Assembly: GCA_017624235.1 (NCBI GenBank) | Contig: JAGANL010000006.1 | Location: 62,001-126,000, forward strand | From: Lachnospiraceae bacterium | Lineage (GTDB): Bacteria > Bacillota > Clostridia > Lachnospirales > Lachnospiraceae | Direction of reading: 5' to 3' | DNA length: 64,000 nt | In this document: one piece after another, positions 1 to 64,000 of the stretch | Numbering within the stretch: position 1 is the stretch's first letter | Layout: each line of letters opens with the position of its first letter | Notes under the pieces: model-generated | The model's database searches: none | What the model was told of the DNA's origin: nothing | The model's input: only the letters and a program-made list of their open reading frames with translations | Made by a program: the position numbers and the translations under genes

Positions 1-579
1 GTAAAGGAGGAATGGGAGGCCTTTGACAAGGTAGAGAACGAAGGCGGAAGAGCCTCCTGTCAGGATGATTGGGAGACCTTTTCTATCATGCGTAGAAGCC
101 AGTACATGGAATGGGATGAAGAGATGCTGCAAAGCTATCTGAATGATTTTGCGGCTGCAAAACAGAAGGGCTGGAATCTGATTACCGAAAAGTACGGACG
201 GATGATGGAGAGCACGACACCGGATGAATATGAGAAAATCAAGGAAAAGCTGCCGTATCTTTCACCGGAAAAAAAGCAGATTATAGAAGAAATCGTAAAA
301 ATACAGGTGGGCTTTATGGAGGAGCTTGCAGCCAGATATCCGAAGGTGGCAGGCACTGCCAGAAGCATCCATACCTATGAGGATAATCCTTTTAATACCT
401 CTTATGAAACATATCTGCGGGGAGAACTTTCTACCTATTCGGATGAAACACTAAAGCGGTACGGAAGATTCATCGTTTCCCTCGCATCAAAGGGAGACAA
501 CCTTGCCATGCGGATTATGGGCAATACCGCTAAGCTGTACGGATATGCGTCCCTTGACGAGCTGGAAGAGAGGCTCTGA
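1..579 (+). CDS. DUF4125-like protein, 5' end outside window
   Basis: The frame is open from base 1, so the gene starts before the window; a methionine at 88 is internal. The visible 192 residues begin VKEEWEAFDKVENEGGR and continue through a QDDWETFSIMRRSQYMEW stretch, followed by a mostly helical C-terminal part with many charged residues. From memory, the EGGRASCQDDW / MRRSQYMEW pattern fits the DUF4125 family of Clostridia, whose function is unknown. There is no signal peptide or membrane segment in the visible part. It ends at a TGA 77 bases before the next gene. The family assignment is recognition only and was not checked by a search. Confidence 0.65.
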   Translation, partial: VKEEWEAFDKVENEGGRASCQDDWETFSIMRRSQYMEWDEEMLQSYLNDFAAAKQKGWNLITEKYGRMMESTTPDEYEKIKEKLPYLSPEKKQIIEEIVKIQVGFMEELAARYPKVAGTARSIHTYEDNPFNTSYETYLRGELSTYSDETLKRYGRFIVSLASKGDNLAMRIMGNTAKLYGYASLDELEERL

Positions 580-656
580 GACTTGGACGGTATTCACCAT
601 TCCCTTTTATTCTGCGTATACTAAAAAAACGACAAAATAAAAGGGTATGAGAATAC

Positions 657-1568
657 ATGGAAAATTATGCAACATTATCGCTGGAAACACACCTGTTCTT
701 TTCAAGGATTATGAAGGAGCACGGACTTTTTCTGGAAGCAGGCTTTATGTGCGTGGATACGGCATGGATGGAAAGAGCGGACTGGTTTCGGAAGCAGTTT
801 GAGGATCTGCTTCGGGATGCCGTGCAGTTAGGAGACGAAAGGGTAAACCGGCAAATTCTGCAATCCGGAGAGCTGGTGACGGAGTTTACCATTCCTGCGG
901 AAAGACGTACGGAGCAGCTTGGCGGAGTGTCGATTGACAGCCGGATTTCCAGACAGGAACAAAACCTTCGTGCCGGACAGGAGTGCGAACCGGACAGGGA
1001 GCTTCATAGAGCAGTACATGAACTCAACCGAAGGGCAATGCCACTTTTGGATGAGTTCATTATTTTTAAGGAAAGCATTCTGCGGGCCGTACGGGAAGGA
1101 AAGCTGTTTCATGCCAATTATCCGCTGTTAATTGAGCATATTCTTCGGGAAGCAAGGCTGTATCGCGCTACGATTGAGGAACTTCTGGAGGAGAAGGAGC
1201 CTTCCTGTCAAAATCTGCAAAGGACAGAGGAATTCTGGAACCGGATCATGATGGAGCACGCTTTGTTTATTCGGGGGTTGTTAGACCCGTCGGAGGAAGC
1301 GCTGATTCATACGGCGGATCAGTTTGCGGAAGAATATAAGGAGCTTCTGGAGAGAGCAAAGAGACAGGACTGCCGGGCGCTTGGCATGACAGAAGAAGCG
1401 TTGAGGGAAACCATGCAGTTTTCTCAATTTAAGGCAGCTGGAACAGAAGGCATTTTAAATCGTAAGATTGCTTCGATTATTTTGCCACTGCTTGCAGATC
1501 ATGTCCTGAGGGAAGCCAATCATTATATCCGTCTTCTGAAAATGAGCGGCAGGAATCGGGAGGGATAG
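657..1568 (+). CDS. DUF2935 family protein (tandem four-helix domains)
   Basis: A 303-residue soluble, helix-rich protein. Two similar halves are visible: residues about 5-150 (starting near LETHLFFSRIMKEHGLFLEAG) and about 180-295 (near EEFWNRIMMEHALFIRGLLD). Each holds a helix with an MxEHxLF motif, and a later HxxREA helix occurs near 155-165 and again near 280 (DHVLREANHYI). This repeat is typical of DUF2935 proteins, which look ferritin- or hemerythrin-like, with His and Glu in the helix bundle suggesting metal binding; that role is inference. No signal peptide. The ribosome binding site is weak (AAGGG about 12 bases upstream). It stands alone between the DUF4125 gene and the chemoreceptor promoter. 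Confidence 0.8.
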   Translation: MENYATLSLETHLFFSRIMKEHGLFLEAGFMCVDTAWMERADWFRKQFEDLLRDAVQLGDERVNRQILQSGELVTEFTIPAERRTEQLGGVSIDSRISRQEQNLRAGQECEPDRELHRAVHELNRRAMPLLDEFIIFKESILRAVREGKLFHANYPLLIEHILREARLYRATIEELLEEKEPSCQNLQRTEEFWNRIMMEHALFIRGLLDPSEEALIHTADQFAEEYKELLERAKRQDCRALGMTEEALRETMQFSQFKAAGTEGILNRKIASIILPLLADHVLREANHYIRLLKMSGRNREG

Positions 1569-1596
1569 AGGTGGAAATAATTAAAGTCGTTTTGGA

Positions 1597-1626
1597 TTGA
1601 AGGAATACCATGTTTTATTGTATAAT
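1597..1626 (+). promoter_or_regulatory. Promoter for chemoreceptor/binding-protein pair
   Basis: TTGAAG at 1597-1602 and TATAAT at 1621-1626, separated by 18 bases, about 50 bases before the chemoreceptor start. The -10 box is a perfect match to the housekeeping sigma-A consensus. No sigma-D type motility promoter was seen. Confidence 0.65.
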
Positions 1627-1676
1627 GTGTACAAAATACTTCAAAAATTGAGGTAAAATTTGTTCAAGGAGTGGGA

Positions 1677-3680
1677 ATGGAGATGGGTAAACAAAAGAAA
1701 AAGGGAATCGTTTCCATCAAGGTAAAGCTGCTTGGGATCATCCTTCCGGTAGTGATTATCATGATGGTTCTGCTGGTAGGAATATCCTATTTGATTTCCA
1801 AAAGCATCATTACGGAAAATTCGGAGGATCTATTAAGCTCTTCCATTGAGAATCAGGCGAATGAGATTGAAGCCTGGTTAAACGAAAACCTTTCTGCTTT
1901 TCAGACTGCAAAACGGACGATTGAACAGACGAAGCCGGATGCACAGCAGCTGCAGCAGATTCTGGATGGTTATGCGGGCTTTAATGATAATTATCCGGAA
2001 GGGCTTTATATTGCAGATGCAAACGGTAATCTGATGACTGCAGACGGTTCAGGGAAAACAGAGAGTAATCCGACCCAGTCGGTTTGGTATCAGGAAGGTC
2101 TGACCAGATGGAACATGGGTTTTACAAAGGCATATACCAATGATAAGGGAGAAGCGGTTGTCAGCGCAGCCGGTATACTCAAGGATGGCAGCGGTGTGAT
2201 GAAGGTGATTTCAGCAGACCTTTCGCTGGAAAGAATCAGCATTATTGTAAACAGCTTTATTGAGATGGATCAGGCGCAGGCCTTTTTGGTCAGCGCAGAC
2301 GATGGGACGATTCTGGCACATCGTGATATGTCATTGATTTCCACCAGGCTGAGCGATGCTGACAGCAGCTTTATGCAGGATGTGGCACAGCGTCTGTCAG
2401 AGCATAATTATGCTATTACGAAGCTGGATCAGAATATAGTGGATTTTGCAGAGATTTCAGGAACCGACTGGATTCTGGTATCGTATATTCCCACAGATGT
2501 CATTTATGCGGATATTGAAGGGCTGCGGACGCTGATGATTATCATCGGTCTGGTATCTGTTATACTGCTTGCCGTATTAATTGAGAGAGTGGTACATCTG
2601 GTCATCCGTCCGGTAAAAGAATTGACCAAAGCGATTGTGGCAATGACAAACGGAGATTTTACTATTCGTGTGAAGGTACAAAGCAAGGATGAGATCGGTG
2701 TCATGAGCAGGCAGGTAGAGAAGTTTATCGTATCGATGAAGGGTATGATTGCTTCCATCCATTCGGTATCCGGTAAACTGAATGCACAGGCGAGCAGCAG
2801 CGATGAAGTGTCCGGACAGATGTATGATGCCTCCAGACTGCAGAGCCAGTCTATGAAGGAGCTGAATAATACAGTAGAACAGCTTTCCCTCTCGGTCAAC
2901 GAGATTGCCAACAATGCTACTACGTTGGCCATGGTGGTGGCAGATACCAGAGAGGATGGAGAGCAGGTCGATGAAAAGATGCGTGCTACCGTGGAGATTT
3001 CCAGGCAGGGTAAGGCAGATATGCAGCATGTCAGTGACGCAATGACGCAGATCAATGAGTCGGTACACAGACTGCAGCAGGCCATTGACAAGGTAGGAAA
3101 GGCTTCGGAGGAGATTACGAATATCACAGGCGTAATTGGCGGCATAGCAGATCAGACGAATTTATTATCTTTGAACGCTTCCATTGAAGCAGCCAGAGCC
3201 GGAGAGGCAGGAAGAGGATTTGCTGTCGTGGCTACGGAAATCGGACAGCTGGCTAAGACCAGCGCTGATTCCGTCCATGATATCGAAGGTCTGATCAATG
3301 AGATCAACAGTCTGGTGAGGGATGCCGTAAGACAGACAGATGAAAGCGTGGAAAGTATTACGAACAGCAGTAGTCTGGTTGGAAATGCGCTGGAAACCTT
3401 TGATATGATATTTAACAACATAGATCAGGTGAATGGTCTGGTACGTCAGATGATTGAAAAGGTAGAGAAGGTAGATGAAGTGGCAGGCAATGTAGCTGCC
3501 ATATCAGAGGAACAGGCAGCAAGCTCCGAGGAAATATTGGCTACATCAGAGACTATGGTGGAGCAGGCAGAAAATATTACGGGCAACAGCGAGAGCGTAT
3601 CGGATGGTGCGAAGGAACTGGCAGTTTCGGCAGAGGAGCTGACCGGTCAGGTTGCCAAATTCAAAATTGAGGAGGCTTGA
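1677..3680 (+). CDS. Methyl-accepting chemotaxis protein with Cache-type sensor domain
   Basis: A membrane chemoreceptor of 667 residues. A basic N terminus is followed by a membrane segment (about 17-43), an extracellular double-Cache-like sensor (about 45-280), a second membrane segment (about 285-305), a HAMP linker (about 308-360) and a long cytoplasmic coiled coil. The signalling tip, near residue 495-530, contains the conserved [18 protein letters not shown] and [11 protein letters not shown] motifs that contact CheA/CheW. AAGGA at 1666-1670 sits six bases before the ATG at 1677; a GTG at 1671 is too close to it, and a second ATG lies at 1683. The next gene, a sugar-binding lipoprotein, begins 5 bases after the stop, suggesting the two work as receptor and ligand-binding partner. 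Confidence 0.92.
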
Positions 3681-3685
3681 CTGGA

Positions 3686-4657
3686 ATGAAGAAGATCATG
3701 TTATTGCTTGGAACACTGGGATTACTTGCCTGTATTCTGGCTGGCTGTGGCAGTCAGAGTACGGCGTCGGGTAAGAATGTAAAAATATTTCTTACCCTGA
3801 ATGCAATGGATACCTTCCGTCAGACTCTTGTGGATGCAGCGTCGGAGAGAGCGTCACAGGAAGGTGTGCAGCTGGATATCGCGGATGCGGAGGATGTAAT
3901 TGAAAATCAAGTGGCACAGATTAAATCTGCGGCAGAGCAGGGATACGATGTGATTTTGTGTGGAGCGGTATCCACGGATACGACAGTAGAATTGAAAGCT
4001 ACGGCAGGAGAAATACCGATTATCTTTTTTAACAGTTGTCCGAATGAGAAGCATTTGTCCGAAGGTCAGTATGTCTATGTCGGTTCCGATGAAAAGGTGG
4101 CGGGGCAGTTACAGGCAGAGTATGTATTGAAACAGTTTGCAGATAAAGATGAGATTAATGTAGTGCTGTTAAAAGGGCCAAATAGTCATTCTGCAACAAT
4201 AGGAAGAACCAGTGGTGTGAAGCAGGCGTTAAAGGCCAGCGGTAAGAAAATAAATTACGTATTTGAGGACAGTGCAAATTGGGATACAGAACAGGCAAAA
4301 ACACTGTTTGAACTGTTTTTGCAGACAGGCTCTCCGGTGGACTGTGTCATCTGCAACAACGATTCTATGGCACTTGGTGTTGTAGAAGCCTGCAAAGACA
4401 ATGGCATAGATCCAGGCAGTCTTCCGATTCTGGGTGTAGATGCCACTGCAGACGGCTGTGCAGCAATCCAGAGCGGCGAGATGGCATTTACCGTATATCA
4501 ATCGGGTGTCGGTCAGGGACAGGCAGCCATTGATATGGCAATTCGTATGGCCAGACAGTCAGGTACTGAGGACATGGAAGGCATTACAGAGGATGGCATG
4601 TATGTCTGGGTGCCCTTTGAAGCGGTAGACAGCAGTAATGTGGCGCAGTATCAGTAA
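3686..4657 (+). CDS. Orphan sugar-binding lipoprotein (periplasmic-binding family 4)
   Basis: A 323-residue RbsB/Peripla_BP_4-type binding protein with a lipoprotein signal (lipobox LAGC at about residue 18-21). Two Rossmann-like lobes are visible, with DVILCGAVSTDTT in the first and VDCVICNNDSMALGV plus ILGVDATADG in the second, typical of ribose/galactose/AI-2-type binders. GGAGG at 3671-3675, inside the end of the chemoreceptor gene, serves the ATG at 3686; an upstream in-frame TTG at 3677 is too close to it. No ATPase or permease gene accompanies it. Coupling to the chemoreceptor suggests it presents a sugar-like ligand to that receptor at the cell surface; this is inference from context. 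Confidence 0.85.
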   Translation: MKKIMLLLGTLGLLACILAGCGSQSTASGKNVKIFLTLNAMDTFRQTLVDAASERASQEGVQLDIADAEDVIENQVAQIKSAAEQGYDVILCGAVSTDTTVELKATAGEIPIIFFNSCPNEKHLSEGQYVYVGSDEKVAGQLQAEYVLKQFADKDEINVVLLKGPNSHSATIGRTSGVKQALKASGKKINYVFEDSANWDTEQAKTLFELFLQTGSPVDCVICNNDSMALGVVEACKDNGIDPGSLPILGVDATADGCAAIQSGEMAFTVYQSGVGQGQAAIDMAIRMARQSGTEDMEGITEDGMYVWVPFEAVDSSNVAQYQ

Positions 4658-4770
4658 TATTTCACCGGATTTTCACAATTTTTCCATATTCCTTTCACGA
4701 ATTGATTTTATACTGCCAGTATCGTAGAAAAAGAAACATGGCCGTATAAACGGAGGAAAGGAGATTATTG

Positions 4771-5364
4771 ATGAAGTGGAGGAAAGCAGTAGTCATATGC
4801 GGACTTACAATCATGATGACTGTTTCGACAGTGGGATGCGGTGCAGATAATTCTGCAAAGGCAGCAGACAGTATGGAAAATTTGCAGACCAGTGAGGGTG
4901 TGAAAGACAGTGAAGGAACACAACCAAACGGAGATGCACAAGAGAGTGAAGGTACAACAGAAGCTGAGGATGCTTCCGAACAGGAGAAAGGCAGGAACGA
5001 TGAGCATGCGGTCATGCTTGTGAAGGTGACTACTGTAGAGGGAAATACGATTACGGCGGATATGGGTGAACGGCCGGCTGCACCGGAGCCTGACGGTGAG
5101 ACTCCGCCGGAAAAGCCGGAAGGTGAAGCACATGACAGGAGGGGAAAGGATCCATCAGAGCGGCCGAATGGCATACCGGGAGAAGGTGGTTTTACCGCTT
5201 CCGGGGAAAGCCTGACCTTTACACTGACCAATGATACGGTCATTATGGTGGAAAGTAAAGGGAACAGTGAGACGGGAACAGCCGAGGATATTGTCATTGG
5301 CAGTATCGCGATGGTCGTACTGGATGAAGAGAATAATGCGTTGGAAGTCAGGATAAATTTGTAA
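4771..5364 (+). CDS. Small lipoprotein with acidic linker, function unknown
   Basis: 197 residues. A signal peptide ends in the lipobox TVGC (about residues 18-21), so the mature protein should be lipid-anchored outside the membrane. Residues 25-75 are rich in Glu, Asp, Ser and Gln and look disordered. A proline/glutamate-rich stretch interrupts a C-terminal domain that contains VMLVKVTTVEGNTITADMG and a final beta-rich segment ending VVLDEENNALEVRINL. This resembles small OB- or beta-barrel-type domains, but I do not recognise a family. GGAGGAAAGGAG at 4752-4763 gives a clear start. It has its own terminator and no evident partner; it may still be read from the upstream binding-protein transcript. 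Confidence 0.7.
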   Translation: MKWRKAVVICGLTIMMTVSTVGCGADNSAKAADSMENLQTSEGVKDSEGTQPNGDAQESEGTTEAEDASEQEKGRNDEHAVMLVKVTTVEGNTITADMGERPAAPEPDGETPPEKPEGEAHDRRGKDPSERPNGIPGEGGFTASGESLTFTLTNDTVIMVESKGNSETGTAEDIVIGSIAMVVLDEENNALEVRINL

Positions 5365-5387
5365 TTTGACCGAAAATCCGCTATACT
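5359..5387 (+). promoter_or_regulatory. Candidate rarA promoter
   Basis: TTGTAA at 5359-5364 and TATACT at 5382-5387 with a 17-base spacer. It overlaps the terminator of the preceding lipoprotein gene, so the short gap would carry both signals. Confidence 0.45.
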
Positions 5388-5415
5388 GGGGAAAGAACCT
5401 TAGATAGCGGTTTTT
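5374..5415 (+). terminator. Terminator after small lipoprotein
   Basis: Stem CCGCTAT (5378-5384) with ATAGCGG (5404-5410), flanked by AAAA before and TTTTT after, as expected for a Rho-independent terminator. Confidence 0.7.
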
Positions 5416-5459
5416 CTATTTGGAAGATTATGAGGGCAGAGAAAGGCGTGATCACTAAA

Positions 5460-6797
5460 ATGGATTTGTTTGAATATATGAGAAGCACCAACAAGGAAAA
5501 GGAATCTCCGCTTGCGGCGAGGCTCAGGCCGACCACCTTGGATGAGGTAGTCGGTCAGCAGCATATTATCGGAAAGGATAAGCTGCTTTACCGGGCCATT
5601 CAGGCGGACAAGATCAGCTCCATCATTTTCTACGGGCCACCGGGAACCGGAAAGACCACACTGGCCAAAGTCATTGCCAATACGACCAGTGCGGAATTTA
5701 CTCAGATTAACGCCACGGTAGCAGGCAAAAAGGACATGGAAGAGGTCGTTGCAAAGGCGAAGGACATGCAGGGCATGTATGGGAAAAAGACGATTCTTTT
5801 CATCGATGAGATACATCGTTTCAATAAGGGGCAGCAGGACTATCTGCTTCCGTTTGTGGAGGATGGAACCATCGTACTGATTGGTGCGACAACGGAAAAT
5901 CCGTATTTTGAGGTAAACGGTGCGCTGATTTCCCGTTCGATTATTTTTGAGCTGAAGCCGATTGAAAAGGAAGATATTAAGAAGCTGATCGAACGGGCAG
6001 TCTATGATAAGGAAAAGGGCATGGGAGCTTATGATGCGGTCATTGAGGAGGATGCCGCGGAGTTTTTGGCAGAGCTTTCCGGAGGAGATGCACGACATGC
6101 ACTCAATGCGGTGGAGCTTGGTATCATGACGACGGAGAGAAGCAGTGACGGAAAGATTCATTTGACTCTGGAGGTAGCACAGGAGTGTATTCAGAAGCGG
6201 GTCATAAAATATGACAAGAACGGTGATAATCACTATGATACGATTTCAGCCTTTATCAAAAGCATGCGCGGCTCAGACCCGGATGCGGCGGTTTATTATC
6301 TGGCTAAGATGCTCTATGCCGGAGAAGATGTTACCTTGATTGCAAGGCGAATGATGATCTGTGCTTCGGAGGATGTAGGAAATGCAGATCCCCAGGCTTT
6401 GCAGGTAGCGGTCAGTGCCGCCCTCGCGGCAGAGAGAGTCGGTTTGCCGGAGGCACAGATCATATTGGCACAGGCCGCAAGCTATATTGCCTGTGCACCA
6501 AAGAGCAATTCGGCCTGCAATGCCATTTTTGATGCCATGCAGATCGTGAGGGAGACCGGAAATCTGCCTGTACCGACACATTTACAGGATGCACATTACA
6601 AAGGAGCGGCCAAATTGGGACACGGAACCGGATATAAATATGCACACGATTATCCGAATCATTATGTGGAGCAGCAGTATCTGCCCTATGAGCTGAACGG
6701 AAAGGAATTTTATAAGCCATCCGGGAATGGATATGAAGTGAAGATTAAAGAACATATGAAGCGAATCAAGGAAGAAGCAAAGCAGGACAGAGAGTAA
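5460..6797 (+). CDS. rarA: Replication-associated recombination protein A (AAA+ ATPase)
   Basis: RarA/MgsA, a clamp-loader-like AAA+ ATPase acting at stalled replication forks. In the 445-residue protein, Walker A GPPGTGKT is at about 59-66, Walker B LFIDEIHRF at about 113-121, sensor-1 IGATTENP follows, and the C-terminal tetramerisation domain contains the family signatures DVGNADPQAL and LPEAQIILAQAASY. The start at 5460 (MDLFEYMRS) is chosen because it matches the usual N terminus of clostridial RarA; in-frame ATG 5430 would add ten unrelated residues and both have modest ribosome binding sites. Its stop codon lies in the loop of its terminator hairpin. Confidence 0.95.
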   Translation: MDLFEYMRSTNKEKESPLAARLRPTTLDEVVGQQHIIGKDKLLYRAIQADKISSIIFYGPPGTGKTTLAKVIANTTSAEFTQINATVAGKKDMEEVVAKAKDMQGMYGKKTILFIDEIHRFNKGQQDYLLPFVEDGTIVLIGATTENPYFEVNGALISRSIIFELKPIEKEDIKKLIERAVYDKEKGMGAYDAVIEEDAAEFLAELSGGDARHALNAVELGIMTTERSSDGKIHLTLEVAQECIQKRVIKYDKNGDNHYDTISAFIKSMRGSDPDAAVYYLAKMLYAGEDVTLIARRMMICASEDVGNADPQALQVAVSAALAAERVGLPEAQIILAQAASYIACAPKSNSACNAIFDAMQIVRETGNLPVPTHLQDAHYKGAAKLGHGTGYKYAHDYPNHYVEQQYLPYELNGKEFYKPSGNGYEVKIKEHMKRIKEEAKQDRE

Positions 6798-6813
6798 TTT
6801 CTGTCCTGCTTTT
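6781..6813. terminator. Bidirectional terminator between rarA and flagellin
   Basis: Eleven-base perfect stem AGCAGGACAGA (6781-6791) / TCTGTCCTGCT (6800-6810) followed by TTTT on plus. The rarA stop codon is in the loop. On minus the same hairpin is followed by a T-rich stretch and can end the flagellin transcript. Confidence 0.8.
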
Positions 6814-6866
6814 AAAATACGCAGTTTACGGAGAGGTATATTCTTGCAAACGAGAGCATGTTCTGA

Positions 6867-8756
6867 CTATGGATTGTCAGAACGCAGCAGCTCCAGAATG
6901 GGCTGGGAGGCCTGATTGGACTGAGCCAGCATCGCTTCTCCGGCCTGCAGCAATATCTGGTTCAGGGAGTGAGCCACCATGCCGTCTGCCATATCCAGGT
7001 CACGAATCTGACTTTCTGCGGCCTGTAAGTTTTCTGCCGTATTGTCATTGACCTGTACAGCATGCTCGAAACGGTTCTGGTACGCGCCGAAAAGGCTTCG
7101 CTGGTCGGAAACGATCGCAAGGGCATTCTGAATCTGCTCCAGCATGGCCGCAGCATGAGCTTCGGTTTTGACATCCAGATCCCGGATGCCCAGTACCTGC
7201 GTATTCAGGCCATCGTAAATAATGGGAATGATCTCACCGCTTTCGGCTCCGGCCTGTATGTCCAGACGGTAGGAATATTTATATTCCGGCACGTCCACCT
7301 GTACAGAGCCGTTGTGGCCGGAGCGGTATGCTTCTGTGGTGGAGGGAGAAGCATCGTCATAGATATCAATTCCGGTCAGCTTTTGTAAGTCTGCAGTGAT
7401 GGAGGCCGGATCGTCATTGGAACCGACGTTTATAGTCATCGTAATGGAGCCTATGCTGGAGGTGGTCGTTCCATCCGGGCAGGTGAAGGGTGTCTCTGCC
7501 TTTAATGACAGGTTAACGCGAACCGTGCCGCCGTAGAGTGCGTCGTTTTGCAGCGAATAGCCGTTGGTAGTGGACAGTGCATTGGTAATGGAATCCAGAC
7601 TGCCGTTGCTGGGTGAGGGGGAATGCATAATAGTAGATTTATAGCGTCCGCCCTGATAGGAAATCCAGCGCCACCATTTTCCGTTTTCCGGCTCTGCGGT
7701 AGAACCGTAATAGGTCGTACTGTAGGCGGTTGCCGTGACCTTTCCGATGTTGTCCATATTAAAGGTAAATTCCCAGGGCTTTGCACTGTTTCCGGCATCG
7801 GTCGGGTTTACTGTAATATTGGCATTGCTGTTGATGCCTTCGATAAAAGCATCGTCTGCCGTATCAAAGTCCTTGTCAGAAACCAGCAGGGAGGGATAGG
7901 AGAAGCTTGTACTGAAGGAAACCCTGGAGCTGTTTCCCAATTTCTGTACATACTCACTTGTATAGATGCTGGAGCTTACGGTCTGCCCGTTAATGGAATT
8001 TACCATATCGTCAAAGGTGGCAAGGTCATGTACATTATAGGTATACTTTAAATCCAGACCCGTTAATTCCGGATAAGCGGTCAAATCCAGATGATCTTTC
8101 AGGGAAAAGCTGTGAGAACCGGCCAGATAGCTGTCCCAGGGAATCGTATTGCTTGCATATGGTACACCATTATAGCCGGTCCAGGACACGACGATGCCGT
8201 TTGCATCGGCAGCGAAGGAATAGCTGGTCCTGGGAACCGCCATGCGGTTTACATTGGTAATCTGGCTTCTGGTAGAAACAGAAGGGAAGGTTACGGCAGC
8301 CTCCTTGGTGCTGCCAATCTGAATCGGATTATTTCCGGGAGCCGACCAGATTTTGCGTTCATTAAAGGAGGTTTCGCGGAAGATACGGTCCACTTCATTT
8401 TTTAGCTGTTGAATTTCCAAATCGATAGCAGCACGGTCTCCGGCCGTATTTGTCCCGTTTAGAGCCTGTACGGACAGCTCATTGATACGCTGTAGCATAT
8501 CCTGTACTTCATGAAGGGCGCCATCGGCTGTCTGGACATAGCCGATGCCGTCCTTAATGTTGTCGGAGGCCTGTGTAAGACCGCGGATTTTACGCCGCAT
8601 TTTTTCAGAAATGGCAAGCCCGGCTGCGTCGTCGGAGGCACGGTTGATCCGATAGCCGGAGCTTAACTGCTCCGATAGGGTCATGCCCTTCCTGTGATTG
8701 ATGCCAAGCTGTCTGTTGGTGTTCATTGCGGACAGATTATGCTGTATTGAGAGCAT
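6867..8756 (-). CDS. Flagellin with large central insertion
   Basis: Flagellin, the filament subunit, 629 residues. The N-terminal D0/D1 domain (about 1-140) has the signature start MLSIQHNLSAMNTNRQLG, then LSSGYRINRASDDAAGLAIS, and the conserved C-terminal domain (about 545-629) has NRFEHAVQVNDNTAENLQAA and ends near LAQSNQASQPILELL. Between them lie about 400 residues rich in Ser, Thr, Asn and Tyr, which form surface domains and make this protein much longer than a minimal flagellin of about 270 residues. AGGAGGTG upstream sets the ATG at 8756. It lies 24 bases after DUF4364, away from any flagellar assembly genes in this window. Confidence 0.95.
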   Translation of the reverse strand: MLSIQHNLSAMNTNRQLGINHRKGMTLSEQLSSGYRINRASDDAAGLAISEKMRRKIRGLTQASDNIKDGIGYVQTADGALHEVQDMLQRINELSVQALNGTNTAGDRAAIDLEIQQLKNEVDRIFRETSFNERKIWSAPGNNPIQIGSTKEAAVTFPSVSTRSQITNVNRMAVPRTSYSFAADANGIVVSWTGYNGVPYASNTIPWDSYLAGSHSFSLKDHLDLTAYPELTGLDLKYTYNVHDLATFDDMVNSINGQTVSSSIYTSEYVQKLGNSSRVSFSTSFSYPSLLVSDKDFDTADDAFIEGINSNANITVNPTDAGNSAKPWEFTFNMDNIGKVTATAYSTTYYGSTAEPENGKWWRWISYQGGRYKSTIMHSPSPSNGSLDSITNALSTTNGYSLQNDALYGGTVRVNLSLKAETPFTCPDGTTTSSIGSITMTINVGSNDDPASITADLQKLTGIDIYDDASPSTTEAYRSGHNGSVQVDVPEYKYSYRLDIQAGAESGEIIPIIYDGLNTQVLGIRDLDVKTEAHAAAMLEQIQNALAIVSDQRSLFGAYQNRFEHAVQVNDNTAENLQAAESQIRDLDMADGMVAHSLNQILLQAGEAMLAQSNQASQPILELLRSDNP

Positions 8757-8780
8757 CCCTGCACCTCCTTTAGCATACAA

Positions 8781-9296
8781 CTAAAATAACTTTTGAGTTA
8801 GATACTGATAAATTTCCTGATTGTTCTTCTGCCAGTTGTCACATACGGCAGATGCCATTTCCTCGGTCGGCACGGCAAGCCGTATGGAAACAAGCTCCAC
8901 TCCCTTGTCCTTGGCCAGCAGTTCAGCCTCAAATTCGCCGTTTGTAGATTTGTAATAGTCAGAAAGAATCGAGACTTCATTGCGGAGCTCCAGTTCATTT
9001 TCCTGAAAAAAAGCATTGATTTCTTCCTTGATGGCATCACTGATTCGATTTTCAAAAAAGCGGAGTGTTTCCTGTCCCTCCGGTGTGATGACCAGATGGG
9101 TGCGGTTGCGGATTGAACGGGCATCTACCAGTCCGGTATCGATCAAATCTGCAATGGCCTGCTGCAGGGTCAGAAAATTGGTATATTCCTTTTCCAGAAT
9201 AAAATCTCCAACCTGAGCCTTGGTCAGCGGAAAAGCGACCCGGTCAAGCATATAAAGTACAATCAGCTTATATAAAGTCAATGGTTCCTGTGTCAT
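8781..9296 (-). CDS. DUF4364 family winged-helix-like protein
   Basis: 171 residues, matching the DUF4364 family common in Lachnospiraceae. The N-terminal part (LTLYKLIVLYMLDRV then LTKAQVGDFILEKEY) reads like a winged helix with a wing at NRTHLVITPEGQETL; the C-terminal half (about 85-171) is a mixed alpha/beta domain. A role as transcription regulator is plausible but unproven. AGGGGA upstream supports ATG 9296 over the farther in-frame ATG at 9359. It overlaps the end of the radical SAM gene by 29 bases and is followed after 24 bases by flagellin, so the three are probably co-transcribed. Confidence 0.8.
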   Translation of the reverse strand: MTQEPLTLYKLIVLYMLDRVAFPLTKAQVGDFILEKEYTNFLTLQQAIADLIDTGLVDARSIRNRTHLVITPEGQETLRFFENRISDAIKEEINAFFQENELELRNEVSILSDYYKSTNGEFEAELLAKDKGVELVSIRLAVPTEEMASAVCDNWQKNNQEIYQYLTQKLF

Positions 9297-10242
9297 GTAA
9301 AAATTTCCCCTGCCAGATAGATTTTTGTCGGCATTCCTGATGGAATGTATTGAGTACATCTCGTTTGTTCAGACTAAAGAGCGGTGCAATCACCTGCTCC
9401 TTCGGGCCGTCGCCGGTCAGTCGGTGAATGACGATGTCGGGAGAAAGGCAGCCTATGGAGGAGAGCAGCAGTCTGATATAGTGCTCCTTTGTCAGTGCTT
9501 CAAATTTTCCCTGGGCATAGTATTCTGCAAGATCTGTGTTTTTTAATACATGCAAAAGCTGCAGCTTTACGCCGAAAACCGGACGGTCATTCAAATAGGA
9601 GACGCTTTGCAGTATCTGTTGATCCGTTTCTCCGGGAAGTCCGAGAATGAGATGGACAACGACCGGAATGCCGATGGCATTCAGCTTGGAGAGAGCAGCA
9701 TCAAATACGGACAGTGGATAACCGCGCCGGATAAAGGCAGCAGTCTCTTCATGGATGGTCTGCAGGCCCAGTTCAACCCAGATAAACTTGTCCGGGTATT
9801 GATGCCGCAGACGGGCGAGAAGAGAGAGAACTCCTTCGGTGATGCAGTCTGGCCGTGTTGCGATGGAGATACCCGCAATACACGGTTCTTCCAGCGCTTC
9901 CGTATAGATGGCGCGCAGATAGGAGAGGGGTGCATAGGTATTGGTATATGCCTGAAAATAAGCAATGAACCGGCTACCTGTTTTCTTCTCCCGAAAGAGG
10001 GAGAGTCCCTCTGCAATCTGATCCTTCATGGGACGTACCGGATGGCTGCGCACGGCGAAGTCTCCGCTTCCTCCTTCACTGCAGAAAATGCAGCCTCTGG
10101 TATCCAACGTGCCGTCCCGGTTAGGGCAGGTCATGCCGGCATCCAGAGCGATTTTGTACAGCTTTTCATGGTATGTATTTTTACAGTAAGCATCCAAAGA
10201 ATAGTATGGCTTCCCATGCCATAATGTTTCATTTGTCAACAT
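9268..10242 (-). CDS. TIGR01212-type radical SAM protein
   Basis: A 324-residue radical SAM enzyme of the YhcC/TIGR01212 type. The iron-sulfur cluster ligands are in TCPNRDGTLDTRGCIFCSEG near residues 37-57. Downstream segments include GISIATRPDCI and VELGLQTIHEETAAFIRRGY, the usual strands of the elongator-protein-3-like radical SAM barrel, and HLILGLPGETDQQ. Its reaction is not established; relatives resemble RNA-modifying radical SAM enzymes. The start at 10242 is preceded by AAGGGATTG. First gene of a minus-strand run with DUF4364 and flagellin. Confidence 0.88.
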   Translation of the reverse strand: MLTNETLWHGKPYYSLDAYCKNTYHEKLYKIALDAGMTCPNRDGTLDTRGCIFCSEGGSGDFAVRSHPVRPMKDQIAEGLSLFREKKTGSRFIAYFQAYTNTYAPLSYLRAIYTEALEEPCIAGISIATRPDCITEGVLSLLARLRHQYPDKFIWVELGLQTIHEETAAFIRRGYPLSVFDAALSKLNAIGIPVVVHLILGLPGETDQQILQSVSYLNDRPVFGVKLQLLHVLKNTDLAEYYAQGKFEALTKEHYIRLLLSSIGCLSPDIVIHRLTGDGPKEQVIAPLFSLNKRDVLNTFHQECRQKSIWQGKFLHDTGTIDFI

Positions 10243-10311
10243 TTTATCAATCCCTTATATTTGATAGCATCCCGTTCATCTTTCTCTTGTGTCCTTTCTG
10301 TACGGAGAAGC

Positions 10312-11463
10312 TTAATGGATATGGCTTTTGACTGCTTCGGCCACGACCTCGGCAACCTTCGGGTCAAAGGCTTCCGGCATGATATTGTCCTCGTTCAATT
10401 CCTCCTCGGGAACAAGTCCTGCGATGGCATGAGCAGCAGCTAACTTCATCTCTTCGGTAATCTGCTGGGCACGTCCCTCCAAAGCGCCCTTAAAGATACC
10501 GGGGAAAGCAACGACGTTGTTGACCTGATTCGGGAAATCAGAACGTCCGGTGCCGACTACCTTCGCTCCGGCAGCCTTTGCGACATCCGGCATGATTTCC
10601 GGTACCGGGTTTGCCATGGCAAACAGGATAGCGTCCTGATTCATGGAAGATACCATCTCTGCAGTGACGATATTCGGTGCGGATACACCCACAAAAATAT
10701 CTGCGCCCTTTAAGGCATCGGCAAGAGTACCCTGCTCATTGTCTGGGTTGGTCACTTCGGTCATTTTCTGCTGCATCCAGTTCAGCCCTTCGGTGGATTT
10801 GGAAACAATTCCCACCTTATCGCACATGATGATTTTCGGGAAACCATAGGTCAAAAGAAGCTTGGTGATTGCAACTCCGGCGCTTCCGGCACCGTTTACT
10901 ACGACCTTGCAATCCTCCTTCTTTTTACCGACCACCTTTAAGGCATTGATAATACCTGCAAGTACTACGATGGCCGTACCGTGCTGGTCATCGTGAAAAA
11001 CAGGGATGTCCAGAATCTCTTTTAAACGCTCCTCAATTTCAAAACAGCGGGGAGCGCTGATGTCCTCTAAGTTGATGCCACCGAAGCCGGGAGCCAGATA
11101 AGTCACTGCTTTGATGATTTCCTCGGTATCCTGCGTATCCAGACAGATCGGTACTGCATTGACTCCTCCAAATTCCTTGAATAGGACAGCTTTTCCTTCC
11201 ATAACCGGCATAGCTGCATACGGTCCGATGTTTCCAAGACCCAGTACGGCACTTCCATCGGAAACGACCGCCACGGTATTGGCCTTCCAGGTATAGGTAT
11301 ATGCAGCTTCTTTATCGTCTGCAATCACCTTACAGGGTTCTGCCACGCCCGGAGTATAGGCTAAGGACAGATCCTCGCGGGATTTGACAGGGGTTTTGGA
11401 AACGGTCTCCAGCTTACCGTTCCACTGTTTATGAAGTTCTAATGCTTTTTCGTTCGTAGTCAT
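10312..11463 (-). CDS. NAD(P)-dependent malic enzyme (oxaloacetate-decarboxylating)
   Basis: Converts malate to pyruvate and CO2 with reduction of NAD(P). The 383-residue length is the short bacterial malic-enzyme form without a phosphotransacetylase domain. Visible motifs are [12 protein letters not shown] (substrate-side Tyr), [34 protein letters not shown] (metal-binding aspartates) and the Rossmann fold [22 protein letters not shown] six bases before ATG 11463 supports the start. It is a single gene transcribed away from the sugar transporter. Confidence 0.95.
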
Positions 11464-11675
11464 GTTTTTCCCTCACTTTTCTATAGAATAAGCGGCTTTC
11501 CGATCCGCCCAAAATATCTCAATATTATAATATATGATTCCACGGAGGTTTACAAGGGAAGAATCTGACGGAAAGTTGTTGTTGCGAGAAACGCAGGTTT
11601 TGTGCACAATATACATATACGTGGTGTAAAAAATTTAGAATCTAAAAATATTGCACCATTTTGAAAAAATGAAAG

Positions 11676-11704
11676 TTAAAAAGATACCGTCAAATTGCTA
11701 TACT
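11676..11704 (+). promoter_or_regulatory. Candidate promoter for sugar ABC operon 1
   Basis: TTAAAA (11676-11681), 17 bases, TATACT (11699-11704), about 40 bases before the binding-protein start. The -35 box is weak, which suits activation by the response regulator encoded in the operon. The remaining divergent gap (11464-11675) also must hold the malic-enzyme promoter; no convincing match was found for it. Confidence 0.45.
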
Positions 11705-11750
11705 CATCTTACAAGAAGCGGTAAGCACTTGAAGAAAAGGAGAAGAAGGT

Positions 11751-13127
11751 ATGAAAATGAAAAAAGCTATTGCAGCATTACTCACAGCAACCATGATATT
11801 CGGCATGACCGGATGCGGCAACAAGACAGAAGCACCTGCGGCTAAAGATGCCGGAACAGAGGTAACATCTGATGCAGCAGAGGAAGCAGCGGCTGATACA
11901 GCAAATGATACAGCGAGCGGGGAAGCCGTTACGATCAAAGTATTTTCCAACCTTCCGGACAGAACTTCCGGTCAGGGACTTGTAGAGCAGACATTGTTCA
12001 ATATGTACATGGAAGAGAATCCAAATGTAACCATTGAAGTGGAAGCTCTGGATGATGAAGCATACAAGACAAAATTCAAAGCATATGCAGCAGGAAGCTC
12101 GATGCCGGACCTGGTAAGCGTATGGGGACAGCCGGGATTCATCGATGAAGTCATTGATGCAGGCGTGCTGGCAGAGTTAAATGAGGCTGATTATGCAGAT
12201 TACGGATTTATCAATGGTTCTCTGGATGGCTTCAGCAAGGACGGAAAGTTATACGGACTTCCGAGAAACACAGACGTTATGTGCTTCTTCTACAATCAGA
12301 AGATGTTTGATGACAATGGATGGAGCGTACCGCAGACCTATGATGAGCTGTTAGCTCTCGGAGAGCAGATCAATGCAGCTGGCATCATCCCGGTAGCAAT
12401 GGACGGTGCAGACAAATGGCCGCTTGCCATCTACATAACCGATGCAATGGAAAAAATAGACGGAAGCGGTGTAATGGCTAAGACACACGATGCCATCGCA
12501 AATGCAGATTTCTCTGATCCGACCTTTAAGCAGGCAGCAGAAATGTTAAAGGGCTCCGCAGATGCCAGGTTATTCCAGAACGGATTTGAGGTAACAGACT
12601 ACGGTACTGCACAAAACCTTTTCACAAACGGACAGGCAGCTATGTTTTATATGGGAAGCTGGGAAATGAGCATGGCAAACAATCAGGATATTCCGGCAGA
12701 AATCCGTGACAACATCAGAGTATTTTTGATGCCGACCGTAGAAGGCGGAAAAGGAAAGGCAACTGATATTTCCGCATGGAACGGTGGTGGACATTCTGTA
12801 ACAGCTAATGCAGCCAATAAGGAAGAAGCAATCAAACTTTTGAACTATATGTACAGACCGGATGGCTGGACAAAAATTGCATGGGAAAATGGCATATGTA
12901 TGTCTGCTCAGGATTTCTCCGCATATGCAACAGGAAATGAGACAGAAGTTCAGAAGCAGTTTATGGATGTGATTGCAGGTGCAACCAATATGTCCGGTAC
13001 ACCGATCAACGATATGGGCACCTCTGATTTCAAGACACAGTGTGAAGATTTGACACAGGAGCTTTCCATCGGGTCAGTTACCGCAGAGGAATACCTCGAG
13101 GGTCTTGCAGGGGCATGCGCTCAGTAA
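11751..13127 (+). CDS. Sugar ABC transporter substrate-binding lipoprotein (operon 1)
   Basis: 458-residue family-1 extracellular solute-binding protein. The signal peptide ends in the lipobox MTGC (about residues 20-23), followed by an Ala/Glu/Thr-rich tether. The mature domain shows KVFSNLPDR, the motif MPDLVSVWGQPGFIDEVIDAG, and ITDAMEKIDGSGVM; the C-terminal lobe includes GGHSVTANAANKEEA, typical of oligosaccharide binders. AAAGGAG at 11737-11743 sets the start. It is the first gene of an importer whose ATPase is not in the cluster, as is common when a shared MsmK-type ATPase is used. A terminator follows, so it should be made in excess over the permeases. Confidence 0.9.
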   Translation: MKMKKAIAALLTATMIFGMTGCGNKTEAPAAKDAGTEVTSDAAEEAAADTANDTASGEAVTIKVFSNLPDRTSGQGLVEQTLFNMYMEENPNVTIEVEALDDEAYKTKFKAYAAGSSMPDLVSVWGQPGFIDEVIDAGVLAELNEADYADYGFINGSLDGFSKDGKLYGLPRNTDVMCFFYNQKMFDDNGWSVPQTYDELLALGEQINAAGIIPVAMDGADKWPLAIYITDAMEKIDGSGVMAKTHDAIANADFSDPTFKQAAEMLKGSADARLFQNGFEVTDYGTAQNLFTNGQAAMFYMGSWEMSMANNQDIPAEIRDNIRVFLMPTVEGGKGKATDISAWNGGGHSVTANAANKEEAIKLLNYMYRPDGWTKIAWENGICMSAQDFSAYATGNETEVQKQFMDVIAGATNMSGTPINDMGTSDFKTQCEDLTQELSIGSVTAEEYLEGLAGACAQ

Positions 13128-13168
13128 AGAGATAAGAGGATTTTACCAAAGCAGTCAGAGAGGACAAC

Positions 13169-13203
13169 ACTCCGGGCCTCCCAAAGGGGTGCCCGGAGTT
13201 TTT
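13169..13203 (+). terminator. Intra-operon terminator between binding protein and permease
   Basis: Nine-base perfect stem ACTCCGGGC (13169-13177) / GCCCGGAGT (13191-13199) then TTTTT. It lies inside the transport operon and would let only part of the transcripts proceed to the permease and regulator genes. Confidence 0.85.
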
Positions 13204-13254
13204 GTACCTGAAAAGTGAAAAAAGCAGGTTTGAAGAAACTGAAAAGGAGGACGT

Positions 13255-14127
13255 ATGCAGAAGGCATATAGTAATAAAGCGGTAATCCTGTCGTTAGTTC
13301 TGCCCGGACTTATTACGTTTGTGTTTGCGATACTTGCACCAATCTGTCTGAGCGTATACTACGGCTTTACGGATTTCAGCGGTATGGGAGAAGCAACATT
13401 CATTGGATTTGCAAATTATAAGGAACTGTTTCACGATAAGGCATTTGGAAGATCGATTTTAAATTCCCTGTTTCTGGCGATTGGATTTGTCTTTGTACAG
13501 CATCCGCTTGCCATTATCACAGCAGCGCTGTTGGAGCGTATGGGAAGAAAAGCAGAGGGCTTTTTTCGTTGCGTATATTTTCTGCCGAACGTTATCTCCG
13601 TAGCAGTCATTGCATATTTATGGAAATTCATCTATGATCCGAATTTCGGTCTTCTGAATAATATTGTGAAGCTGTTTGGAGGAAAGGGTGACATCAACTG
13701 GCTCGGTTCAGGTAACGCAATTTGGTCTGTTTTGATCGTATTGATATGGCATGGTTTTGGATGGGGCATGCTCATCTATTATACCGGAATTAAGAATATC
13801 GATCCGACGTTATATGAAGCGGCAGCCATTGACGGCGCAGATAATAAGATTACCTTTTTAAAGATTACCCTGCCGCTTATGAAACCGGTCATTGAGGTGA
13901 ATGTGACTTTGGCAGTCATTTCTGCCTTAAAGCAGATGGAGACGGTATATCTGCTGACGAACGGAGGCCCGGGCAATGAGACGCAGTTTATGGCCAACTA
14001 CCTGTACAAACAGGCATTCAGCTCCTTCCGTTACGGTTACGGAAACTCCATCAGCGTGGTATTTGTTATCATCTGTGTATTTGCAACAGCAGTACTGAAC
14101 CGAATCTTTAAAGAAAGGGAGGCATAG
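13255..14127 (+). CDS. Sugar ABC transporter permease, MalF/UgpA type (operon 1)
   Basis: 290-residue integral membrane permease with six predicted membrane segments. The cytoplasmic EAA loop that docks the ATPase is EAAAIDGADNKITFLKITLP near residue 188-207. The N-terminal segment (VILSLVLPGLITFVFAIL) and the NGGPGNET loop near the end are typical of MalF-like sugar permeases. AAGGAGG at 13243-13249 supports ATG 13255. It is followed after 3 bases by its MalG-like partner, with which it forms the heterodimeric pore. Confidence 0.93.
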   Translation: MQKAYSNKAVILSLVLPGLITFVFAILAPICLSVYYGFTDFSGMGEATFIGFANYKELFHDKAFGRSILNSLFLAIGFVFVQHPLAIITAALLERMGRKAEGFFRCVYFLPNVISVAVIAYLWKFIYDPNFGLLNNIVKLFGGKGDINWLGSGNAIWSVLIVLIWHGFGWGMLIYYTGIKNIDPTLYEAAAIDGADNKITFLKITLPLMKPVIEVNVTLAVISALKQMETVYLLTNGGPGNETQFMANYLYKQAFSSFRYGYGNSISVVFVIICVFATAVLNRIFKEREA

Positions 14128-14130
14128 AGA

Positions 14131-14973
14131 ATGGAAAAGATAGCAAAGAAATTCACCATTGGAAAAGTCGTTCTGTGGACTATACTGATTATAGTGGCAG
14201 TCATCCAGCTGTTTCCGCTCATATGGCTTCTGGATTTCTCGGTGGCGAGCAGCAACGATATGTTTACGAGCGGACTGCTGATCTGGCCGGAACCGTTTCA
14301 TTTCGACAATTATGTAAAAGCATTTGTAGACGGACATTTTCTGCTATATTTTAAGAACAGTATGTTGATTAACACGCTGGCAGTACTTTTGGTTATTACG
14401 ATTTCCATCGGCATGGCATTTGCCTGCACGAGAATGCACTGGAAGCTTTCCGGACTGGTAAAGGGCCTGATTCTTCTGGGCATGATGATTCCGATTCATG
14501 CGACATTACTTCCAAATTATGTGATTTATGATAAAATAGGATTAACAGATACGATCTGGGCGCTGCTCATTCCCTATGTGGCATTTTCTCTGCCTCAGGG
14601 ATTGTTCCTAACCTGTGGATTCATGGAAAGCGTTCCTAAGGAAATAGAAGAAGCGGCTATGATAGACGGCTGCGGCATCTATAGAATCATCATTGTGGTC
14701 GTTGCACCGATGTTAAAATCCTCTGTTGTGACGGTGGCCATTATGACATTCTTAAACAACTGGAACGAATTTATGATGGCAAGTACCTATTTAAGTAGTC
14801 CGACATGGAAAACTCTCCCATTTTCGGTTCTGGAATTTACAGGACTCTATTCCTCGAACTATGCGGTACAGTTTGCCGTCATGGCATTGACAGCAGCCCC
14901 GGTCGTTATATTATATATTATTTTGAATAAGCATATCACCAAAGGTGTGGCGATGGGTGCTGTGAAAGGTTAG
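14131..14973 (+). CDS. Sugar ABC transporter permease, MalG type (operon 1)
   Basis: 280-residue carbohydrate permease with six membrane segments. The EAA loop is EEAAMIDGCGIYRIIIVVVAP, near residues 171-191, and the C terminus ITKGVAMGAVKG matches the usual MalG-like ending. It partners the preceding permease and is followed after 8 bases by the sensor kinase, so transporter and regulators are in one unit. Confidence 0.93.
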   Translation: MEKIAKKFTIGKVVLWTILIIVAVIQLFPLIWLLDFSVASSNDMFTSGLLIWPEPFHFDNYVKAFVDGHFLLYFKNSMLINTLAVLLVITISIGMAFACTRMHWKLSGLVKGLILLGMMIPIHATLLPNYVIYDKIGLTDTIWALLIPYVAFSLPQGLFLTCGFMESVPKEIEEAAMIDGCGIYRIIIVVVAPMLKSSVVTVAIMTFLNNWNEFMMASTYLSSPTWKTLPFSVLEFTGLYSSNYAVQFAVMALTAAPVVILYIILNKHITKGVAMGAVKG

Positions 14974-14981
14974 GTTTCAGT

Positions 14982-16853
14982 ATGAAAAAATGGAAGAGTA
15001 CAGGGTTATATGGAATTTATTCACGCATGAAGGTACGGAATAAAATTATCTGTTCGATGTATCTTGTACTTCTTCCGATACTGATCATTAGTTCTACGTT
15101 TGTCCTTTATTACAATTATCAACGGGCAGAACAGGAAAACAGACAGCTTTATCAGAAGCTTACGATGTCGGTATGCAACGACATCTCCTATCTGCAGAAG
15201 GATGTTCTGGACATAGCGACCTATGTGGCTGTGAATGATGAAATGCATCAGATATTGAAGAAAAGGGCAAATGCGTATGAAGACAATAATCTGTTCTGGT
15301 ATACGGATACATCCATTTCTTTTCTACAGGATATTCTGTCCATTAAAAGTGAGACGATCAAGACGCTTATCATCTATCCGGAAAACGGTCTGAAGCCCTT
15401 TTATCAAAGCCGGGATACCAGTGTCCATAATATGGATATGGCACAGATAAAGGAACTGGAAATCTATCAGAAGGCTCTGGAGGCAAACGGGGATGTCGTA
15501 TGGGGACGGGTGGATGCTTATGAAAAAGGATTGTACGAAAAGTGCAGAAATAATAAGCTGGTAGCCTGCAGGGTACTGTGGGATCTGTCCAAGAAAAAGA
15601 AACTGGGTTTTTTGGCAATTGGCACGGATATCAGGACATATGAGGAAATCTGCAGGAGAATGCTTCAGGGATCCAAAGAAGGAATTGTTGTGCTTGGGAA
15701 AAATGGAGAGGAATATGTCCGGGTTGGCACGATTGATGAGGAAGAGCTTTCCTGGATACAGAAACAGAAGACTGGTGGAGAAAGGGCTTTCGATGAGGGC
15801 AATCCGGTTTGTCTGCGAAGAGAGAACAGTTATATCTGCTATCAGCAGAACGATGTGACAGGAATCGGCGTATGCTATTTTATTCCGAAAGCGGAATGGA
15901 ACGCAAAAATGAAGGAAAGCTTAATTTTGCCGGTCTGCATTATTCTTCTCACATTGGCAGGAAGCTACCCGCTTTCGATGTTGATTTCACGGGCGCTTTC
16001 CAGACCGACGGCAGAACTGTGCAGTACCATGGAGCAGTTCCGAAACGGAGATTTTACCGTGCAGGCGAGGATTAACAGCGAGGATGAAATCGGGCAGCTT
16101 GCAGCAACCTTTAACCGTGCGGTCAGTGACATCAAACAGTTGATTGATAAGAACTATGTGATTGCTTTAAGAGAGCGGGAAAGTGAGCTGGATGCGCTGC
16201 AGGCCCAGATCAATCCCCACTTCCTGTATAATGTGCTGGATTCCTTTTACTGGGAGGCAGTAGGAGGGGGACACGATGAGATTGCAGAAGATATACTGGC
16301 GCTTTCCAAGCTGTTTCGTCTGCTGTTAAGCAAGGGAAAAAGTGAAATTCCGATTCGGATGGAAATAGAGCTGATTACCTGTTATCTCCAGATACAGAAT
16401 ATGCGTTTTTCCAAGCGTGTAACCTATGATATTGATATGGAGGAAGGCATGCTGGAGAAACCGATCGGCAAGCTGACCTTGCAACCCTTTGTGGAAAATG
16501 CGGTGGTGCATGGTCTGGAGGGATGCAAAGAAGGCGGACATGTACAGGTGACCGGATGCAGGAAGGACGGCAGGCTGCTCTTTGTAATCGAGGATAATGG
16601 AATCGGCATGGAGCAGGAGGAAGCAGACCGTATCCTGTCAGGTGATACCAGAAAGGAAACGCGAAGCTTTATGAGCGGTTATGCGATACATAATATAAAA
16701 GAACGTCTGGTACTGCGCTATGGAGAGGATTTTAGCCTGACGATTACAAGCAGTGTTGGTAAGGGAACAAGAGTGTGTCTGGACATACCGGAAGAGACAG
16801 GAGAGGAAAATGACGGATCAGGAAAAGAACCAGAAAGAGTTCAGAAAATATAG
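14982..16853 (+). CDS. YesM-type sensor histidine kinase
   Basis: 623-residue membrane sensor. A first membrane segment lies at about 22-42, an extracellular sensor at about 45-315, a second membrane segment at about 318-338, then HAMP (about 340-392). The His_kinase domain carries the phospho-acceptor His at about 413 in QAQINPHFLYN, and the ATPase domain shows the N box PFVENAVVHGLE and G box EDNGIGM. This LytS/YesM class senses extracellular sugars and works with an AraC-type response regulator, here the overlapping next gene. The ligand is probably the sugar carried by the upstream importer; inference from context. Confidence 0.93.
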   Translation: MKKWKSTGLYGIYSRMKVRNKIICSMYLVLLPILIISSTFVLYYNYQRAEQENRQLYQKLTMSVCNDISYLQKDVLDIATYVAVNDEMHQILKKRANAYEDNNLFWYTDTSISFLQDILSIKSETIKTLIIYPENGLKPFYQSRDTSVHNMDMAQIKELEIYQKALEANGDVVWGRVDAYEKGLYEKCRNNKLVACRVLWDLSKKKKLGFLAIGTDIRTYEEICRRMLQGSKEGIVVLGKNGEEYVRVGTIDEEELSWIQKQKTGGERAFDEGNPVCLRRENSYICYQQNDVTGIGVCYFIPKAEWNAKMKESLILPVCIILLTLAGSYPLSMLISRALSRPTAELCSTMEQFRNGDFTVQARINSEDEIGQLAATFNRAVSDIKQLIDKNYVIALRERESELDALQAQINPHFLYNVLDSFYWEAVGGGHDEIAEDILALSKLFRLLLSKGKSEIPIRMEIELITCYLQIQNMRFSKRVTYDIDMEEGMLEKPIGKLTLQPFVENAVVHGLEGCKEGGHVQVTGCRKDGRLLFVIEDNGIGMEQEEADRILSGDTRKETRSFMSGYAIHNIKERLVLRYGEDFSLTITSSVGKGTRVCLDIPEETGEENDGSGKEPERVQKI

Positions 16854-17580
16854 GCTGCTCATTGCAGATGATGAGGAAAATATCCTGAATGGAATGAGAA
16901 AGTTTATTGAGAGCCGGATGACGGTATTTGAGCAGATTTACTGTGCTGTGGACGGACAGGAGGCGCTGGATATTATTTACAGACACCATCCGGACATTAT
17001 GCTTCTGGATGTACAGATGCCCGGAAAGAGCGGCCTGGATGTGCTGAAGGAAGCAAAGGAGGCCGGAGTATGTCCAAAGACCATTATTCTTTCCGGGTAT
17101 GATTCCTTTCACTATGCACAGCAGGCGCTTCGATATGGCGTGATAGATTATCTGCTGAAGCCCTGTCGCTCTACCGAAATTCTGGAAAAGCTGGAGACAG
17201 CGGCAAAAATGCTGGAAGGAAATACAGAAGAAACAGCCAAAAAGGGAAAGGAACTGGAAGGGAACTACCTAGTCAATTCAGCAGTAGAGTATATGAGGGA
17301 AAATCTGGCGGAGAGTCTGAATCTGACCAACGTGGCAGAGCAAATCGGTGTGTCTCCGGCATATCTTTCGACGTTGTTCAGCCAACAGCTGGGGTGCTGT
17401 TTTATTGATTATCTGAATCAGATTCGGATTGACTGTGCCTGCCAGTATATGCACGACAAACGTATGAAAATATATGAGGTTGCTTTTAAGGTGGGATTTC
17501 ATGATGAAAAATATTTCTCCAAGGTATTTCGCAAGGTGACCGGAGTAAGCCCCAGCGATTATAAGAATTCGCTGGGTTAA
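16810..17580 (+). CDS. YesN-type response regulator with AraC DNA-binding domain
   Basis: 256 residues. The receiver domain (about 13-135) has the acidic pair near D20/D21, the phospho-acceptor Asp at 67 in IMLLDVQMPG and Lys in YLLKPC. The C-terminal AraC domain (about 155-255) has two helix-turn-helix units, ending KVTGVSPSDYKNSLG. AGGAGAGG at 16799-16806 and overlap with the kinase gene fix the start at 16810 instead of the longer frame from 16753. It likely activates the upstream importer promoter when phosphorylated by the kinase. Confidence 0.93.
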   Translation: MTDQEKNQKEFRKYRLLIADDEENILNGMRKFIESRMTVFEQIYCAVDGQEALDIIYRHHPDIMLLDVQMPGKSGLDVLKEAKEAGVCPKTIILSGYDSFHYAQQALRYGVIDYLLKPCRSTEILEKLETAAKMLEGNTEETAKKGKELEGNYLVNSAVEYMRENLAESLNLTNVAEQIGVSPAYLSTLFSQQLGCCFIDYLNQIRIDCACQYMHDKRMKIYEVAFKVGFHDEKYFSKVFRKVTGVSPSDYKNSLG

Positions 17581-17642
17581 AAAATCCTGCCGGAATAATG
17601 ATTTGTAACAACAATATTTGTTTTGCCGCATTTTTTAATGTA

Positions 17643-17713
17643 AGCAGATAACGGGAATCGAACCCGCCTTTCCAGCTTGGGAAGCTGGCGTTCTACCGAT
17701 GAACCATATCTGC
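17643..17713 (-). tRNA. tRNA-Gly (anticodon CCC)
   Basis: 71-nt cloverleaf on minus: acceptor GCAGATA/TATCTGC with discriminator T, D arm with GGTA, anticodon stem CCAGC/GCTGG around TTCCCAA, and T arm with TTCGATT. No CCA is encoded. It has a TATAAT promoter just upstream. Confidence 0.95.
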
Positions 17714-17722
17714 ATCAATTAT
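17714..17722 (-). other. Leader between tRNA-Gly promoter and gene
   Basis: Nine bases between the -10 box and the mature 5' end; transcription should begin within it, so little 5' trimming is needed. Confidence 0.4.
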
Positions 17723-17750
17723 ATTATAACACTTCGGAATGAAATTGCAA
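17723..17750 (-). promoter_or_regulatory. tRNA-Gly promoter
   Basis: On minus, TTGCAA (17750-17745), 16 bases, TATAAT (17728-17723), ten bases before the tRNA. It lies wholly inside the 3' end of the 37-residue peptide frame. Confidence 0.75.
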
Positions 17751-17837
17751 GGAGCTTCCCCAATTTTGCTCGTTTTTCAAGTCGATGGATAACGATTCAA
17801 ATTTATCTCTGAGTTTAGGAGAAACATAGGATGCCAT
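17724..17837 (-). CDS. 37-residue peptide, possibly a truncated gene
   Basis: A short frame with a near-ideal ribosome binding site, GGAGGTGAT at 17841-17849, seven bases before ATG 17837. The product begins MASYVSPKLRDKFESLSIDL and ends SLQFHSEVL. The first 22 residues read like an amphipathic helix conserved by function; the last 15 are encoded by DNA that also forms the tRNA-Gly promoter, so the natural C terminus may have been lost by a deletion or rearrangement next to the tRNA. It follows the 59-residue peptide gene by 57 bases on the same strand. I do not recognise a family with certainty. It could be a small RiPP-like or regulatory peptide, or a relic. Confidence 0.45.
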   Translation of the reverse strand: MASYVSPKLRDKFESLSIDLKNEQNWGSSLQFHSEVL

Positions 17838-17894
17838 GTCATCACCTCCGGAGTTTTATGAGCAGTCAGATGGAAGAAAAAGGAGAGAGGGAAT

Positions 17895-18074
17895 TTAATC
17901 CCCTCCCGGCCCATCCTTTCGTGGTCTGGTAGATTCCGGCAATGGTTCGACGGATTCTGTCTCTTCTGCATTTTTGGAATTCTCAGGCAGATCAATGGTG
18001 GGAATATTTCCGTCGTCATAGTCATTTGCAGGCTGTTGACCGTTGGGAGTTGAGGTTATTTTCTCTTGCTTCAT
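17895..18074 (-). CDS. 59-residue acidic peptide ending GPGGD
   Basis: A small hydrophilic protein starting MKQEKITSTPNGQQ. It is rich in Asp, Glu, Pro and Asn, has the segment YDDGNIPTIDLPEN, and ends in PRKDGPGGD. There is no signal peptide, membrane segment or cysteine. The ribosome binding site AAAGGATGG lies on the 3' arm of a hairpin directly before the ATG, suggesting translational control. A longer in-frame start at 18173 would read through that hairpin and is less likely. The gene is downstream of a strong promoter and a structured leader and upstream of a second small peptide gene. Function unknown; a precursor peptide or an RNA-controlled small protein are options. Confidence 0.5.
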   Translation of the reverse strand: MKQEKITSTPNGQQPANDYDDGNIPTIDLPENSKNAEETESVEPLPESTRPRKDGPGGD

Positions 18075-18075
18075 A

Positions 18076-18105
18076 GCACACCATCCTTTCGGGGATAGAG
18101 TGTGC
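18076..18105 (-). promoter_or_regulatory. Hairpin hiding the ribosome binding site of the 59-residue peptide gene
   Basis: On minus, GCACAC (18105-18100) pairs with GTGTGC (18081-18076), and inside it ATCC pairs with GGAT around a CCGAAA loop. The GGAT and GTG of the pairing strand are the ribosome binding site, one base from the ATG at 18074. Opening this hairpin would be required for translation. Confidence 0.5.
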
Positions 18106-18233
18106 AGATTACAGAAATTTATGCAGGAAGTCATAGCATTTGTGGAAAATTCTGATGCTGCCGGGCAGTTCATAGACGTGGCGCTGTGACAGTAAAAATG
18201 GAAAGAAAAATGGACGGTTAAGATTTACATAAG

Positions 18234-18325
18234 AAGCATCAGCCGCCAAGTGTTCTACGGGATAATCGATGTGTGAACCTAGACACTGGCGATACGTTGC
18301 CGCACTCCTCCCGGAACTGATGCTT
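18234..18325 (-). ncRNA. Candidate structured leader RNA with pseudoknot
   Basis: A 92-nt element begins at the expected transcription start of the minus-strand promoter. Its ends, AAGCATCAG (18325-18317) and CTGATGCTT (18242-18234), form a 9-bp closing stem. Inside, numbering from the 5' end: hairpin 22-25/30-33 with a GCAA (GNRA) loop; stem CGCCAGTGT (35-43) with ACAC-T-TGGCG (73-82, one bulge); and CGGGA (13-17) complementary to TCCCG (64-68), which sits in the loop of that stem and would make a pseudoknot. CTGATGC can instead pair with a second GCATCAG at 18158-18152, giving a possible switch. I could not match it to a known riboswitch class. Structure was found by eye. Confidence 0.45.
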
Positions 18326-18330
18326 TGGGT

Positions 18331-18359
18331 ATTATACATCGGAATGTTGGGGAGTGCAA
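18331..18359 (-). promoter_or_regulatory. Promoter of structured leader / small peptide transcript
   Basis: On minus, TTGCAC (18359-18354), 17 bases, TATAAT (18336-18331). The predicted start, near 18325, is the first base of the closing stem of the candidate RNA. Confidence 0.75.
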
Positions 18360-18451
18360 GAAACAGATATGCGTAGCATGACAAGGGTGTGCATTTCGTG
18401 TTGAATGCTATGTACTTTCAACGATATTTTATGAAACGAAAGCAATAAAAT

Positions 18452-18494
18452 AAAAAACCTGCAACTCCAGTATTTACAAGGATTTGCAGGTTTT
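18452..18494 (-). terminator. tRNA-Trp terminator
   Basis: Stem AAAACCTGCAA / TTGCAGGTTTT (18484-18494 with 18454-18464), followed on minus by TTTTTTA. It begins about 20 bases after tRNA-Trp and separates it from the small-peptide transcript. Confidence 0.8.
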
Positions 18495-18513
18495 CTCACG
18501 CATTATTCAGAAA

Positions 18514-18584
18514 CAGGAGCAGTAGGAATCGAACCCACATCGATGGTTTTGGAGACCACTGTTCTACCTTTGAACTATGCTCCT
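18514..18584 (-). tRNA. tRNA-Trp (anticodon CCA)
   Basis: 71-nt cloverleaf on minus: acceptor AGGAGCA/TGCTCCT with discriminator G, D arm with AAGG, anticodon loop CTCCAAA in a GTGGT/ACCAT stem, and T arm GTGGG/CCTAC with TTCGATT. CCA is not encoded. Confidence 0.95.
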
Positions 18585-18616
18585 ATATGCTTTGTCGACT
18601 AAAACCGACGAATGTT

Positions 18617-18645
18617 ATTATAGCAAATCAAAAGTGTTTTAGCAA
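18617..18645 (-). promoter_or_regulatory. tRNA-Trp promoter
   Basis: On minus, TTGCTA (18645-18640), 17 bases, TATAAT (18622-18617). The inserted IS element begins 27 bases upstream of the -35 box, and its left direct repeat 13 bases upstream. Confidence 0.75.
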
Positions 18646-18658
18646 GTCCTTTTTTGAA

Positions 18659-18672
18659 AAAATGAATGAAAT
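18659..18672 (+). repeat. Left 14-bp direct repeat flanking the IS element
   Basis: AAAATGAATGAAAT, repeated exactly at 20371-20384; the bases on either side differ. Likely target-site duplication. Confidence 0.75.
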
Positions 18673-18684
18673 GAAAATTTCAAA

Positions 18685-18722
18685 AGTTAATTCCACCGTC
18701 CGCTTATGCGGTGGAATTAACT
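18685..18722 (+). repeat. 14-bp perfect inverted repeat at IS left end
   Basis: AGTTAATTCCACCG (18685-18698) and CGGTGGAATTAACT (18709-18722) with a 10-base loop. The hairpin would form in RNA read into the element from outside and could protect against unwanted transposase expression; it also contains the terminal motif. Confidence 0.7.
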
Positions 18723-18802
18723 CCTGCGTAAGTAGATTTTAATCTTTCACACATTAGTGGTATGCTCATATCTGCCTTCTGACAGCAGTAGAAGGAGGCT
18801 CT

Positions 18803-20116
18803 ATGAGCAAATATATACCTGGTAACCAGAAACATCTTTCTCTTGAGGATCGTAAGTACATTGAACGTTCTCTTAACTTGGGAACTTCTTTTAAAGATAT
18901 CGCAAGGTTCTTATGCAAAGATCCTACCACCATCTCGAAGGAAGTAAAGCTTCACCGGTTAAGTGACTGGTATCACAAGGGAACCTTTTATAATGCACAC
19001 AACTTCTGCATTCATAGGTATCACTGTAAGAAAACAAATGTATGTGGCAAGGTCATCCTCTGTAACATCAAATGTACGTCCTGTCCTACCTGCAATCAAA
19101 CCTGTGTTGATTTTGTAAGGGAACGGTGTAACCGCCTTGACAAGGCTCCTTATGTCTGCAATGGATGTCCGAAAGCCATTAATCACTGTACCATCGCTCA
19201 CAAGTATCGTTACGATGCAATCTTTGCTAATCGTATGTACAGAGAATGTCTGTCTACATCCAGAGCCGGCATTAATATGACCAAGCAGGAACTGCACAAA
19301 AAGGATATGATTATCACCCCTCTCATTTATCAGGGGCAGTCACCCTATCAAATCATTACAAACCATCCGGAACTGGATATGTCAGTCAGAACACTCTATT
19401 CTTATCTGGACGACGGCATTCTTACCGCAAGAAACATTGACCTGAAGCGCAAGGTTAAGTTCAAACCGCGCAAGGTACACAAAACGCAGATTAAAGACCG
19501 TACTGTTTTTGAAGGACGTATGTTCACAGATTTTCAAAAACTGAATCTTGACTCTTTTGCGGAAATGGATACAGTTCATTCTTCACAGGAATCCAAACGT
19601 GTCATCCTGACTTTCTTCCTGACCCGCGAAAAGCTATTTCTGGCCTTTATCATGAATCGCTGCACCAAAGGTGCCGTAAAGCTTATTTTTGACAAGCTGG
19701 AGCGTCAGATGGGAACATATGATTTTCTGACATTATTCAACACTATTCTGACTGACCGTGGAACAGAATTCGGAGCCCCTGAGGCTCTAGAGACAGGTAT
19801 TGACGGAATAGTCCGTTCAAGCATCTATTTCTGTGATCCTATGAGAAGCGGTCAAAAGGGCGGCATTGAGCAGGCACATACCATGCTCCGCATGGTTCTG
19901 CCAAAGAAAACCAGTTTTGAATTTCTCACCCAGTGGGATCTGCGTACTATCGTAGATCATATAAACTCCACTCCAAGAGAAAGTCTTGGTGGCCGCACTC
20001 CTTATGATGTGGCACTCGATAAATATGGCATTGATATACTAAAAGCACTTCAGCTTAGGCCGATTCCACCTGATGAGGTCAATCTGACACCTAAGCTGAT
20101 ACGCTTTAACCGTTAA
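18803..20116 (+). CDS. IS30-family transposase
   Basis: 437-residue DDE transposase. The N-terminal helix-turn-helix (about 10-55) has LSLEDRKYIERSLNLGTSFK and PTTISKEVKLH, typical of IS30. A cysteine-rich zone (about 70-135) with many Cx2-3C pairs probably binds zinc, a feature of some Firmicute IS30 relatives. The catalytic triad is visible as D in AEMDTVHSS, D in LTDRGTEFG and E in KGGIEQAHTMLR. AAGGAGG precedes ATG 18803. Full length with no frameshift, so it may be active. Cuts and joins DNA during transposition. Confidence 0.92.
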   Translation: MSKYIPGNQKHLSLEDRKYIERSLNLGTSFKDIARFLCKDPTTISKEVKLHRLSDWYHKGTFYNAHNFCIHRYHCKKTNVCGKVILCNIKCTSCPTCNQTCVDFVRERCNRLDKAPYVCNGCPKAINHCTIAHKYRYDAIFANRMYRECLSTSRAGINMTKQELHKKDMIITPLIYQGQSPYQIITNHPELDMSVRTLYSYLDDGILTARNIDLKRKVKFKPRKVHKTQIKDRTVFEGRMFTDFQKLNLDSFAEMDTVHSSQESKRVILTFFLTREKLFLAFIMNRCTKGAVKLIFDKLERQMGTYDFLTLFNTILTDRGTEFGAPEALETGIDGIVRSSIYFCDPMRSGQKGGIEQAHTMLRMVLPKKTSFEFLTQWDLRTIVDHINSTPRESLGGRTPYDVALDKYGIDILKALQLRPIPPDEVNLTPKLIRFNR

Positions 20117-20370
20117 CTTATCATAAAAATCTGCTGTCAGACTGGAACTTAACAATTCACATTTTTAGGATGTGGCCTGTGGAATTCAGTCTCGCACACC
20201 GGATTTCCAGAGGCTTGTTTGCCATGCCCTGAATTCAGATATTTTATGGGAAGTTGAGCTAATTATACCAGTTTTCTGCTGATTAGGCTTTATATAATTC
20301 AATAAAATCAAGAATTTTTAAGGCGTGGTGGAATTTACCTCTGCACTGGAATTTAAAATTTCAAGTTAGC

Positions 20371-20384
20371 AAAATGAATGAAAT
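20371..20384 (+). repeat. Right 14-bp direct repeat flanking the IS element
   Basis: Exact copy of the repeat at 18659-18672. Confidence 0.75.
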
Positions 20385-20423
20385 CATAAAAATCAAAAAT
20401 AGACACCCCTCCTGCCGGGAGTA

Positions 20424-20906
20424 TTAAAACCCCTCGGCTTTCCGTTTTAATCGGAGGGAACGTCTTTTTTCAGCATTGTCCCATTCCATCTGTTCACCGG
20501 CGTTTTCAAGAATTAGGGGCGGGACGGCAGTCGGCTTTCCGTCTTCTCCCATGGCAACCATGACAAAATAAGCGCGGTTGATGGGATGCCTGGTTCCGTC
20601 CACATCTTCCCGGTAGGTATCTACCCGTACCTCCATGGAAGTATGACCGACATGGGTGATTTTTCCGATGAGGACAATCATATCGTTTAAATAGGCTCCT
20701 GATTTGAAATACAGGTTGTCAATCGCTACGGTTGTAGCATCGTGCCCGCAGTGCCGTCTGGCGGTAGCACCGGCTACTTCATCAATCCAGGCTAGAAGCC
20801 TGCCGCCGAATAACCTTCCGAAGCCATTGATATCCGGATAGATGACAACCCGAAGCTGCTCTGTTTCGGAATCGGATACCTTTTTGGGAGTCAGATTGTT
20901 TTGCAT
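20424..20906 (-). CDS. Acyl-CoA thioesterase (hotdog fold)
   Basis: 160-residue YciA/ACOT-type thioesterase that hydrolyses acyl-CoA to acid and CoA. The hotdog domain shows NGFGRLFGGRLLAWIDEVAG (about residues 27-46), where Asn and Asp are the usual active-site region, then TVAIDNLYFKSGAYLNDMI and GHTSMEVRVDTYRED. A charged C-terminal tail ends the protein. The IS element was inserted about 50 bases beyond its stop codon, so its original downstream signals may be altered; a weak CTCC/GGAG hairpin remains just after the stop. Confidence 0.9.
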   Translation of the reverse strand: MQNNLTPKKVSDSETEQLRVVIYPDINGFGRLFGGRLLAWIDEVAGATARRHCGHDATTVAIDNLYFKSGAYLNDMIVLIGKITHVGHTSMEVRVDTYREDVDGTRHPINRAYFVMVAMGEDGKPTAVPPLILENAGEQMEWDNAEKRRSLRLKRKAEGF

Positions 20907-21101
20907 AATTTCACTACCTTTGTATAATTTGGTATCACATTATGATACTAATGTTAGTGTAGTACTTTTTGGATGCAAAGACAAGAAGCTTCTTTTACTA
21001 ATTCATTGTGTTTTGTACCGGGCATGCTTTTCAAGGAAAGGAGTTTGTGGTACAATAAAAGGCAAATGAAAACATCGTAGAAGGGAAAGGCGGGAGTGAC
21101 A

Positions 21102-21215
21102 ATGTTTCTGTTATTGGGCGGCGGTCTGTTGATTATTCTATTTGCAGTGATCGTAGCAGTAATTTCTTCGGTAGTGTCTGCAGTAGCAGCAGCGGAAGCG
21201 GATGCGGAAGAGTAG
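21102..21215 (+). CDS. 37-residue single-pass membrane peptide
   Basis: GGGAG at 21092-21096 precedes ATG 21102. The product MFLLLGGGLLIILFAVIVAV continues as ISSVVSAVAAAEADAEE: one hydrophobic helix of about 25 residues with an acidic tail and no cleavage site. A TACAAT box (21051-21056) lies about 45 bases upstream and a terminator directly follows, giving a self-contained small gene. Many Firmicutes carry such membrane peptides; function is unknown. It could be a regulatory membrane peptide or a toxin-like peptide, but no antitoxin RNA was identified. Confidence 0.55.
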   Translation: MFLLLGGGLLIILFAVIVAVISSVVSAVAAAEADAEE

Positions 21216-21237
21216 AATGGAATATTGGTGATAAAAA

Positions 21238-21263
21238 AGGGTTCAACAGTGGGCTCTTTTTTT
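21238..21263 (+). terminator. Terminator after small membrane peptide
   Basis: AGGGTTC (21238-21244) pairs with GGGCTCT (21251-21257), with three G-T wobbles, followed by TTTTTT. Confidence 0.7.
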
Positions 21264-21334
21264 ATTTCATAGAAAATTCCTCAGAAAATAGTAGTTGACG
21301 GCAGAAAGTTTTCGCGATATTTTAAAATAGAGTA

Positions 21335-21347
21335 ACCGATTGCGCAA
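21335..21347 (+). promoter_or_regulatory. LacI-type operator O1 (before the repressor gene)
   Basis: ACCGATTGCGCAA, identical to the sites at 22693 and 22832. It lies 54 bases before the lacI-like start, so the repressor probably controls itself. Confidence 0.7.
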
Positions 21348-21400
21348 AACGGGGATGTTGCAGAAAAATAGTAAAATATAGGGAACAGGGTGGGAAAATA

Positions 21401-22411
21401 ATGGATAGCGGCAGAAATATGACAATCGGAGATATTGCGGATGCGCTTGGGGTGTCAAAGACGACTGTTTCAAGAGCAATTTCCGGCAAAGGAAGAATCG
21501 GTGAAGATACCAAAAGAAGAGTACTCGACTATATCAATGAGCATAATTACAGACCGAATATGATTGCGAAGGGCCTGGCACAGTCCAGAACCTTTAATAT
21601 TGCACTGGCACTGCCGGGGGACTATAATTTAGAGGATATGTCCTTTTTCCAGAAATGTTTGATGGGAATCAGTGAAATTGCCAATTCCTTTGAATATGAT
21701 GTGATGGTGGCGGTCATTCCGTCCAATGATACCAGCCAGCTGGAACGTATGATTACAAACCGTAAGATTGACGGAGTCATTTTGATGCGGACGGTGTTCC
21801 AGGACAATACGGCGGCCTATTTGAAGGATGCAGAGGTTCCGTTTGTTGCGATTGGAAGCTCGGATGACCGTAAAATTGTGCAGGTGGACAACGACCATCG
21901 TGCGGCCTGCAGGGAGCTTACCTCGATTCTTTTGATGCGCGGCATACGGAAAATAGCGCTGATTGGGGGAAACCAGAGTCATGTGGTCACACATACCAGA
22001 TTGAACGGCTATCTCGATGCCTATAAAGAAATGGGACTGGCGGTGGATGACAGCATGATTTATCTGGATGTGGAGAGCTGTGTGCTGGCAGATAAGATTG
22101 TCGAAGAACTTCTGGCGAGAAAGTGCGAATGCATTATCGGGATGGATGATTCCATCTGCAATTATGTACTCAATAAATTGAAAAAGGAAAAAATTATGGT
22201 GCCGCAGGACATCAAAGTGGCATCCTTTTATAACAGTTCGTTGTTGGAAAATAATGTGCCATCTATTACGTCATTGGAATTTGATGTGCTGGAGCTGGGC
22301 ATGGAGACCTGTCGAACCCTTCTGGATTTGATTGATGGGAAACCGGTGAAAGCGCGGGCCCTGCTGGGCTATGGTGTATCCTTGAAGGAATCCACTCAGA
22401 AAATGTCGTAG
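21401..22411 (+). CDS. LacI-family transcriptional regulator of galactan locus
   Basis: 336-residue repressor. The N-terminal helix-turn-helix MTIGDIADALGVSKTTVSRA and hinge helix YRPNMIAKGLAQSRT are classic LacI; residues 65-330 form a periplasmic-binding-like sensor domain for a sugar. An in-frame second ATG follows at residue 7, but AGGGTGGG upstream favours 21401. Three identical 13-bp sites, one before this gene and two before the downstream binding-protein gene, are its probable targets. The inducer is likely a galactan-derived sugar, inferred from the GH53 gene at the end of the locus. Confidence 0.92.
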   Translation: MDSGRNMTIGDIADALGVSKTTVSRAISGKGRIGEDTKRRVLDYINEHNYRPNMIAKGLAQSRTFNIALALPGDYNLEDMSFFQKCLMGISEIANSFEYDVMVAVIPSNDTSQLERMITNRKIDGVILMRTVFQDNTAAYLKDAEVPFVAIGSSDDRKIVQVDNDHRAACRELTSILLMRGIRKIALIGGNQSHVVTHTRLNGYLDAYKEMGLAVDDSMIYLDVESCVLADKIVEELLARKCECIIGMDDSICNYVLNKLKKEKIMVPQDIKVASFYNSSLLENNVPSITSLEFDVLELGMETCRTLLDLIDGKPVKARALLGYGVSLKESTQKMS

Positions 22412-22479
22412 ACGGACGGCGGATGTGAGGGCTGGCAGAAAAGTCTATGAATAAAAGTGCATAATGAAAAGGTAAAAAG

Positions 22480-22523
22480 AGCAGGATTTTAGGGCAGATT
22501 TCCCACAAAAATCCTGCTTTTTT
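22480..22523 (+). terminator. Terminator after the LacI-family gene
   Basis: Eleven-base stem AGCAGGATTTT (22480-22490) / AAAATCCTGCT (22508-22518), then TTTTTT. The rest of the 530-base gap before the binding-protein gene holds two operators and a promoter, with no gene. Confidence 0.88.
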
Positions 22524-22692
22524 CATTTGTTTACGCAGGTATATATTTTGGGGTATATTTGGTTCAAAAGAATTGAAAAAATGGGTTTATATTTGGGGGC
22601 CGGAGAAAAGAAAAAGCTGCAAAAAAGCTTGTAAAATCAACAAAATCGATGAATATACAAAATGACCATAAAATGAGAAAAAATAATGAATT

Positions 22693-22705
22693 ACCGATTG
22701 CGCAA
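22693..22705 (+). promoter_or_regulatory. LacI-type operator O2
   Basis: ACCGATTGCGCAA, about 96 bases upstream of the operon -35 box and about 140 bases from O3, a distance that would allow repression by DNA looping. Confidence 0.7.
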
Positions 22706-22788
22706 CAGGAGTTCTGAATGACTTTTATAAAAACATAATATGTGAAAAATGCACAAAATGAAAGAACTTAAACTATGAATAATGCACG

Positions 22789-22817
22789 TTGACAACAAGA
22801 ACATAACAAGATATACT
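22789..22817 (+). promoter_or_regulatory. Strong promoter of galactan-uptake operon
   Basis: TTGACA (22789-22794), 17 bases, TATACT (22812-22817). Consensus -35 box; operator O3 starts 15 bases after the -10 box, over the start region. Confidence 0.85.
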
Positions 22818-22831
22818 TAAACCATAGAACA

Positions 22832-22847
22832 ACCGATTGCGCAATCG
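22832..22847 (+). promoter_or_regulatory. LacI-type operator O3 (perfect palindrome)
   Basis: Contains ACCGATTGCGCAA and, at 22834-22847, the perfect 14-bp palindrome CGATTGCGCAATCG with a central CG, as typical of LacI-family operators. Its place just after the promoter would block transcription. Confidence 0.8.
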
Positions 22848-22941
22848 AAGAGTTCAACGAACAAAAGTACAATATGTACAAAAGAAAAGACAGAAATGAA
22901 ACAATATGCACCCCGAGAGGGTCAGAAAAGGGAGGAACAAG

Positions 22942-24303
22942 ATGAAACGTAAATTACTTAGTGCAGTTTTATCCGTAGCAATGGTAGCAACCTTACTGGT
23001 AGGATGCGGCAGCAGCGCTGAAGCACCTGCAGCAGATACAGCCGGTGACACAGCAGCACCTGCAGCAGAGGCAGGCAGCGAGGAAGCAGCAGCACCTGCA
23101 GCAGAAGGTGAGAATACATTGACTGTTTGGTGCTGGGACCCGGCATTCAACATCAACGCAATGAAGGAAGCTGAAAAAGTTTATCAGAAGGATCATCCGG
23201 ATTTTGCACTCAACGTAGTTGAGACTCCGTGGCAGGATATCCAGACAAAGCTGACAACAGCAGCTACTTCCGGACAGCTTGATACATTACCGGATATCTT
23301 CTTAATGCAGGACAACGCTTTCCAGAAGAACGTTATCAGCTACCCGGATGCGTTTTCCGATTTAACTTCAACTGGAATTGATTTTTCACAGTTTGCACCG
23401 GCAAAAGCAGCATACTCCGTAGTAGATGGCAAAAACTATGGTGTTCCGTTTGATAACGGTACTGTTATTGCATGCTACAGAACAGATATTTTAGAGCAGG
23501 CTGGCTTCACAGTGGATGATTTCACAGACATCACATGGAGCGACTACATTGAAAAAGGTAAAGTAGTTCTGGAGAAGACAGGCAAGCCGTTACTTTCCTG
23601 CCAGGCTGGTGAGTCTGATGTTATCTGTATGATGTTACAGTCCACAGGCGGAAGTTTCTTCGATGCAGAAGGAAATCCGGCTATGACTGGAAACGATAAA
23701 TTAAAAGCAGTTATGAATGTATACGCAGAACTCGTAAAAACAGGCGTTTTAGTAGAAGTAAATGACTGGGATCAGTACGTAGGCTCCCTGAACAACGAAA
23801 CAGTTGCAGGTACTATCAACGGATGCTGGATTATGGCTTCCATTCAGGGTGCAGCAGATCAGTCCGGCAAATGGGCTGTTACAAATATGCCGAAGCTTGA
23901 AGGCGTAGACGGCGCAACCAACTACTCCAACAACGGTGGTTCCAGCTGGGCAGTAACAAGCAACTGCAAGAACCTTGAGTTAGCAGCAGACTTCCTTGGC
24001 AGCACATTCGGTGGCAGCACAGAGCTGTATGACAACATCATCTCCACAGGTGCACTTGCAACCTACTTACCGGCAGGTGACAGTGAAGCATATGCAGAGC
24101 CGAATGAATTCTTCAGTGGAGATGCAGTTTCCAAGAAGATTACAGAGTTTGCAGGCAAGACTCCGAGCAACAACACAGGTGTTTACTACTATGAAGCACG
24201 TGACGCGGTAGCAGTAGCCATTACTAACGTAGTAGCTGGCAGTGATGTGGATTCCGAACTTAAGGTAGCACAGGATACTGTAAGCTTTGCAATGGGACAG
24301 TAA
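22942..24303 (+). CDS. Sugar ABC transporter substrate-binding lipoprotein (galactan locus)
   Basis: 453-residue family-1 binding protein. The signal peptide starts MKRKLLSAVLSVAMVATLLV and ends in lipobox LVGC (about residues 18-21); an Ala/Pro/Glu-rich tether follows to about residue 55. The mature part has LTVWCWDPAFNINAMKEAEK and the LDTLPDIFLMQDNAFQ motif seen in oligosaccharide binders. GGGAGG at 22931-22936 sets ATG 22942 over a farther in-frame ATG at 22906. It is the first gene of the LacI-controlled operon and probably binds galacto-oligosaccharides; the substrate is inferred from the GH53 gene. Confidence 0.92.
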   Translation: MKRKLLSAVLSVAMVATLLVGCGSSAEAPAADTAGDTAAPAAEAGSEEAAAPAAEGENTLTVWCWDPAFNINAMKEAEKVYQKDHPDFALNVVETPWQDIQTKLTTAATSGQLDTLPDIFLMQDNAFQKNVISYPDAFSDLTSTGIDFSQFAPAKAAYSVVDGKNYGVPFDNGTVIACYRTDILEQAGFTVDDFTDITWSDYIEKGKVVLEKTGKPLLSCQAGESDVICMMLQSTGGSFFDAEGNPAMTGNDKLKAVMNVYAELVKTGVLVEVNDWDQYVGSLNNETVAGTINGCWIMASIQGAADQSGKWAVTNMPKLEGVDGATNYSNNGGSSWAVTSNCKNLELAADFLGSTFGGSTELYDNIISTGALATYLPAGDSEAYAEPNEFFSGDAVSKKITEFAGKTPSNNTGVYYYEARDAVAVAITNVVAGSDVDSELKVAQDTVSFAMGQ

Positions 24304-24335
24304 TAAAACCTGCGGGATTAAAAATAGGAAGGGAA

Positions 24336-24364
24336 TGTGCCGGACGGTGGATCCGTCCGGCACA
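24336..24364 (+). repeat. Intercistronic hairpin after binding-protein gene
   Basis: Twelve-base perfect stem TGTGCCGGACGG / CCGTCCGGCACA with a 5-base loop and no T run. It lies between binding-protein and permease genes and may stabilise the upstream mRNA. Confidence 0.75.
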
Positions 24365-24387
24365 TCCACTATAAAGGAGGCAGTCAG

Positions 24388-25281
24388 GTGAAAGAAAAAA
24401 AGAAAAAATTTACTTTGAGCCAGAAGCATAATGCGACAGGATGGGTATTCCTGACTCCCGCAGCACTTCTGATTGTGATTATGAGCTTTGTGCCGATGGT
24501 GAGGGCGTTATTTTTATCGTTTAAGACCGGTATCGGTGCGAATATGAAATGGGTCGGTTTTTATAACTACTCCAGAATGTTTCAGGATTCGGTTTTCCTT
24601 CAGTCCCTGTTTAACAACTTTTTCTATTTGATTATACAGGTTCCGATCATGCTGGTTCTGGCACTTGTGCTGGCATCCATGCTGAACAATAAGAACCTGA
24701 GATTTAAGGGTGTGTTCCGTACGATGATTTTCTTACCGTGTGCGACCTCCCTCGTATCTTATGCAATTATTTTCCGCTCTTTGTTTGCAGTAGATGGTTT
24801 TATCAATACGGTTTTGATTAAATTAGGTTTCCTGAATACCGGATATAATTTCTTAGGCCATCCGTGGAGTGCAAGAATCATCATCATCATAGCGCTGGTA
24901 TGGAGATGGACCGGTTATAACATGGTATTCTATCTGTCAGGCTTACAGAATATTGAGTATTCTGTATATGAAGCAGCCAAGATTGACGGCGCTTCTCCAT
25001 TCCAGACCTTCTGGAAGATTACGGTTCCTCTTTTGAAACCGACGATTCTGTTAACTACGATTATGTCAACAAATGGTACACTGCAGCTCTTCGATGAGTC
25101 TGTCAACTTAACCAATGGTGGACCGGCCAATGCGACGGTTACAATGTCCCATTACATATACAATATGTCCTTTAAATATGTGCCGAACTTTGGATACTCC
25201 GCAGCGATGTCTTACCTGATTCTGATCCTGGTAGCAGTTCTGGCATTTATCCAGATGAAAGTAGGTGATAAGCGTGACTAG
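24388..25281 (+). CDS. Sugar ABC transporter permease, MalF type (galactan locus)
   Basis: 297-residue permease with six membrane segments, starting at GTG 24388 behind AAGGAGG (24374-24380). The EAA loop is YEAAKIDGASPFQTFWKIT near residues 195-213; the final NGGPANATVTMSHYIY segment fits MalF/LacF-type sugar permeases. A longer frame from 24337 would start inside the intercistronic hairpin and is unlikely. It forms the pore with the next gene, which it overlaps by 8 bases. Confidence 0.93.
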   Translation: MKEKKKKFTLSQKHNATGWVFLTPAALLIVIMSFVPMVRALFLSFKTGIGANMKWVGFYNYSRMFQDSVFLQSLFNNFFYLIIQVPIMLVLALVLASMLNNKNLRFKGVFRTMIFLPCATSLVSYAIIFRSLFAVDGFINTVLIKLGFLNTGYNFLGHPWSARIIIIIALVWRWTGYNMVFYLSGLQNIEYSVYEAAKIDGASPFQTFWKITVPLLKPTILLTTIMSTNGTLQLFDESVNLTNGGPANATVTMSHYIYNMSFKYVPNFGYSAAMSYLILILVAVLAFIQMKVGDKRD

Positions 25282-26083
25282 AAAATTAAGAAATTTTGGA
25301 ATGTATTTCTTTTTAACAGTCGTATCCTTTATCTCGGTATTCCCGCTTTACTGGATGGCGGCAGCCGCAACAAACAAGAGTGTGGATGTCATCCGCGGAA
25401 AGCTTCTGCCGGGCACTTATCTGGTAGAGAATATGAAGAATCTGCTGAGCATTGCCAAGGTTGGCCCGGCAATGACCAATTCCTTCAAATACGCAATCGT
25501 ATGTACGCTGGTTTCCCTGGTGGTCTGCTCTCTGGCAGGATACGGCTTCGAAATCTATCACGATAAGGTAAAGGACGGCGTGATGTCTATTATCCTGCTT
25601 GCGATGATGGTACCGTTTGCAGCAACCATGATTCCTCTGTTCCAGATGTTCTCTTCTGCACATCTGTTGAACAGCACACTGGGATTTATTTTACCGAGTA
25701 TTTCCACACCGTTTTTGATTATGATGTTCAGGCAGAGCGCACGCTCCTTCCCGCATGATATTATTGAAGCTGCCAGAATTGACGGACTCAGCGAAATCGG
25801 AATCTTCTTTAAGATGTTCTTCCCGACCATGCGTTCCACCTATGCGGCAGCCATGACAATCACCTTCATGAATGCGTGGAACAATTACTTATGGCCGAAG
25901 GTAATCATGATGGATGAAAACAGTATTACCATGCCGATGCTCATTGCGAACCTGACAGAAGGATATACGACAGACTACGGCAGCCTGATGCTGGGCGTAT
26001 TTTTATGTACGATTCCGACTGTTATCATCTTCTTCCTGTTACAGAAGAGCTTTGCAGAGGGTATTACAGGTGCAGTAAAATAA
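25274..26083 (+). CDS. Sugar ABC transporter permease, MalG type (galactan locus)
   Basis: 269-residue permease with six membrane segments. Start at GTG 25274, overlapping the previous stop, behind AGGTGAT; GTG 25265 is an alternative. The EAA loop is IEAARIDGLSEIGIFFKMFFP near residues 162-182 and the C terminus EGITGAVK is typical of MalG-like sugar permeases. As in operon 1, no ATPase is encoded nearby, pointing to a shared ATPase elsewhere. Confidence 0.92.
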   Translation: MTRKLRNFGMYFFLTVVSFISVFPLYWMAAAATNKSVDVIRGKLLPGTYLVENMKNLLSIAKVGPAMTNSFKYAIVCTLVSLVVCSLAGYGFEIYHDKVKDGVMSIILLAMMVPFAATMIPLFQMFSSAHLLNSTLGFILPSISTPFLIMMFRQSARSFPHDIIEAARIDGLSEIGIFFKMFFPTMRSTYAAAMTITFMNAWNNYLWPKVIMMDENSITMPMLIANLTEGYTTDYGSLMLGVFLCTIPTVIIFFLLQKSFAEGITGAVK

Positions 26084-26122
26084 GAAAATATTTTTTGATG
26101 AAAGAGGAGATATAGAAAAACT

Positions 26123-27961
26123 ATGGATAAGTTTATTGTCAATATTATCCACCGCCCGGAAATGGTACCGGAATATTCCGCTACCGTAACCGGACACGGT
26201 AAAGAAGAGAATATCGGTGACAAGAAGCTGTTGACTGAATCTCTGGATATTTTTAAAACGCAACAGATGTTAGCGCATAAATATGGTTTAAAGACTACCA
26301 TTCAGATGACCTATGCAAGTCTTTTTAACGATGAGGCAGTCGAGCTTGCAAAAGAGCATCATGAGAAATATGGCGATGAAATTGCACTTTCTCTTCTGGG
26401 ACTTCCCTGTGAGGAGTTCCGTGAGAAATATAAGACCAAGGACTTCTGTATCTGGATGTTCTCTATGGAGGATAAAAAGTCCATCGTGGATGATGTATTT
26501 GGTAAATTTTATGAGAGATTCGGCTTCTATCCGGAATCTACAGGCTCCTATTATATGGATGCAGACCTGACCAATTACATCAAGGAAAAATATCCGATGG
26601 TAAAATGTGCCGTTGCAACCTGTTGGGAGGAGGGCCCGAAGGCTTACCATACCTGCAATAATTCATGGTATACCCTGTTTGACGGCGGCCCATGGAACCC
26701 GTGGATTCCGTCCAAGCAGAACACACATGCTCCGGCAGCCAATGAAGAAGAGGATTCCGGTATCGTAGCCATCCCGCATCTGTCACGTGACCTGATTGCA
26801 TGCTATGACGGCAATGGCTCCAACTTCGGAACCCATCCGCAGAATGTACTGCGCGGTATGATCTATGACAGTGAGAAATGGGAATATCCGTACCTGTACA
26901 ACTTAATCGATCAGTACAGACATCAGGAGAAATACAACAACGGCTATGCTTACAATATGATGTTCGTAGGGCCTGGCTGGATGAATAAGATGGGACGCTG
27001 GGAAGCTCCGTACGAACTGCTGTACAAGTCCTATGAGGATGGATGTGCTTATTACGGCAAGTTAAAGGAAGAGGGAAAATTGGTTGATATGACCATGTCT
27101 GAGTTCGCGGACTACTACCGTGAGAAGAAGCACTATACCGAACCGGAATGTGCGCTTTGGAAGGATATTCTGTATGGCTCTGACAAGCAGCTGTTCTGGT
27201 ACTGTGATCCGTACATGAGAGCCTGCGTCAACATGGACCAGGGCGGTGCAATCGTAGATTTACGTCCGTATGCGGCAAAACTGAAATGGGAAGTTGGTAT
27301 TGGTACGAAGCATGTGCAGGATGCCTCCTATCCGTTCCTGATTCAGGAGAAATACCGTGCAGGCTATTTCACACACTATGCAGGTGAAGGTACGGTCAGA
27401 AGTGCAAAGCTGACCTACAAGGGAGAAGAAGTAGACTTATGTCTGTGCCGTACGAAGGCAAAATTCTCTCAGGAGGGCAACACGAGAATCCTGACACTGG
27501 ACCCGGTAGACATTGAATTTTATGATCTGACCATGACATTACAGACAAAGCTCTATTTTGAGGAGGGAAGCTCCAATATCCGTATCGAGAGAACGGTACT
27601 TAGTATGAGTAACCCGGATGCAGAGGTAGAACTGAATGAATACATGGTAGCATGCTATGGTACAACAGAGTATCCGGAGGATATGACCTGCGTGAAGCTT
27701 TCCTGTGAAAAGGATGGCGAGACAAAGAGCATTGATTATGCTTATAAGTGCCGTGAAGAGCAGATGGCAGGCGCAAAGAGCGTATCGGCAGTGATTCCGC
27801 CGATTGAGACCAGGGTTTCTCTGACAACTGATAAGGAAAGTGCAGTCGGCTACATCAGAGAAGGTTATGCATTCTCTCCGATGTTTACATTAGGATATCA
27901 GACAACGCTGAAAGATAAGGAGGTAATTTCCACATGGCTCAATCTGGAAAAGGCAAATTAA
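26123..27961 (+). CDS. Unrecognised 612-residue protein of galactan locus
   Basis: A cytoplasmic protein without signal peptide or membrane segment. The first about 310 residues read like an alpha/beta barrel of the glycosidase/deacetylase type: HRPEMVPEYSATVTGHG, the acidic YYMDADLTNYI and a Trp-rich FDGGPWNPWIPSKQ. The remaining half (about 370-612) is beta-rich, with GGAIVDLRPYAAKLKWEVG and a sandwich-like C-terminal part. It is rich in Trp and Tyr, common in carbohydrate-binding enzymes. Position between sugar permeases and GH53 suggests that it processes imported galactan oligosaccharides. It could belong to a DUF family of glycosidase-like proteins; I cannot name it. GAGGAG is 13 bases upstream. 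Confidence 0.75.
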   Translation: MDKFIVNIIHRPEMVPEYSATVTGHGKEENIGDKKLLTESLDIFKTQQMLAHKYGLKTTIQMTYASLFNDEAVELAKEHHEKYGDEIALSLLGLPCEEFREKYKTKDFCIWMFSMEDKKSIVDDVFGKFYERFGFYPESTGSYYMDADLTNYIKEKYPMVKCAVATCWEEGPKAYHTCNNSWYTLFDGGPWNPWIPSKQNTHAPAANEEEDSGIVAIPHLSRDLIACYDGNGSNFGTHPQNVLRGMIYDSEKWEYPYLYNLIDQYRHQEKYNNGYAYNMMFVGPGWMNKMGRWEAPYELLYKSYEDGCAYYGKLKEEGKLVDMTMSEFADYYREKKHYTEPECALWKDILYGSDKQLFWYCDPYMRACVNMDQGGAIVDLRPYAAKLKWEVGIGTKHVQDASYPFLIQEKYRAGYFTHYAGEGTVRSAKLTYKGEEVDLCLCRTKAKFSQEGNTRILTLDPVDIEFYDLTMTLQTKLYFEEGSSNIRIERTVLSMSNPDAEVELNEYMVACYGTTEYPEDMTCVKLSCEKDGETKSIDYAYKCREEQMAGAKSVSAVIPPIETRVSLTTDKESAVGYIREGYAFSPMFTLGYQTTLKDKEVISTWLNLEKAN

Positions 27962-28146
27962 ATTACAGATGCCCGTCCTGCTTTATGCGTGATCTGGACA
28001 TCGATATGTTCTACGATAAGGATAAAAAGGAATATTATTGTATCCGTTGCCAGTATACCGGAACAGAGGAAGATGTACTGGCAAAAAATGAGATGGTACG
28101 TTTCCGTTACCGTGCTATGGCAAAGCGGATTACAGAGTTTGATTAA
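27934..28146 (+). CDS. Small zinc-ribbon protein in galactan locus
   Basis: 70 residues. Two CxxC pairs, CPSC at 13-16 and CIRC at 36-39, with a beta-hairpin-like segment between, make a zinc ribbon; the basic C terminus ends RAMAKRITEFD. AAGGAGG at 27917-27923 gives a strong start at ATG 27934, overlapping the end of the 612-residue gene by 28 bases. Such ribbons bind nucleic acid or protein; here a link to the galactan enzymes is only by position. Confidence 0.75.
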   Translation: MAQSGKGKLNYRCPSCFMRDLDIDMFYDKDKKEYYCIRCQYTGTEEDVLAKNEMVRFRYRAMAKRITEFD

Positions 28147-28175
28147 AAACACATTATAATATGAAGGAAAAGACA

Positions 28176-29282
28176 ATGTTTATCAAAGGAATGGATGTTT
28201 CCAGTTTAAAAGAAGTGGAAGCGTGCGGTGGAAGATTTTATGACAACGGCGCAGAAGGAGATTTGTTCGAGATCCTGAAGCGTTATGGAACAAACAGCAT
28301 AAGACTTAGAGTATGGAATGATCCATACTCTGAGGACGGCCTTCCTTACGGGGCGGGCGGTAATAATGTGGAAGTCTTTCTGGAACTTGCGGCACGTGCA
28401 AATCGTGCAGGGCTGGGCGTGCTTCTGAATTTGCATTATTCTGACTTTTGGACGGATCCGGGTAAACAGTTCGTACCGAAGGAATGGCGGAATAAAGGGG
28501 TAGAAGAACTGGAACAGGCCGTATATGAATATACAATAGAGGTCATGAAGAAGATTCGGACACGTGGTATCCGTCTGGATATGGTGCAGGTAGGAAATGA
28601 AGTGACGAATGGTCTGCTGTGGCCTTATGGAAAAGTGCCGGAATATGACAATATTGCCCGTCTGATTGGAGCTGGCATTCGAGGCGTGCGCGCTATTGAT
28701 ACCGAACTTCCGATTATGATTCATCTGGATTGTGGCTGTGATCAGGATACCTGCCGGACATGGTTTGATGAATTTACAAAACGGGAAAATGATTTTCAGG
28801 TAATCGGTCTGTCCTATTATCCATTCTGGCAGGGAACGCTGGAAGCGCTTTCGGATAATATGCGTTTTCTTGCAGAGCGCTATGATAAGGATATTGTCGT
28901 AGCAGAGGTATCCATGGGGCATACCATGGAGGATTATGCGGATTATGAAAAGCTGGCACCGGAAGAAAGAAAGGGCATGGCAACAAAACCGCATCTTGCT
29001 GAGAAGGTACCGTTTTCCATGACCCCGGAGGGACAGAGTGCGTTTATGAAAGCATTTCTGGAAAAGATAAAGAGTGTGCCGGATGGAAGAGGCAAGGGAT
29101 TCTATTATTGGGAGCCGGGATGGCTGCCAAGACCCGGTTCCGGCTGGGCAACCATGGAATCTCTGGCCTACATTCAGGATAAGGGACCCTGCGGAAATGA
29201 ATGGGCGAATCAGGCATTATTTGACTACGATGGCAATTCATTGCCTGCGCTGAAGGTCATACGTGACTGGAAGGCTGAATGA
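28176..29282 (+). CDS. GH53 arabinogalactan endo-beta-1,4-galactanase (intracellular)
   Basis: Cuts beta-1,4-galactan chains. The 368-residue protein is a single GH53 barrel: FIKGMDVSSLKEVEACGGRF at the N terminus, NSIRLRVWNDPY, acid/base Glu about 142 in QVGNEVTNG, and nucleophile Glu about 244 in VVAEVSMGHT; the usual GFYYWEPGW follows near the end. ATG 28176 behind AAGGA is preferred to ATG 28161. There is no signal peptide, so it acts in the cytoplasm on oligosaccharides brought in by the upstream importer. It ends the operon. Confidence 0.95.
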   Translation: MFIKGMDVSSLKEVEACGGRFYDNGAEGDLFEILKRYGTNSIRLRVWNDPYSEDGLPYGAGGNNVEVFLELAARANRAGLGVLLNLHYSDFWTDPGKQFVPKEWRNKGVEELEQAVYEYTIEVMKKIRTRGIRLDMVQVGNEVTNGLLWPYGKVPEYDNIARLIGAGIRGVRAIDTELPIMIHLDCGCDQDTCRTWFDEFTKRENDFQVIGLSYYPFWQGTLEALSDNMRFLAERYDKDIVVAEVSMGHTMEDYADYEKLAPEERKGMATKPHLAEKVPFSMTPEGQSAFMKAFLEKIKSVPDGRGKGFYYWEPGWLPRPGSGWATMESLAYIQDKGPCGNEWANQALFDYDGNSLPALKVIRDWKAE

Positions 29283-29307
29283 CAATAGAAAAAGAATGGC
29301 TGGAATG

Positions 29308-29337
29308 GACCGGGCAGAGCGAATGCTTTGCCCGGTC
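29308..29337 (+). terminator. Hairpin after GH53 gene
   Basis: Nine-base stem GACCGGGCA (29308-29316) / TGCCCGGTC (29329-29337), with only a short T-poor tail; a weak terminator or mRNA end. Confidence 0.55.
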
Positions 29338-29434
29338 TATTGATGATTGAGAAAATCATGGAAGGATGCAGCTTGAGAGGTTGGGGTTGTGGGATGCGGA
29401 AGAAAAGTGTATAATAAGCAAAAATAACAAACAA

Positions 29435-29460
29435 AAGCATCAGGCTTTCACCTGATGCTT
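29435..29460 (+). terminator. Hairpin before TetR gene
   Basis: Ten-base stem AAGCATCAGG / CCTGATGCTT with loop CTTTCA, followed by CTGTTTGTG; flanking ACAAA and TTTGT can extend it. Probably ends galactan-locus transcripts. The rest of 29283-29620 has no gene. Confidence 0.6.
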
Positions 29461-29620
29461 CTGTTTGTGTAAAAGGGGAATTCTTCCGGAATTGCTAATT
29501 AGCAAGCCCGATGTCGCCATCGAGCGTATTTATATGATATACCAGAATTGCATTTTTGTCTACTGTTATTTTAAATTTTTTTTTGAATTTTTGAAAAGAT
29601 TTTGAAGGAGGAGCAAGAGT

Positions 29621-30223
29621 ATGAGAAAGCAGCCGGAACTGACCGGTCAAACGAAGGAAAATCTGAAAAAGGCATTTTGGAAGCTATATGCCAAAAGAGG
29701 AATTGAGAAGATCAGCGTAAAGGAAATTACCGATCTGGCAGGATATAACCGAGGGACTTTTTATCTGTATTATAAGGATATCTATCACCTGGTAGATGAA
29801 GCAGAAACGGATTTACTGGAGAAGATGATCCGTCAGATTGAGTCCGGGGAAACCGGGAGTACGGAGGAGATGCTGGATACATTGCGGCAAAGCTATGAGA
29901 AATATAAAAAGTATCTGGATATCCTTCATGGAGCACATGGCGACCCGGCCTTCATCGGAAAGCTGAAGGATAAGATGAAGGAACTGGCACGGCCGAAGCT
30001 GGAAGCACTGGATATTATGGATGAAGCGGTTATTGAATTATTCCTGGAATACCATGTTGCAGGCAGCATTGCTTTGATCCAGCATTGTGTTGCGCAAAAG
30101 AAAGAGATTCCGGTGCAGGAAATTCTGGATCTGATCCGGGGCTTTGAGACGTTTTATGTTATGATAAGGAAGGAAAATAATCAGGAACACAAAAGCAGTT
30201 CAACAAAATTTCCAAATTGTTGA
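29621..30223 (+). CDS. TetR-family regulator of RND efflux operon
   Basis: 200 residues. The TetR helix-turn-helix (about 12-58) contains KISVKEITDLAGYNRGTFYL; the all-helical remainder is the ligand-binding dimerisation domain. GAAGGAGGAG precedes ATG 29621. It lies directly before the efflux pair, and the gap holds a promoter with a palindrome that is a likely binding site, so it probably represses the pump until an inducer binds. Confidence 0.88.
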   Translation: MRKQPELTGQTKENLKKAFWKLYAKRGIEKISVKEITDLAGYNRGTFYLYYKDIYHLVDEAETDLLEKMIRQIESGETGSTEEMLDTLRQSYEKYKKYLDILHGAHGDPAFIGKLKDKMKELARPKLEALDIMDEAVIELFLEYHVAGSIALIQHCVAQKKEIPVQEILDLIRGFETFYVMIRKENNQEHKSSSTKFPNC

Positions 30224-30252
30224 TTGATAGTTGAAATTCCAGTGTATATAAT
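30224..30252 (+). promoter_or_regulatory. Promoter of RND efflux operon
   Basis: TTGATA (30224-30229), 17 bases, TATAAT (30247-30252), directly after the TetR stop codon. A leader of about 140 bases follows. Confidence 0.8.
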
Positions 30253-30262
30253 AAAAAATTAC

Positions 30263-30277
30263 TCAACAGTGTGTTGA
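30263..30277 (+). promoter_or_regulatory. Probable TetR operator
   Basis: TCAACA-GTG-TGTTGA, a perfect 6-3-6 palindrome 10 bases after the -10 box. A related CAACAA/TTGTTG pair occurs at the end of the TetR gene, just upstream of the promoter. Confidence 0.65.
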
Positions 30278-30398
30278 ATAGAAAATCTAAAATGTTTCTA
30301 AAAAAAGGGGTGAATCTCTTCCCTTTCGATAAAAAAGAGAGTATTTTAGAAAAGTAATTTGCAAATGATGGAAAAAGGATATTCAGAGGAGCGTAGAA

Positions 30399-32102
30399 AT
30401 GAAAAAAGTGGTGAAGAACAGATTGACAGCAGGTTTTCTGGCAGTAACATGTATGTCTGTTCTGCTGACGGGGTGCGGCAGGCAGGAGGAGGAAACTGTA
30501 TTGAGTGATGCGGTTCCGGTAGAGGTGATGGCACCGCAGGCTGGGGAACTGAGCCTGAAAAATGAATTTGTCGGAACGGTGAGCCCTGAGGAAGCGGTTT
30601 ATGTGATGCCGATGGTATCTGCTGAGGTCTTGAGCACTAATGTATCGGTTGGTGACAGGGTACAGGCAGGAGATGTTTTGTGCAGACTGGATTCCGAGGC
30701 GGCAGAGCTTCAGCTGCAGAGCGCACAGGCGAGCTACAGCTCCGCACAGGCCGGTTTGAACAGTGCACAGGCAGGATATAACAGTGCGGTGGCAGGCTAT
30801 GCCAGTACGGAAGCCCAGCTGGATGCCCAGCTGGGGGGTACGAAGAAGCTGCAGGATTATCAGACAGAGAATCAGATTAAAAAGATTAAGGATGGAATCG
30901 AGGATCTGGATGAAAATCTGAATGACATTGAAGACGATAAGGATGATTTAAAGAAAGCCAGAAATAAAGCGGAAAAACAGAAGGATGAGGCAGCACAGGC
31001 TGTTACGGACGCGAAAAATGGCCTGGAGGCAGCGAAGGCAAAGCTGGCAGAGCTGAAAGCTTCCACAACGGTCAGCGGTGCCGAAGGAGCGGCCACAGCC
31101 GAGGAGATTGCACTGGCTGAGGAAAAGGTCAAAACGGCCGAGGCGGATGTAAAGAGCGCCGAGGCAGCAGCACAGGCAGCTTCTGCTGCATACAATACCC
31201 TGAAAAATCAGTATGAGACGCTGAAGGATTCCATTGAGGATCTGGAGGACAGCAAAGAGGATGCGGAAGAAAGTCTGGAACAGGCTCAGACGGCCAGTCA
31301 GATTACGCAGGAGGATGTATATGGAGACGTTCGCAAGCAGATCGATGCGGGAAAGGCAGCTGCCAAGACCAGTATAGACAGTGCTCAGGCTGGAGTTGAA
31401 TCCGCCAGGGTTGGACTGGAGGCGGCGCAGGTAGGCATTGATTCAGCGCAGTATCAGCTTGATATGTATACGATTACTGCTCCCATCGACGGCATCATTG
31501 AGTCAGTCGGTTTGGAAGAGCATGGATTTGCAACACCGAGTTCACCGGCCTTTGTCATTTCCAATAAGGAGACAATGACAGTGACCTTCTATGTCAGCGA
31601 GGGTATCCGCAATACTTTCCAGATCGGTGAGAGTATACAGGTGGAACGGGGAAGCAGTTTGTATGAGGGAACGATTACGGAAATTGGCTCCATGGTGGAT
31701 CAGACGACCGGACTGTTTCAGATCAAAGCAAGCGTCAGCGCACCGGATAATGGCCTTTTGACCGGCAGCAGTGTAAAGATTGTTGCGGATACATATAGTC
31801 GGAATGATGCACTTTTGATTCCCTATGATGCGGTTTATTTTGAAGATAGCCAGGCATATGTTTATGTGGCTGAAAATGGAAAAGCGGTTCGGAAGGATAT
31901 CGAAACAGACATTTTTGATGAGACAACGATTACCGTTGTATCCGGCCTGACGGCTTCTGATCAGGTTATCGTGACATGGTCCTCCAATTTGAGAGATGGT
32001 GCGGAAATTACGGTACAGGGTGCGGACAGCACGGCGACAGAGGAAGATACGAAAGAACAGGCTGAGAAGAACGGTGAGACACAGACGGAGGCGGCAGAAT
32101 GA
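30399..32102 (+). CDS. RND efflux periplasmic adaptor lipoprotein (HlyD/MFP type)
   Basis: 567 residues. A signal peptide ends in the lipobox LTGC (about residues 24-27). It is followed by a barrel-sandwich half (AVYVMPMVSAEVLSTNVSVG, GDVLCRLDS), a very long Ala/Glu/Lys coiled coil (about 95-345), the second lipoyl half (MYTITAPIDGIIESVGLEEH), a beta barrel, and an acidic tail. GAGGAG precedes ATG 30399. It links the membrane pump to the cell surface; in a single-membrane Firmicute no outer-membrane channel is expected. It overlaps the pump gene by 4 bases (ATGA). Confidence 0.92.
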   Translation: MKKVVKNRLTAGFLAVTCMSVLLTGCGRQEEETVLSDAVPVEVMAPQAGELSLKNEFVGTVSPEEAVYVMPMVSAEVLSTNVSVGDRVQAGDVLCRLDSEAAELQLQSAQASYSSAQAGLNSAQAGYNSAVAGYASTEAQLDAQLGGTKKLQDYQTENQIKKIKDGIEDLDENLNDIEDDKDDLKKARNKAEKQKDEAAQAVTDAKNGLEAAKAKLAELKASTTVSGAEGAATAEEIALAEEKVKTAEADVKSAEAAAQAASAAYNTLKNQYETLKDSIEDLEDSKEDAEESLEQAQTASQITQEDVYGDVRKQIDAGKAAAKTSIDSAQAGVESARVGLEAAQVGIDSAQYQLDMYTITAPIDGIIESVGLEEHGFATPSSPAFVISNKETMTVTFYVSEGIRNTFQIGESIQVERGSSLYEGTITEIGSMVDQTTGLFQIKASVSAPDNGLLTGSSVKIVADTYSRNDALLIPYDAVYFEDSQAYVYVAENGKAVRKDIETDIFDETTITVVSGLTASDQVIVTWSSNLRDGAEITVQGADSTATEEDTKEQAEKNGETQTEAAE

Positions 32103-35100
32103 ATTTGACAAAGATAGCCTTAAAGCGTCCGGTGTCTACGATGCTGGTCGTATTGGCGCTCATTGTATTTGGCATAACCTCTATTTTCGGATTCAGGCTG
32201 GAGCTGACTCCGGATATGGAAATGCCGATGTTAATGGTAATAACGGTGTATCCGGGGGCTGACCCGGAAAGTGTGGAAGAACTGGTGACAAAGGAAGTGG
32301 AGTCGGCCGGTTCGGAACAGAGCGGTGTGAGTACCTATATGTCCAGGTCGGCAGAGAATATGTCCATGGTCATGTTTCAGTATGACTATGAGGTGGATAT
32401 CGATGATGCCTACATGGATCTGAGGACGGCACTGGATACGGTGACGTCTACATTGCCGGATGATTGTCAGGATCCCATGGTGATTGAGCTTTCCATGGAT
32501 GCTATGGATACGATGACATTGTCCGCAACCGCCGTCGGAGACATTGATCTTTTGAGCTACGTGGAAGATACGCTTGTACCGGAGCTGGAGACATTGACCG
32601 GAGTTGCGGATGTCAATGTGACAGGAGGTAAGGAGAACTACATTAAAGTAGAGCTGAACTCGGAGGCCATGAAGCAGTATGGACTGAACATGAGCGGTAT
32701 TGCCCAGACCATCGGAGCATTGGATTTTACAGTGCCGGCCGGAAGCGTCAGTCAGGGCACACAGGATGTAGCGGTATCCAGCAGCGCTGATCTTTCCGGT
32801 GTGGCACAGATTAAAAATATTCCAATCGTGACTTCCAAGGGAGCGGTCGTACCGCTTTCGGAAATTGCAGAGGTCAGCGAAAGCCAGAAGGATGCGGACA
32901 GTATCAGCCGCTATAATGGTCAGGAGAATATCAGTATCGGTATTTCCAAGAAACAGAGCGCCGGTACCATTGGCGTGACCAAGGATGTGCAGAAGGTCAT
33001 AAACAACTTGCAGGAAAAGAATGATGCGGTAGAGCTTGAAATCATTTATAATGCCAGTGACCAGATTATTTCGTCCCTTAGCTCGGTAGGAAGTACGCTG
33101 GTATCGGGAGTCATTCTCTCCATGTTTGTACTGTTTCTGTTTTTTGGCGATTTCAGAGCCAGTATGATTGTCGGAAGCTCTATGCCGATTTCCTTGTTTG
33201 CAACGATGGTCTGCATGAATATGGCAGGATTTTCCTTTAATATCGTTACGATGGGAGCGCTGGTTATTGCCATCGGTATGATGGTTGATTCCTCCATTGT
33301 CGTATTGGAGAGCTGCTTCAGGCTGAAGAATACGACCAGTGATTATAAAAAGGCGGCAGATAAGGGAACCGGCGTGGTGACGGCTTCGATCATAGCGTCC
33401 ACGATTACGACGATTGTTGTATATCTGCCCCTCAGTACGATGGATGGACTGTCGGGACAGATGTTCTCCCAGCTGGGCTATACGATTATTTTTGCAATGG
33501 TTGCGTCATTGATTTCGGCATTGACCATTATTCCGCTTCTGTTTTCCAGGTTCAAGCCGATTGAGAAAAAGGAATTGCCAATCAATAAGCTTTTGGATAA
33601 AGTGAATCGGGGCTATGACAAGCTTCTGAGAAAGCTGCTCTATAAGAAGAGAACGGTTCTCCTGGCGGCAGTGCTGCTGTTAATCGGAGCCTTTGTACTG
33701 GCAGGACAGTTGAACACGGAATTGATGCCGAGTATGGATGAGGGAGCTATGGCCATTACGGCATCCTTCCGTTCCGGAACCAAGCTTGAGACCATGGATG
33801 AGCAGACGAAATTCTTAGAGGAAATGGTAGCAGCAGACCCGAATCTGGAAAAATATAATATGCAGATTTCGGGAGATTCCGCAACGCTTACCGCATATCT
33901 GACGGATGATTGCAAACTGTCGACCTCAGAGGTGATTGAACAGTATACCAGGGAGCTGGCCAATGTAACCAACATGCAGATTTCCATTGAAGCCTCCGGA
34001 GCCAGCATGTCCGGTATGATGGGCGGTGGAATTGAAGTGGATCTGGCCGGAAAGAATCTGGATGATTTGAAGCTTGCAGCAAGGCAGGTAGAGAAGGCTA
34101 TGTGGGAGGTGCCAGGCGTATTGCAGGTATCTTCCGATGTGGCAGAGGCATCTACGAAGGCAGAAGTTGTGGTAGATCCATTAAAGAGCATGAATGTCGG
34201 ACTCGCTTCGGCGCAGGTGGCAGGTGAGCTTTACAACGCATTAAGCGGTACGGAAGCAGCTACGCTGACGAGGGATGGAGAGGAATATTCCATCCGTCTG
34301 GAATATCCGGAGGGTCAGTATGAGACGATGAATGATCTGATGAATATGACGCTGACGACACCGCGGGGAACGCAGGTGCCGCTGACAGAGCTGGCAGAGG
34401 TACGTTATACGGATGCACCGGTTGCCCTGACAAGAGTGGACGGTGTATATCAGGTGGCTATTACGGCAAATACCACGGAAAGCGCCAAATTTACGGCACA
34501 GGATGCCATCAATAAGGCAGTGGACGATATGAAGTTCCCGAAAGGGGTGGAGCGTGCACAGTCTACTATGGATGAGATGATGACCGAGGAGTTTACCGCG
34601 ATTTTTCAGGCGATTGCAGTGGCAGTGTTCATGATTTTCCTGGTCATGGCCATGCAGTTTGAATCTCCGAGATTTTCGGGTATGGTCATGCTCAGTATCC
34701 CGTTTGCCCTGATTGGTTCCTTTGGACTTATGTTTGTTGCGAATGCAACGCTCAGCATGACATCGCTGATGGGTATTCTGATGTTAGTTGGTATTGTAGT
34801 AAATAACGGTATTTTGTATGTCGATACGGCTAATCAGCTCAGGCAGGAGATGTTTGTCGAGGAAGCTCTGATTCAGAGCGGTCAGATTCGTCTGCGTCCG
34901 ATTCTGATGACTACCCTGACAACGATTTTATCCATGCTGCCGATGGGACTCGGCATTGGAGAAGGCTCTGTTATGATGCAGGGTATGGCGCTGATTATCA
35001 TTGGCGGTCTGATTGCATCTACTTTACTGATTCTGCTGTTGATGCCGACCTTCTATCTGATTATTTATGAAGGACGCGGAAAACGGCTGAAGAAAAAGAA

Positions 35101-35155
35101 AGCCAGGGAGATTGCAAGATTACAGGCTTCTCAGGAAGTAAGTGATAAGAAATAA
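32099..35155 (+). CDS. RND family efflux transporter (AcrB-like)
   Basis: 1018 residues with the RND plan: a first membrane segment (about 10-30), a large loop, a block of membrane segments (about 330-540), a second large loop and a final membrane block (about 840-1000). The N terminus LTKIALKRPVSTMLVVLALI is typical, and TM4 holds the acidic proton-relay residue in AIGMMVDSSIVVLESC. It exports drugs, lipids or peptides using the proton gradient; substrate unknown. It is translationally coupled to the adaptor. Confidence 0.95.
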   Translation: MNLTKIALKRPVSTMLVVLALIVFGITSIFGFRLELTPDMEMPMLMVITVYPGADPESVEELVTKEVESAGSEQSGVSTYMSRSAENMSMVMFQYDYEVDIDDAYMDLRTALDTVTSTLPDDCQDPMVIELSMDAMDTMTLSATAVGDIDLLSYVEDTLVPELETLTGVADVNVTGGKENYIKVELNSEAMKQYGLNMSGIAQTIGALDFTVPAGSVSQGTQDVAVSSSADLSGVAQIKNIPIVTSKGAVVPLSEIAEVSESQKDADSISRYNGQENISIGISKKQSAGTIGVTKDVQKVINNLQEKNDAVELEIIYNASDQIISSLSSVGSTLVSGVILSMFVLFLFFGDFRASMIVGSSMPISLFATMVCMNMAGFSFNIVTMGALVIAIGMMVDSSIVVLESCFRLKNTTSDYKKAADKGTGVVTASIIASTITTIVVYLPLSTMDGLSGQMFSQLGYTIIFAMVASLISALTIIPLLFSRFKPIEKKELPINKLLDKVNRGYDKLLRKLLYKKRTVLLAAVLLLIGAFVLAGQLNTELMPSMDEGAMAITASFRSGTKLETMDEQTKFLEEMVAADPNLEKYNMQISGDSATLTAYLTDDCKLSTSEVIEQYTRELANVTNMQISIEASGASMSGMMGGGIEVDLAGKNLDDLKLAARQVEKAMWEVPGVLQVSSDVAEASTKAEVVVDPLKSMNVGLASAQVAGELYNALSGTEAATLTRDGEEYSIRLEYPEGQYETMNDLMNMTLTTPRGTQVPLTELAEVRYTDAPVALTRVDGVYQVAITANTTESAKFTAQDAINKAVDDMKFPKGVERAQSTMDEMMTEEFTAIFQAIAVAVFMIFLVMAMQFESPRFSGMVMLSIPFALIGSFGLMFVANATLSMTSLMGILMLVGIVVNNGILYVDTANQLRQEMFVEEALIQSGQIRLRPILMTTLTTILSMLPMGLGIGEGSVMMQGMALIIIGGLIASTLLILLLMPTFYLIIYEGRGKRLKKKKAREIARLQASQEVSDKK

Positions 35156-35175
35156 CAGAAAAGTCAGATTGTATG

Positions 35176-35206
35176 AGTGAGACAGCTTCGGCTGTCTCAC
35201 TTTGCG
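35176..35206 (+). terminator. Terminator after RND efflux operon
   Basis: Eleven-base stem AGTGAGACAGC / GCTGTCTCACT closed by a stable cTTCGg tetraloop (35187-35190), then a short T tract. Confidence 0.8.
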
Positions 35207-35267
35207 TTAGGAATGGTGATTTATGAGCTTCTTGCCTGACACTTGTTCGATAATTGAATGAAAAATG

Positions 35268-35296
35268 TTGCAGTTTTCAGAAAAAATTGTTAAAAT
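35268..35296 (+). promoter_or_regulatory. Promoter of second chemoreceptor
   Basis: TTGCAG (35268-35273), 17 bases, TAAAAT (35291-35296), about 36 bases before the start. Confidence 0.6.
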
Positions 35297-35331
35297 GAAT
35301 TAGGAAAAAGGAAACATTTTTATGGAGTGGC

Positions 35332-37245
35332 ATGCAAATGAAAAAGAGAAGCTTTAGAATGATAGTCATTATTTTATTATTGCAGATTCTGGTTATGTCT
35401 GCAGTTTATATTTTTGTAGATGTTTCTATTACATCGAATATCAAAAACAATACCATAAAAAGTATGGAAACGATTGCACAGGAGCGTTCCAAAATAATCG
35501 AAAGCTATATTTTGGAAACGGAAAACTATCTGACTGCCTATAGTCGGGCCAGCGATATTACGGAACTCCTCAAGCACCCTGAGGATGCTCAGGCCGTAGC
35601 TAAGGCACAAAAATACACAGAGACATTCAGTGAAGACAGGGAGGATCTGGAGGGTATTTATGCCAGTGAGTGGAACACTCATGTGCTTGCGCATACCAAT
35701 CCCGAGGTAGTGGGAATTGTTACCCGTAAGGATGAAGCACTTGAGGCGCTTCAAACATCCCTGATCGAAGCGGAAGGGGTATATAATACTGGAATTATCA
35801 TATCGCCTGCAAGCGGGGAGCAGATTATTTCCGTTTATCGTGCATGCTATGATGAGTATAACAATCCGATTGGCCTTGTGGGAGGCGGAGTCTATACGCA
35901 GGGGTTGATCGACACCTTGGACCATCTTCCGACAGAGGGAATGCAGCAGCTTCAGTACTGTATGGTCAGCGCAAAAAACGGAGAGTATATTTTTCATGAA
36001 AATAAGGAAAAAATCAATACTGTTGCAGAGGAATCTTACATAAAAGAAATTTTGAATCAGCTGAAGAACGGAGACGGAGATGATTTTGGCTATTTGGTCT
36101 ATGAGGAGGACACGACCGGGGAAAAATATTTAGCTTCTTATAATTATATGAAAGACCGGGACTGGGTGTTTATTATCAATGATCCCTACGCTGAGGTTTT
36201 TCAATCTTTAAAAAATGTAAAGATGCAGCTTTTGGGAATCTGCATTGTAGGCATTTTGATTCTTACTGTATTTACAAACAGAATTGTAAGCTATTTGATG
36301 AAATCTCTGCAGAAGACTGTGGATACTCTTGGACTTTGCTGTAATTCTATTAATGAGAAAACAGAAGAGTTATATAGTCATTCGGATTATCTTGTGGGCA
36401 GTGTGACCGAGAATACCGCTACGATTGACCAGCTTTCCGCCAGCCTTGAAAGTACAGACAATATTATGGAGAGCGTGAAGGATAAGGTGGAGGATATCGA
36501 TCACTGGATGGAAATGTTACTGGAGGATATGAAAAAGAGTGTGGATTCCAGTGGTGCTTTGATTGAAAGCTCAGGTAAGATGGCAGAACAATCACAGAAT
36601 GCTTATGCAAGCAGTTATACAACTTTTGAGGAGACCAAAAAGGTTGTAAAGGAAACGATGCAGCGCATGGAGGATATTTCTAAAATTAATAAAATGGCAG
36701 ATGGCATTCTGGATATTGCAAAGCAGACCAATCTCCTTTCTTTGAATGCTGCCCTGGAAGCAGCCAGAGCGGGTGCGGCAGGAAAGGGATTTGCAGTAGT
36801 AGCGAATGAAATTGGAGAACTGGCACGCACAACGACAACAACAGCCTCTGACATTTTACAAATGTGTGAGGATATTAATGGAAGTGTAGAGGAGGTTCGT
36901 AAGTGCTTTGATACAATCATGCGATTTATGGAGCAGACTGTCATGAAGCAATTCGGGTCCTTTACAGAGAAAGCGCATGAGTATAGTGAAACGGTAGAAA
37001 TGATCCAGAAAAATATCATGAATCTGAATCAGTCTACGGATAGTTTGAGAAACTCCCTGCAGGAGATTTCTGCAAACATTTATGCGGTAAAAGAGATTAC
37101 CCATGAAAATGGAATGGCCATTGGAATGATTTCAGGAAAGAATCTGGATACGTCTAAGATTGCGGATAAGATTCAGGGGCAGTCCGACAGCAATAAGGAA
37201 TTGGTAGAGCAGCTTGAGAAGATCATTGTACATTTTCAGGCATAA
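35332..37245 (+). CDS. Methyl-accepting chemotaxis protein 2
   Basis: 637 residues: N-terminal membrane segment (about 8-30), extracellular Cache-like sensor (about 35-290, with [13 protein letters not shown] and [19 protein letters not shown]), second membrane segment (about 297-317), and a cytoplasmic coiled coil with signalling tip near residue 464-500 ([35 protein letters not shown]). A HAMP domain is not evident after the second membrane segment, unlike the first receptor. Starts at ATG 35332 or 35338 are both possible behind GGAG (35324-35327). Single gene. Confidence 0.92.
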
Positions 37246-37253
37246 AAATGTAC

Positions 37254-37273
37254 GGCAGGTAAAATCACCTGCC
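37254..37273 (-). terminator. Hairpin between convergent chemoreceptor and VanZ genes
   Basis: GGCAGGT / ACCTGCC (7 bp) around AAAATC. On minus it is followed by GTACATTTTTATG, so it could end the vanZ-like transcript whose stop codon it contains. Confidence 0.5.
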
Positions 37274-37813
37274 TGAATGACGGCGTTTGGAAAGAGACAG
37301 GGGAGCAAATATCGTTTTGCGTCCGATGAAGCAGAAAAACTGTGTGAGCAGAATGCCGGAAAAGATACCGATGCTGTCAATTCCGACATCCCGTATGGAT
37401 GGCCCGCGTCCGGCTACAAAGGACTGGTGATATTCATCCAGCCCGGCAAAGGCAACGCAGAATATACCGGCCAGAAGAAAAAGCCACAGACCGCGGATGC
37501 GGTAGACATAGAGGGGAAAGGCTACAGTGACAGCCAGAATGAAATATTCGGTTATATGTCCCAGTTTTCGAACATAATAGTGGATCTGATCTGCATAAAT
37601 CAGAATCTGCGCAGCAGTCAGTTCCCTGTGCAGGAGCCTGTCTGCCAGTTCTACAAGCTTTACGCTGACTTTGTGGCTGAGTCCTGCAGAAGCAGTTCCA
37701 TCCTGCGCCGAAAAGGCAAAAATCATGTACATGACTGCCAGTGCCGGCAGGAAGGAAAGCGGCTTCAGCAGGAAACGAAGCGTCTTTTTGATAAATAGCA
37801 GAAAATAGTGCAT
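37265..37813 (-). CDS. VanZ-like family membrane protein
   Basis: 182 residues with four or five membrane segments. The VanZ signatures are FLPALAVMYMIFAFSAQDG near residue 20-38, HYYVRKLGHITEYFILA in the middle, and AGLDEYHQSFVAGRGPSIRDVGIDSIG. AGGAGGT nine bases before ATG 37813 sets the start; the longer frame from 37873 lacks one. Relatives include VanZ, associated with low-level teicoplanin resistance, but most are of unknown function. It stands alone between the chemoreceptor and the formate/nitrite transporter. Confidence 0.88.
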   Translation of the reverse strand: MHYFLLFIKKTLRFLLKPLSFLPALAVMYMIFAFSAQDGTASAGLSHKVSVKLVELADRLLHRELTAAQILIYADQIHYYVRKLGHITEYFILAVTVAFPLYVYRIRGLWLFLLAGIFCVAFAGLDEYHQSFVAGRGPSIRDVGIDSIGIFSGILLTQFFCFIGRKTIFAPLSLSKRRHSGR

Positions 37814-38010
37814 AAAAGTACCTCCTATAACTCTGTACTCATATATCCTATAGCAATTTGTCCAAAGATGCAATGAGGAAAAGAATATGGCAGAGCTGTG
37901 ATTTCGTATGTGCAGGAATTGGAATTGCTTTCTTGGGTGCAGAGTGATAAGATAGAGAAGGTAAAATCAAGGAAACAAAAGAATAGAGAGGAACAAGGCA
38001 GGGAAAAAGG

Positions 38011-38862
38011 ATGGAGAAGTTGATGAATTCGGCTGCGGAGGCAGTAGAGGCTAATATTAACGGTGGAAAGGCAAAAGCAGAGCTTCCGCTTGGAAAGATG
38101 ATTCTGCTTGGAATCATGGCAGGAGCGTTTATTGCGCTGGGCGGTGCTGCCAGCAATGTGGCAGTGCATGATATTGCCAATGTAGGTGTGGCAAGGCTGG
38201 TAGCGGGAACGATTTTCCCGGTGGGGTTGATGTTGATTGTGCTGGTTGGAGGCGAGCTGTTTACCGGAAACTGTCTGATTACGATGGCAGTGATGGAGGG
38301 AAAGACAACGCTTGGAAAGATGTGCAGGAACTTGGTCGTAGTCTATTTCAGCAATCTGGTTGGTGCATTGATTGTGGATGCCCTGATTTTTTTTAGCGGA
38401 CAATTAAACTATACGGCAGGGGCGCTGGGGGCTTACAGCATTAAGGTGGCTTATGGCAAGGCAACGATTGCTCCGGCGGCGGCAGTGACCTCTGGAATTT
38501 TATGTAATGTGCTGGTGTGTCTTGCGATTCTTGCAGCAGCAGCGGCAAGGGATGTGGCAGGCAAGGTGTGGGCTATCTTTTTTCCGATACTGGCCTTTGT
38601 AGTCTGTGGCTTCGAGCACTGTGTGGCAAATATGTTTTATATTCCGATTGGAATGATGGCAGCCACCAATCCGGCTTATGTGGCAAAGGCGGAAGAGCTG
38701 TATGGAATGACGGCAGAACAGTGTGCTTCGATTACCGTGTTACAGAGTCTTCAGAATTTTATTCCGGTTACGATCGGAAATATCATCGGCGGTGCGGTGT
38801 GCATCGGTATGATGTGCTTTTTGATCTACCGGAAGGATTGGAATAAAAAAGCAGGAGCTTAA
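38011..38862 (+). CDS. Formate/nitrite transporter family protein
   Basis: 283 residues with six membrane helices, the FNT fold of pentameric anion channels (FocA/NirC). Signatures include AGAFIALGGAASN, FPVGLMLIVLVGGELFTGNC and the pore region FFPILAFVVCGFEHCVANM with its conserved His. In an anaerobic fermenter export of formate is the likely role, though nitrite or hydrosulfide are alternatives. ATG 38011 is the longest start; ATG 38023 behind GGAGAAG is also possible. A strong terminator follows. Confidence 0.93.
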   Translation: MEKLMNSAAEAVEANINGGKAKAELPLGKMILLGIMAGAFIALGGAASNVAVHDIANVGVARLVAGTIFPVGLMLIVLVGGELFTGNCLITMAVMEGKTTLGKMCRNLVVVYFSNLVGALIVDALIFFSGQLNYTAGALGAYSIKVAYGKATIAPAAAVTSGILCNVLVCLAILAAAAARDVAGKVWAIFFPILAFVVCGFEHCVANMFYIPIGMMAATNPAYVAKAEELYGMTAEQCASITVLQSLQNFIPVTIGNIIGGAVCIGMMCFLIYRKDWNKKAGA

Positions 38863-38911
38863 AAAAACGCTCCGGGCAGGTCTCAGCTGAGACTGTCTGG
38901 AGCGTTTTTTT
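38863..38911. terminator. Strong bidirectional terminator
   Basis: AAAAAAACGCTCC...GGAGCGTTTTTTT with an inner GTCTCAG/CTGAGAC stem. A and T runs on both flanks serve the formate/nitrite transporter gene and the convergent cyclic-nucleotide-domain gene. Confidence 0.9.
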
Positions 38912-38944
38912 GTACGATAGGAATTCACCACTATCGTACAAAAA
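38907..38944. repeat. 14-bp perfect inverted repeat next to terminator
   Basis: TTTTTGTACGATAG and CTATCGTACAAAAA around the loop GAATTCACCA. It shares the T run of the terminator. Role unclear. Confidence 0.7.
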
Positions 38945-38971
38945 GACGGTTATATACAGAGTAGAAAGGCT

Positions 38972-41233
38972 TTAGCTGCTTAAAAACTGATACTGTTTTT
39001 CTAAAGCCTCCGGGACAGGAGTACCGGATTTGTTCAGCTTCTGGAAAATCATATCCAGATGGTGTTTTTTCTGGGCTGTATGAAGATCATAGCGATCCAG
39101 CGTTTCCTTATAAAGCGGATTTTCATGCAGTCTGGTACGGATAGCAGCAGAAAACGGGCAGTAGGTAAAGAGGATGCCACGGGAGACTTTGTTTAAGCGG
39201 GGCGAACCGTTTCCTTCGTACTGGATCCAGAGCAGGTAGTCTTGTACGAACATTTCCCGATAGCTGTTTTTGGCCTTTTGCAGGCTGTTTTTGATTTTGT
39301 CCTTGGCATCGGTGGACAGTTCGTGATTCTTGCGGTAGAACTGGATATAGTCGAAATATTCGCTGGTCAGGGACAGATCGGTCAGATCGTTCCAGCGTGC
39401 ACCCTGAATGCGCCGGCACATTTCCCAGCGGTATTCTCCGGTCAGACGGATCAGCGTATTGCTCAGGTTTTCCAGATGGAAGACGGAGAGCAGCATTCGT
39501 GACGGAGTGGTACGGCGTCTGCCTTCGATTTCCTGCCACATGACACCTCTTGTCCCGAGGTTTGGCAGAAGGATGATATCCGGGAGAATTTCTACCTGTA
39601 CAAATTCCTTGGAGATACCCATCTCCGGTTTGGTGAATACGGTTTCGCGGTAGAAGGCGCTGTAGTCACTGCTTCGGATCGAATTTATGACATCGACAGC
39701 TTTTGCCGGAGTCACCAGAGTGCTTTCCAGATCCTTTAATACATTATGTTCGGAGAAGACCGGACAGAAGGTGGAAAGTCTGCCGAAGGTAGTCTTGTTG
39801 ACAATCGGGAAGAGGTTGTCCATTTCATACAGAACCTTCTGCTTGTTGTCATCGGCCATCCGGCGCTCTTCCTCCGCTGTGATTTTGCCGGATACGCGCA
39901 GTTCGCGAAGGTGTGCTTCGTAATCGGTATCAAATTCGTTGCGGCTTGGAAGCTTTTTGCCCTGATAGATGGCAAGCAGCCATTCATACATCGTATAGAT
40001 TCCCTGTGTCTCATTGCCATGATATTGTCCTGCAATGGAATAGAGATAGGAAGCATATTCTGTTCCGGCCAATTCTTCGTCCACATAGCCGAAATGGAAA
40101 AACATCATTAAAACAGGAGGAATGCGGCTGTCGGACACGCTTTGCAGGAAAGCATTTTTGTAAACCTGATAGAATAGCTTCGTAATCCGTAGACGGAGTT
40201 TGCGAGCCTCGTCATCGGCAGCATTTTTGTCCAGCATGGCCTTGTATCGGCTGATACATTCGGTAAATTCGCCTGCCAGCTCTTCGTCACATTTGCCATA
40301 GGCAAGAATCTGCTCCAGAGAATCGGCAAGAGCTTCGGTGCCTTTGGACTGGGCGGCCTCGCGGAGCTGTTCCGGGGGCGTTTCCTCCAGAATCCGGCAG
40401 CGTTCCAGGTATTCGGAACGTCGTTCCTGATAGAGAGAACGGTCAATATAGGGAGAGCTTTCAATCTGAATCAACTGTTTGCCGAGGGAAGCAGCTAATG
40501 GCAGCGTGTCTTCGCCAGCGCGGAAAGCACGATAGTACAGGTCGGTGAACAGATCGAAAAAATCCAGCCTGTTTTCGCTTAACAGCAGGCAGGAAACCTC
40601 CTTTTGATAATCGTCGATGACACCGCAGGTATCCAGTATCATATGTAAATCCTGACTGAGCTTCATGAGAAATCCGGTCAGAATAGAAGGCTCCTCAAAG
40701 GGAAGAAGCTTCTGGGAGGAAATTCCGGCAATGCCTTCATAGTATGAGCTCAGCCAGCCGGGAATGTCATCCTCCAGTGCCAGAGGCTCCAGCGTTTCCA
40801 AAGCCGGAAGTGCTTTGGGGGAAATATGAAAATGAGTGCACAGTTCCTTATATTCTTCATATTTGGATAAGAGGGAGTCATACAGACCGGAACAGTCAAA
40901 GTGTGTCAGCACATAATGATCCAGAATTTCATGACACAAGTGAGCGGCAGAAATAATGAAGAAGTGACGGTATTCCGGATGCTCTACCAAAATAGCAGTC
41001 AGATCCTCGATGGAAGCATAAGGGTATTCCGCCAGCATACAGTCCTCAAGCGCGGTATAGGCGACCGAATGGCAGTCGAAAGCGATGTCACAAAGACCGA
41101 TGATATCGCCCTTTTCCAGAGTCATTTCAAAACTGCCGGTGCGCCCCTGGATGCTGCCGCTTACCAGTACATACAGCTCCCTGACCGGCAGACCGGCTTC
41201 CAGGAAGCGGGTTCCCTTCACAATATTTAACAT
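38972..41233 (-). CDS. Large cyclic-nucleotide-binding-domain protein, rest unknown
   Basis: 753 residues. The N-terminal about 110 residues fit a cyclic-nucleotide-binding (Crp/cNMP) barrel: LEAGLPVRELYVLVSGSIQG, LEKGDIIGLCDIAF and LEDCMLAEYPY. Unlike Crp/Fnr proteins there is no C-terminal helix-turn-helix visible. The remaining about 640 residues are helix-rich and acidic without a domain I recognise; LLPNLGTRGVMWQEIEGRRR near residue 590-610 is a striking basic, conserved-looking stretch. No membrane segment. AGGAGG upstream sets ATG 41233; the frame open to 41344 is not needed. Possibly a second-messenger-gated or scaffold protein; inference. Confidence 0.8.
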   Translation of the reverse strand: MLNIVKGTRFLEAGLPVRELYVLVSGSIQGRTGSFEMTLEKGDIIGLCDIAFDCHSVAYTALEDCMLAEYPYASIEDLTAILVEHPEYRHFFIISAAHLCHEILDHYVLTHFDCSGLYDSLLSKYEEYKELCTHFHISPKALPALETLEPLALEDDIPGWLSSYYEGIAGISSQKLLPFEEPSILTGFLMKLSQDLHMILDTCGVIDDYQKEVSCLLLSENRLDFFDLFTDLYYRAFRAGEDTLPLAASLGKQLIQIESSPYIDRSLYQERRSEYLERCRILEETPPEQLREAAQSKGTEALADSLEQILAYGKCDEELAGEFTECISRYKAMLDKNAADDEARKLRLRITKLFYQVYKNAFLQSVSDSRIPPVLMMFFHFGYVDEELAGTEYASYLYSIAGQYHGNETQGIYTMYEWLLAIYQGKKLPSRNEFDTDYEAHLRELRVSGKITAEEERRMADDNKQKVLYEMDNLFPIVNKTTFGRLSTFCPVFSEHNVLKDLESTLVTPAKAVDVINSIRSSDYSAFYRETVFTKPEMGISKEFVQVEILPDIILLPNLGTRGVMWQEIEGRRRTTPSRMLLSVFHLENLSNTLIRLTGEYRWEMCRRIQGARWNDLTDLSLTSEYFDYIQFYRKNHELSTDAKDKIKNSLQKAKNSYREMFVQDYLLWIQYEGNGSPRLNKVSRGILFTYCPFSAAIRTRLHENPLYKETLDRYDLHTAQKKHHLDMIFQKLNKSGTPVPEALEKQYQFLSS

Positions 41234-41284
41234 GCAGGTTCCTCCTTTGATCAGAGGGAAAACATAGCATTCCCCTAAATTATT

Positions 41285-41304
41285 TATACTATAGTAATAG
41301 TATA
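41285..41304 (-). promoter_or_regulatory. Palindrome over the -10 region of the cyclic-nucleotide-domain gene
   Basis: TATACTAT-AGTA-ATAGTATA, a perfect 8-4-8 palindrome covering the -10 box and start region; a likely repressor site. Confidence 0.5.
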
Positions 41305-41327
41305 TCTCTTTTTTTAGGGTAAGCCAA
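41299..41327 (-). promoter_or_regulatory. Promoter of cyclic-nucleotide-domain gene
   Basis: On minus, TTGGCT (41327-41322), 17 bases, TATACT (41304-41299). Confidence 0.6.
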
Positions 41328-41407
41328 TAGAAAAAACGTGACACATCTGTACTTTTTTGAGGGGATTTGATACAATATTTTCAGAATGTAAATGCAGGAG
41401 GTGCCCC

Positions 41408-41863
41408 ATGGAACAGGACAGGCTCAGCAGGGAAGAAATCGTCGCCATGTATAAAAGTGATGTGGAGCGGCTCGTTCCCTATATTGCATGGCTGCAGAAG
41501 AAGGCCGGACAGCAGATTGCGCAGAGTTTTCACGGAGAAGGAATTGAGAAAAATTCTGTAACCTTTCCGGTTTATGATTCCACCATGCTCCAGTTTGTGA
41601 AGGAAGCAAAAAGGACGAAATTCATCGACCGGAATTATGTATATGTATATTCCAAATGGCAGATTCGGAATGTGAAGGATGAAAAGAGGGCCATTGAACG
41701 TGCCACACTTCAGGACATCGGAATATTGGGCGGCATTTTGTCAAAATATATTATCAAGGGTATGACCAAAGGCAGCGTATGGCAGGAAGGTGTAGAGAAT
41801 GGCGTGCTTCTGGCAGTGCTCGAGAAGATGAAGGAATTGATGGATTTTTGGGATAAAGCGTAA
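41408..41863 (+). CDS. Unknown 151-residue soluble protein
   Basis: AGGAGGTG at 41397-41404 precedes ATG 41408. The protein starts MEQDRLSREEIVAMYKSDVE and looks mostly helical with a central YDSTMLQFVKEAKRTKFIDR segment that may include strands; the C terminus is helical (LLAVLEKMKELMDFWDKA). No membrane segment, signal peptide, cysteine cluster or recognisable motif. It is followed after 27 bases by a TetR regulator, so the two are probably co-transcribed, and is divergent from the cyclic-nucleotide-domain gene. The regulator may control one or both. Confidence 0.7.
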   Translation: MEQDRLSREEIVAMYKSDVERLVPYIAWLQKKAGQQIAQSFHGEGIEKNSVTFPVYDSTMLQFVKEAKRTKFIDRNYVYVYSKWQIRNVKDEKRAIERATLQDIGILGGILSKYIIKGMTKGSVWQEGVENGVLLAVLEKMKELMDFWDKA

Positions 41864-41890
41864 TAGATGGGAAGGACAGGAGTTACAGGC

Positions 41891-42484
41891 ATGGGAGAAA
41901 AGTCGGTACAGAAGAAGCAGTATATTGTTGAGACTGCCAGAAAGGTATTCATGGAGAAGGGGTATAAGAATGTGACCATGAAGGATATCGTTGAGGCATG
42001 TGAAATCAGCCGGGGCGGTCTTTATCTTTATTTTGACAGCACCGCAGAAATTTTTCTGGAAGTCTTGAAGATGGAAGCGGAGGAAAAGGATGACGTTTTT
42101 TCGGAAAATGTAACCGAAGAGACGATGGTGACAGATATTCTGTTAATGTTTCTGAAGGAGCAGAAAAAGGAACTGCTTCGCAGGAAGAACAATCTGACCA
42201 TAGCATCCTATGAATTTTTCTTTGAAAACAATAAGAAAAAGGACATACGGGAGGAATACCCGAAGCGGAAGTTTGAACAGGCAGTGGAGTCTCTGGCCGC
42301 TCTGGTGGAGGCAGGCATACAGAGCGGGGAATTTTATGAGGTGGATGCAGAGACGATGGCTCGAAATATCATGTTCCTAATTGAAGGAATGAGGGTTTCT
42401 TCGCAGACGATGGGGATTTCGGAAGAAGCCGTGGACAGGGAATTTGCCTATATTGTGCAGAATCTGGTAATTGAGGAAGAGTAG
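41891..42484 (+). CDS. TetR/AcrR-family regulator
   Basis: 197 residues. Helix-turn-helix near residue 15-50 with VTMKDIVEACEISRGGLYLY; the rest is a helical ligand domain. AGGAG at 41878-41882 lies eight bases before ATG 41891, better than the in-frame ATG 41867. No classic pump gene is adjacent, so its targets may be the upstream small gene or the downstream aspartoacylase pair. Confidence 0.88.
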   Translation: MGEKSVQKKQYIVETARKVFMEKGYKNVTMKDIVEACEISRGGLYLYFDSTAEIFLEVLKMEAEEKDDVFSENVTEETMVTDILLMFLKEQKKELLRRKNNLTIASYEFFFENNKKKDIREEYPKRKFEQAVESLAALVEAGIQSGEFYEVDAETMARNIMFLIEGMRVSSQTMGISEEAVDREFAYIVQNLVIEEE

Positions 42485-42486
42485 GG

Positions 42487-42522
42487 AAAATGCTTCAAGG
42501 ATGAAAATCTTTGAGGCATTTT
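42487..42522 (+). terminator. Terminator after TetR gene
   Basis: Sixteen-base stem AAAATGCTTCAAGGAT / ATCTTTGAGGCATTTT with two G-T pairs and a GAAA loop. It isolates the regulator from the next gene pair. Confidence 0.8.
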
Positions 42523-42554
42523 GTGCGAAAAGATGAAAACAGGAGAGGGATGCA

Positions 42555-43520
42555 ATGATACAGACAGTGGTTTCTGCCGGGCTTCCGGTAGGAGAAAATC
42601 TGATGATTCAAAAGAAAAGAATGATGGGAAAGCAAACGGAGGGGCCGGGAAGCTTTGGCCGGATCAGCATCGTGACGGGAATACACGGTGATGAGCTGGA
42701 AGGGCAGTATGTCTGCTATGAGCTGGCACGCAGACTGGAAGAGGCTTCGGAACAGTTGTACGGGATCGTGGATATTTATCCGGCCTTAAATCCGCTTGGT
42801 ATGGATACCAGGCATCGTGCCATTCCGCAGTTTGAGATGGATATGAACCGTATTTTCCCGGGAAACCGGGACGGTGCCGTTATGGAGCGGGTTGCTGCAT
42901 CGGTAGTAGAGGACCTGATCGGTTCGGATGTCTGCATCGATGTGCATTCCAGCAACGCCTTTAACAGAGAGGTGACCCAGGTGCGGATCAGTCAGGATTT
43001 TAAGGAAAGGCTTCTGCCGTTTGCAAAGCTTTTGAATACGGAGATGATCTGGCTGAATGCAACGGAAACCGTACATGAATCGACTCTGGCACATTCCATG
43101 AATATGCTGGGAGTACCGACCCTGGTCGTGGAAATGGGACTGGGTGCTGCTATCAATATGGACTACGGAAACCGGATTGTGGACGGCATCCTGAATCTGA
43201 TGCGGGAAATGGGGCTGTGGAAGGGAGCTGTCGGGCAAATCAGACAGCCGGCCGTTGTTCTGGACAGTGCCATTCAGTTTATACGGGCGCAGAAGGAAGG
43301 AATTTTTCTGCCGTCAATAAGCCATGAGGCACGTGTGGAAAAGGGAGAGGTTCTGGGGCGTATCGTGGATGTACTGCATACCAGCGTACAGGAAGAGATT
43401 ACAGCGCCCTGCGACGGAATGGTCTTTACACTGAGAGAATACCCTATGGTGTATGAGGGGGCGCTGCTGATGCGGATTTTGATGGAACAGGGAGAGGAGT
43501 CAGGACAGTCATGTACTTAA
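42555..43520 (+). CDS. Succinylglutamate desuccinylase/aspartoacylase-family zinc enzyme
   Basis: 321 residues, M14-like amidohydrolase. The zinc site is intact: H44 and E47 in TGIHGDELEG and H131 in CIDVHSS. The substrate Arg is in DMNRIFPGN (about R99) and the catalytic Glu at 193 in TLVVEMGLG. The last about 80 residues form a lipoyl-like beta domain (EARVEKGEVLGRIVDVLHTS, EITAPCDGMVFTLREYPMV). It should cleave an amide of an N-acyl amino acid or a related compound; the substrate is unknown. AGGAGAGGG upstream gives the start. It overlaps the next, homologous gene by 10 bases. Confidence 0.92.
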   Translation: MIQTVVSAGLPVGENLMIQKKRMMGKQTEGPGSFGRISIVTGIHGDELEGQYVCYELARRLEEASEQLYGIVDIYPALNPLGMDTRHRAIPQFEMDMNRIFPGNRDGAVMERVAASVVEDLIGSDVCIDVHSSNAFNREVTQVRISQDFKERLLPFAKLLNTEMIWLNATETVHESTLAHSMNMLGVPTLVVEMGLGAAINMDYGNRIVDGILNLMREMGLWKGAVGQIRQPAVVLDSAIQFIRAQKEGIFLPSISHEARVEKGEVLGRIVDVLHTSVQEEITAPCDGMVFTLREYPMVYEGALLMRILMEQGEESGQSCT

Positions 43521-44446
43521 AGGAGATTTATACGATCAAGGCACCATACAGAGAGTCGATGAACATCCGGGGCTACAGCTTTGGAAAGGGAGATAAGGCT
43601 GCCTGCATCCTGGGGCCGGTGCGTGGAAATGAAATACAACAGCTTTATATCTGTTCGCAGCTTGTGAAAAAATTAAAGGAGCTGGAAAACAACGGATGTA
43701 TCAGTTCCGGTAAGGAGATTCTGGTTATCCCGGTGGTGAACAATTATTCCATGAATGTGGGAAAACGTTTCTGGGGAGAGGACAATACGGATTTGAATCG
43801 GCGCTTCCCGGGCAATCCGCAGGGCGATACGACGGACCGTATTACCGGAGCCGTGCTGGAGGCTGTAAAGGATTATGGCTTCGGAATCCAGTTTGCCAGC
43901 TTTTATATGAACGGAGAATTTGTGCCGCATGTGCGCATGATGGAAACCGGATATCAGAATACGTCACTGGCAAATCTGTTCGGCCTGCCTTATGTGGTAG
44001 TCCGCAGACCGCGTCCCATCGATACCAAGACATTGAATTTTAACTGGCAGAATGAGCAGACGGCAGCCTTTTCCGTATATACGAATAAAAATGATGAAAT
44101 TGATGATAAAAGCGCCAGACAGGCAGTAGCGGCCGTACTGCGTTTCCTGACCCGGATGGGAATCATTCGTTACGAAAGCCACAGCGGCTATATCAGCCAT
44201 GTGATTCAGGAAGAGCAGCTTACGAATGTACATTCCATGTCCGGCGGCATCTACCGCAGACAGATCAATCCGGGAGAAGAGGTGCGGTATGGACAGATAA
44301 TCGGACAGGTCATTGACCCGTATGAGGGCGGAGTGCGTGAAAATATCACAGCGCCTACGGACGGAGTGGTGTTCTTTGCCCATACACAGCCGTTGATTCA
44401 CGAAGGGGATATTGCGTACCGGCTGATTCACAGGCTGCATGAGTAG
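43511..44446 (+). CDS. Aspartoacylase-family pseudoenzyme, paralog of preceding gene
   Basis: 311 residues with the same fold and the same C-terminal beta domain (NPGEEVRYGQIIGQVIDPYE, ENITAPTDGVVFFAHTQPLI) as the preceding gene, and the DLNRRFPGNPQG motif. But aligned by eye, the zinc ligands are gone: the first His is R38 in GPVRGNE, the third ligand is A129 in GIQFASF, and the catalytic Glu is R165 in YVVVRRPRP. E41 of the first motif remains. It therefore cannot work as a standard zinc amidohydrolase. Translational coupling (10-base overlap) suggests a heteromeric partner of the active paralog. Confidence 0.88.
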   Translation: MYLKEIYTIKAPYRESMNIRGYSFGKGDKAACILGPVRGNEIQQLYICSQLVKKLKELENNGCISSGKEILVIPVVNNYSMNVGKRFWGEDNTDLNRRFPGNPQGDTTDRITGAVLEAVKDYGFGIQFASFYMNGEFVPHVRMMETGYQNTSLANLFGLPYVVVRRPRPIDTKTLNFNWQNEQTAAFSVYTNKNDEIDDKSARQAVAAVLRFLTRMGIIRYESHSGYISHVIQEEQLTNVHSMSGGIYRRQINPGEEVRYGQIIGQVIDPYEGGVRENITAPTDGVVFFAHTQPLIHEGDIAYRLIHRLHE

Positions 44447-44470
44447 ACTGGGGAAAATGGGTAAATAGGA

Positions 44471-44498
44471 TTGAAAAAACTGTAAAAATCGGTATAAT
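44471..44498 (+). promoter_or_regulatory. purL promoter
   Basis: TTGAAA (44471-44476), 16 bases, TATAAT (44493-44498). The leader of about 65 bases has a short CCGTGC/GCACGG hairpin; no purine riboswitch motif was seen. Confidence 0.75.
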
Positions 44499-44570
44499 AA
44501 TGTATCAGAGGAAGTCCGTGCGTCAAAAGGCGGCACGGTGGAGATACCAAAAACAATGGAGGACTCAGAA

Positions 44571-47500
44571 ATGGGAAATGTAAGACGTATCTATGTGGAG
44601 AAAAAGGAGGACTTTGCGGTCAAGGCGAAGGAACTTCAGGAAGAGATTGAAGGCTATCTCGGTATTCATGGTGTGGAACGGGTGAGAGAGCTGATCCGTT
44701 ACGATGTGGAAAATCTTTCTGATGCGGTTTATGAAAGGGCATGCAGGACTGTATTTTCCGAGCCGCCGGTGGACATACTGTATGAAGAGGAATTCCCGAT
44801 GCCGGAAGGTGCAAGGGTGTTCAGCGTAGAGTTTTTACCGGGACAGTTCGATCAGAGAGCTGATTCTGCCGTACAGTGTGTACAGTTCCTGAAGGAAGAT
44901 GAGAACCCGATTATCCGTACCGCGGTTACATACCTTTTAGAGGGAAGCATTTCTGATGATGAGTTTGAAAAAATAAAAGCATACTGTATCAATCCGGTGG
45001 ATTCCCGTGAAACCGGTATGGTGAAACCGGAAACACTGGCAGATACCTTTGAGGAGCCGGAGGATGTCCGGATTTTTGACGGCTTTGCAGAGATGGAAGA
45101 GGAGGATTTGAAGACACTGTATGAGTCTCTTGGTCTGGCTATGACCTTCAAGGATTTCCTGCACATTCAGAATTACTTTAAAAACGAAGAGAAGAGAGAT
45201 CCTTCCATGACGGAGATCCGTGTACTGGATACCTACTGGTCTGATCACTGCCGTCATACGACCTTCTCTACGGAACTGACCGATGTGGAATTTGAGGAAG
45301 GCTATTATAAGGAGCCGATTGAAACGACCTACCAGAGTTATTTGGATACAAGAGAAGAAATTTTCAAGGGTCGTGAGGATAAGTTTGTCTGTCTGATGGA
45401 TTTAGCGCTGATGGCGATGCGTAAATTGAAAAAGGACGGCAAGCTGACGGATCTGGAGGAGTCAGAGGAGATCAATGCCTGCTCCATTATCGTTCCGGTG
45501 GAGATTGACGGAGTGGAGGAAGAGTGGCTTGTCAACTTTAAAAACGAGACACATAACCATCCGACGGAAATCGAGCCGTTCGGTGGTGCGGCTACCTGTC
45601 TTGGCGGTGCCATCCGTGATCCGCTGTCCGGACGTACCTATGTATATCAGGCAATGCGTGTGACCGGTGCGGCAGATCCGACGGTTCCGGTGACAGAAAC
45701 TTTAAAAGGAAAATTATCGCAGAAGAAGTTAGTCCGCGGCGCGGCAGCAGGATATTCCTCCTACGGCAACCAGATTGGACTGGCAACCGGATTTGTGAAG
45801 GAAATTTATCATCCGGACTATGTGGCAAAGCGTATGGAAATCGGTGCGGTCATGGGTGCTGCTCCGCGTAAGAATGTGATTCGTGAAACCTCTGATCCGG
45901 GCGATATCATCATCCTGCTTGGTGGGCGTACCGGCCGTGACGGCTGTGGCGGCGCTACCGGTTCTTCCAAGGCTCATACCGAGGAATCCACAGCTACCTG
46001 CGGTGCTGAGGTACAGAAGGGTAACGCACCGACAGAGCGTAAGATTCAGAGATTGTTCCGCAGAGAGGAAGTCAGCAGACTGATTAAGAAATGTAATGAT
46101 TTCGGTGCTGGCGGTGTATCGGTAGCCATCGGTGAGCTGGCAGAGGGATTGATCGTAGATTTGGATAAGGTGCCGAAGAAATACGCCGGACTGGACGGAA
46201 CAGAGCTTGCTATTTCGGAGTCTCAGGAGCGTATGGCAGTTGTGGTAGACCCTAAGGATGTGGATAAATTCTTGGGCTATGCGGGGGAAGAGAATCTGGA
46301 GGCGGTTGCGGTTGCAACGGTTACAAAGGAGCCGCGTCTGGTATTAAGCTGGCGTGGAAAGGAAATCGTGAATATTTCCAGAGCCTTCTTAGACACCAAT
46401 GGAGCACATCAGGAAACCGCTGTAAAGGTAGAAATGCCGAAGGAAGAGGACAATTATCTGAACCGCTATGCGATTGAGGATGTGGCAGAGGCCTTGGAGA
46501 AGGATGATATCAAGGGTGCATGGCTGCGTACCTTAAATGATCTGAATGTTTGCTCCCAGAAGGGGCTGGTGGAGATGTTTGACGGCTCCATCGGTGCAGG
46601 AAGCGTATTTATGCCATATGGTGGAAAATATCAGCTGACAGAGACACAGACTATGGTTGCCAAGCTTCCGGTATTAAAGGGCAAAACCGATACGGTTACG
46701 ATGATGAGCTACGGCTTTGATCCGTATCTGTCCTCCTGGAGTCCATACCATGGTGCCATCTATGCTGTGATGGAATCCATGGCAAAGATTGTGGCAAGCG
46801 GTGGAGATTACAGAAAGCTGCATTTTACCTTCCAGGAATATTTCAGACGTATGAGCGAGGATCCGAGACGCTGGAGCCAGCCGTTTGCAGCATTGCTCGG
46901 AGCCTACGATGCACAGGTTGGTTTTGAACTGGCATCCATTGGCGGTAAGGACAGTATGTCCGGCAGCTTCAATGAGATTGATGTACCTCCGACCCTTGTT
47001 TCCTTCGCAGTGGATGTGGCAAAATCTCAGGATATCATTACACCGGAATTAAAGACAGCAGGCAATAAGCTGGTAGTCTTTGAGATAGAAAAGGACGAAT
47101 ATGATCTTCCGATTTATGAGAAGGTTATGGCCTTATATGATGTCGTTGCAGGGCTGATTATGGCAGGCAAGGCAGTTTCTGCTTACGCTCTGGATTCCAA
47201 GGGTCTCGCGGCAGCTATCAGCAAGATGGCATTTGGCAATAAGCTGGGTGCTTCCTTAGAGAGCACTCTGTCTGTCAAGGATGTATTCGGCAACGGGCTG
47301 GGTAACATCGTAGTAGAGCTTGTGCCTGATGCAGTGGAAAGTCTGGAGAGTATGAATGTCGACTATACGGTGGTCGGTGAAGTGACGGACGATGCACAGT
47401 TTACCTACGATGATGTAGTCATTACGATGGATGAAGCGGTAGCTGCATGGACATCTAAGCTTGAGAAGGTATTCCCGACAAAAGCATACAAAGGAAAGGA

Positions 47501-48359
47501 AGCCGTTCACTCTGAGGTATATCAAGCCGATCAGATTTATGTATGCAGGAACAAGATTGCAAAGCCGACCGTATTTATTCCGGTCTTCCCGGGTACAAAC
47601 TGTGAGTATGACAGTGCAAAGGCATTTGAGCGTGCAGGTGCAAAGGTTATCACAAAAGTATTTAAGAACCGCAATGCACAGGATATCCGCGAGAGTGTGG
47701 AGGAATTTGAACAGTCCATCGGACAGTCACAGATTATCATGTTCCCGGGTGGATTCTCTGCCGGTGATGAACCGGACGGAAGCGCTAAATTTTTTGCAAC
47801 TGCCTTCCAGAATGAAAAGATAAAGGAAGCAGTCATGAAGCTTTTGCAGGAAAGAGATGGTCTTGCACTTGGTATCTGCAACGGCTTTCAGGCGCTCATT
47901 AAGCTGGGCCTTGTGCCGTATGGAACCATCACCGGCCAGAAGGAGGATTCCCCGACCCTGACTTTCAATACGATCAACCGTCATATTTCCAAGATGGTCT
48001 ACACGAAGGTCGTTTCCAATAAGTCACCGTGGCTTGCTAAGGCAGAGCCTGGTGCAACCTATGTCACTCCGGCTTCCCATGGTGAAGGACGTTTTGTAGC
48101 GCCGAAGGAATGGATTGACAGGCTGTTTGCAAACGGACAGGTGGCAACACAGTATGCGGATGTGAACGGTAAGGTATCCATGGATGAGGAATGGAATGTC
48201 AACGGTTCCTATGCGGCAATCGAAGGCATCACCTCTGAGGACGGCAGATGCTTCGGTAAGATGGCACATATCGAACGACGCGGGGATGCGGTTGCCATGA
48301 ATATTTACGGTGAGCAGGATCTGAAGGTATTTGAGGCTGGTGTGGAGTATTTCCAGTAA
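44571..48359 (+). CDS. purL: Phosphoribosylformylglycinamidine synthase, single chain
   Basis: Fourth step of purine synthesis: FGAR + Gln + ATP to FGAM. At 1262 residues it is the long single-polypeptide form, with N-terminal region, two AIR-synthetase-like halves (SDHCRHTTFSTEL near residue 225; NFKNETHNHPTEIEPFGGAA; GGRTGRDGCGGATGSSKAH; FELASIGGKDSMSGSFNE) and a C-terminal class-I glutaminase (about 1000-1262) with FPGTNCEYDSAKAFERAG and nucleophile Cys in LGICNGFQALIKLG. GGAGG at 44558-44562, eight bases before, selects ATG 44571 over GTG 44538. It has its own promoter and terminator, not in a pur operon. Confidence 0.97.
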   Translation: MGNVRRIYVEKKEDFAVKAKELQEEIEGYLGIHGVERVRELIRYDVENLSDAVYERACRTVFSEPPVDILYEEEFPMPEGARVFSVEFLPGQFDQRADSAVQCVQFLKEDENPIIRTAVTYLLEGSISDDEFEKIKAYCINPVDSRETGMVKPETLADTFEEPEDVRIFDGFAEMEEEDLKTLYESLGLAMTFKDFLHIQNYFKNEEKRDPSMTEIRVLDTYWSDHCRHTTFSTELTDVEFEEGYYKEPIETTYQSYLDTREEIFKGREDKFVCLMDLALMAMRKLKKDGKLTDLEESEEINACSIIVPVEIDGVEEEWLVNFKNETHNHPTEIEPFGGAATCLGGAIRDPLSGRTYVYQAMRVTGAADPTVPVTETLKGKLSQKKLVRGAAAGYSSYGNQIGLATGFVKEIYHPDYVAKRMEIGAVMGAAPRKNVIRETSDPGDIIILLGGRTGRDGCGGATGSSKAHTEESTATCGAEVQKGNAPTERKIQRLFRREEVSRLIKKCNDFGAGGVSVAIGELAEGLIVDLDKVPKKYAGLDGTELAISESQERMAVVVDPKDVDKFLGYAGEENLEAVAVATVTKEPRLVLSWRGKEIVNISRAFLDTNGAHQETAVKVEMPKEEDNYLNRYAIEDVAEALEKDDIKGAWLRTLNDLNVCSQKGLVEMFDGSIGAGSVFMPYGGKYQLTETQTMVAKLPVLKGKTDTVTMMSYGFDPYLSSWSPYHGAIYAVMESMAKIVASGGDYRKLHFTFQEYFRRMSEDPRRWSQPFAALLGAYDAQVGFELASIGGKDSMSGSFNEIDVPPTLVSFAVDVAKSQDIITPELKTAGNKLVVFEIEKDEYDLPIYEKVMALYDVVAGLIMAGKAVSAYALDSKGLAAAISKMAFGNKLGASLESTLSVKDVFGNGLGNIVVELVPDAVESLESMNVDYTVVGEVTDDAQFTYDDVVITMDEAVAAWTSKLEKVFPTKAYKGKEAVHSEVYQADQIYVCRNKIAKPTVFIPVFPGTNCEYDSAKAFERAGAKVITKVFKNRNAQDIRESVEEFEQSIGQSQIIMFPGGFSAGDEPDGSAKFFATAFQNEKIKEAVMKLLQERDGLALGICNGFQALIKLGLVPYGTITGQKEDSPTLTFNTINRHISKMVYTKVVSNKSPWLAKAEPGATYVTPASHGEGRFVAPKEWIDRLFANGQVATQYADVNGKVSMDEEWNVNGSYAAIEGITSEDGRCFGKMAHIERRGDAVAMNIYGEQDLKVFEAGVEYFQ

Positions 48360-48380
48360 AAAATAAATTTTGAGCAGAAG

Positions 48381-48415
48381 AAAAGGGTAAGAGAAATAAG
48401 GGCTTACCCTTTTTT
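48381..48415 (+). terminator. purL terminator
   Basis: Stem AAAAGGGTAAG (48381-48391) / CTTACCCTTTT (48403-48413) running into TTTTT. Confidence 0.85.
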
Positions 48416-48436
48416 CAATAGAAAACGGGAGAAAAG

Positions 48437-49738
48437 ATGCAGAAGTCTGAAAAGGATGAAAAAATTTCAAAACTGGCCATGCAGGTGCTCACGCTTGCCA
48501 GAGACAGCATTATGGTGAATTTGCGTTTTCTGGATATGGCGCTTTCAAGACTGACCCTGACAGAGCAGAGAGGAAACGGTCAGGTAGCAGTAAATGGTAT
48601 GCAGATTTTGTATGATCCGGTGGTGGTTTTAAAGATGTACAGACAGGAGCCGAACCGTGTGTTTCGACTTTATCTGCACATGCTGTTCCACTGTATTTTT
48701 TATCACAGCTTCCAATATGATAAGGTGGAGACGGAGTATTGGGATCTGGCAGCAGATATTGCGGCGGAGAATGCCATTTTAGAGATGTCTGTCTATCAGG
48801 GAGCGCTAAAACAGGATGAAGAAGCAAAGGCAAAGCTCCGGGTGTTAAAGGAGGATGTCGGTGCACTGACTGCGGAGCGGCTCTATCGGTATTTTAGGAA
48901 CAATCCGCTGACGGAGAATGCCAAAAAGGAGTATCGTGCCTTTTTTCACCGGGACGAGCATCTTTACTGGAAGCCTGCGGAGGAACTGGCGATTTCGGCA
49001 CAGGACTGGAGGAAAATCAGTGAGCGCATCAAAGCAGATTTAAAGAGCTTTTCCAAAGCCAGAGGAAATGCAGAAAGCAATGCCGAAAGTATCGAAAAGA
49101 ATCTGCGTGAGGCTACCAGAGAACGGTATGATTATGGCGGTCTGCTCAGACGGTTTATGGTGATGGGTGAAGACCTGCGGCTTTCCGAGGATGAATTTGA
49201 TTATGTCTATTATACGTACGGTCTTTCCACCTATGGAAATGTACCCCTTGTGGAGCCGTTAGAGTACCGGGATATCAAAAAAATCAGGGAGTTTGTGATT
49301 GCCATCGACACTTCGGCCTCCTGCCGTGGGGAGGTGGTACGGGCCTTCCTGCGGAAGACCTATTCGATTTTGAAAAGTGAAGAGACTTTTTTTAAGAAGA
49401 TGAATGTACACATCATACAGTGTGACAATGAAATTCAGAGCGACGTGAGGATTATCTCGGATGAGGAGTTTGAAGCGTTTATGAAGCATGGAAAGCTGAA
49501 GGGCTTTGGTTCCACGGATTTCAGACCGGTCTTTGATTATGTGGACACGCTGCGAAAAGAAGGAGAGTTTGAGAATCTGAAGGGGCTAATCTATTTTACG
49601 GACGGCTATGGAGTGTATCCGGAAAGAATGCCGGAATATGATGTGATCTTCGCCTTTTTGGAGGAGGATGACAGAGCGCCGCAGGTTCCGCCATGGGCCA
49701 TCAGGGCTGTGCTTTCGGAGGAGGATGTGGAGGCATAG
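48437..49738 (+). CDS. DUF2201-like protein: degenerate metallopeptidase plus VWA-like domain
   Basis: 433 residues. The N-terminal domain (about 10-240) is of the putative metallopeptidase type, with H81, H85 and H90 in LHMLFHCIFYH: the spacing of an HExxHxxxxH zinc site, but the catalytic Glu is Met82. The C-terminal domain (about 280-433) is VWA-like, with VIAIDTSASC as a partial metal-ion-dependent adhesion motif and FGSTDFRPVFDYVDTL. GGGAG precedes ATG 48437. It is followed by a MoxR-type ATPase; such VWA/MoxR pairs act as chaperone-like assembly or remodelling systems. No membrane segment. Confidence 0.85.
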   Translation: MQKSEKDEKISKLAMQVLTLARDSIMVNLRFLDMALSRLTLTEQRGNGQVAVNGMQILYDPVVVLKMYRQEPNRVFRLYLHMLFHCIFYHSFQYDKVETEYWDLAADIAAENAILEMSVYQGALKQDEEAKAKLRVLKEDVGALTAERLYRYFRNNPLTENAKKEYRAFFHRDEHLYWKPAEELAISAQDWRKISERIKADLKSFSKARGNAESNAESIEKNLREATRERYDYGGLLRRFMVMGEDLRLSEDEFDYVYYTYGLSTYGNVPLVEPLEYRDIKKIREFVIAIDTSASCRGEVVRAFLRKTYSILKSEETFFKKMNVHIIQCDNEIQSDVRIISDEEFEAFMKHGKLKGFGSTDFRPVFDYVDTLRKEGEFENLKGLIYFTDGYGVYPERMPEYDVIFAFLEEDDRAPQVPPWAIRAVLSEEDVEA

Positions 49739-49808
49739 AAATCCGGGAAGGCTCGTAAGAGACGGGAGCAGACACAGAAAAGACAGAGCAGAAAGGCTGG
49801 ATATCGAT

Positions 49809-51344
49809 ATGAATATCAGACAGGCAAAGGATTATATTAAGGATTCGGTTGCGATTTATTTAAAAAAGGATGAGTTTGGAGAATACCGGATACCGGTCGT
49901 CAGACAGCGGCCGATTTTTCTTTTGGGAGCGCCGGGCATCGGAAAGACGGCGGTCATGGAGCAGATTGCGCAGGAGTTGGGAATTGCGTTGGTTTCCTAT
50001 TCTATGACGCACCATACGAGACAGTCCGCGCTGGGACTTCCAAATATCCAAAAGAAGGTGTATGACGGCACGGAGTATGAGGTCAGCGAATATACGATGA
50101 GTGAAATCATTTCCTCCGTGTATGAGTGTATGGAGGAAAGTGGCATTCGGGAGGGGATTCTGTTTTTGGATGAAATCAACTGCGTATCGGAGACGTTAGC
50201 ACCGTCGATGCTGCAGTTTTTGCAGTACAAGGTGTTTGGCAGACATAAGGTGCCGGAGGGCTGGGTGATCGTGACTGCCGGAAATCCGCCGGAATATAAT
50301 AAGTCGGTGAGGGAGTTTGATGTGGTGACCATGGACCGTCTGAAGCTTTTGGAGGTGGAGGCTGATTATACGGTCTGGAAGGAATATGCGCTGGAAAGAG
50401 GAGTGCACAATGCCATCATCAGCTTTCTGGATTTGAAAAAGGAATATTTTTATCAGATGGAGACAACGATTAAGGGACGTTCCTATGTAACGGCAAGAGG
50501 CTGGGAGGATTTGTCGCAGATTCTTCTTCTGTATGAGGAAGAGGGCATGAATGTGGATGAGACTCTGGTCGGCCAGTATATACGGAATGATAAGGTAGTC
50601 AGAGAATTTACGGCTTACTATGACCTGTACAATAAATACAAAAAGGATTATCGTATCGAAGATATTTTAAAGGGTGAGATTTCCGAAGAAGCCAGAGTGC
50701 GTGCAAAGGCTGCCGGCTTCGATGAGAGGCTCTCGCTGCTGGGAATGCTTTTGGACCGGGTCATCTATGATATGAGAAAAAACGTGGAAACCGCTGATTA
50801 TCTGAATGATCTGATGCACCCGCTGAAGGCGCTCAAGCAGGTGGCGCTTTCGGAGGATGCAGATGCGGGAGAAAGGCTTCTTACGATGCTGGTTCAGCAG
50901 ATGAGTGGCAGAAGGAAGCTGTTGGAATCCCTTCAGAAAGCCAATTCCCTTTCGGATACGGATCGGAGAAAGCATAAGCAGGTCATCCGTTTCCTGACAC
51001 AGGTACAGAAGGAGCTTTATGTGGCAGAGGAGAAGGATGCGGCGGCTGCTTTTGCACAGATTAAGACCAAATTCGATGCTGAAGTGGCTGACATGAAGCA
51101 GGAAAATCAGAAGGCAAAGGAGCAGCTCCATCATTTGTTTGTGTTTGTGGAGGAGGCTTTTTCCAGAGATGGCGTGAGTGGAAATGAAATGCTCGTTCTC
51201 GTGACGGAGCTTACGGTTAATTCATACAGCGCAAGGTTTATTGCGATGTTTGGCAGTCAGGATTATCAGAATTACAGCAGGGAGCTGATGTTGTCTGAAA
51301 GACAGAGCGATCTTCAGAAGGAGTTAGAGGAACTGGAGCTATAG
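49809..51344 (+). CDS. MoxR-like AAA+ ATPase, partner of the VWA protein
   Basis: 511 residues. Walker A GAPGIGKTA at about 40-48, Walker B ILFLDEINCV near 118-127, sensor-1 VTAGNPPEY; the AAA domain spans about 30-260. The C-terminal half is helical and has a coiled coil (AQIKTKFDAEVADMKQENQK, about 418-437). ATG 49809 (MNIRQAKDYI) is the sensible start; the upstream in-frame stretch from 49668 is arginine-rich and overlaps the previous gene. The ribosome binding site is weak (GGCTGGA). It likely uses ATP to act with the VWA protein on an unknown client. Confidence 0.9.
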   Translation: MNIRQAKDYIKDSVAIYLKKDEFGEYRIPVVRQRPIFLLGAPGIGKTAVMEQIAQELGIALVSYSMTHHTRQSALGLPNIQKKVYDGTEYEVSEYTMSEIISSVYECMEESGIREGILFLDEINCVSETLAPSMLQFLQYKVFGRHKVPEGWVIVTAGNPPEYNKSVREFDVVTMDRLKLLEVEADYTVWKEYALERGVHNAIISFLDLKKEYFYQMETTIKGRSYVTARGWEDLSQILLLYEEEGMNVDETLVGQYIRNDKVVREFTAYYDLYNKYKKDYRIEDILKGEISEEARVRAKAAGFDERLSLLGMLLDRVIYDMRKNVETADYLNDLMHPLKALKQVALSEDADAGERLLTMLVQQMSGRRKLLESLQKANSLSDTDRRKHKQVIRFLTQVQKELYVAEEKDAAAAFAQIKTKFDAEVADMKQENQKAKEQLHHLFVFVEEAFSRDGVSGNEMLVLVTELTVNSYSARFIAMFGSQDYQNYSRELMLSERQSDLQKELEELEL

Positions 51345-51384
51345 CGCAGACAAAGCAGGCTTCCGGAAACGGAGAGTCAGAGGG

Positions 51385-52329
51385 ATGCGGGAAAAGGAAA
51401 TAGAGGTAAAGGGAGGTTCTCTCTATTATGTGATACGGGAGGATGGTGCACATATTACGAGAGCAGGAAGGTTAAATGGTGAAATTCTGGTGCCGGACTC
51501 TGTGGAGGCAGAGGCTCATGGAATGCCGGAAGGAAGCCACCAAACGAAGGGGGATAGGCGGATTCCGGTTGTGGCAGTAGAGAAAAAGGCTTTCCTGAGC
51601 CAGAAGAAGCTGCGGGGTATAAGCCTGCCCGATTCGGTAGCAGAGATTGGGGAATGGGCCTTTGCTTATTGCAGCAATCTGGAATATGTGCGGCTGCCGA
51701 AAAGAAAGCTGGTGCTAGGCAAGGGGATTTTTCAGGAGTGCAGAAATCTGGAGAGACTGGAAACAGAACTGAAAACAGAGCGGGAAACACAAATTGCATA
51801 TCTGCTTGCGGCTTCTGCAGTCCTGTTAGATGCAGAATATCTGCTGACACCGGAGGAAGCCGGAGGAAAGGAATGGCTGGCAAAATGGGATGCCAGAATG
51901 CTGGAACTGCTGCATGAAGATGATTTGGAAGGGTATACGAAAATGATCCTCTGCGGAGAAGAGGATCTGGATCTGGATCAGGATACTTTTCAAAAGGAGA
52001 AGCGACGGAGTAAGGTGCGTCTCTGCTTTCTCAGGCTGATGCGTCCGATTGGACTGGAAGGACATATCGGGGAAGAACTGAAGGACTACCTGCTGTCCCA
52101 TACCAAAGGCTGTGAAACGGAGGAAAGCTGGGAGGTGCTTCTAAAGGAGCATGGGGATGAGAAGGAATATTATGAATTTTTCTGCGGACTTGGCTGCATG
52201 ACACCGGAAAATAAGGGATCCATGTTAGAGGACATGGGTGAGTTCCATGCGGAGATGAAAGCGTTTTTATTGCAGTATGGTCAGGAGGAAAATGCCGGAC
52301 AGGATGTGTTCGCAGGCTTTGAGCTGTAG
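51385..52329 (+). CDS. Cytoplasmic leucine-rich-repeat (LRR_5/BspA-like) protein
   Basis: 314 residues. Two or three LRR_5 repeats at about 65-125: VVAVEKKAFLSQKKLRGISL, PDSVAEIGEWAFAYCSNLEY, GIFQECRNLERLE. The remaining two thirds is acidic and helical. In contrast to most BspA-like proteins it has no signal peptide or membrane anchor. GGAG lies ten bases before ATG 51385. It follows the VWA and MoxR genes by 40 bases and is probably co-transcribed; it may be their client or adaptor. Function unknown. Confidence 0.78.
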   Translation: MREKEIEVKGGSLYYVIREDGAHITRAGRLNGEILVPDSVEAEAHGMPEGSHQTKGDRRIPVVAVEKKAFLSQKKLRGISLPDSVAEIGEWAFAYCSNLEYVRLPKRKLVLGKGIFQECRNLERLETELKTERETQIAYLLAASAVLLDAEYLLTPEEAGGKEWLAKWDARMLELLHEDDLEGYTKMILCGEEDLDLDQDTFQKEKRRSKVRLCFLRLMRPIGLEGHIGEELKDYLLSHTKGCETEESWEVLLKEHGDEKEYYEFFCGLGCMTPENKGSMLEDMGEFHAEMKAFLLQYGQEENAGQDVFAGFEL

Positions 52330-52466
52330 GAAGTTTATTGAATTTTTAGAAAAAAACCAGATTTGCATAATTGCATTTGAAAAGGGAAACAGTTAAAGTG
52401 ATGTTATCTTACAAGAGGATAAGGTCACTATTGGAATCATAAGTGACAGAAAGGCATGGTTTTCTT

Positions 52467-54302
52467 ATGAAAGAGGTAAAGCAACCCAAAAAACCACTTA
52501 TATTTTATTATCTAATCGTTCTGTTGGTCATTTTTTTACTGAACGGACTGTTGTTTCCGCGTCTTATGAAGCAGCAGATTGAAACGGTGGATTATGGTAC
52601 CTTCCTGTCGATGTTGGATGAGGGTAAGGTAGATACCGTTCAGGTGGAGACAGATTACATTTATTTCAGCGGCAGGGATGAGGCAAAGCTGCTGTACCGT
52701 ACAGCAACCTTTGATGATCCGAATCTGGTAGACAGGCTTTATGATGCAGGCTGTACCTTTGGAAAGGTCGTAGAGGAGCAGATGTCTCCGTTTATGAATT
52801 TCCTGTTGAGCTGGATTCTGCCGATTGCAATTTTCTGGATGATCGGTCAGTTCTTATCCAAAAAGCTGATGGAGAAGATGGGAGGCATGGGCGGCCCGAC
52901 GATGCAGTTTGGAAAGAGCAATGCCAAGGTCTATGTGGAGTCCAGTACCGGCATTAAATTTAAGGATGTGGCAGGCGAGGACGAAGCCAAGGAGGTTTTG
53001 CAGGAAATCGTGGAATTTCTGCATAATCCGAAGGAATATCAGGAAATTGGTGCGAGGATGCCGAAGGGCGCTCTTTTGGTCGGCCCTCCCGGTACCGGAA
53101 AAACGCTGCTGGCCAAAGCGGTTGCAGGAGAAGCGGGTGTACCGTTCTTTTCCATTTCCGGTTCGGAATTTGTACAGATGTTTGTTGGTATGGGTGCCGC
53201 AAAGGTAAGAGACCTGTTCAAACAGGCAGGTGAGCAGGCACCGTGTATCGTGTTTATTGATGAGATTGACACTATCGGTAAGAAGCGTGATGGCGGCGGT
53301 ATGGGCGGCAACGATGAAAGAGAGCAGACACTGAACCAGCTTTTAACGGAGATGGACGGTTTTGACGGCTCCAGGGGAGTGGTCATTCTGGCGGCAACCA
53401 ACCGGCCGGATTCGCTGGACCCGGCGCTGCTTAGGCCGGGCCGTTTTGACAGACGGGTTCCGGTAGAACTGCCGGATCTGGCGGGCAGAGAAGCTATTTT
53501 AAAGGTGCATGCGGCAAAAATTAAGCTGGCTGATAATGTAGATTTTAATGCCATTGCCAGAGCCAGTGCGGGAGCCTCCGGGGCAGAGCTTGCCAATATC
53601 GTGAATGAGGCAGCGCTTCGTGCGGTCAGACAGGGCAGAAAGTATGTCCTTCAGGCAGATTTGGAGGAAAGCATCGAGGTAGTCATAGCCGGTTATCAGA
53701 AAAAGAACAAGGTCCTTTCAGAAAAGGAAAGGATGATCGTAGCTTATCATGAAATCGGACATGCTCTGGTAGCAGCATTACAGACGCATTCTGCGCCGGT
53801 CACCAAGATTACGATCGTGCCCCGTACCTCCGGTGCGCTTGGCTACACGATGCAGGTGGATGAAAAGGAACATAACCTGATGAGCAGGGAGGAACTGGAA
53901 AATAAGATTGCAACCTTTACCGGAGGCCGCTGTGCGGAGGAGCTGGTATTCCATTCCATTACGACAGGAGCATCCAATGACATCGAGCAGGCGACGAAGC
54001 TGGCCAGAGCGATGATTACACGCTATGGTATGAGCGATGCCTTTGGCATGGTTGCCATGGAAACAGTCTCCAATCAGTATCTGGGCGGAGATACCTCTTT
54101 AGCCTGTGCACCGGATACGGCCAAGCAGATAGATGAGCTGGTTGTACAACTGGTAAAGAAGCAGTATGAAAAGGCAGAGAAGCTGTTGCAGGATAATATG
54201 ATGAAGCTTCATGAGCTGGCAAAATACCTGTACGAGAAGGAGACAATTACAGGTGAGGAATTTATGAATATTCTGGAGGGACAAACAGAGAAAGAGGCAT
54301 AG
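52467..54302 (+). CDS. ftsH: ATP-dependent zinc metalloprotease FtsH
   Basis: 611 residues. Two membrane segments (about 12-33 and 108-130) flank the small extracytoplasmic domain; the AAA domain has Walker A GPPGTGKT (about 206-213) and Walker [12 protein letters not shown], second region of homology [18 protein letters not shown], and the protease has HEIGH (about 428-432). It degrades membrane and soluble proteins as a hexamer. ATG 52467 gives the usual [18 protein letters not shown] start; GTG 52443 would add eight residues. The spacing from GAAAGG to 52467 is long, so the start is less certain than the rest. Confidence 0.96.
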
Positions 54303-54311
54303 TTTGGCAGC

Positions 54312-54362
54312 AGTTCAGCCCGCGTCGGAGCCAGCCTGGCTCCGACGTGGGCTGAACTTTTT
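54312..54362 (+). terminator. ftsH terminator
   Basis: A long stem of about 22 pairs with one mismatch, starting AGTTCAGCCC (54312) and ending GGGCTGAACT (54358), followed by TTTT. Confidence 0.9.
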
Positions 54363-54390
54363 CACATTTTTTGCGGAAAAGGAAAAGAAC

Positions 54391-54420
54391 TTGTCAACTG
54401 TCCGGGTTATATTTTATACT
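54391..54420 (+). promoter_or_regulatory. Promoter of ClC channel gene
   Basis: TTGTCA (54391-54396), 18 bases, TATACT (54415-54420). Confidence 0.6.
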
Positions 54421-54464
54421 ACAGTGTAGATGTTTGATATCACGAAAGAACTGAGGGTGGAAAA

Positions 54465-55745
54465 ATGTGGCGAAAGATCAGGGATAGTAAGACAGGGTCT
54501 GTCCAGACTCTGCGGTGGCTTGGAATATATGTTTTAAATTTCTTGAAGTGGCTTGTCATGGCGACCATCATTGGATTGATTGGCGGAATTGTCGGTACGG
54601 TCTTTCATGAGTGTATTGAACTGGTGACGGATTTTCGCAGGGAGAACGGCTGGATGCTTTATCTGCTTCCCTTTGCCGGAATGCTGATTGTATTTTTATA
54701 TCATCGTGCAGGGCTTCGGAATGACCGTGGAACCAATCTGGTTTTGGATTCGGTGCATACGGAGCAGCACGTGCCGTTTCGGATGGCGCCGCTTATTTTT
54801 ATCGGTACGATTCTGACCCATCTGTGCGGAGGTTCTGCCGGACGTGAGGGAGCCGCTTTGCAGATTGGCGGAAGCATCGGCTCAACGCTGGGAGGAATCT
54901 TTCATTTTGGAGAAAAGGACAGGCATGTCCTTGTCATGTGCGGTATGAGCGCAGTTTTTACCGCTATGTTCGGGACACCGCTTACTGCAACGGTGTTCAG
55001 CATGGAGGTGGTCAGTGTCGGCATTGTTTATTACAGCGCTTTTGTACCCTGTATCATTTCGGCTACGGTGGCCTATGGACTGACCAGCTATCTGGGTGTC
55101 AATGCGACACGCTATGCGGTGAATATCGGATATACGCTTTCTCTTTCCATCTGCCTGAAGGTGATTGTGATGGCGATGCTGTGCGGACTGGTGGGTATTT
55201 TGTTTTGTGTGGCGCTTCATACAGTATCGCATCTTGCAAAGGAGAAAATTCCGAATGATTATATCCGGGTATGCGTAGGCGGTGTGCTGGTCATTCTGCT
55301 CACCCTGCTGGTAGGTGCGGATTATTACAACGGTGCCGGTACGTCCATGATTCAGAAGGCGCTTCACAGTGAGGTGCCGCCCACGGCATTTTTATGGAAG
55401 ATTTTGTTTACTGCCGTGACGATCGGCATGGGCTTTAAGGGCGGTGAGATTGTGCCCACTTTATTTATTGGTGCCACCTTTGGTAATTTTATTGGCCCGG
55501 TTCTTGGTATAGATCCTTCCTTTGCGGCCGCCGTCTGTATGGTAGCGATGTTCTGTGCCGTGGTAAACTGTCCGATTGCTTCGGTTCTGTTGGGATTGGA
55601 GCTGTTTGCAAGAACCGATATGCTGCTGTTTGCCATTGCGTGTGGGGTAAGCTATGTCTTTTCTGGATATTACAGTCTCTATAGCAGTCAGAAAATCATG
55701 TATGCAAAGACCAGGCCGGAGTACATCAATAAAAAGGCGGAGTAG
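54465..55745 (+). CDS. ClC-family chloride channel/antiporter
   Basis: 426 residues with about ten membrane helices. The selectivity motif GSAGREGAALQIGGSIG (about residues 127-143) matches GxxGREGP-type ClC loops, and GGEIVPTLFIGATFGN (about 325-340) is the second conserved loop. The N-terminal part is shorter than in longer ClC proteins and no CBS domains follow. It moves chloride or fluoride; which, and whether as channel or antiporter, is not visible. GAGGGTGG precedes ATG 54465. Single gene. Confidence 0.93.
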   Translation: MWRKIRDSKTGSVQTLRWLGIYVLNFLKWLVMATIIGLIGGIVGTVFHECIELVTDFRRENGWMLYLLPFAGMLIVFLYHRAGLRNDRGTNLVLDSVHTEQHVPFRMAPLIFIGTILTHLCGGSAGREGAALQIGGSIGSTLGGIFHFGEKDRHVLVMCGMSAVFTAMFGTPLTATVFSMEVVSVGIVYYSAFVPCIISATVAYGLTSYLGVNATRYAVNIGYTLSLSICLKVIVMAMLCGLVGILFCVALHTVSHLAKEKIPNDYIRVCVGGVLVILLTLLVGADYYNGAGTSMIQKALHSEVPPTAFLWKILFTAVTIGMGFKGGEIVPTLFIGATFGNFIGPVLGIDPSFAAAVCMVAMFCAVVNCPIASVLLGLELFARTDMLLFAIACGVSYVFSGYYSLYSSQKIMYAKTRPEYINKKAE

Positions 55746-55752
55746 GGGATGC

Positions 55753-55781
55753 TTGACATCCCAAAATCAGTTCTGTAGAAT
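55753..55781 (+). promoter_or_regulatory. Promoter of zinc-ribbon / ABC exporter cluster
   Basis: TTGACA (55753-55758), 17 bases, TAGAAT (55776-55781), about 60 bases before the zinc-ribbon gene. Confidence 0.75.
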
Positions 55782-55840
55782 GACCGTATAAATTTGTCGG
55801 ATTTTATTCATAATCTGCATAATTATGAGGAGGATAAAAT

Positions 55841-56125
55841 ATGTTTTGCACAAATTGCGGCAGTAAAATGGAGGATGGAGATAAATTTTGCGGTCAGTGC
55901 GGCTGGCATGTAGAGGAGGAAAAGGATACACAGCAGGCAGAGGGAGAGAAAGGAGCAGGAAATCCGAATCCTAAAATGATGACAGACCCGTTTTCAAATC
56001 CGAATCCGGGAATTATGGCGGACCCGTTGCCGGCTCCTCATCCGGGCGTAGCGAAATCTTCTGGGTTTTCCAGATTCTTTCAGAAGGTAAAAACGTGGTC
56101 AAAAATTATCGGTTCAAGCCGGTAA
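55841..56125 (+). CDS. Zinc-ribbon domain protein with proline-rich tail
   Basis: 94 residues. The first 22 are a zinc ribbon, CTNCGSKMEDGDKFCGQCG with two CxxC pairs (C3/C6 and C17/C20). The rest is a low-complexity linker (GNPNPKMMTDPF, NPNPGIMADPLPAPHPGVAK repeats) and a short basic helix near the C terminus (FFQKVKTWSKIIGSSR). AGGAGGA precedes ATG 55841. It is the first gene before an ABC exporter and has no membrane segment; the basic helix might lie on the membrane. Role unknown. Confidence 0.8.
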   Translation: MFCTNCGSKMEDGDKFCGQCGWHVEEEKDTQQAEGEKGAGNPNPKMMTDPFSNPNPGIMADPLPAPHPGVAKSSGFSRFFQKVKTWSKIIGSSR

Positions 56126-56156
56126 AAACGTCATGGAGATTCAGGATGAAGAAGGT

Positions 56157-56819
56157 ATGGAAGTCAAGGGAATCAGAAAAAGCTATCAGAAAAAGGAGGT
56201 TCTGAAGGACGTCTCCTTTTTGGCGAAGACAGGACAGTGTATCGGTATTCTGGGTGGAAACGGCAGCGGAAAATCCACGCTGCTTTCCATTCTGGCCGGA
56301 ATACAGAGGGCAGACCGTGGAAGCTTTCTATGGGAGGGAGAGGATCTTTTCGGAAAGCCAGGGCTGCGAGAACGTCTGGTGGGTTATGTACCGCAGGGCA
56401 CTCCGTTGCTTGAGGAGCTAACGGCATGGGATAATCTCAGGCTTTGGTATGAGAAGGATCAGCTGCGAAAGGAACTGCGGGATGGTGCACTTGCCATGTT
56501 AGGTATCCCGGAATTTTTAAAAACACCGGTCAGGAAGCTGTCAGGGGGTATGAAAAAGAGGCTGACGATAGGCTGTGCTATTGCAAATCGGCCGAAGTTG
56601 CTGCTTCTGGATGAGCCGTCTGCAGCGCTGGATCTGGTGTGCAAGGAAAGCATCGCTGACTATCTGAAGGAGTTTAAGCGGCAGGGAGGCATGATTTTGC
56701 TTGCCACACATGACGTGCAGGAGCTTGCGCTGTGTGATGCCTGGTATGTTTTAAAAGAGGGAGTTTTGGTTCCTTATGATTATGACGGAGATATACACCG
56801 TCTGGCAGGGTTTTTGTGA
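56157..56819 (+). CDS. ABC transporter ATP-binding protein (exporter type)
   Basis: 220 residues. Walker A GGNGSGKST near residue 34-42, Q loop YVPQGTP, signature LSGGMKKRLTIG and Walker B LLLLDEPSAALD, then the switch His in ATHDV. Start at ATG 56157 behind AGGA is preferred because the domain begins at EVKGIRKSYQ; ATG 56133 would add eight residues and lacks a ribosome binding site. The next two genes encode ABC-2-type permeases, so this energises export of an unknown substrate. Confidence 0.9.
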   Translation: MEVKGIRKSYQKKEVLKDVSFLAKTGQCIGILGGNGSGKSTLLSILAGIQRADRGSFLWEGEDLFGKPGLRERLVGYVPQGTPLLEELTAWDNLRLWYEKDQLRKELRDGALAMLGIPEFLKTPVRKLSGGMKKRLTIGCAIANRPKLLLLDEPSAALDLVCKESIADYLKEFKRQGGMILLATHDVQELALCDAWYVLKEGVLVPYDYDGDIHRLAGFL

Positions 56820-56820
56820 G

Positions 56821-58062
56821 ATGAAAAGAGCGTGGATTTACCTGGAACTTCAGTTAAAAAGAATAGCAAAAGCCTTTCCGGCTATGATGATGACCACATT
56901 GCTGCTCACCGGCGGCATGTGGTTATTCGTTCATATGCTGCTTGATCTGGATTTTTCGGATGAACAGAAAAAGAAGGTACAGGTCGGAATCGTAGGAAAT
57001 GCAGAGGATAATTATCTTGGCATGGGAATCTACGCCTTGCAGACGATGGACACCTCACGCTTTGTGGTAGATTTTTACAATATGTCGGAAGAAGAAGCGA
57101 AAAGAGGTCTGGAAGAGGGAAACTTGTCTGTTTATGTTCGTATACCGGATGATTTTTTAGAGTCGGTATTGTGTGGAGAGAACAAGCCTATTACCTATGT
57201 AACAACGGCGGGTACAGCGAGACTCGGTTCTGTTCTGATGGAGGAACTGACAGAGACGATTTCCAGTCTGCTGAGTGAATCGCAGAGCGCTATTTACGGA
57301 ATGCAGAGTCTTGCGGTGGAGCATGGGCTTGCGGAGCAGCTGGGAACGATGACGGATGCTTTGAATCTGAAATATATCCAGTTTATTTTCAACCGGGATC
57401 AGGTGTATGAGCTGGAGCTTTTGGGAGCTGCCAACGGACTTTCCACAGGCGGGTATTATCTGTGTGCGGTCATCGTACTTTTTCTGATGCTGTGGGGAAT
57501 ACATGGAAGTATCCTGTTCGGTAACAGGGATATGGAGCTGTCCAGAATGCTGGCTGCCGGAAATCTGGGAGCGGCAGGACAGACTGCAGGTGAATTTACC
57601 GCATATCTGATATTCATGTACGTCAGTTTTGCTCTTGCAGCAGGCATTTTGGCAGCGACAGGGGGAATCGCATCTCTTCCTATCCGGGAATGGAGGGCAG
57701 CAGATGGCAGGGATATGCTTGTTTTTTTACTGGAAACCGTACCGGTTATCGGGATGTTTTCTGCCATGCAGCTTTTCCTGTATGAGTTGGCATCGGGAAT
57801 CGTAAACGGTGTGCTGCTGCAGTTTGTCAGCGCCGTTTGTATCGGTTATCTGTCCGGCTGCTTTTATCCGGTCTGGTTTTTCCCGGAAAGTGTGCAGAGA
57901 CTGGCCGGGAGGCTTCCGGGAGGGGTGGGAATCCGCTATTTGGGAAGCTGTCTGCTGGGACAGGTAACTGCTGCAGAACTGTGGAAGCCTGTGCTTTATA
58001 TGGTATTGTTTTTGGGGATGACGGCGGTGCTTCGTCAGGGCAGAATAGCAGGCAGAGGATGA
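56821..58062 (+). CDS. ABC-2-type permease A
   Basis: 413 residues. Membrane segment at about 18-40, large extracytoplasmic domain (about 45-205) with VQVGIVGNAEDNYLGMGIYA and SVYVRIPDDFLESVL, then five to six membrane segments to the end. This is the ABC2_membrane_3 (YhgE/NatB-like) plan. The start at 56821 is one base after the ATPase stop. It probably pairs with the next gene as a heterodimeric pore. Confidence 0.85.
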   Translation: MKRAWIYLELQLKRIAKAFPAMMMTTLLLTGGMWLFVHMLLDLDFSDEQKKKVQVGIVGNAEDNYLGMGIYALQTMDTSRFVVDFYNMSEEEAKRGLEEGNLSVYVRIPDDFLESVLCGENKPITYVTTAGTARLGSVLMEELTETISSLLSESQSAIYGMQSLAVEHGLAEQLGTMTDALNLKYIQFIFNRDQVYELELLGAANGLSTGGYYLCAVIVLFLMLWGIHGSILFGNRDMELSRMLAAGNLGAAGQTAGEFTAYLIFMYVSFALAAGILAATGGIASLPIREWRAADGRDMLVFLLETVPVIGMFSAMQLFLYELASGIVNGVLLQFVSAVCIGYLSGCFYPVWFFPESVQRLAGRLPGGVGIRYLGSCLLGQVTAAELWKPVLYMVLFLGMTAVLRQGRIAGRG

Positions 58063-58092
58063 GCAAAAGGGTGGAAAGGAGCGGGAAGCAAA

Positions 58093-59247
58093 ATGAAGAA
58101 GCTGAGGAAGGGGCTGCTTTTATATGTGCTGTTGCAAAAGCGGTTATTCAAAAAATACAGTTTTCTCGTCATTTTATGTATGGTTCCGCTGTTTGCTGCC
58201 GGAATAAGGCTGGTGTCAGCACAGGAGAAGGGTGTTTTGAAAATTGTGCTGTGTGCAGAGGATGGACAGACCTCTGAGGCGGGTAAAATACAGAAGCAAT
58301 TGCTGGAGGAGAAAGGAATCATCCGTTTTTCGGCAGCAGAAACCCGACAGGAGGCAGTGCATGACGTAGAGAGTGGAGCTGTGGATGCGGCATGGATCTT
58401 TGCCGGGAATTTTTCTGAAAATCTGGAGGATTGCGCAGCAGAACGATGGTACGGAGGGCCTCCGGTAATCGTGGTGGAACGGGAGGACAACATTGCCTTG
58501 CAGCTTGCAAGAGAGAAGTTGTGCGGAGCGCTCTATCCGGATATGTCCTATGAAATTTACAGACAGTTTGTACGGAGTACTCTGCTGCAGGAGAAAATCC
58601 CGGAACAGGAGCTACGACAGGCTTATGAGACATCCCGGGTGGAGGGCAGCCTGTTTCAACTGTCCTTCCTGGATGAAACGGGAAGGAAGCCAGAGCAGGC
58701 AGATTATATGGTAGCCCCTCTGCGGGGGCTGCTGTCCTTAGTAGTTTTATTGTGTGGGCTGGCCTGTGCCATGTATTACCGGCAGGATGAGGCAGCCGGC
58801 CTGTTTGCCTGGATGTCTGCAGGACGAAGCCGTCTGTTTGTCTATGGCTATCATTTGACCGCGACAGTGGATGCAGCGGCGGCCGTACTTGCAGCTCTTT
58901 ATTTCTCAGGCTGCTTTACCTCTCTGGGAAGGGAGCTTGTCCTGATGAGCTGTTATGTATTTGCTTCGACAGGCTTTTGTCTGCTTGTTGGAAGGATGTG
59001 TGGCAGTCTGGAGGGGCTGGCAGCGGGAACACCTGTCCTGATGCTCATGATGCTTGTATTATGTCCTGTTTTCCTGGATATACGCAGACTTCGAATCATA
59101 CAATATCTGTTTCCGCCGTTCTATTACCTGAATGCCGTGTATCATGAAAGCTTTTTGGCTTATCTGCTTCTTTATATGGCCGTGATACACATTTTGGATT
59201 TTTCCATCCTTTTGGCTTGCCCCTCAAAATCTTTTATGCTAAAATGA
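58093..59247 (+). CDS. ABC-2-type permease B
   Basis: 384 residues. Same plan as permease A: first membrane segment at about 23-42, extracytoplasmic domain (about 50-205) with LKIVLCAEDGQTSEAGKIQK, then about six membrane segments (from LRGLLSLVVLLCGLACAMYY). AAAGGAG (58075-58081) precedes ATG 58093. It should form the second half of the exporter pore. Two non-identical permeases with one ATPase fit a heterodimer. Substrate unknown; lipid-linked or peptide substrates are typical of the class. Confidence 0.85.
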   Translation: MKKLRKGLLLYVLLQKRLFKKYSFLVILCMVPLFAAGIRLVSAQEKGVLKIVLCAEDGQTSEAGKIQKQLLEEKGIIRFSAAETRQEAVHDVESGAVDAAWIFAGNFSENLEDCAAERWYGGPPVIVVEREDNIALQLAREKLCGALYPDMSYEIYRQFVRSTLLQEKIPEQELRQAYETSRVEGSLFQLSFLDETGRKPEQADYMVAPLRGLLSLVVLLCGLACAMYYRQDEAAGLFAWMSAGRSRLFVYGYHLTATVDAAAAVLAALYFSGCFTSLGRELVLMSCYVFASTGFCLLVGRMCGSLEGLAAGTPVLMLMMLVLCPVFLDIRRLRIIQYLFPPFYYLNAVYHESFLAYLLLYMAVIHILDFSILLACPSKSFMLK

Positions 59248-59340
59248 ATTGATTATGCAATAGTGGAAGACTGTGCAGATATAGGAATGGCATCCGACTG
59301 TTGTGTACGCAAGAATAGAGAGAGGTGTACAGGTGAGGAT

Positions 59341-60537
59341 ATGAAGGCGTTTTTGATTTTAGAAGACGGTACCGTGTTTGAAGGAACTCATATCGGTGCG
59401 GACAAAGAAATAATCAGTGAAATCGTATTTAATACATCCATGGCAGGATATCTGGAAGTACTGACCGACCCGTCCTATGCAGGACAGGCAGTTTGTATGA
59501 CGTATCCGCTTATTGGCAATTATGGAATCTGTGAGGAAGATATGGAATCCGGACAGCCCTGGCCGGATGGCTTTATTGTCAGAGAACTCTCACGAATCCC
59601 AAGCAATTTCCGTTGTGATATATCTATTCAGGAATTCTTAGAAAAGCATGGTGTTCCGGGCATTGCAGGAATTGACACCAGAGCGCTTACCAAAATTCTT
59701 CGTGAAAAGGGTACCATGAATGGTATGATTACCACGAATGAAGCCTTTCATTTAGATGAGATTATCCCCAGATTAAAAGCCTATACGACCGGAAAGGTTG
59801 TGGAAAAGGTAACCTGTAAAGATAAATATGTAGTAAAGGGCTCTGCTTCTCTGGATGAGAATGGGCCTATCTCCGGCAGTGCCAAATTTGATGCAGAAGG
59901 ATTTGCAGCGGGCAAGCGGGAGCTTCGTCCGACGTTAGTAAGGGAATTGAACGGCAAGGGCTTAAAGGTGGCTTTGTTAGATCTTGGAACGAAGAAAAAC
60001 ATTGCACATTCTCTCGCGCTTCGGGGATGTGATGTGACCGTATATCCGGCAACTGCCACGGCAGAGGAAATTCTTTCGGACAAGCCTGACGGCATCATGC
60101 TGTCGAACGGACCGGGAGACCCGAAGGAATGTACCGGTATGATTGCAGAGATTAAAAAGCTGTATGAATCCGATACGCCGATTTTTGCCATCTGCTTAGG
60201 TCATCAGCTTATGGCGCTTGCGACCGGGGCAGATACCTTTAAAATGAAGTACGGACATCGCGGCGGCAACCATCCGGTTAAGGATCTGCAGACCGGACGT
60301 GTGTACATCTCGTCCCAGAACCATGGGTATGTGGTGGATATGGACAAGCTGGATCCGGCCATTGCGACACCGGCATTTATCAATGTGAATGACGGAACCT
60401 GCGAAGGACTTTCCTATACAGGCAAGAACATTTTTACGGTACAGTATCATCCGGAAGCATGCTGCGGGCCGCAGGATTCCGGTTATCTGTTCGACCGTTT
60501 TATCAATATGATGAAGGAGGGAAAGAAAAATGCCTAA
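59341..60537 (+). CDS. carA: Carbamoyl-phosphate synthase small subunit
   Basis: Glutamine amidotransferase subunit that supplies ammonia for carbamoyl phosphate (arginine and pyrimidine synthesis). 398 residues: N-terminal CarA domain (AFLILEDGTVFEGTHIG, YPLIGNYG) and class-I glutaminase with nucleophile Cys285 in FAICLGHQLM and the His/Glu pair in QYHPEAC. ATG 59341 behind AGGTGAGG is preferred to the longer frame from 59263, which lacks a ribosome binding site. It overlaps carB by 8 bases. No pyrR or arginine-box leader is obvious in the short gap. Confidence 0.97.
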   Translation: MKAFLILEDGTVFEGTHIGADKEIISEIVFNTSMAGYLEVLTDPSYAGQAVCMTYPLIGNYGICEEDMESGQPWPDGFIVRELSRIPSNFRCDISIQEFLEKHGVPGIAGIDTRALTKILREKGTMNGMITTNEAFHLDEIIPRLKAYTTGKVVEKVTCKDKYVVKGSASLDENGPISGSAKFDAEGFAAGKRELRPTLVRELNGKGLKVALLDLGTKKNIAHSLALRGCDVTVYPATATAEEILSDKPDGIMLSNGPGDPKECTGMIAEIKKLYESDTPIFAICLGHQLMALATGADTFKMKYGHRGGNHPVKDLQTGRVYISSQNHGYVVDMDKLDPAIATPAFINVNDGTCEGLSYTGKNIFTVQYHPEACCGPQDSGYLFDRFINMMKEGKKNA

Positions 60538-63500
60538 GAATCCGAATGTAAAAAAGGTCATGGTAATCGGTTCCGGTCCTATTGTCATCGGACAGGCCGC
60601 AGAATTTGACTATGCGGGAACCCAGGCATGTCGTTCCCTGAAAGAAGAGGGCGTTGAGGTCGTTTTAGTCAATTCCAACCCGGCGACCATTATGACAGAT
60701 AAAAATATTGCGGATAAGGTATATATCGAGCCGCTGACTGTTCCGGTACTGGAACAGATTATCGAAAAGGAAAAGCCGGACAGCATCCTTCCGACTCTGG
60801 GCGGACAGGCAGGCTTGAACCTTGGTATGGAGCTGGAGGAATCCGGCTTCTTAAAGTCCCACGGAGTGACTCTGCTTGGTACGACGGCTCAGACGATCAA
60901 GAAGGCAGAGGATCGCCAGGAATTTAAGGATACGATGGAAAAAATCGGAGAACCGTGTGCGGCTTCTCTGGTCGTAGAGAGCGTAGAGGATGGTGTGGCA
61001 TTTACCAATACCATCGGCTATCCGGTCGTGCTTCGTCCGGCTTACACGCTGGGCGGCTCCGGCGGCGGTATCGCGCATAATCAGGTGGAACTGGAGGAAA
61101 TTCTGGAAAACGGACTCCGTCTTTCCCGTGTGGGACAGGTTCTGGTAGAGCGCTGTATTGCAGGCTGGAAGGAAATCGAATACGAGGTAATGCGTGACAG
61201 TGCCGGAAACTGCATCACCGTATGTAATATGGAAAATATCGATCCCGTCGGTGTGCACACCGGTGACAGTATCGTCGTAGCACCCTCTCAGACGCTGAGC
61301 GATAAGGAGTATCAGATGCTTCGAAGCTCTGCCCTGAATATCATCGATGAGCTGCAGATTACCGGTGGATGTAACGTGCAGTTTGCCCTGCATCCGACCA
61401 GCTTTGAATATTGTGTTATCGAGGTAAATCCGCGTGTCAGCCGTTCTTCCGCACTGGCCTCCAAGGCAACCGGCTACCCGATTGCAAAGGTGGCAGCAAA
61501 GATTGCACTGGGCTACACCCTGGATGAGATTAAAAATGCCATTACCGGCAAGACCTATGCCAGCTTTGAACCGACACTGGATTACTGTGTTGTAAAGCTG
61601 CCGCGTCTGCCGTTCGATAAATTTATTACAGCGAAGAGAACACTGACCACACAGATGAAGGCAACCGGTGAGGTCATGAGTATCTGCGATAATTTTGAAG
61701 GTGCTCTGATGAAGGCCATCCGTTCTCTGGAGCAGCATGTGGACTGTCTGTTAAGCTACGATTTTTCCGAATTATCGTTAGAGGAATTAAAGGATCGTCT
61801 GAAGGTCGTAGATGATCAGAGAATTTACGTTATTGCGGAAGCAATCCGCAAAGGAATGGACTATGATACCATTCATGAAATTACCATGATTGATCACTGG
61901 TTCATCGATAAGATTGCTATTCTGGTGGAGATGGAGCAGGCATTGAAGACAGGGCCGCTTACCGTAGAATTGCTGAAGGAAGCAAAGCGGATTGAATTTC
62001 CTGACAATGTCATTGCCCGCCTGACCGGCAAGACAGAGGATGAGATTAAGCAACTGCGTTATGATAACGGCATCGTGGCTGCGTATAAGATGGTGGATAC
62101 CTGTGCAGCAGAGTTTGAGGCGAGCACACCGTATTACTATTCCGTATACGGAAGAGAGAACGAAGCGGTCGAGACGAAGCCGGAGAAGAAGGTACTGGTA
62201 TTAGGATCCGGACCGATTCGTATCGGTCAGGGTATTGAGTTTGACTATTGTTCCGTACATGCCACATGGGCATTTTCCAAGGCTGGTTATGAAACTGTAA
62301 TTATCAACAACAATCCGGAAACGGTCAGCACGGACTTTGATATTGCGGACAAGCTCTATTTTGAACCGCTGACACCGGAGGATGTGGAGAGCATCGTAAA
62401 CATTGAGAAGCCGGACGGAGCAGTCGTGCAGTTCGGCGGTCAGACGGCCATCAAGCTGACCGAGAGCCTGATGAAGATGGGAGTTCCGATTCTCGGCACG
62501 AAAGCAGAGGACGTGGATGCGGCAGAGGACCGAGAATTATTTGACCGTATCTTAGAGCAGACTGAGATTCCACGTGCAGCAGGCGGCACAGTCTATACCG
62601 CAGAGGAGGCAAAGGAGGTAGCAAACCGTCTGGGCTATCCGGTACTGGTAAGACCTTCCTATGTCCTTGGCGGACAGGGTATGCAGATTGCCATTTCCGA
62701 TGAGGAAATTGAAGAATTTATGGCAATCATCAACCGTATTGCACAGGATCATCCGATTCTGGTCGATAAATACTTACAGGGCAAGGAAATTGAGGTCGAT
62801 GCAGTCTGTGACGGAACCGATATCCTGATTCCGGGTATCATGGAGCACATTGAGCGTACCGGGGTACATTCCGGTGACAGTATTTCTGTCTATCCGGCGC
62901 ATACGATTGACCAGACGGTGAAGGAAAAAATTGCAGAATATACCAGACGTCTGGCCAAGGCGCTTCATGTCAAGGGACTGATCAATATTCAGTTCATTGC
63001 GATGGGCGAGGACGTATATGTTATTGAGGTAAATCCCCGTTCTTCCAGAACCGTGCCGTACATCAGCAAGGTAACCGGTATTCCGATTGTCGATCTGGCA
63101 ACGGAGGTCATTATCGGTAAGACCATCAGGGAGCTGGGCTATGAACCGGGTCTTCAGAAGGAAGCCGATTATTATGCCATCAAGATGCCGGTATTCTCCT
63201 TTGAGAAAATCCGTGGCGCTGAAATTAGCCTTGGACCGGAAATGAAGTCCACCGGAGAATGTCTGGGTATTGCCAAAGACTTTAATGAAGCCTTATACAA
63301 AGCATTCCTGGGTGCCGGCGTGAATCTGCCGAAGCACAAGCAGATGATTATTACCGTGAAGGATGCCGATAAGGGTGAGGCTATTGAAATCGGCAGACGT
63401 TTTGAGAAGCTCGGTTATAAGATTTATGCAACACGAAGCACGGCCAATGCATTAAAGGAGGCCGGAGTCAATGCACGTAAGGTCAATAAGATCCAGCAGG

Positions 63501-63730
63501 AATCCCCGACCGTTATGGACCTTCTGTTAGGCCATAAAATTGATCTGGTCATTGATACACCGACGCAGGGACGTGATAAATCCAGAGACGGTTTCCTGAT
63601 TCGCCGTACGGCAATCGAAACAGGCGTTAACTGCCTGACCAGTCTGGATACGGCCAGAGCGCTTGTGACCAGTCTGGAGAATGCAAGTCATAAGGAACTG
63701 ACCCTGATTGACATCGCATCGATCGATTAA
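60530..63730 (+). CDS. carB: Carbamoyl-phosphate synthase large subunit
   Basis: 1066 residues, usual length. Two homologous synthetase halves, each with an ATP-grasp domain: the first starts KKVMVIGSGPIVIGQAAEFD, the second (about residue 552) KKVLVLGSGPIRIGQGIEFD; the C-terminal about 130 residues form the allosteric methylglyoxal-synthase-like domain. GGAGGGA precedes ATG 60530, inside the end of carA, giving translational coupling with the glutaminase subunit. Confidence 0.98.
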   Translation: MPKNPNVKKVMVIGSGPIVIGQAAEFDYAGTQACRSLKEEGVEVVLVNSNPATIMTDKNIADKVYIEPLTVPVLEQIIEKEKPDSILPTLGGQAGLNLGMELEESGFLKSHGVTLLGTTAQTIKKAEDRQEFKDTMEKIGEPCAASLVVESVEDGVAFTNTIGYPVVLRPAYTLGGSGGGIAHNQVELEEILENGLRLSRVGQVLVERCIAGWKEIEYEVMRDSAGNCITVCNMENIDPVGVHTGDSIVVAPSQTLSDKEYQMLRSSALNIIDELQITGGCNVQFALHPTSFEYCVIEVNPRVSRSSALASKATGYPIAKVAAKIALGYTLDEIKNAITGKTYASFEPTLDYCVVKLPRLPFDKFITAKRTLTTQMKATGEVMSICDNFEGALMKAIRSLEQHVDCLLSYDFSELSLEELKDRLKVVDDQRIYVIAEAIRKGMDYDTIHEITMIDHWFIDKIAILVEMEQALKTGPLTVELLKEAKRIEFPDNVIARLTGKTEDEIKQLRYDNGIVAAYKMVDTCAAEFEASTPYYYSVYGRENEAVETKPEKKVLVLGSGPIRIGQGIEFDYCSVHATWAFSKAGYETVIINNNPETVSTDFDIADKLYFEPLTPEDVESIVNIEKPDGAVVQFGGQTAIKLTESLMKMGVPILGTKAEDVDAAEDRELFDRILEQTEIPRAAGGTVYTAEEAKEVANRLGYPVLVRPSYVLGGQGMQIAISDEEIEEFMAIINRIAQDHPILVDKYLQGKEIEVDAVCDGTDILIPGIMEHIERTGVHSGDSISVYPAHTIDQTVKEKIAEYTRRLAKALHVKGLINIQFIAMGEDVYVIEVNPRSSRTVPYISKVTGIPIVDLATEVIIGKTIRELGYEPGLQKEADYYAIKMPVFSFEKIRGAEISLGPEMKSTGECLGIAKDFNEALYKAFLGAGVNLPKHKQMIITVKDADKGEAIEIGRRFEKLGYKIYATRSTANALKEAGVNARKVNKIQQESPTVMDLLLGHKIDLVIDTPTQGRDKSRDGFLIRRTAIETGVNCLTSLDTARALVTSLENASHKELTLIDIASID

Positions 63731-63775
63731 AAACAATCAGGAAGTGCCTTGGGTTATCAGAAGAGAGGAAATTGG

Positions 63776-63800
63776 GCCGGAATCCGTATAGGATTCCGGC
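63776..63800 (+). terminator. Hairpin after carB
   Basis: Ten-base perfect stem GCCGGAATCC / GGATTCCGGC around GTATA, with a T-rich but interrupted tail (TGATTTATT). Confidence 0.6.
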
Positions 63801-63875
63801 TGATTTATTGCAGGTGCGTCTGGTGACCGGCTAAGCCTGGGCACAGCGGCGGAAGGCCTGCATGACAGGGAAAAT

Positions 63876-64000
63876 ATGAATCAGAAAAATTATCAAAAGG
63901 AACTGGAACAAATATTGGAAAAAATTGGCGACGGGCCGGATGAAACAGAGAAAGCACCGACCCTGTTTCTGCACAGCTGCTGTGCGCCGTGCAGCAGCTA
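63876..64000 (+). CDS. queH: Epoxyqueuosine reductase QueH, 3' end outside window
   Basis: The visible 41 residues start MNQKNYQKELEQILEKIGDG and end LFLHSCCAPCSS, the diagnostic N-terminal cysteine motif (CC..C) of QueH/DUF208 enzymes that reduce epoxyqueuosine to queuosine in tRNA. ACAGGG six bases upstream supports ATG 63876. The frame runs past base 64000. Confidence 0.85.
   Translation, partial: MNQKNYQKELEQILEKIGDGPDETEKAPTLFLHSCCAPCSS

Follow-up and report, generated by a model that had tools for sequence, protein, structure and literature searches.

On the minus strand of a 64,000-nt stretch of a Lachnospiraceae genome (contig JAGANL010000006.1; this whole stretch is called the window here), promoter boxes stand directly upstream of a compact sequence that can fold tightly. 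A sequence-only reading of the locus had proposed a structured RNA with a pseudoknot and a possible switch. The locus thus raises the question of whether the RNA is a cis-regulatory leader or a gene in its own right, and through which of its parts it would act.

The element in the window

The boxes TTGCAC (18359-18354) and TATAAT (18336-18331), which are separated by a 17-nt spacer, are predicted to form a strong promoter of the sigma-70 type. We infer that it drives transcription of an element of 92 nt (18325-18234), whose ends pair in the 9-bp stem AAGCATCAG/CTGATGCTT. As described in the sequence-only reading, the element also contains a GNRA-type, GCAA-capped hairpin (18305-18292) and a 9-bp stem with one bulge (5+4 bp, 18291-18283 with 18253-18244). 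The features are given below, with the stems named P1 to P4 according to the structure shared by the homologues.

18354..18359, minus strand: -35 box TTGCAC, read from the sequence
18331..18336, minus strand: -10 box TATAAT, read from the sequence, 17-nt spacer to the -35 box
18234..18325, minus strand: the RNA element (92 nt), a copy of type A
18317..18325, minus strand: 5' strand of P1, AAGCATCAG, based on covariation
18234..18242, minus strand: 3' strand of P1, CTGATGCTT, based on covariation
18306..18315, minus strand: P2 hairpin UCC-GGGA-GGA, a GNRA-type tetraloop and no pseudoknot strand
18292..18305, minus strand: P3 hairpin GUGCG-GCAA-CGUAU
18244..18291, minus strand: P4 arm with P4a CGCCA/UGGCG, P4b GUGU/ACAC and P4c CUAGG/CC(G)UAG
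18152..18158, minus strand: second GCATCAG, outside the conserved element, taken as a chance repeat

In this copy the type-A head of P4 is the terminal loop UUCACAC...UAUC, and the fit of the type-A model spans 18222-18332. The 95-nt piece 18328-18234 folds with -35.3 kcal/mol (z -3.71), and none of 200 shuffled sequences was equally stable. The fold of the 191-nt stretch 18330-18140 is unremarkable (z -0.17; 77 of 200 shuffles were as good).

The earlier view that the element belongs to no catalogued class was borne out, as a search of Rfam 15 left it without a match, both at gathering scores and at E up to 10. Nothing was found over the element in 32 homologue loci either, type-B copies included (Rfam 15, E up to 1). 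The tRNA hits in two of these loci (L016 and L197) reach no further than the padding at its 3' edge, and a Clostridiales-1 hit below the cut-off in L012 sits elsewhere in the locus. The RNA family is outside Rfam 15, and the element in the window is one copy of it. Separately, positions 4083-4151 (minus) of L197 match the Hammerhead type II ribozyme with 39.2 at a gathering score of 37.

As to the surroundings, the RNA is flanked on the same strand by genes for tRNA-Trp (18513-18585) and tRNA-Gly (17643-17713). An inverted repeat followed by T residues (AACCTGCAAATCC...GGAGTTGCAGGTT, approximately 18451-18493, minus), read from the sequence, is probably the terminator after tRNA-Trp. Beside tRNA-Trp, the ORF 18803-20116 (+) carries an HTH_38 domain, and its translation resembles what we take to be an IS30-type transposase.

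A family with one junction and two P4 heads

A blastn search with 18150-18345 as the query against 299 genomes of the family gave about two dozen good partial matches. Leaving aside the match of the window to itself, the 21 strongest (L002-L022) stop at query positions from 96 to 138, short of the second GCATCAG, which is at 188-194. Among 397 sampled family genomes, the model R1 matched 61, and 59 of these matches are convincing. The other two matches (G415 and G118; L212, L213) are one near-identical stretch unlike the family RNA and were discounted as chance, while the 59 include two genomes with type B (G150, G203) and one with a fragment (G136, L196). Matching genomes have one convincing copy each, with a second, weak match (E=0.006) in G194. 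In the order sample 6 of 295 genomes were matched. Four of these matches are convincing, all within the family and one of them in the own genome, and two are weak. In the phylum sample 2 of 299 genomes were matched, the own genome and one with a 27-bit hit. A core pattern matched 104 stretches in GTDB genomes; among the 80 matches listed, most are titled Lachnospiraceae or genera or wider groups of Clostridia, and one Oscillospiraceae. Cultured strains are among the carriers of the pattern, such as Blautia parvula NBRC 113351, Hungatella hathewayi WAL-18680 and [Clostridium] citroniae WAL-17108. In the samples searched, the RNA is limited to one bacterial family plus a few phages. Within this family, the sampled genome of the same genus, G274, was matched by neither R1 nor R2 (the type-B model, see below). 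In G022, blastn aligned only the 3' part of the RNA (L023, approximately 1501-1532), which may be a deletion remnant. Further, the RNA sequences of L112, L145, L149 and L160 are similar to each other, as are those of L094 and L106 together with their neighbour genes, and these groups are consistent with inheritance within small groups.

The structure shared by the copies is, as predicted from their sequences, a four-way junction made of the closing stem P1, the tetraloop hairpin P2, the hairpin P3 and the long arm P4, with hardly any unpaired bases between the stems. For the main analysis of covariation, 25 homologues were aligned with MAFFT and the structure was drawn by hand. In this set 94.0% of the base-pair cells hold and 14 of 30 pairs have changed on both sides; each value was reached by none of 500 shuffles, and pairing falls to 33-56% when the partners are slid by 1-3 columns. 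RNAalifold returned a nearly identical structure from the homologue alignment, with changes on both sides in 15 of 29 pairs. Two model-fitted alignments (98 and 67 distinct rows) gave 95.3% and 94.8% paired cells and two-sided changes in 23/30 and 24/30 pairs. Both alignments, mostly of type A, were shaped by the structure itself and share part of their origin with the 25 homologues. They are also unpruned, and some weak hits, copies of type B and the broken copy L183 remain in them; the figure from the 25 homologues is the cleaner one. Thus, the claim of a structured RNA now has the support of homologues, whose stems show compensatory changes, and in type A the junction P1-P4 is kept by such changes across genera.

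The stems contribute differently. P1, with nine pairs in the model, is the most variable, with changes on both sides in seven of nine pairs in the 25 homologues and eight of nine in the model-fitted alignments, and at the junction a U and a G face each other in 25/25 aligned copies. P2 has three pairs, which changed on both sides in a few copies, and a loop of usually 4 nt, while P3 has five pairs in the window copy and is longer in others. Conservation is overstated in P2 and P3, since the pattern by which most type-A copies were found prescribes part of these hairpins. P4 comprises a 5-bp part with strong covariation, the nearly invariant GUGU/ACAC, and an inner stem whose sides seem to vary together as modules (UCGG/CCCGGAG, UAAG/CUUAG, UAGG/CCCGUAG). 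The terminal loop of P4 has UCA near its start in 120 of 136 copies and AUCC near its end in 104 of 136, and its middle varies between copies.

Among the weak matches to the family, some were recognised as a second type. Type B has P1, P2 and P3 as in type A and a different P4, with CAYGACWCUUUUUU followed by GCGURGGC and AGCGGWG in place of the type-A head pattern GGUGUC...UCAC...UAUCCC. In four type-B copies, 95.3% of the cells are paired, and both partners have changed in 14 of 32 pairs. The model R2, built from these four copies, matched 40 of 299 family genomes: nine carry type B, and in the other 31 the match lies at the known type-A place, the window copy (E=6.5e-10) and 30 further type-A genomes. 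A model from type B alone thus recovers type A, which joins the two in one superfamily. Seven of the nine type-B genomes lie outside the 61 of R1, and G150 and G203 had matched R1 through the same type-B copy. Within strict filters, none of the sampled genomes has both types.

The pseudoknot and the switch of the sequence-only reading can be judged from these copies. The strands proposed for the pseudoknot, CGGGA (18313-18309) and TCCCG (18262-18258), are indeed complementary in the window. As overlooked at that time, the GGGA is the loop of P2, and we examined this loop in 136 of 137 distinct type-A copies (L188 was not parsed, and eight loops were read by eye). It reads GGGA in 107 copies, GAAA in 13, GGAA in six, UUCG in two and seven other sequences in eight; this variety is undercounted, as most copies were found by a pattern fixing GRRA in the loop. 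Pairing with the pyrimidine stretch fails in 24 of the 26 copies with a 4-nt loop other than GGGA. The copies with GGGA permit it in 103 of 107 cases, but as both strands are nearly constant among them, they are no test of the pseudoknot. Since 128 of 136 loops are of the GNRA type and two are UUCG, P2 behaves as a capped hairpin and its loop as a cap. GGGA in 107 of 136 loops is, however, more uniform than a plain cap needs, and it is possible that this loop makes a tertiary contact in many copies.

The second GCATCAG (18158-18152), on which the switch was built, exists. We parsed 140 of 143 distinct copies of both types, broken ones retained, and looked in the 100 nt downstream for a repeat of the seven bases that end the 5' strand of P1. 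The repeat was found in one of these at most 140 copies, the window copy itself, and 0.7 are expected from shuffled flanks. The proposed mutually exclusive fold is not conserved across copies, and the repeat occurs at chance rate.

Gene type, genomic context and candidate partners

The copies repeat the layout of the window, with boxes of a predicted sigma-70-type promoter directly before P1. In the matching slot, scored as the 19 nt before P2, an exact TATAAT is present in 82 of 103 distinct copies found by pattern (3.5 expected from shuffles), and a TATAAT with one mismatch in 16 of them (30.6 in shuffles). The -10 box ends 12-15 nt before GTTC in 90 of the 98 copies with TATAAT (at most one mismatch), and a hexamer like the -35 box (at most two mismatches, spacing 16-19) precedes it in 47 of the 98, a count that has no control. 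At the other end, many copies continue into T-rich sequence behind the 3' strand of P1. On average 3.7 of the first eight bases there are T, compared with 2.2 further downstream, and in 55 of 140 copies five or more are.

Neighbouring proteins were compared at 106 loci on the basis of crude ORF calls, and no recurrent gene was found. The largest cluster, ABC-type ATPases, occurs at 17 of the 106 loci in scattered positions, and the next clusters at seven or fewer. Crude ORF calls placed a gene on either side of the RNA at 87 loci, once 19 loci at contig ends had been set aside. The nearest gene downstream runs antisense to the RNA at 53 of these loci. At the remaining 34 it shares the strand of the RNA, with a median distance of 136 nt and with 13 genes within 66 nt. 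In the window, the next ORF on the same strand after the RNA (17895-18074, minus) encodes 59 aa, ends in PRKDGPGGD and has no Pfam match over the cut-off. Its relatives occur in a few family genomes, with 75% identity in G274. We considered that the RNA regulates this small ORF and rejected it: relatives are found in G274, G031 and G033, which are matched by neither R1 nor R2, and in G019 the relative lies 34 kb away from the RNA.

Of 137 copies, 23 have a tRNA gene at a distance of at most 300 nt. A first background of 1.2% was too lenient, because positions near the RNA had been omitted from it; the intergenic gaps of the same loci gave 14 of 159, so that the excess is about twofold. In five copies (L016, L139, L197, L198, L222) a tRNA gene on the same strand begins at the padded end of the hit, within approximately 15 nt of P1, and in these it is plausible that RNA and tRNA form one transcript trimmed by RNase P. 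From the counts of the P1 repeat, the P4 loop, the P2 loop and the tRNA genes we dropped L077, L078, L091, L212, L213 and the second hit in L096; L183 was also dropped from the last three, and L140, L176, L195, L196 and L197 from those of the two loops.

Of 2.9 million viral contigs, two were matched; searches of these contigs with three additional patterns, one designed for type B, found nothing. The first, L184, carries a full-length copy (94.7 bits) beside genes for a transcriptional regulator and a terminase. The second, L183, whose phage nature is taken from its viral collection and a reading of its ORFs, has only the 5' half (9157-9273), and the break in the P4 loop is possibly a recombination point. 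Two host contigs have full-length copies in similar surroundings: L167 among phage-type genes (helicase, endonuclease, primase-helicase) and L174 near a phage-type anti-repressor gene. Judged from their gene content, the DNA around three full-length copies (L184, L167, L174) is thus of phage or prophage-like type. There was no match to the window or L184 copy in 50,697 phage records and none to the L099 copy in 72,556 plasmid records, and the neighbours of five named host copies resemble ordinary chromosomal genes as read from their translations, with no family search. That phages carry the RNA suggests a link to some process on which they depend.

Hfq and CsrA were considered as partners, and both are disfavoured. 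The samples consisted of 40 carriers (two of type B, G150 and G203) and 40 genomes unmatched by R1 or R2, the latter including G022 with its possible remnant. A host Hfq was found in none of these 80 family genomes, while the same search was positive in 5 of 14 control genomes. CsrA exceeded the cut-off in 10 of 40 genomes with the RNA compared with 22 of 40 without it, and is thus rarer in carriers. Moreover, the P2 loop has no GGA in the 13 GAAA and two UUCG copies, among others, which speaks against a CsrA sponge.

Proposed role and comparison with known systems

We favour, with moderate confidence, a standalone small RNA gene with its own promoter, whose product would act in trans through the P4 head, with a protein or ribonucleoprotein as the likely partner, and would not be a cis-regulatory leader. 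The standalone part of this reading is supported by the covariation, the promoter boxes, the T-rich 3' flank, the single convincing copy per matching genome, the lack of a recurrent neighbour and the antisense downstream genes. Against it we count the patchy distribution (59/397 by R1, the sampled genome of the same genus unmatched) and the loci with a close downstream gene on the same strand. The predicted sigma-70-type promoter would give a transcript of about 95-110 nt, folding into the four-way junction, with P1 as its closing stem, P2 and P3 as short hairpins with capping loops, and the conserved head on P4. Transcription may end in the T-rich sequence which follows P1 in many copies, and RNase P could trim the 3' end in the five copies next to tRNA genes. 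Our best guess is that the P4 head would then contact its partner, probably a protein. A protein or ribonucleoprotein is the likeliest partner because the conserved bases are part of a structured arm and do not form an open stretch, and because P1 above all varies in sequence yet retains its shape. More tentatively, with somewhat less than even confidence, we propose a modular trans-acting RNA, in which one four-way-junction chassis has interchangeable P4 heads and the head is swapped as the partner changes between hosts and phages. Two head types on one chassis offer a direct way to ask what the head recognises.

The main rival, which we consider unlikely, is a regulatory small RNA that base-pairs with its targets, using the P4 terminal loop (UCAC...UAUCC) or the U-rich stretch of type B as a seed. 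The own promoter, the size, the T-rich sequence and the conserved loop ends (UCA, AUCC) would suit such an RNA. However, conservation concerns an elaborate fold and not a short unpaired seed, the P4 loop is variable in its middle, and the 80 genomes yielded no Hfq, although pairing could also be independent of Hfq. A riboswitch or attenuator, in which a ligand-binding domain controls the downstream gene, corresponds to the earlier reading. Of that reading the structured RNA and the promoter stand, and the compact junction, the conserved loops and the 13 of 87 loci with a same-strand gene within 66 nt would be in line with it. A riboswitch is nevertheless very improbable, since no downstream gene or pathway recurs (crude ORF calls), the downstream gene is mostly antisense, and relatives of the downstream ORF occur in genomes without the RNA or, in G019, far from it; a conserved alternative pairing is also absent.

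An element of phages or other mobile DNA that was left in host genomes and serves the phage would explain the full-length copies in L184, L167 and L174, the broken one in L183 and the patchy distribution. We regard this as distinctly unlikely, with two matches in 2.9 million viral contigs, none by the other patterns, none in the phage and plasmid records for the copies searched, and chromosomal-looking neighbours around the five named host copies. Lowest in probability we place a processed leader or spacer of tRNA operons, which the 23 copies with a tRNA gene nearby, and especially the five with one at the padded hit end, would suggest: 114 of 137 copies have no tRNA gene within 300 nt, and the excess over intergenic gaps is about twofold.

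Our literature search found no description of the RNA; its coverage was partial and excluded supplementary data, so prior publication is possible. Of four sequence strings used as queries, one gave matches, on lice, fleas, other ectoparasites and a plague protease. The RNA may figure as an unnamed model among the 3161 intergenic structured-RNA candidates from human microbiomes (Fremin and Bhatt 2021, PMC8040213), in whose main text, in the portion available, neither Blautia nor Roseburia nor any word beginning with Lachno appears.

Carriers of the family, among them cultured strains, are bacteria often met in the guts of humans and animals, and the strongly structured RNA that they share is absent from Rfam 15.

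Among known systems, riboswitches share with this family the compact junction fold with conserved loops, and the family differs from them in having neither a recurrent downstream gene nor a conserved alternative pairing. The protein-sponge RNAs of the CsrB/RsmZ type are standalone and have a GGA-containing hairpin, as is the case here, but in some copies of this family the GGGA loop is swapped for GAAA, GGAA or UUCG. Finally, raiA and Clostridiales-1 are orphan standalone structured RNAs of bacteria. The element in the window is set apart from them by the absence of a match in Rfam 15 at E up to 10, and it resembles them in being strongly structured, in occurring in Clostridia and in having no fixed neighbour gene.
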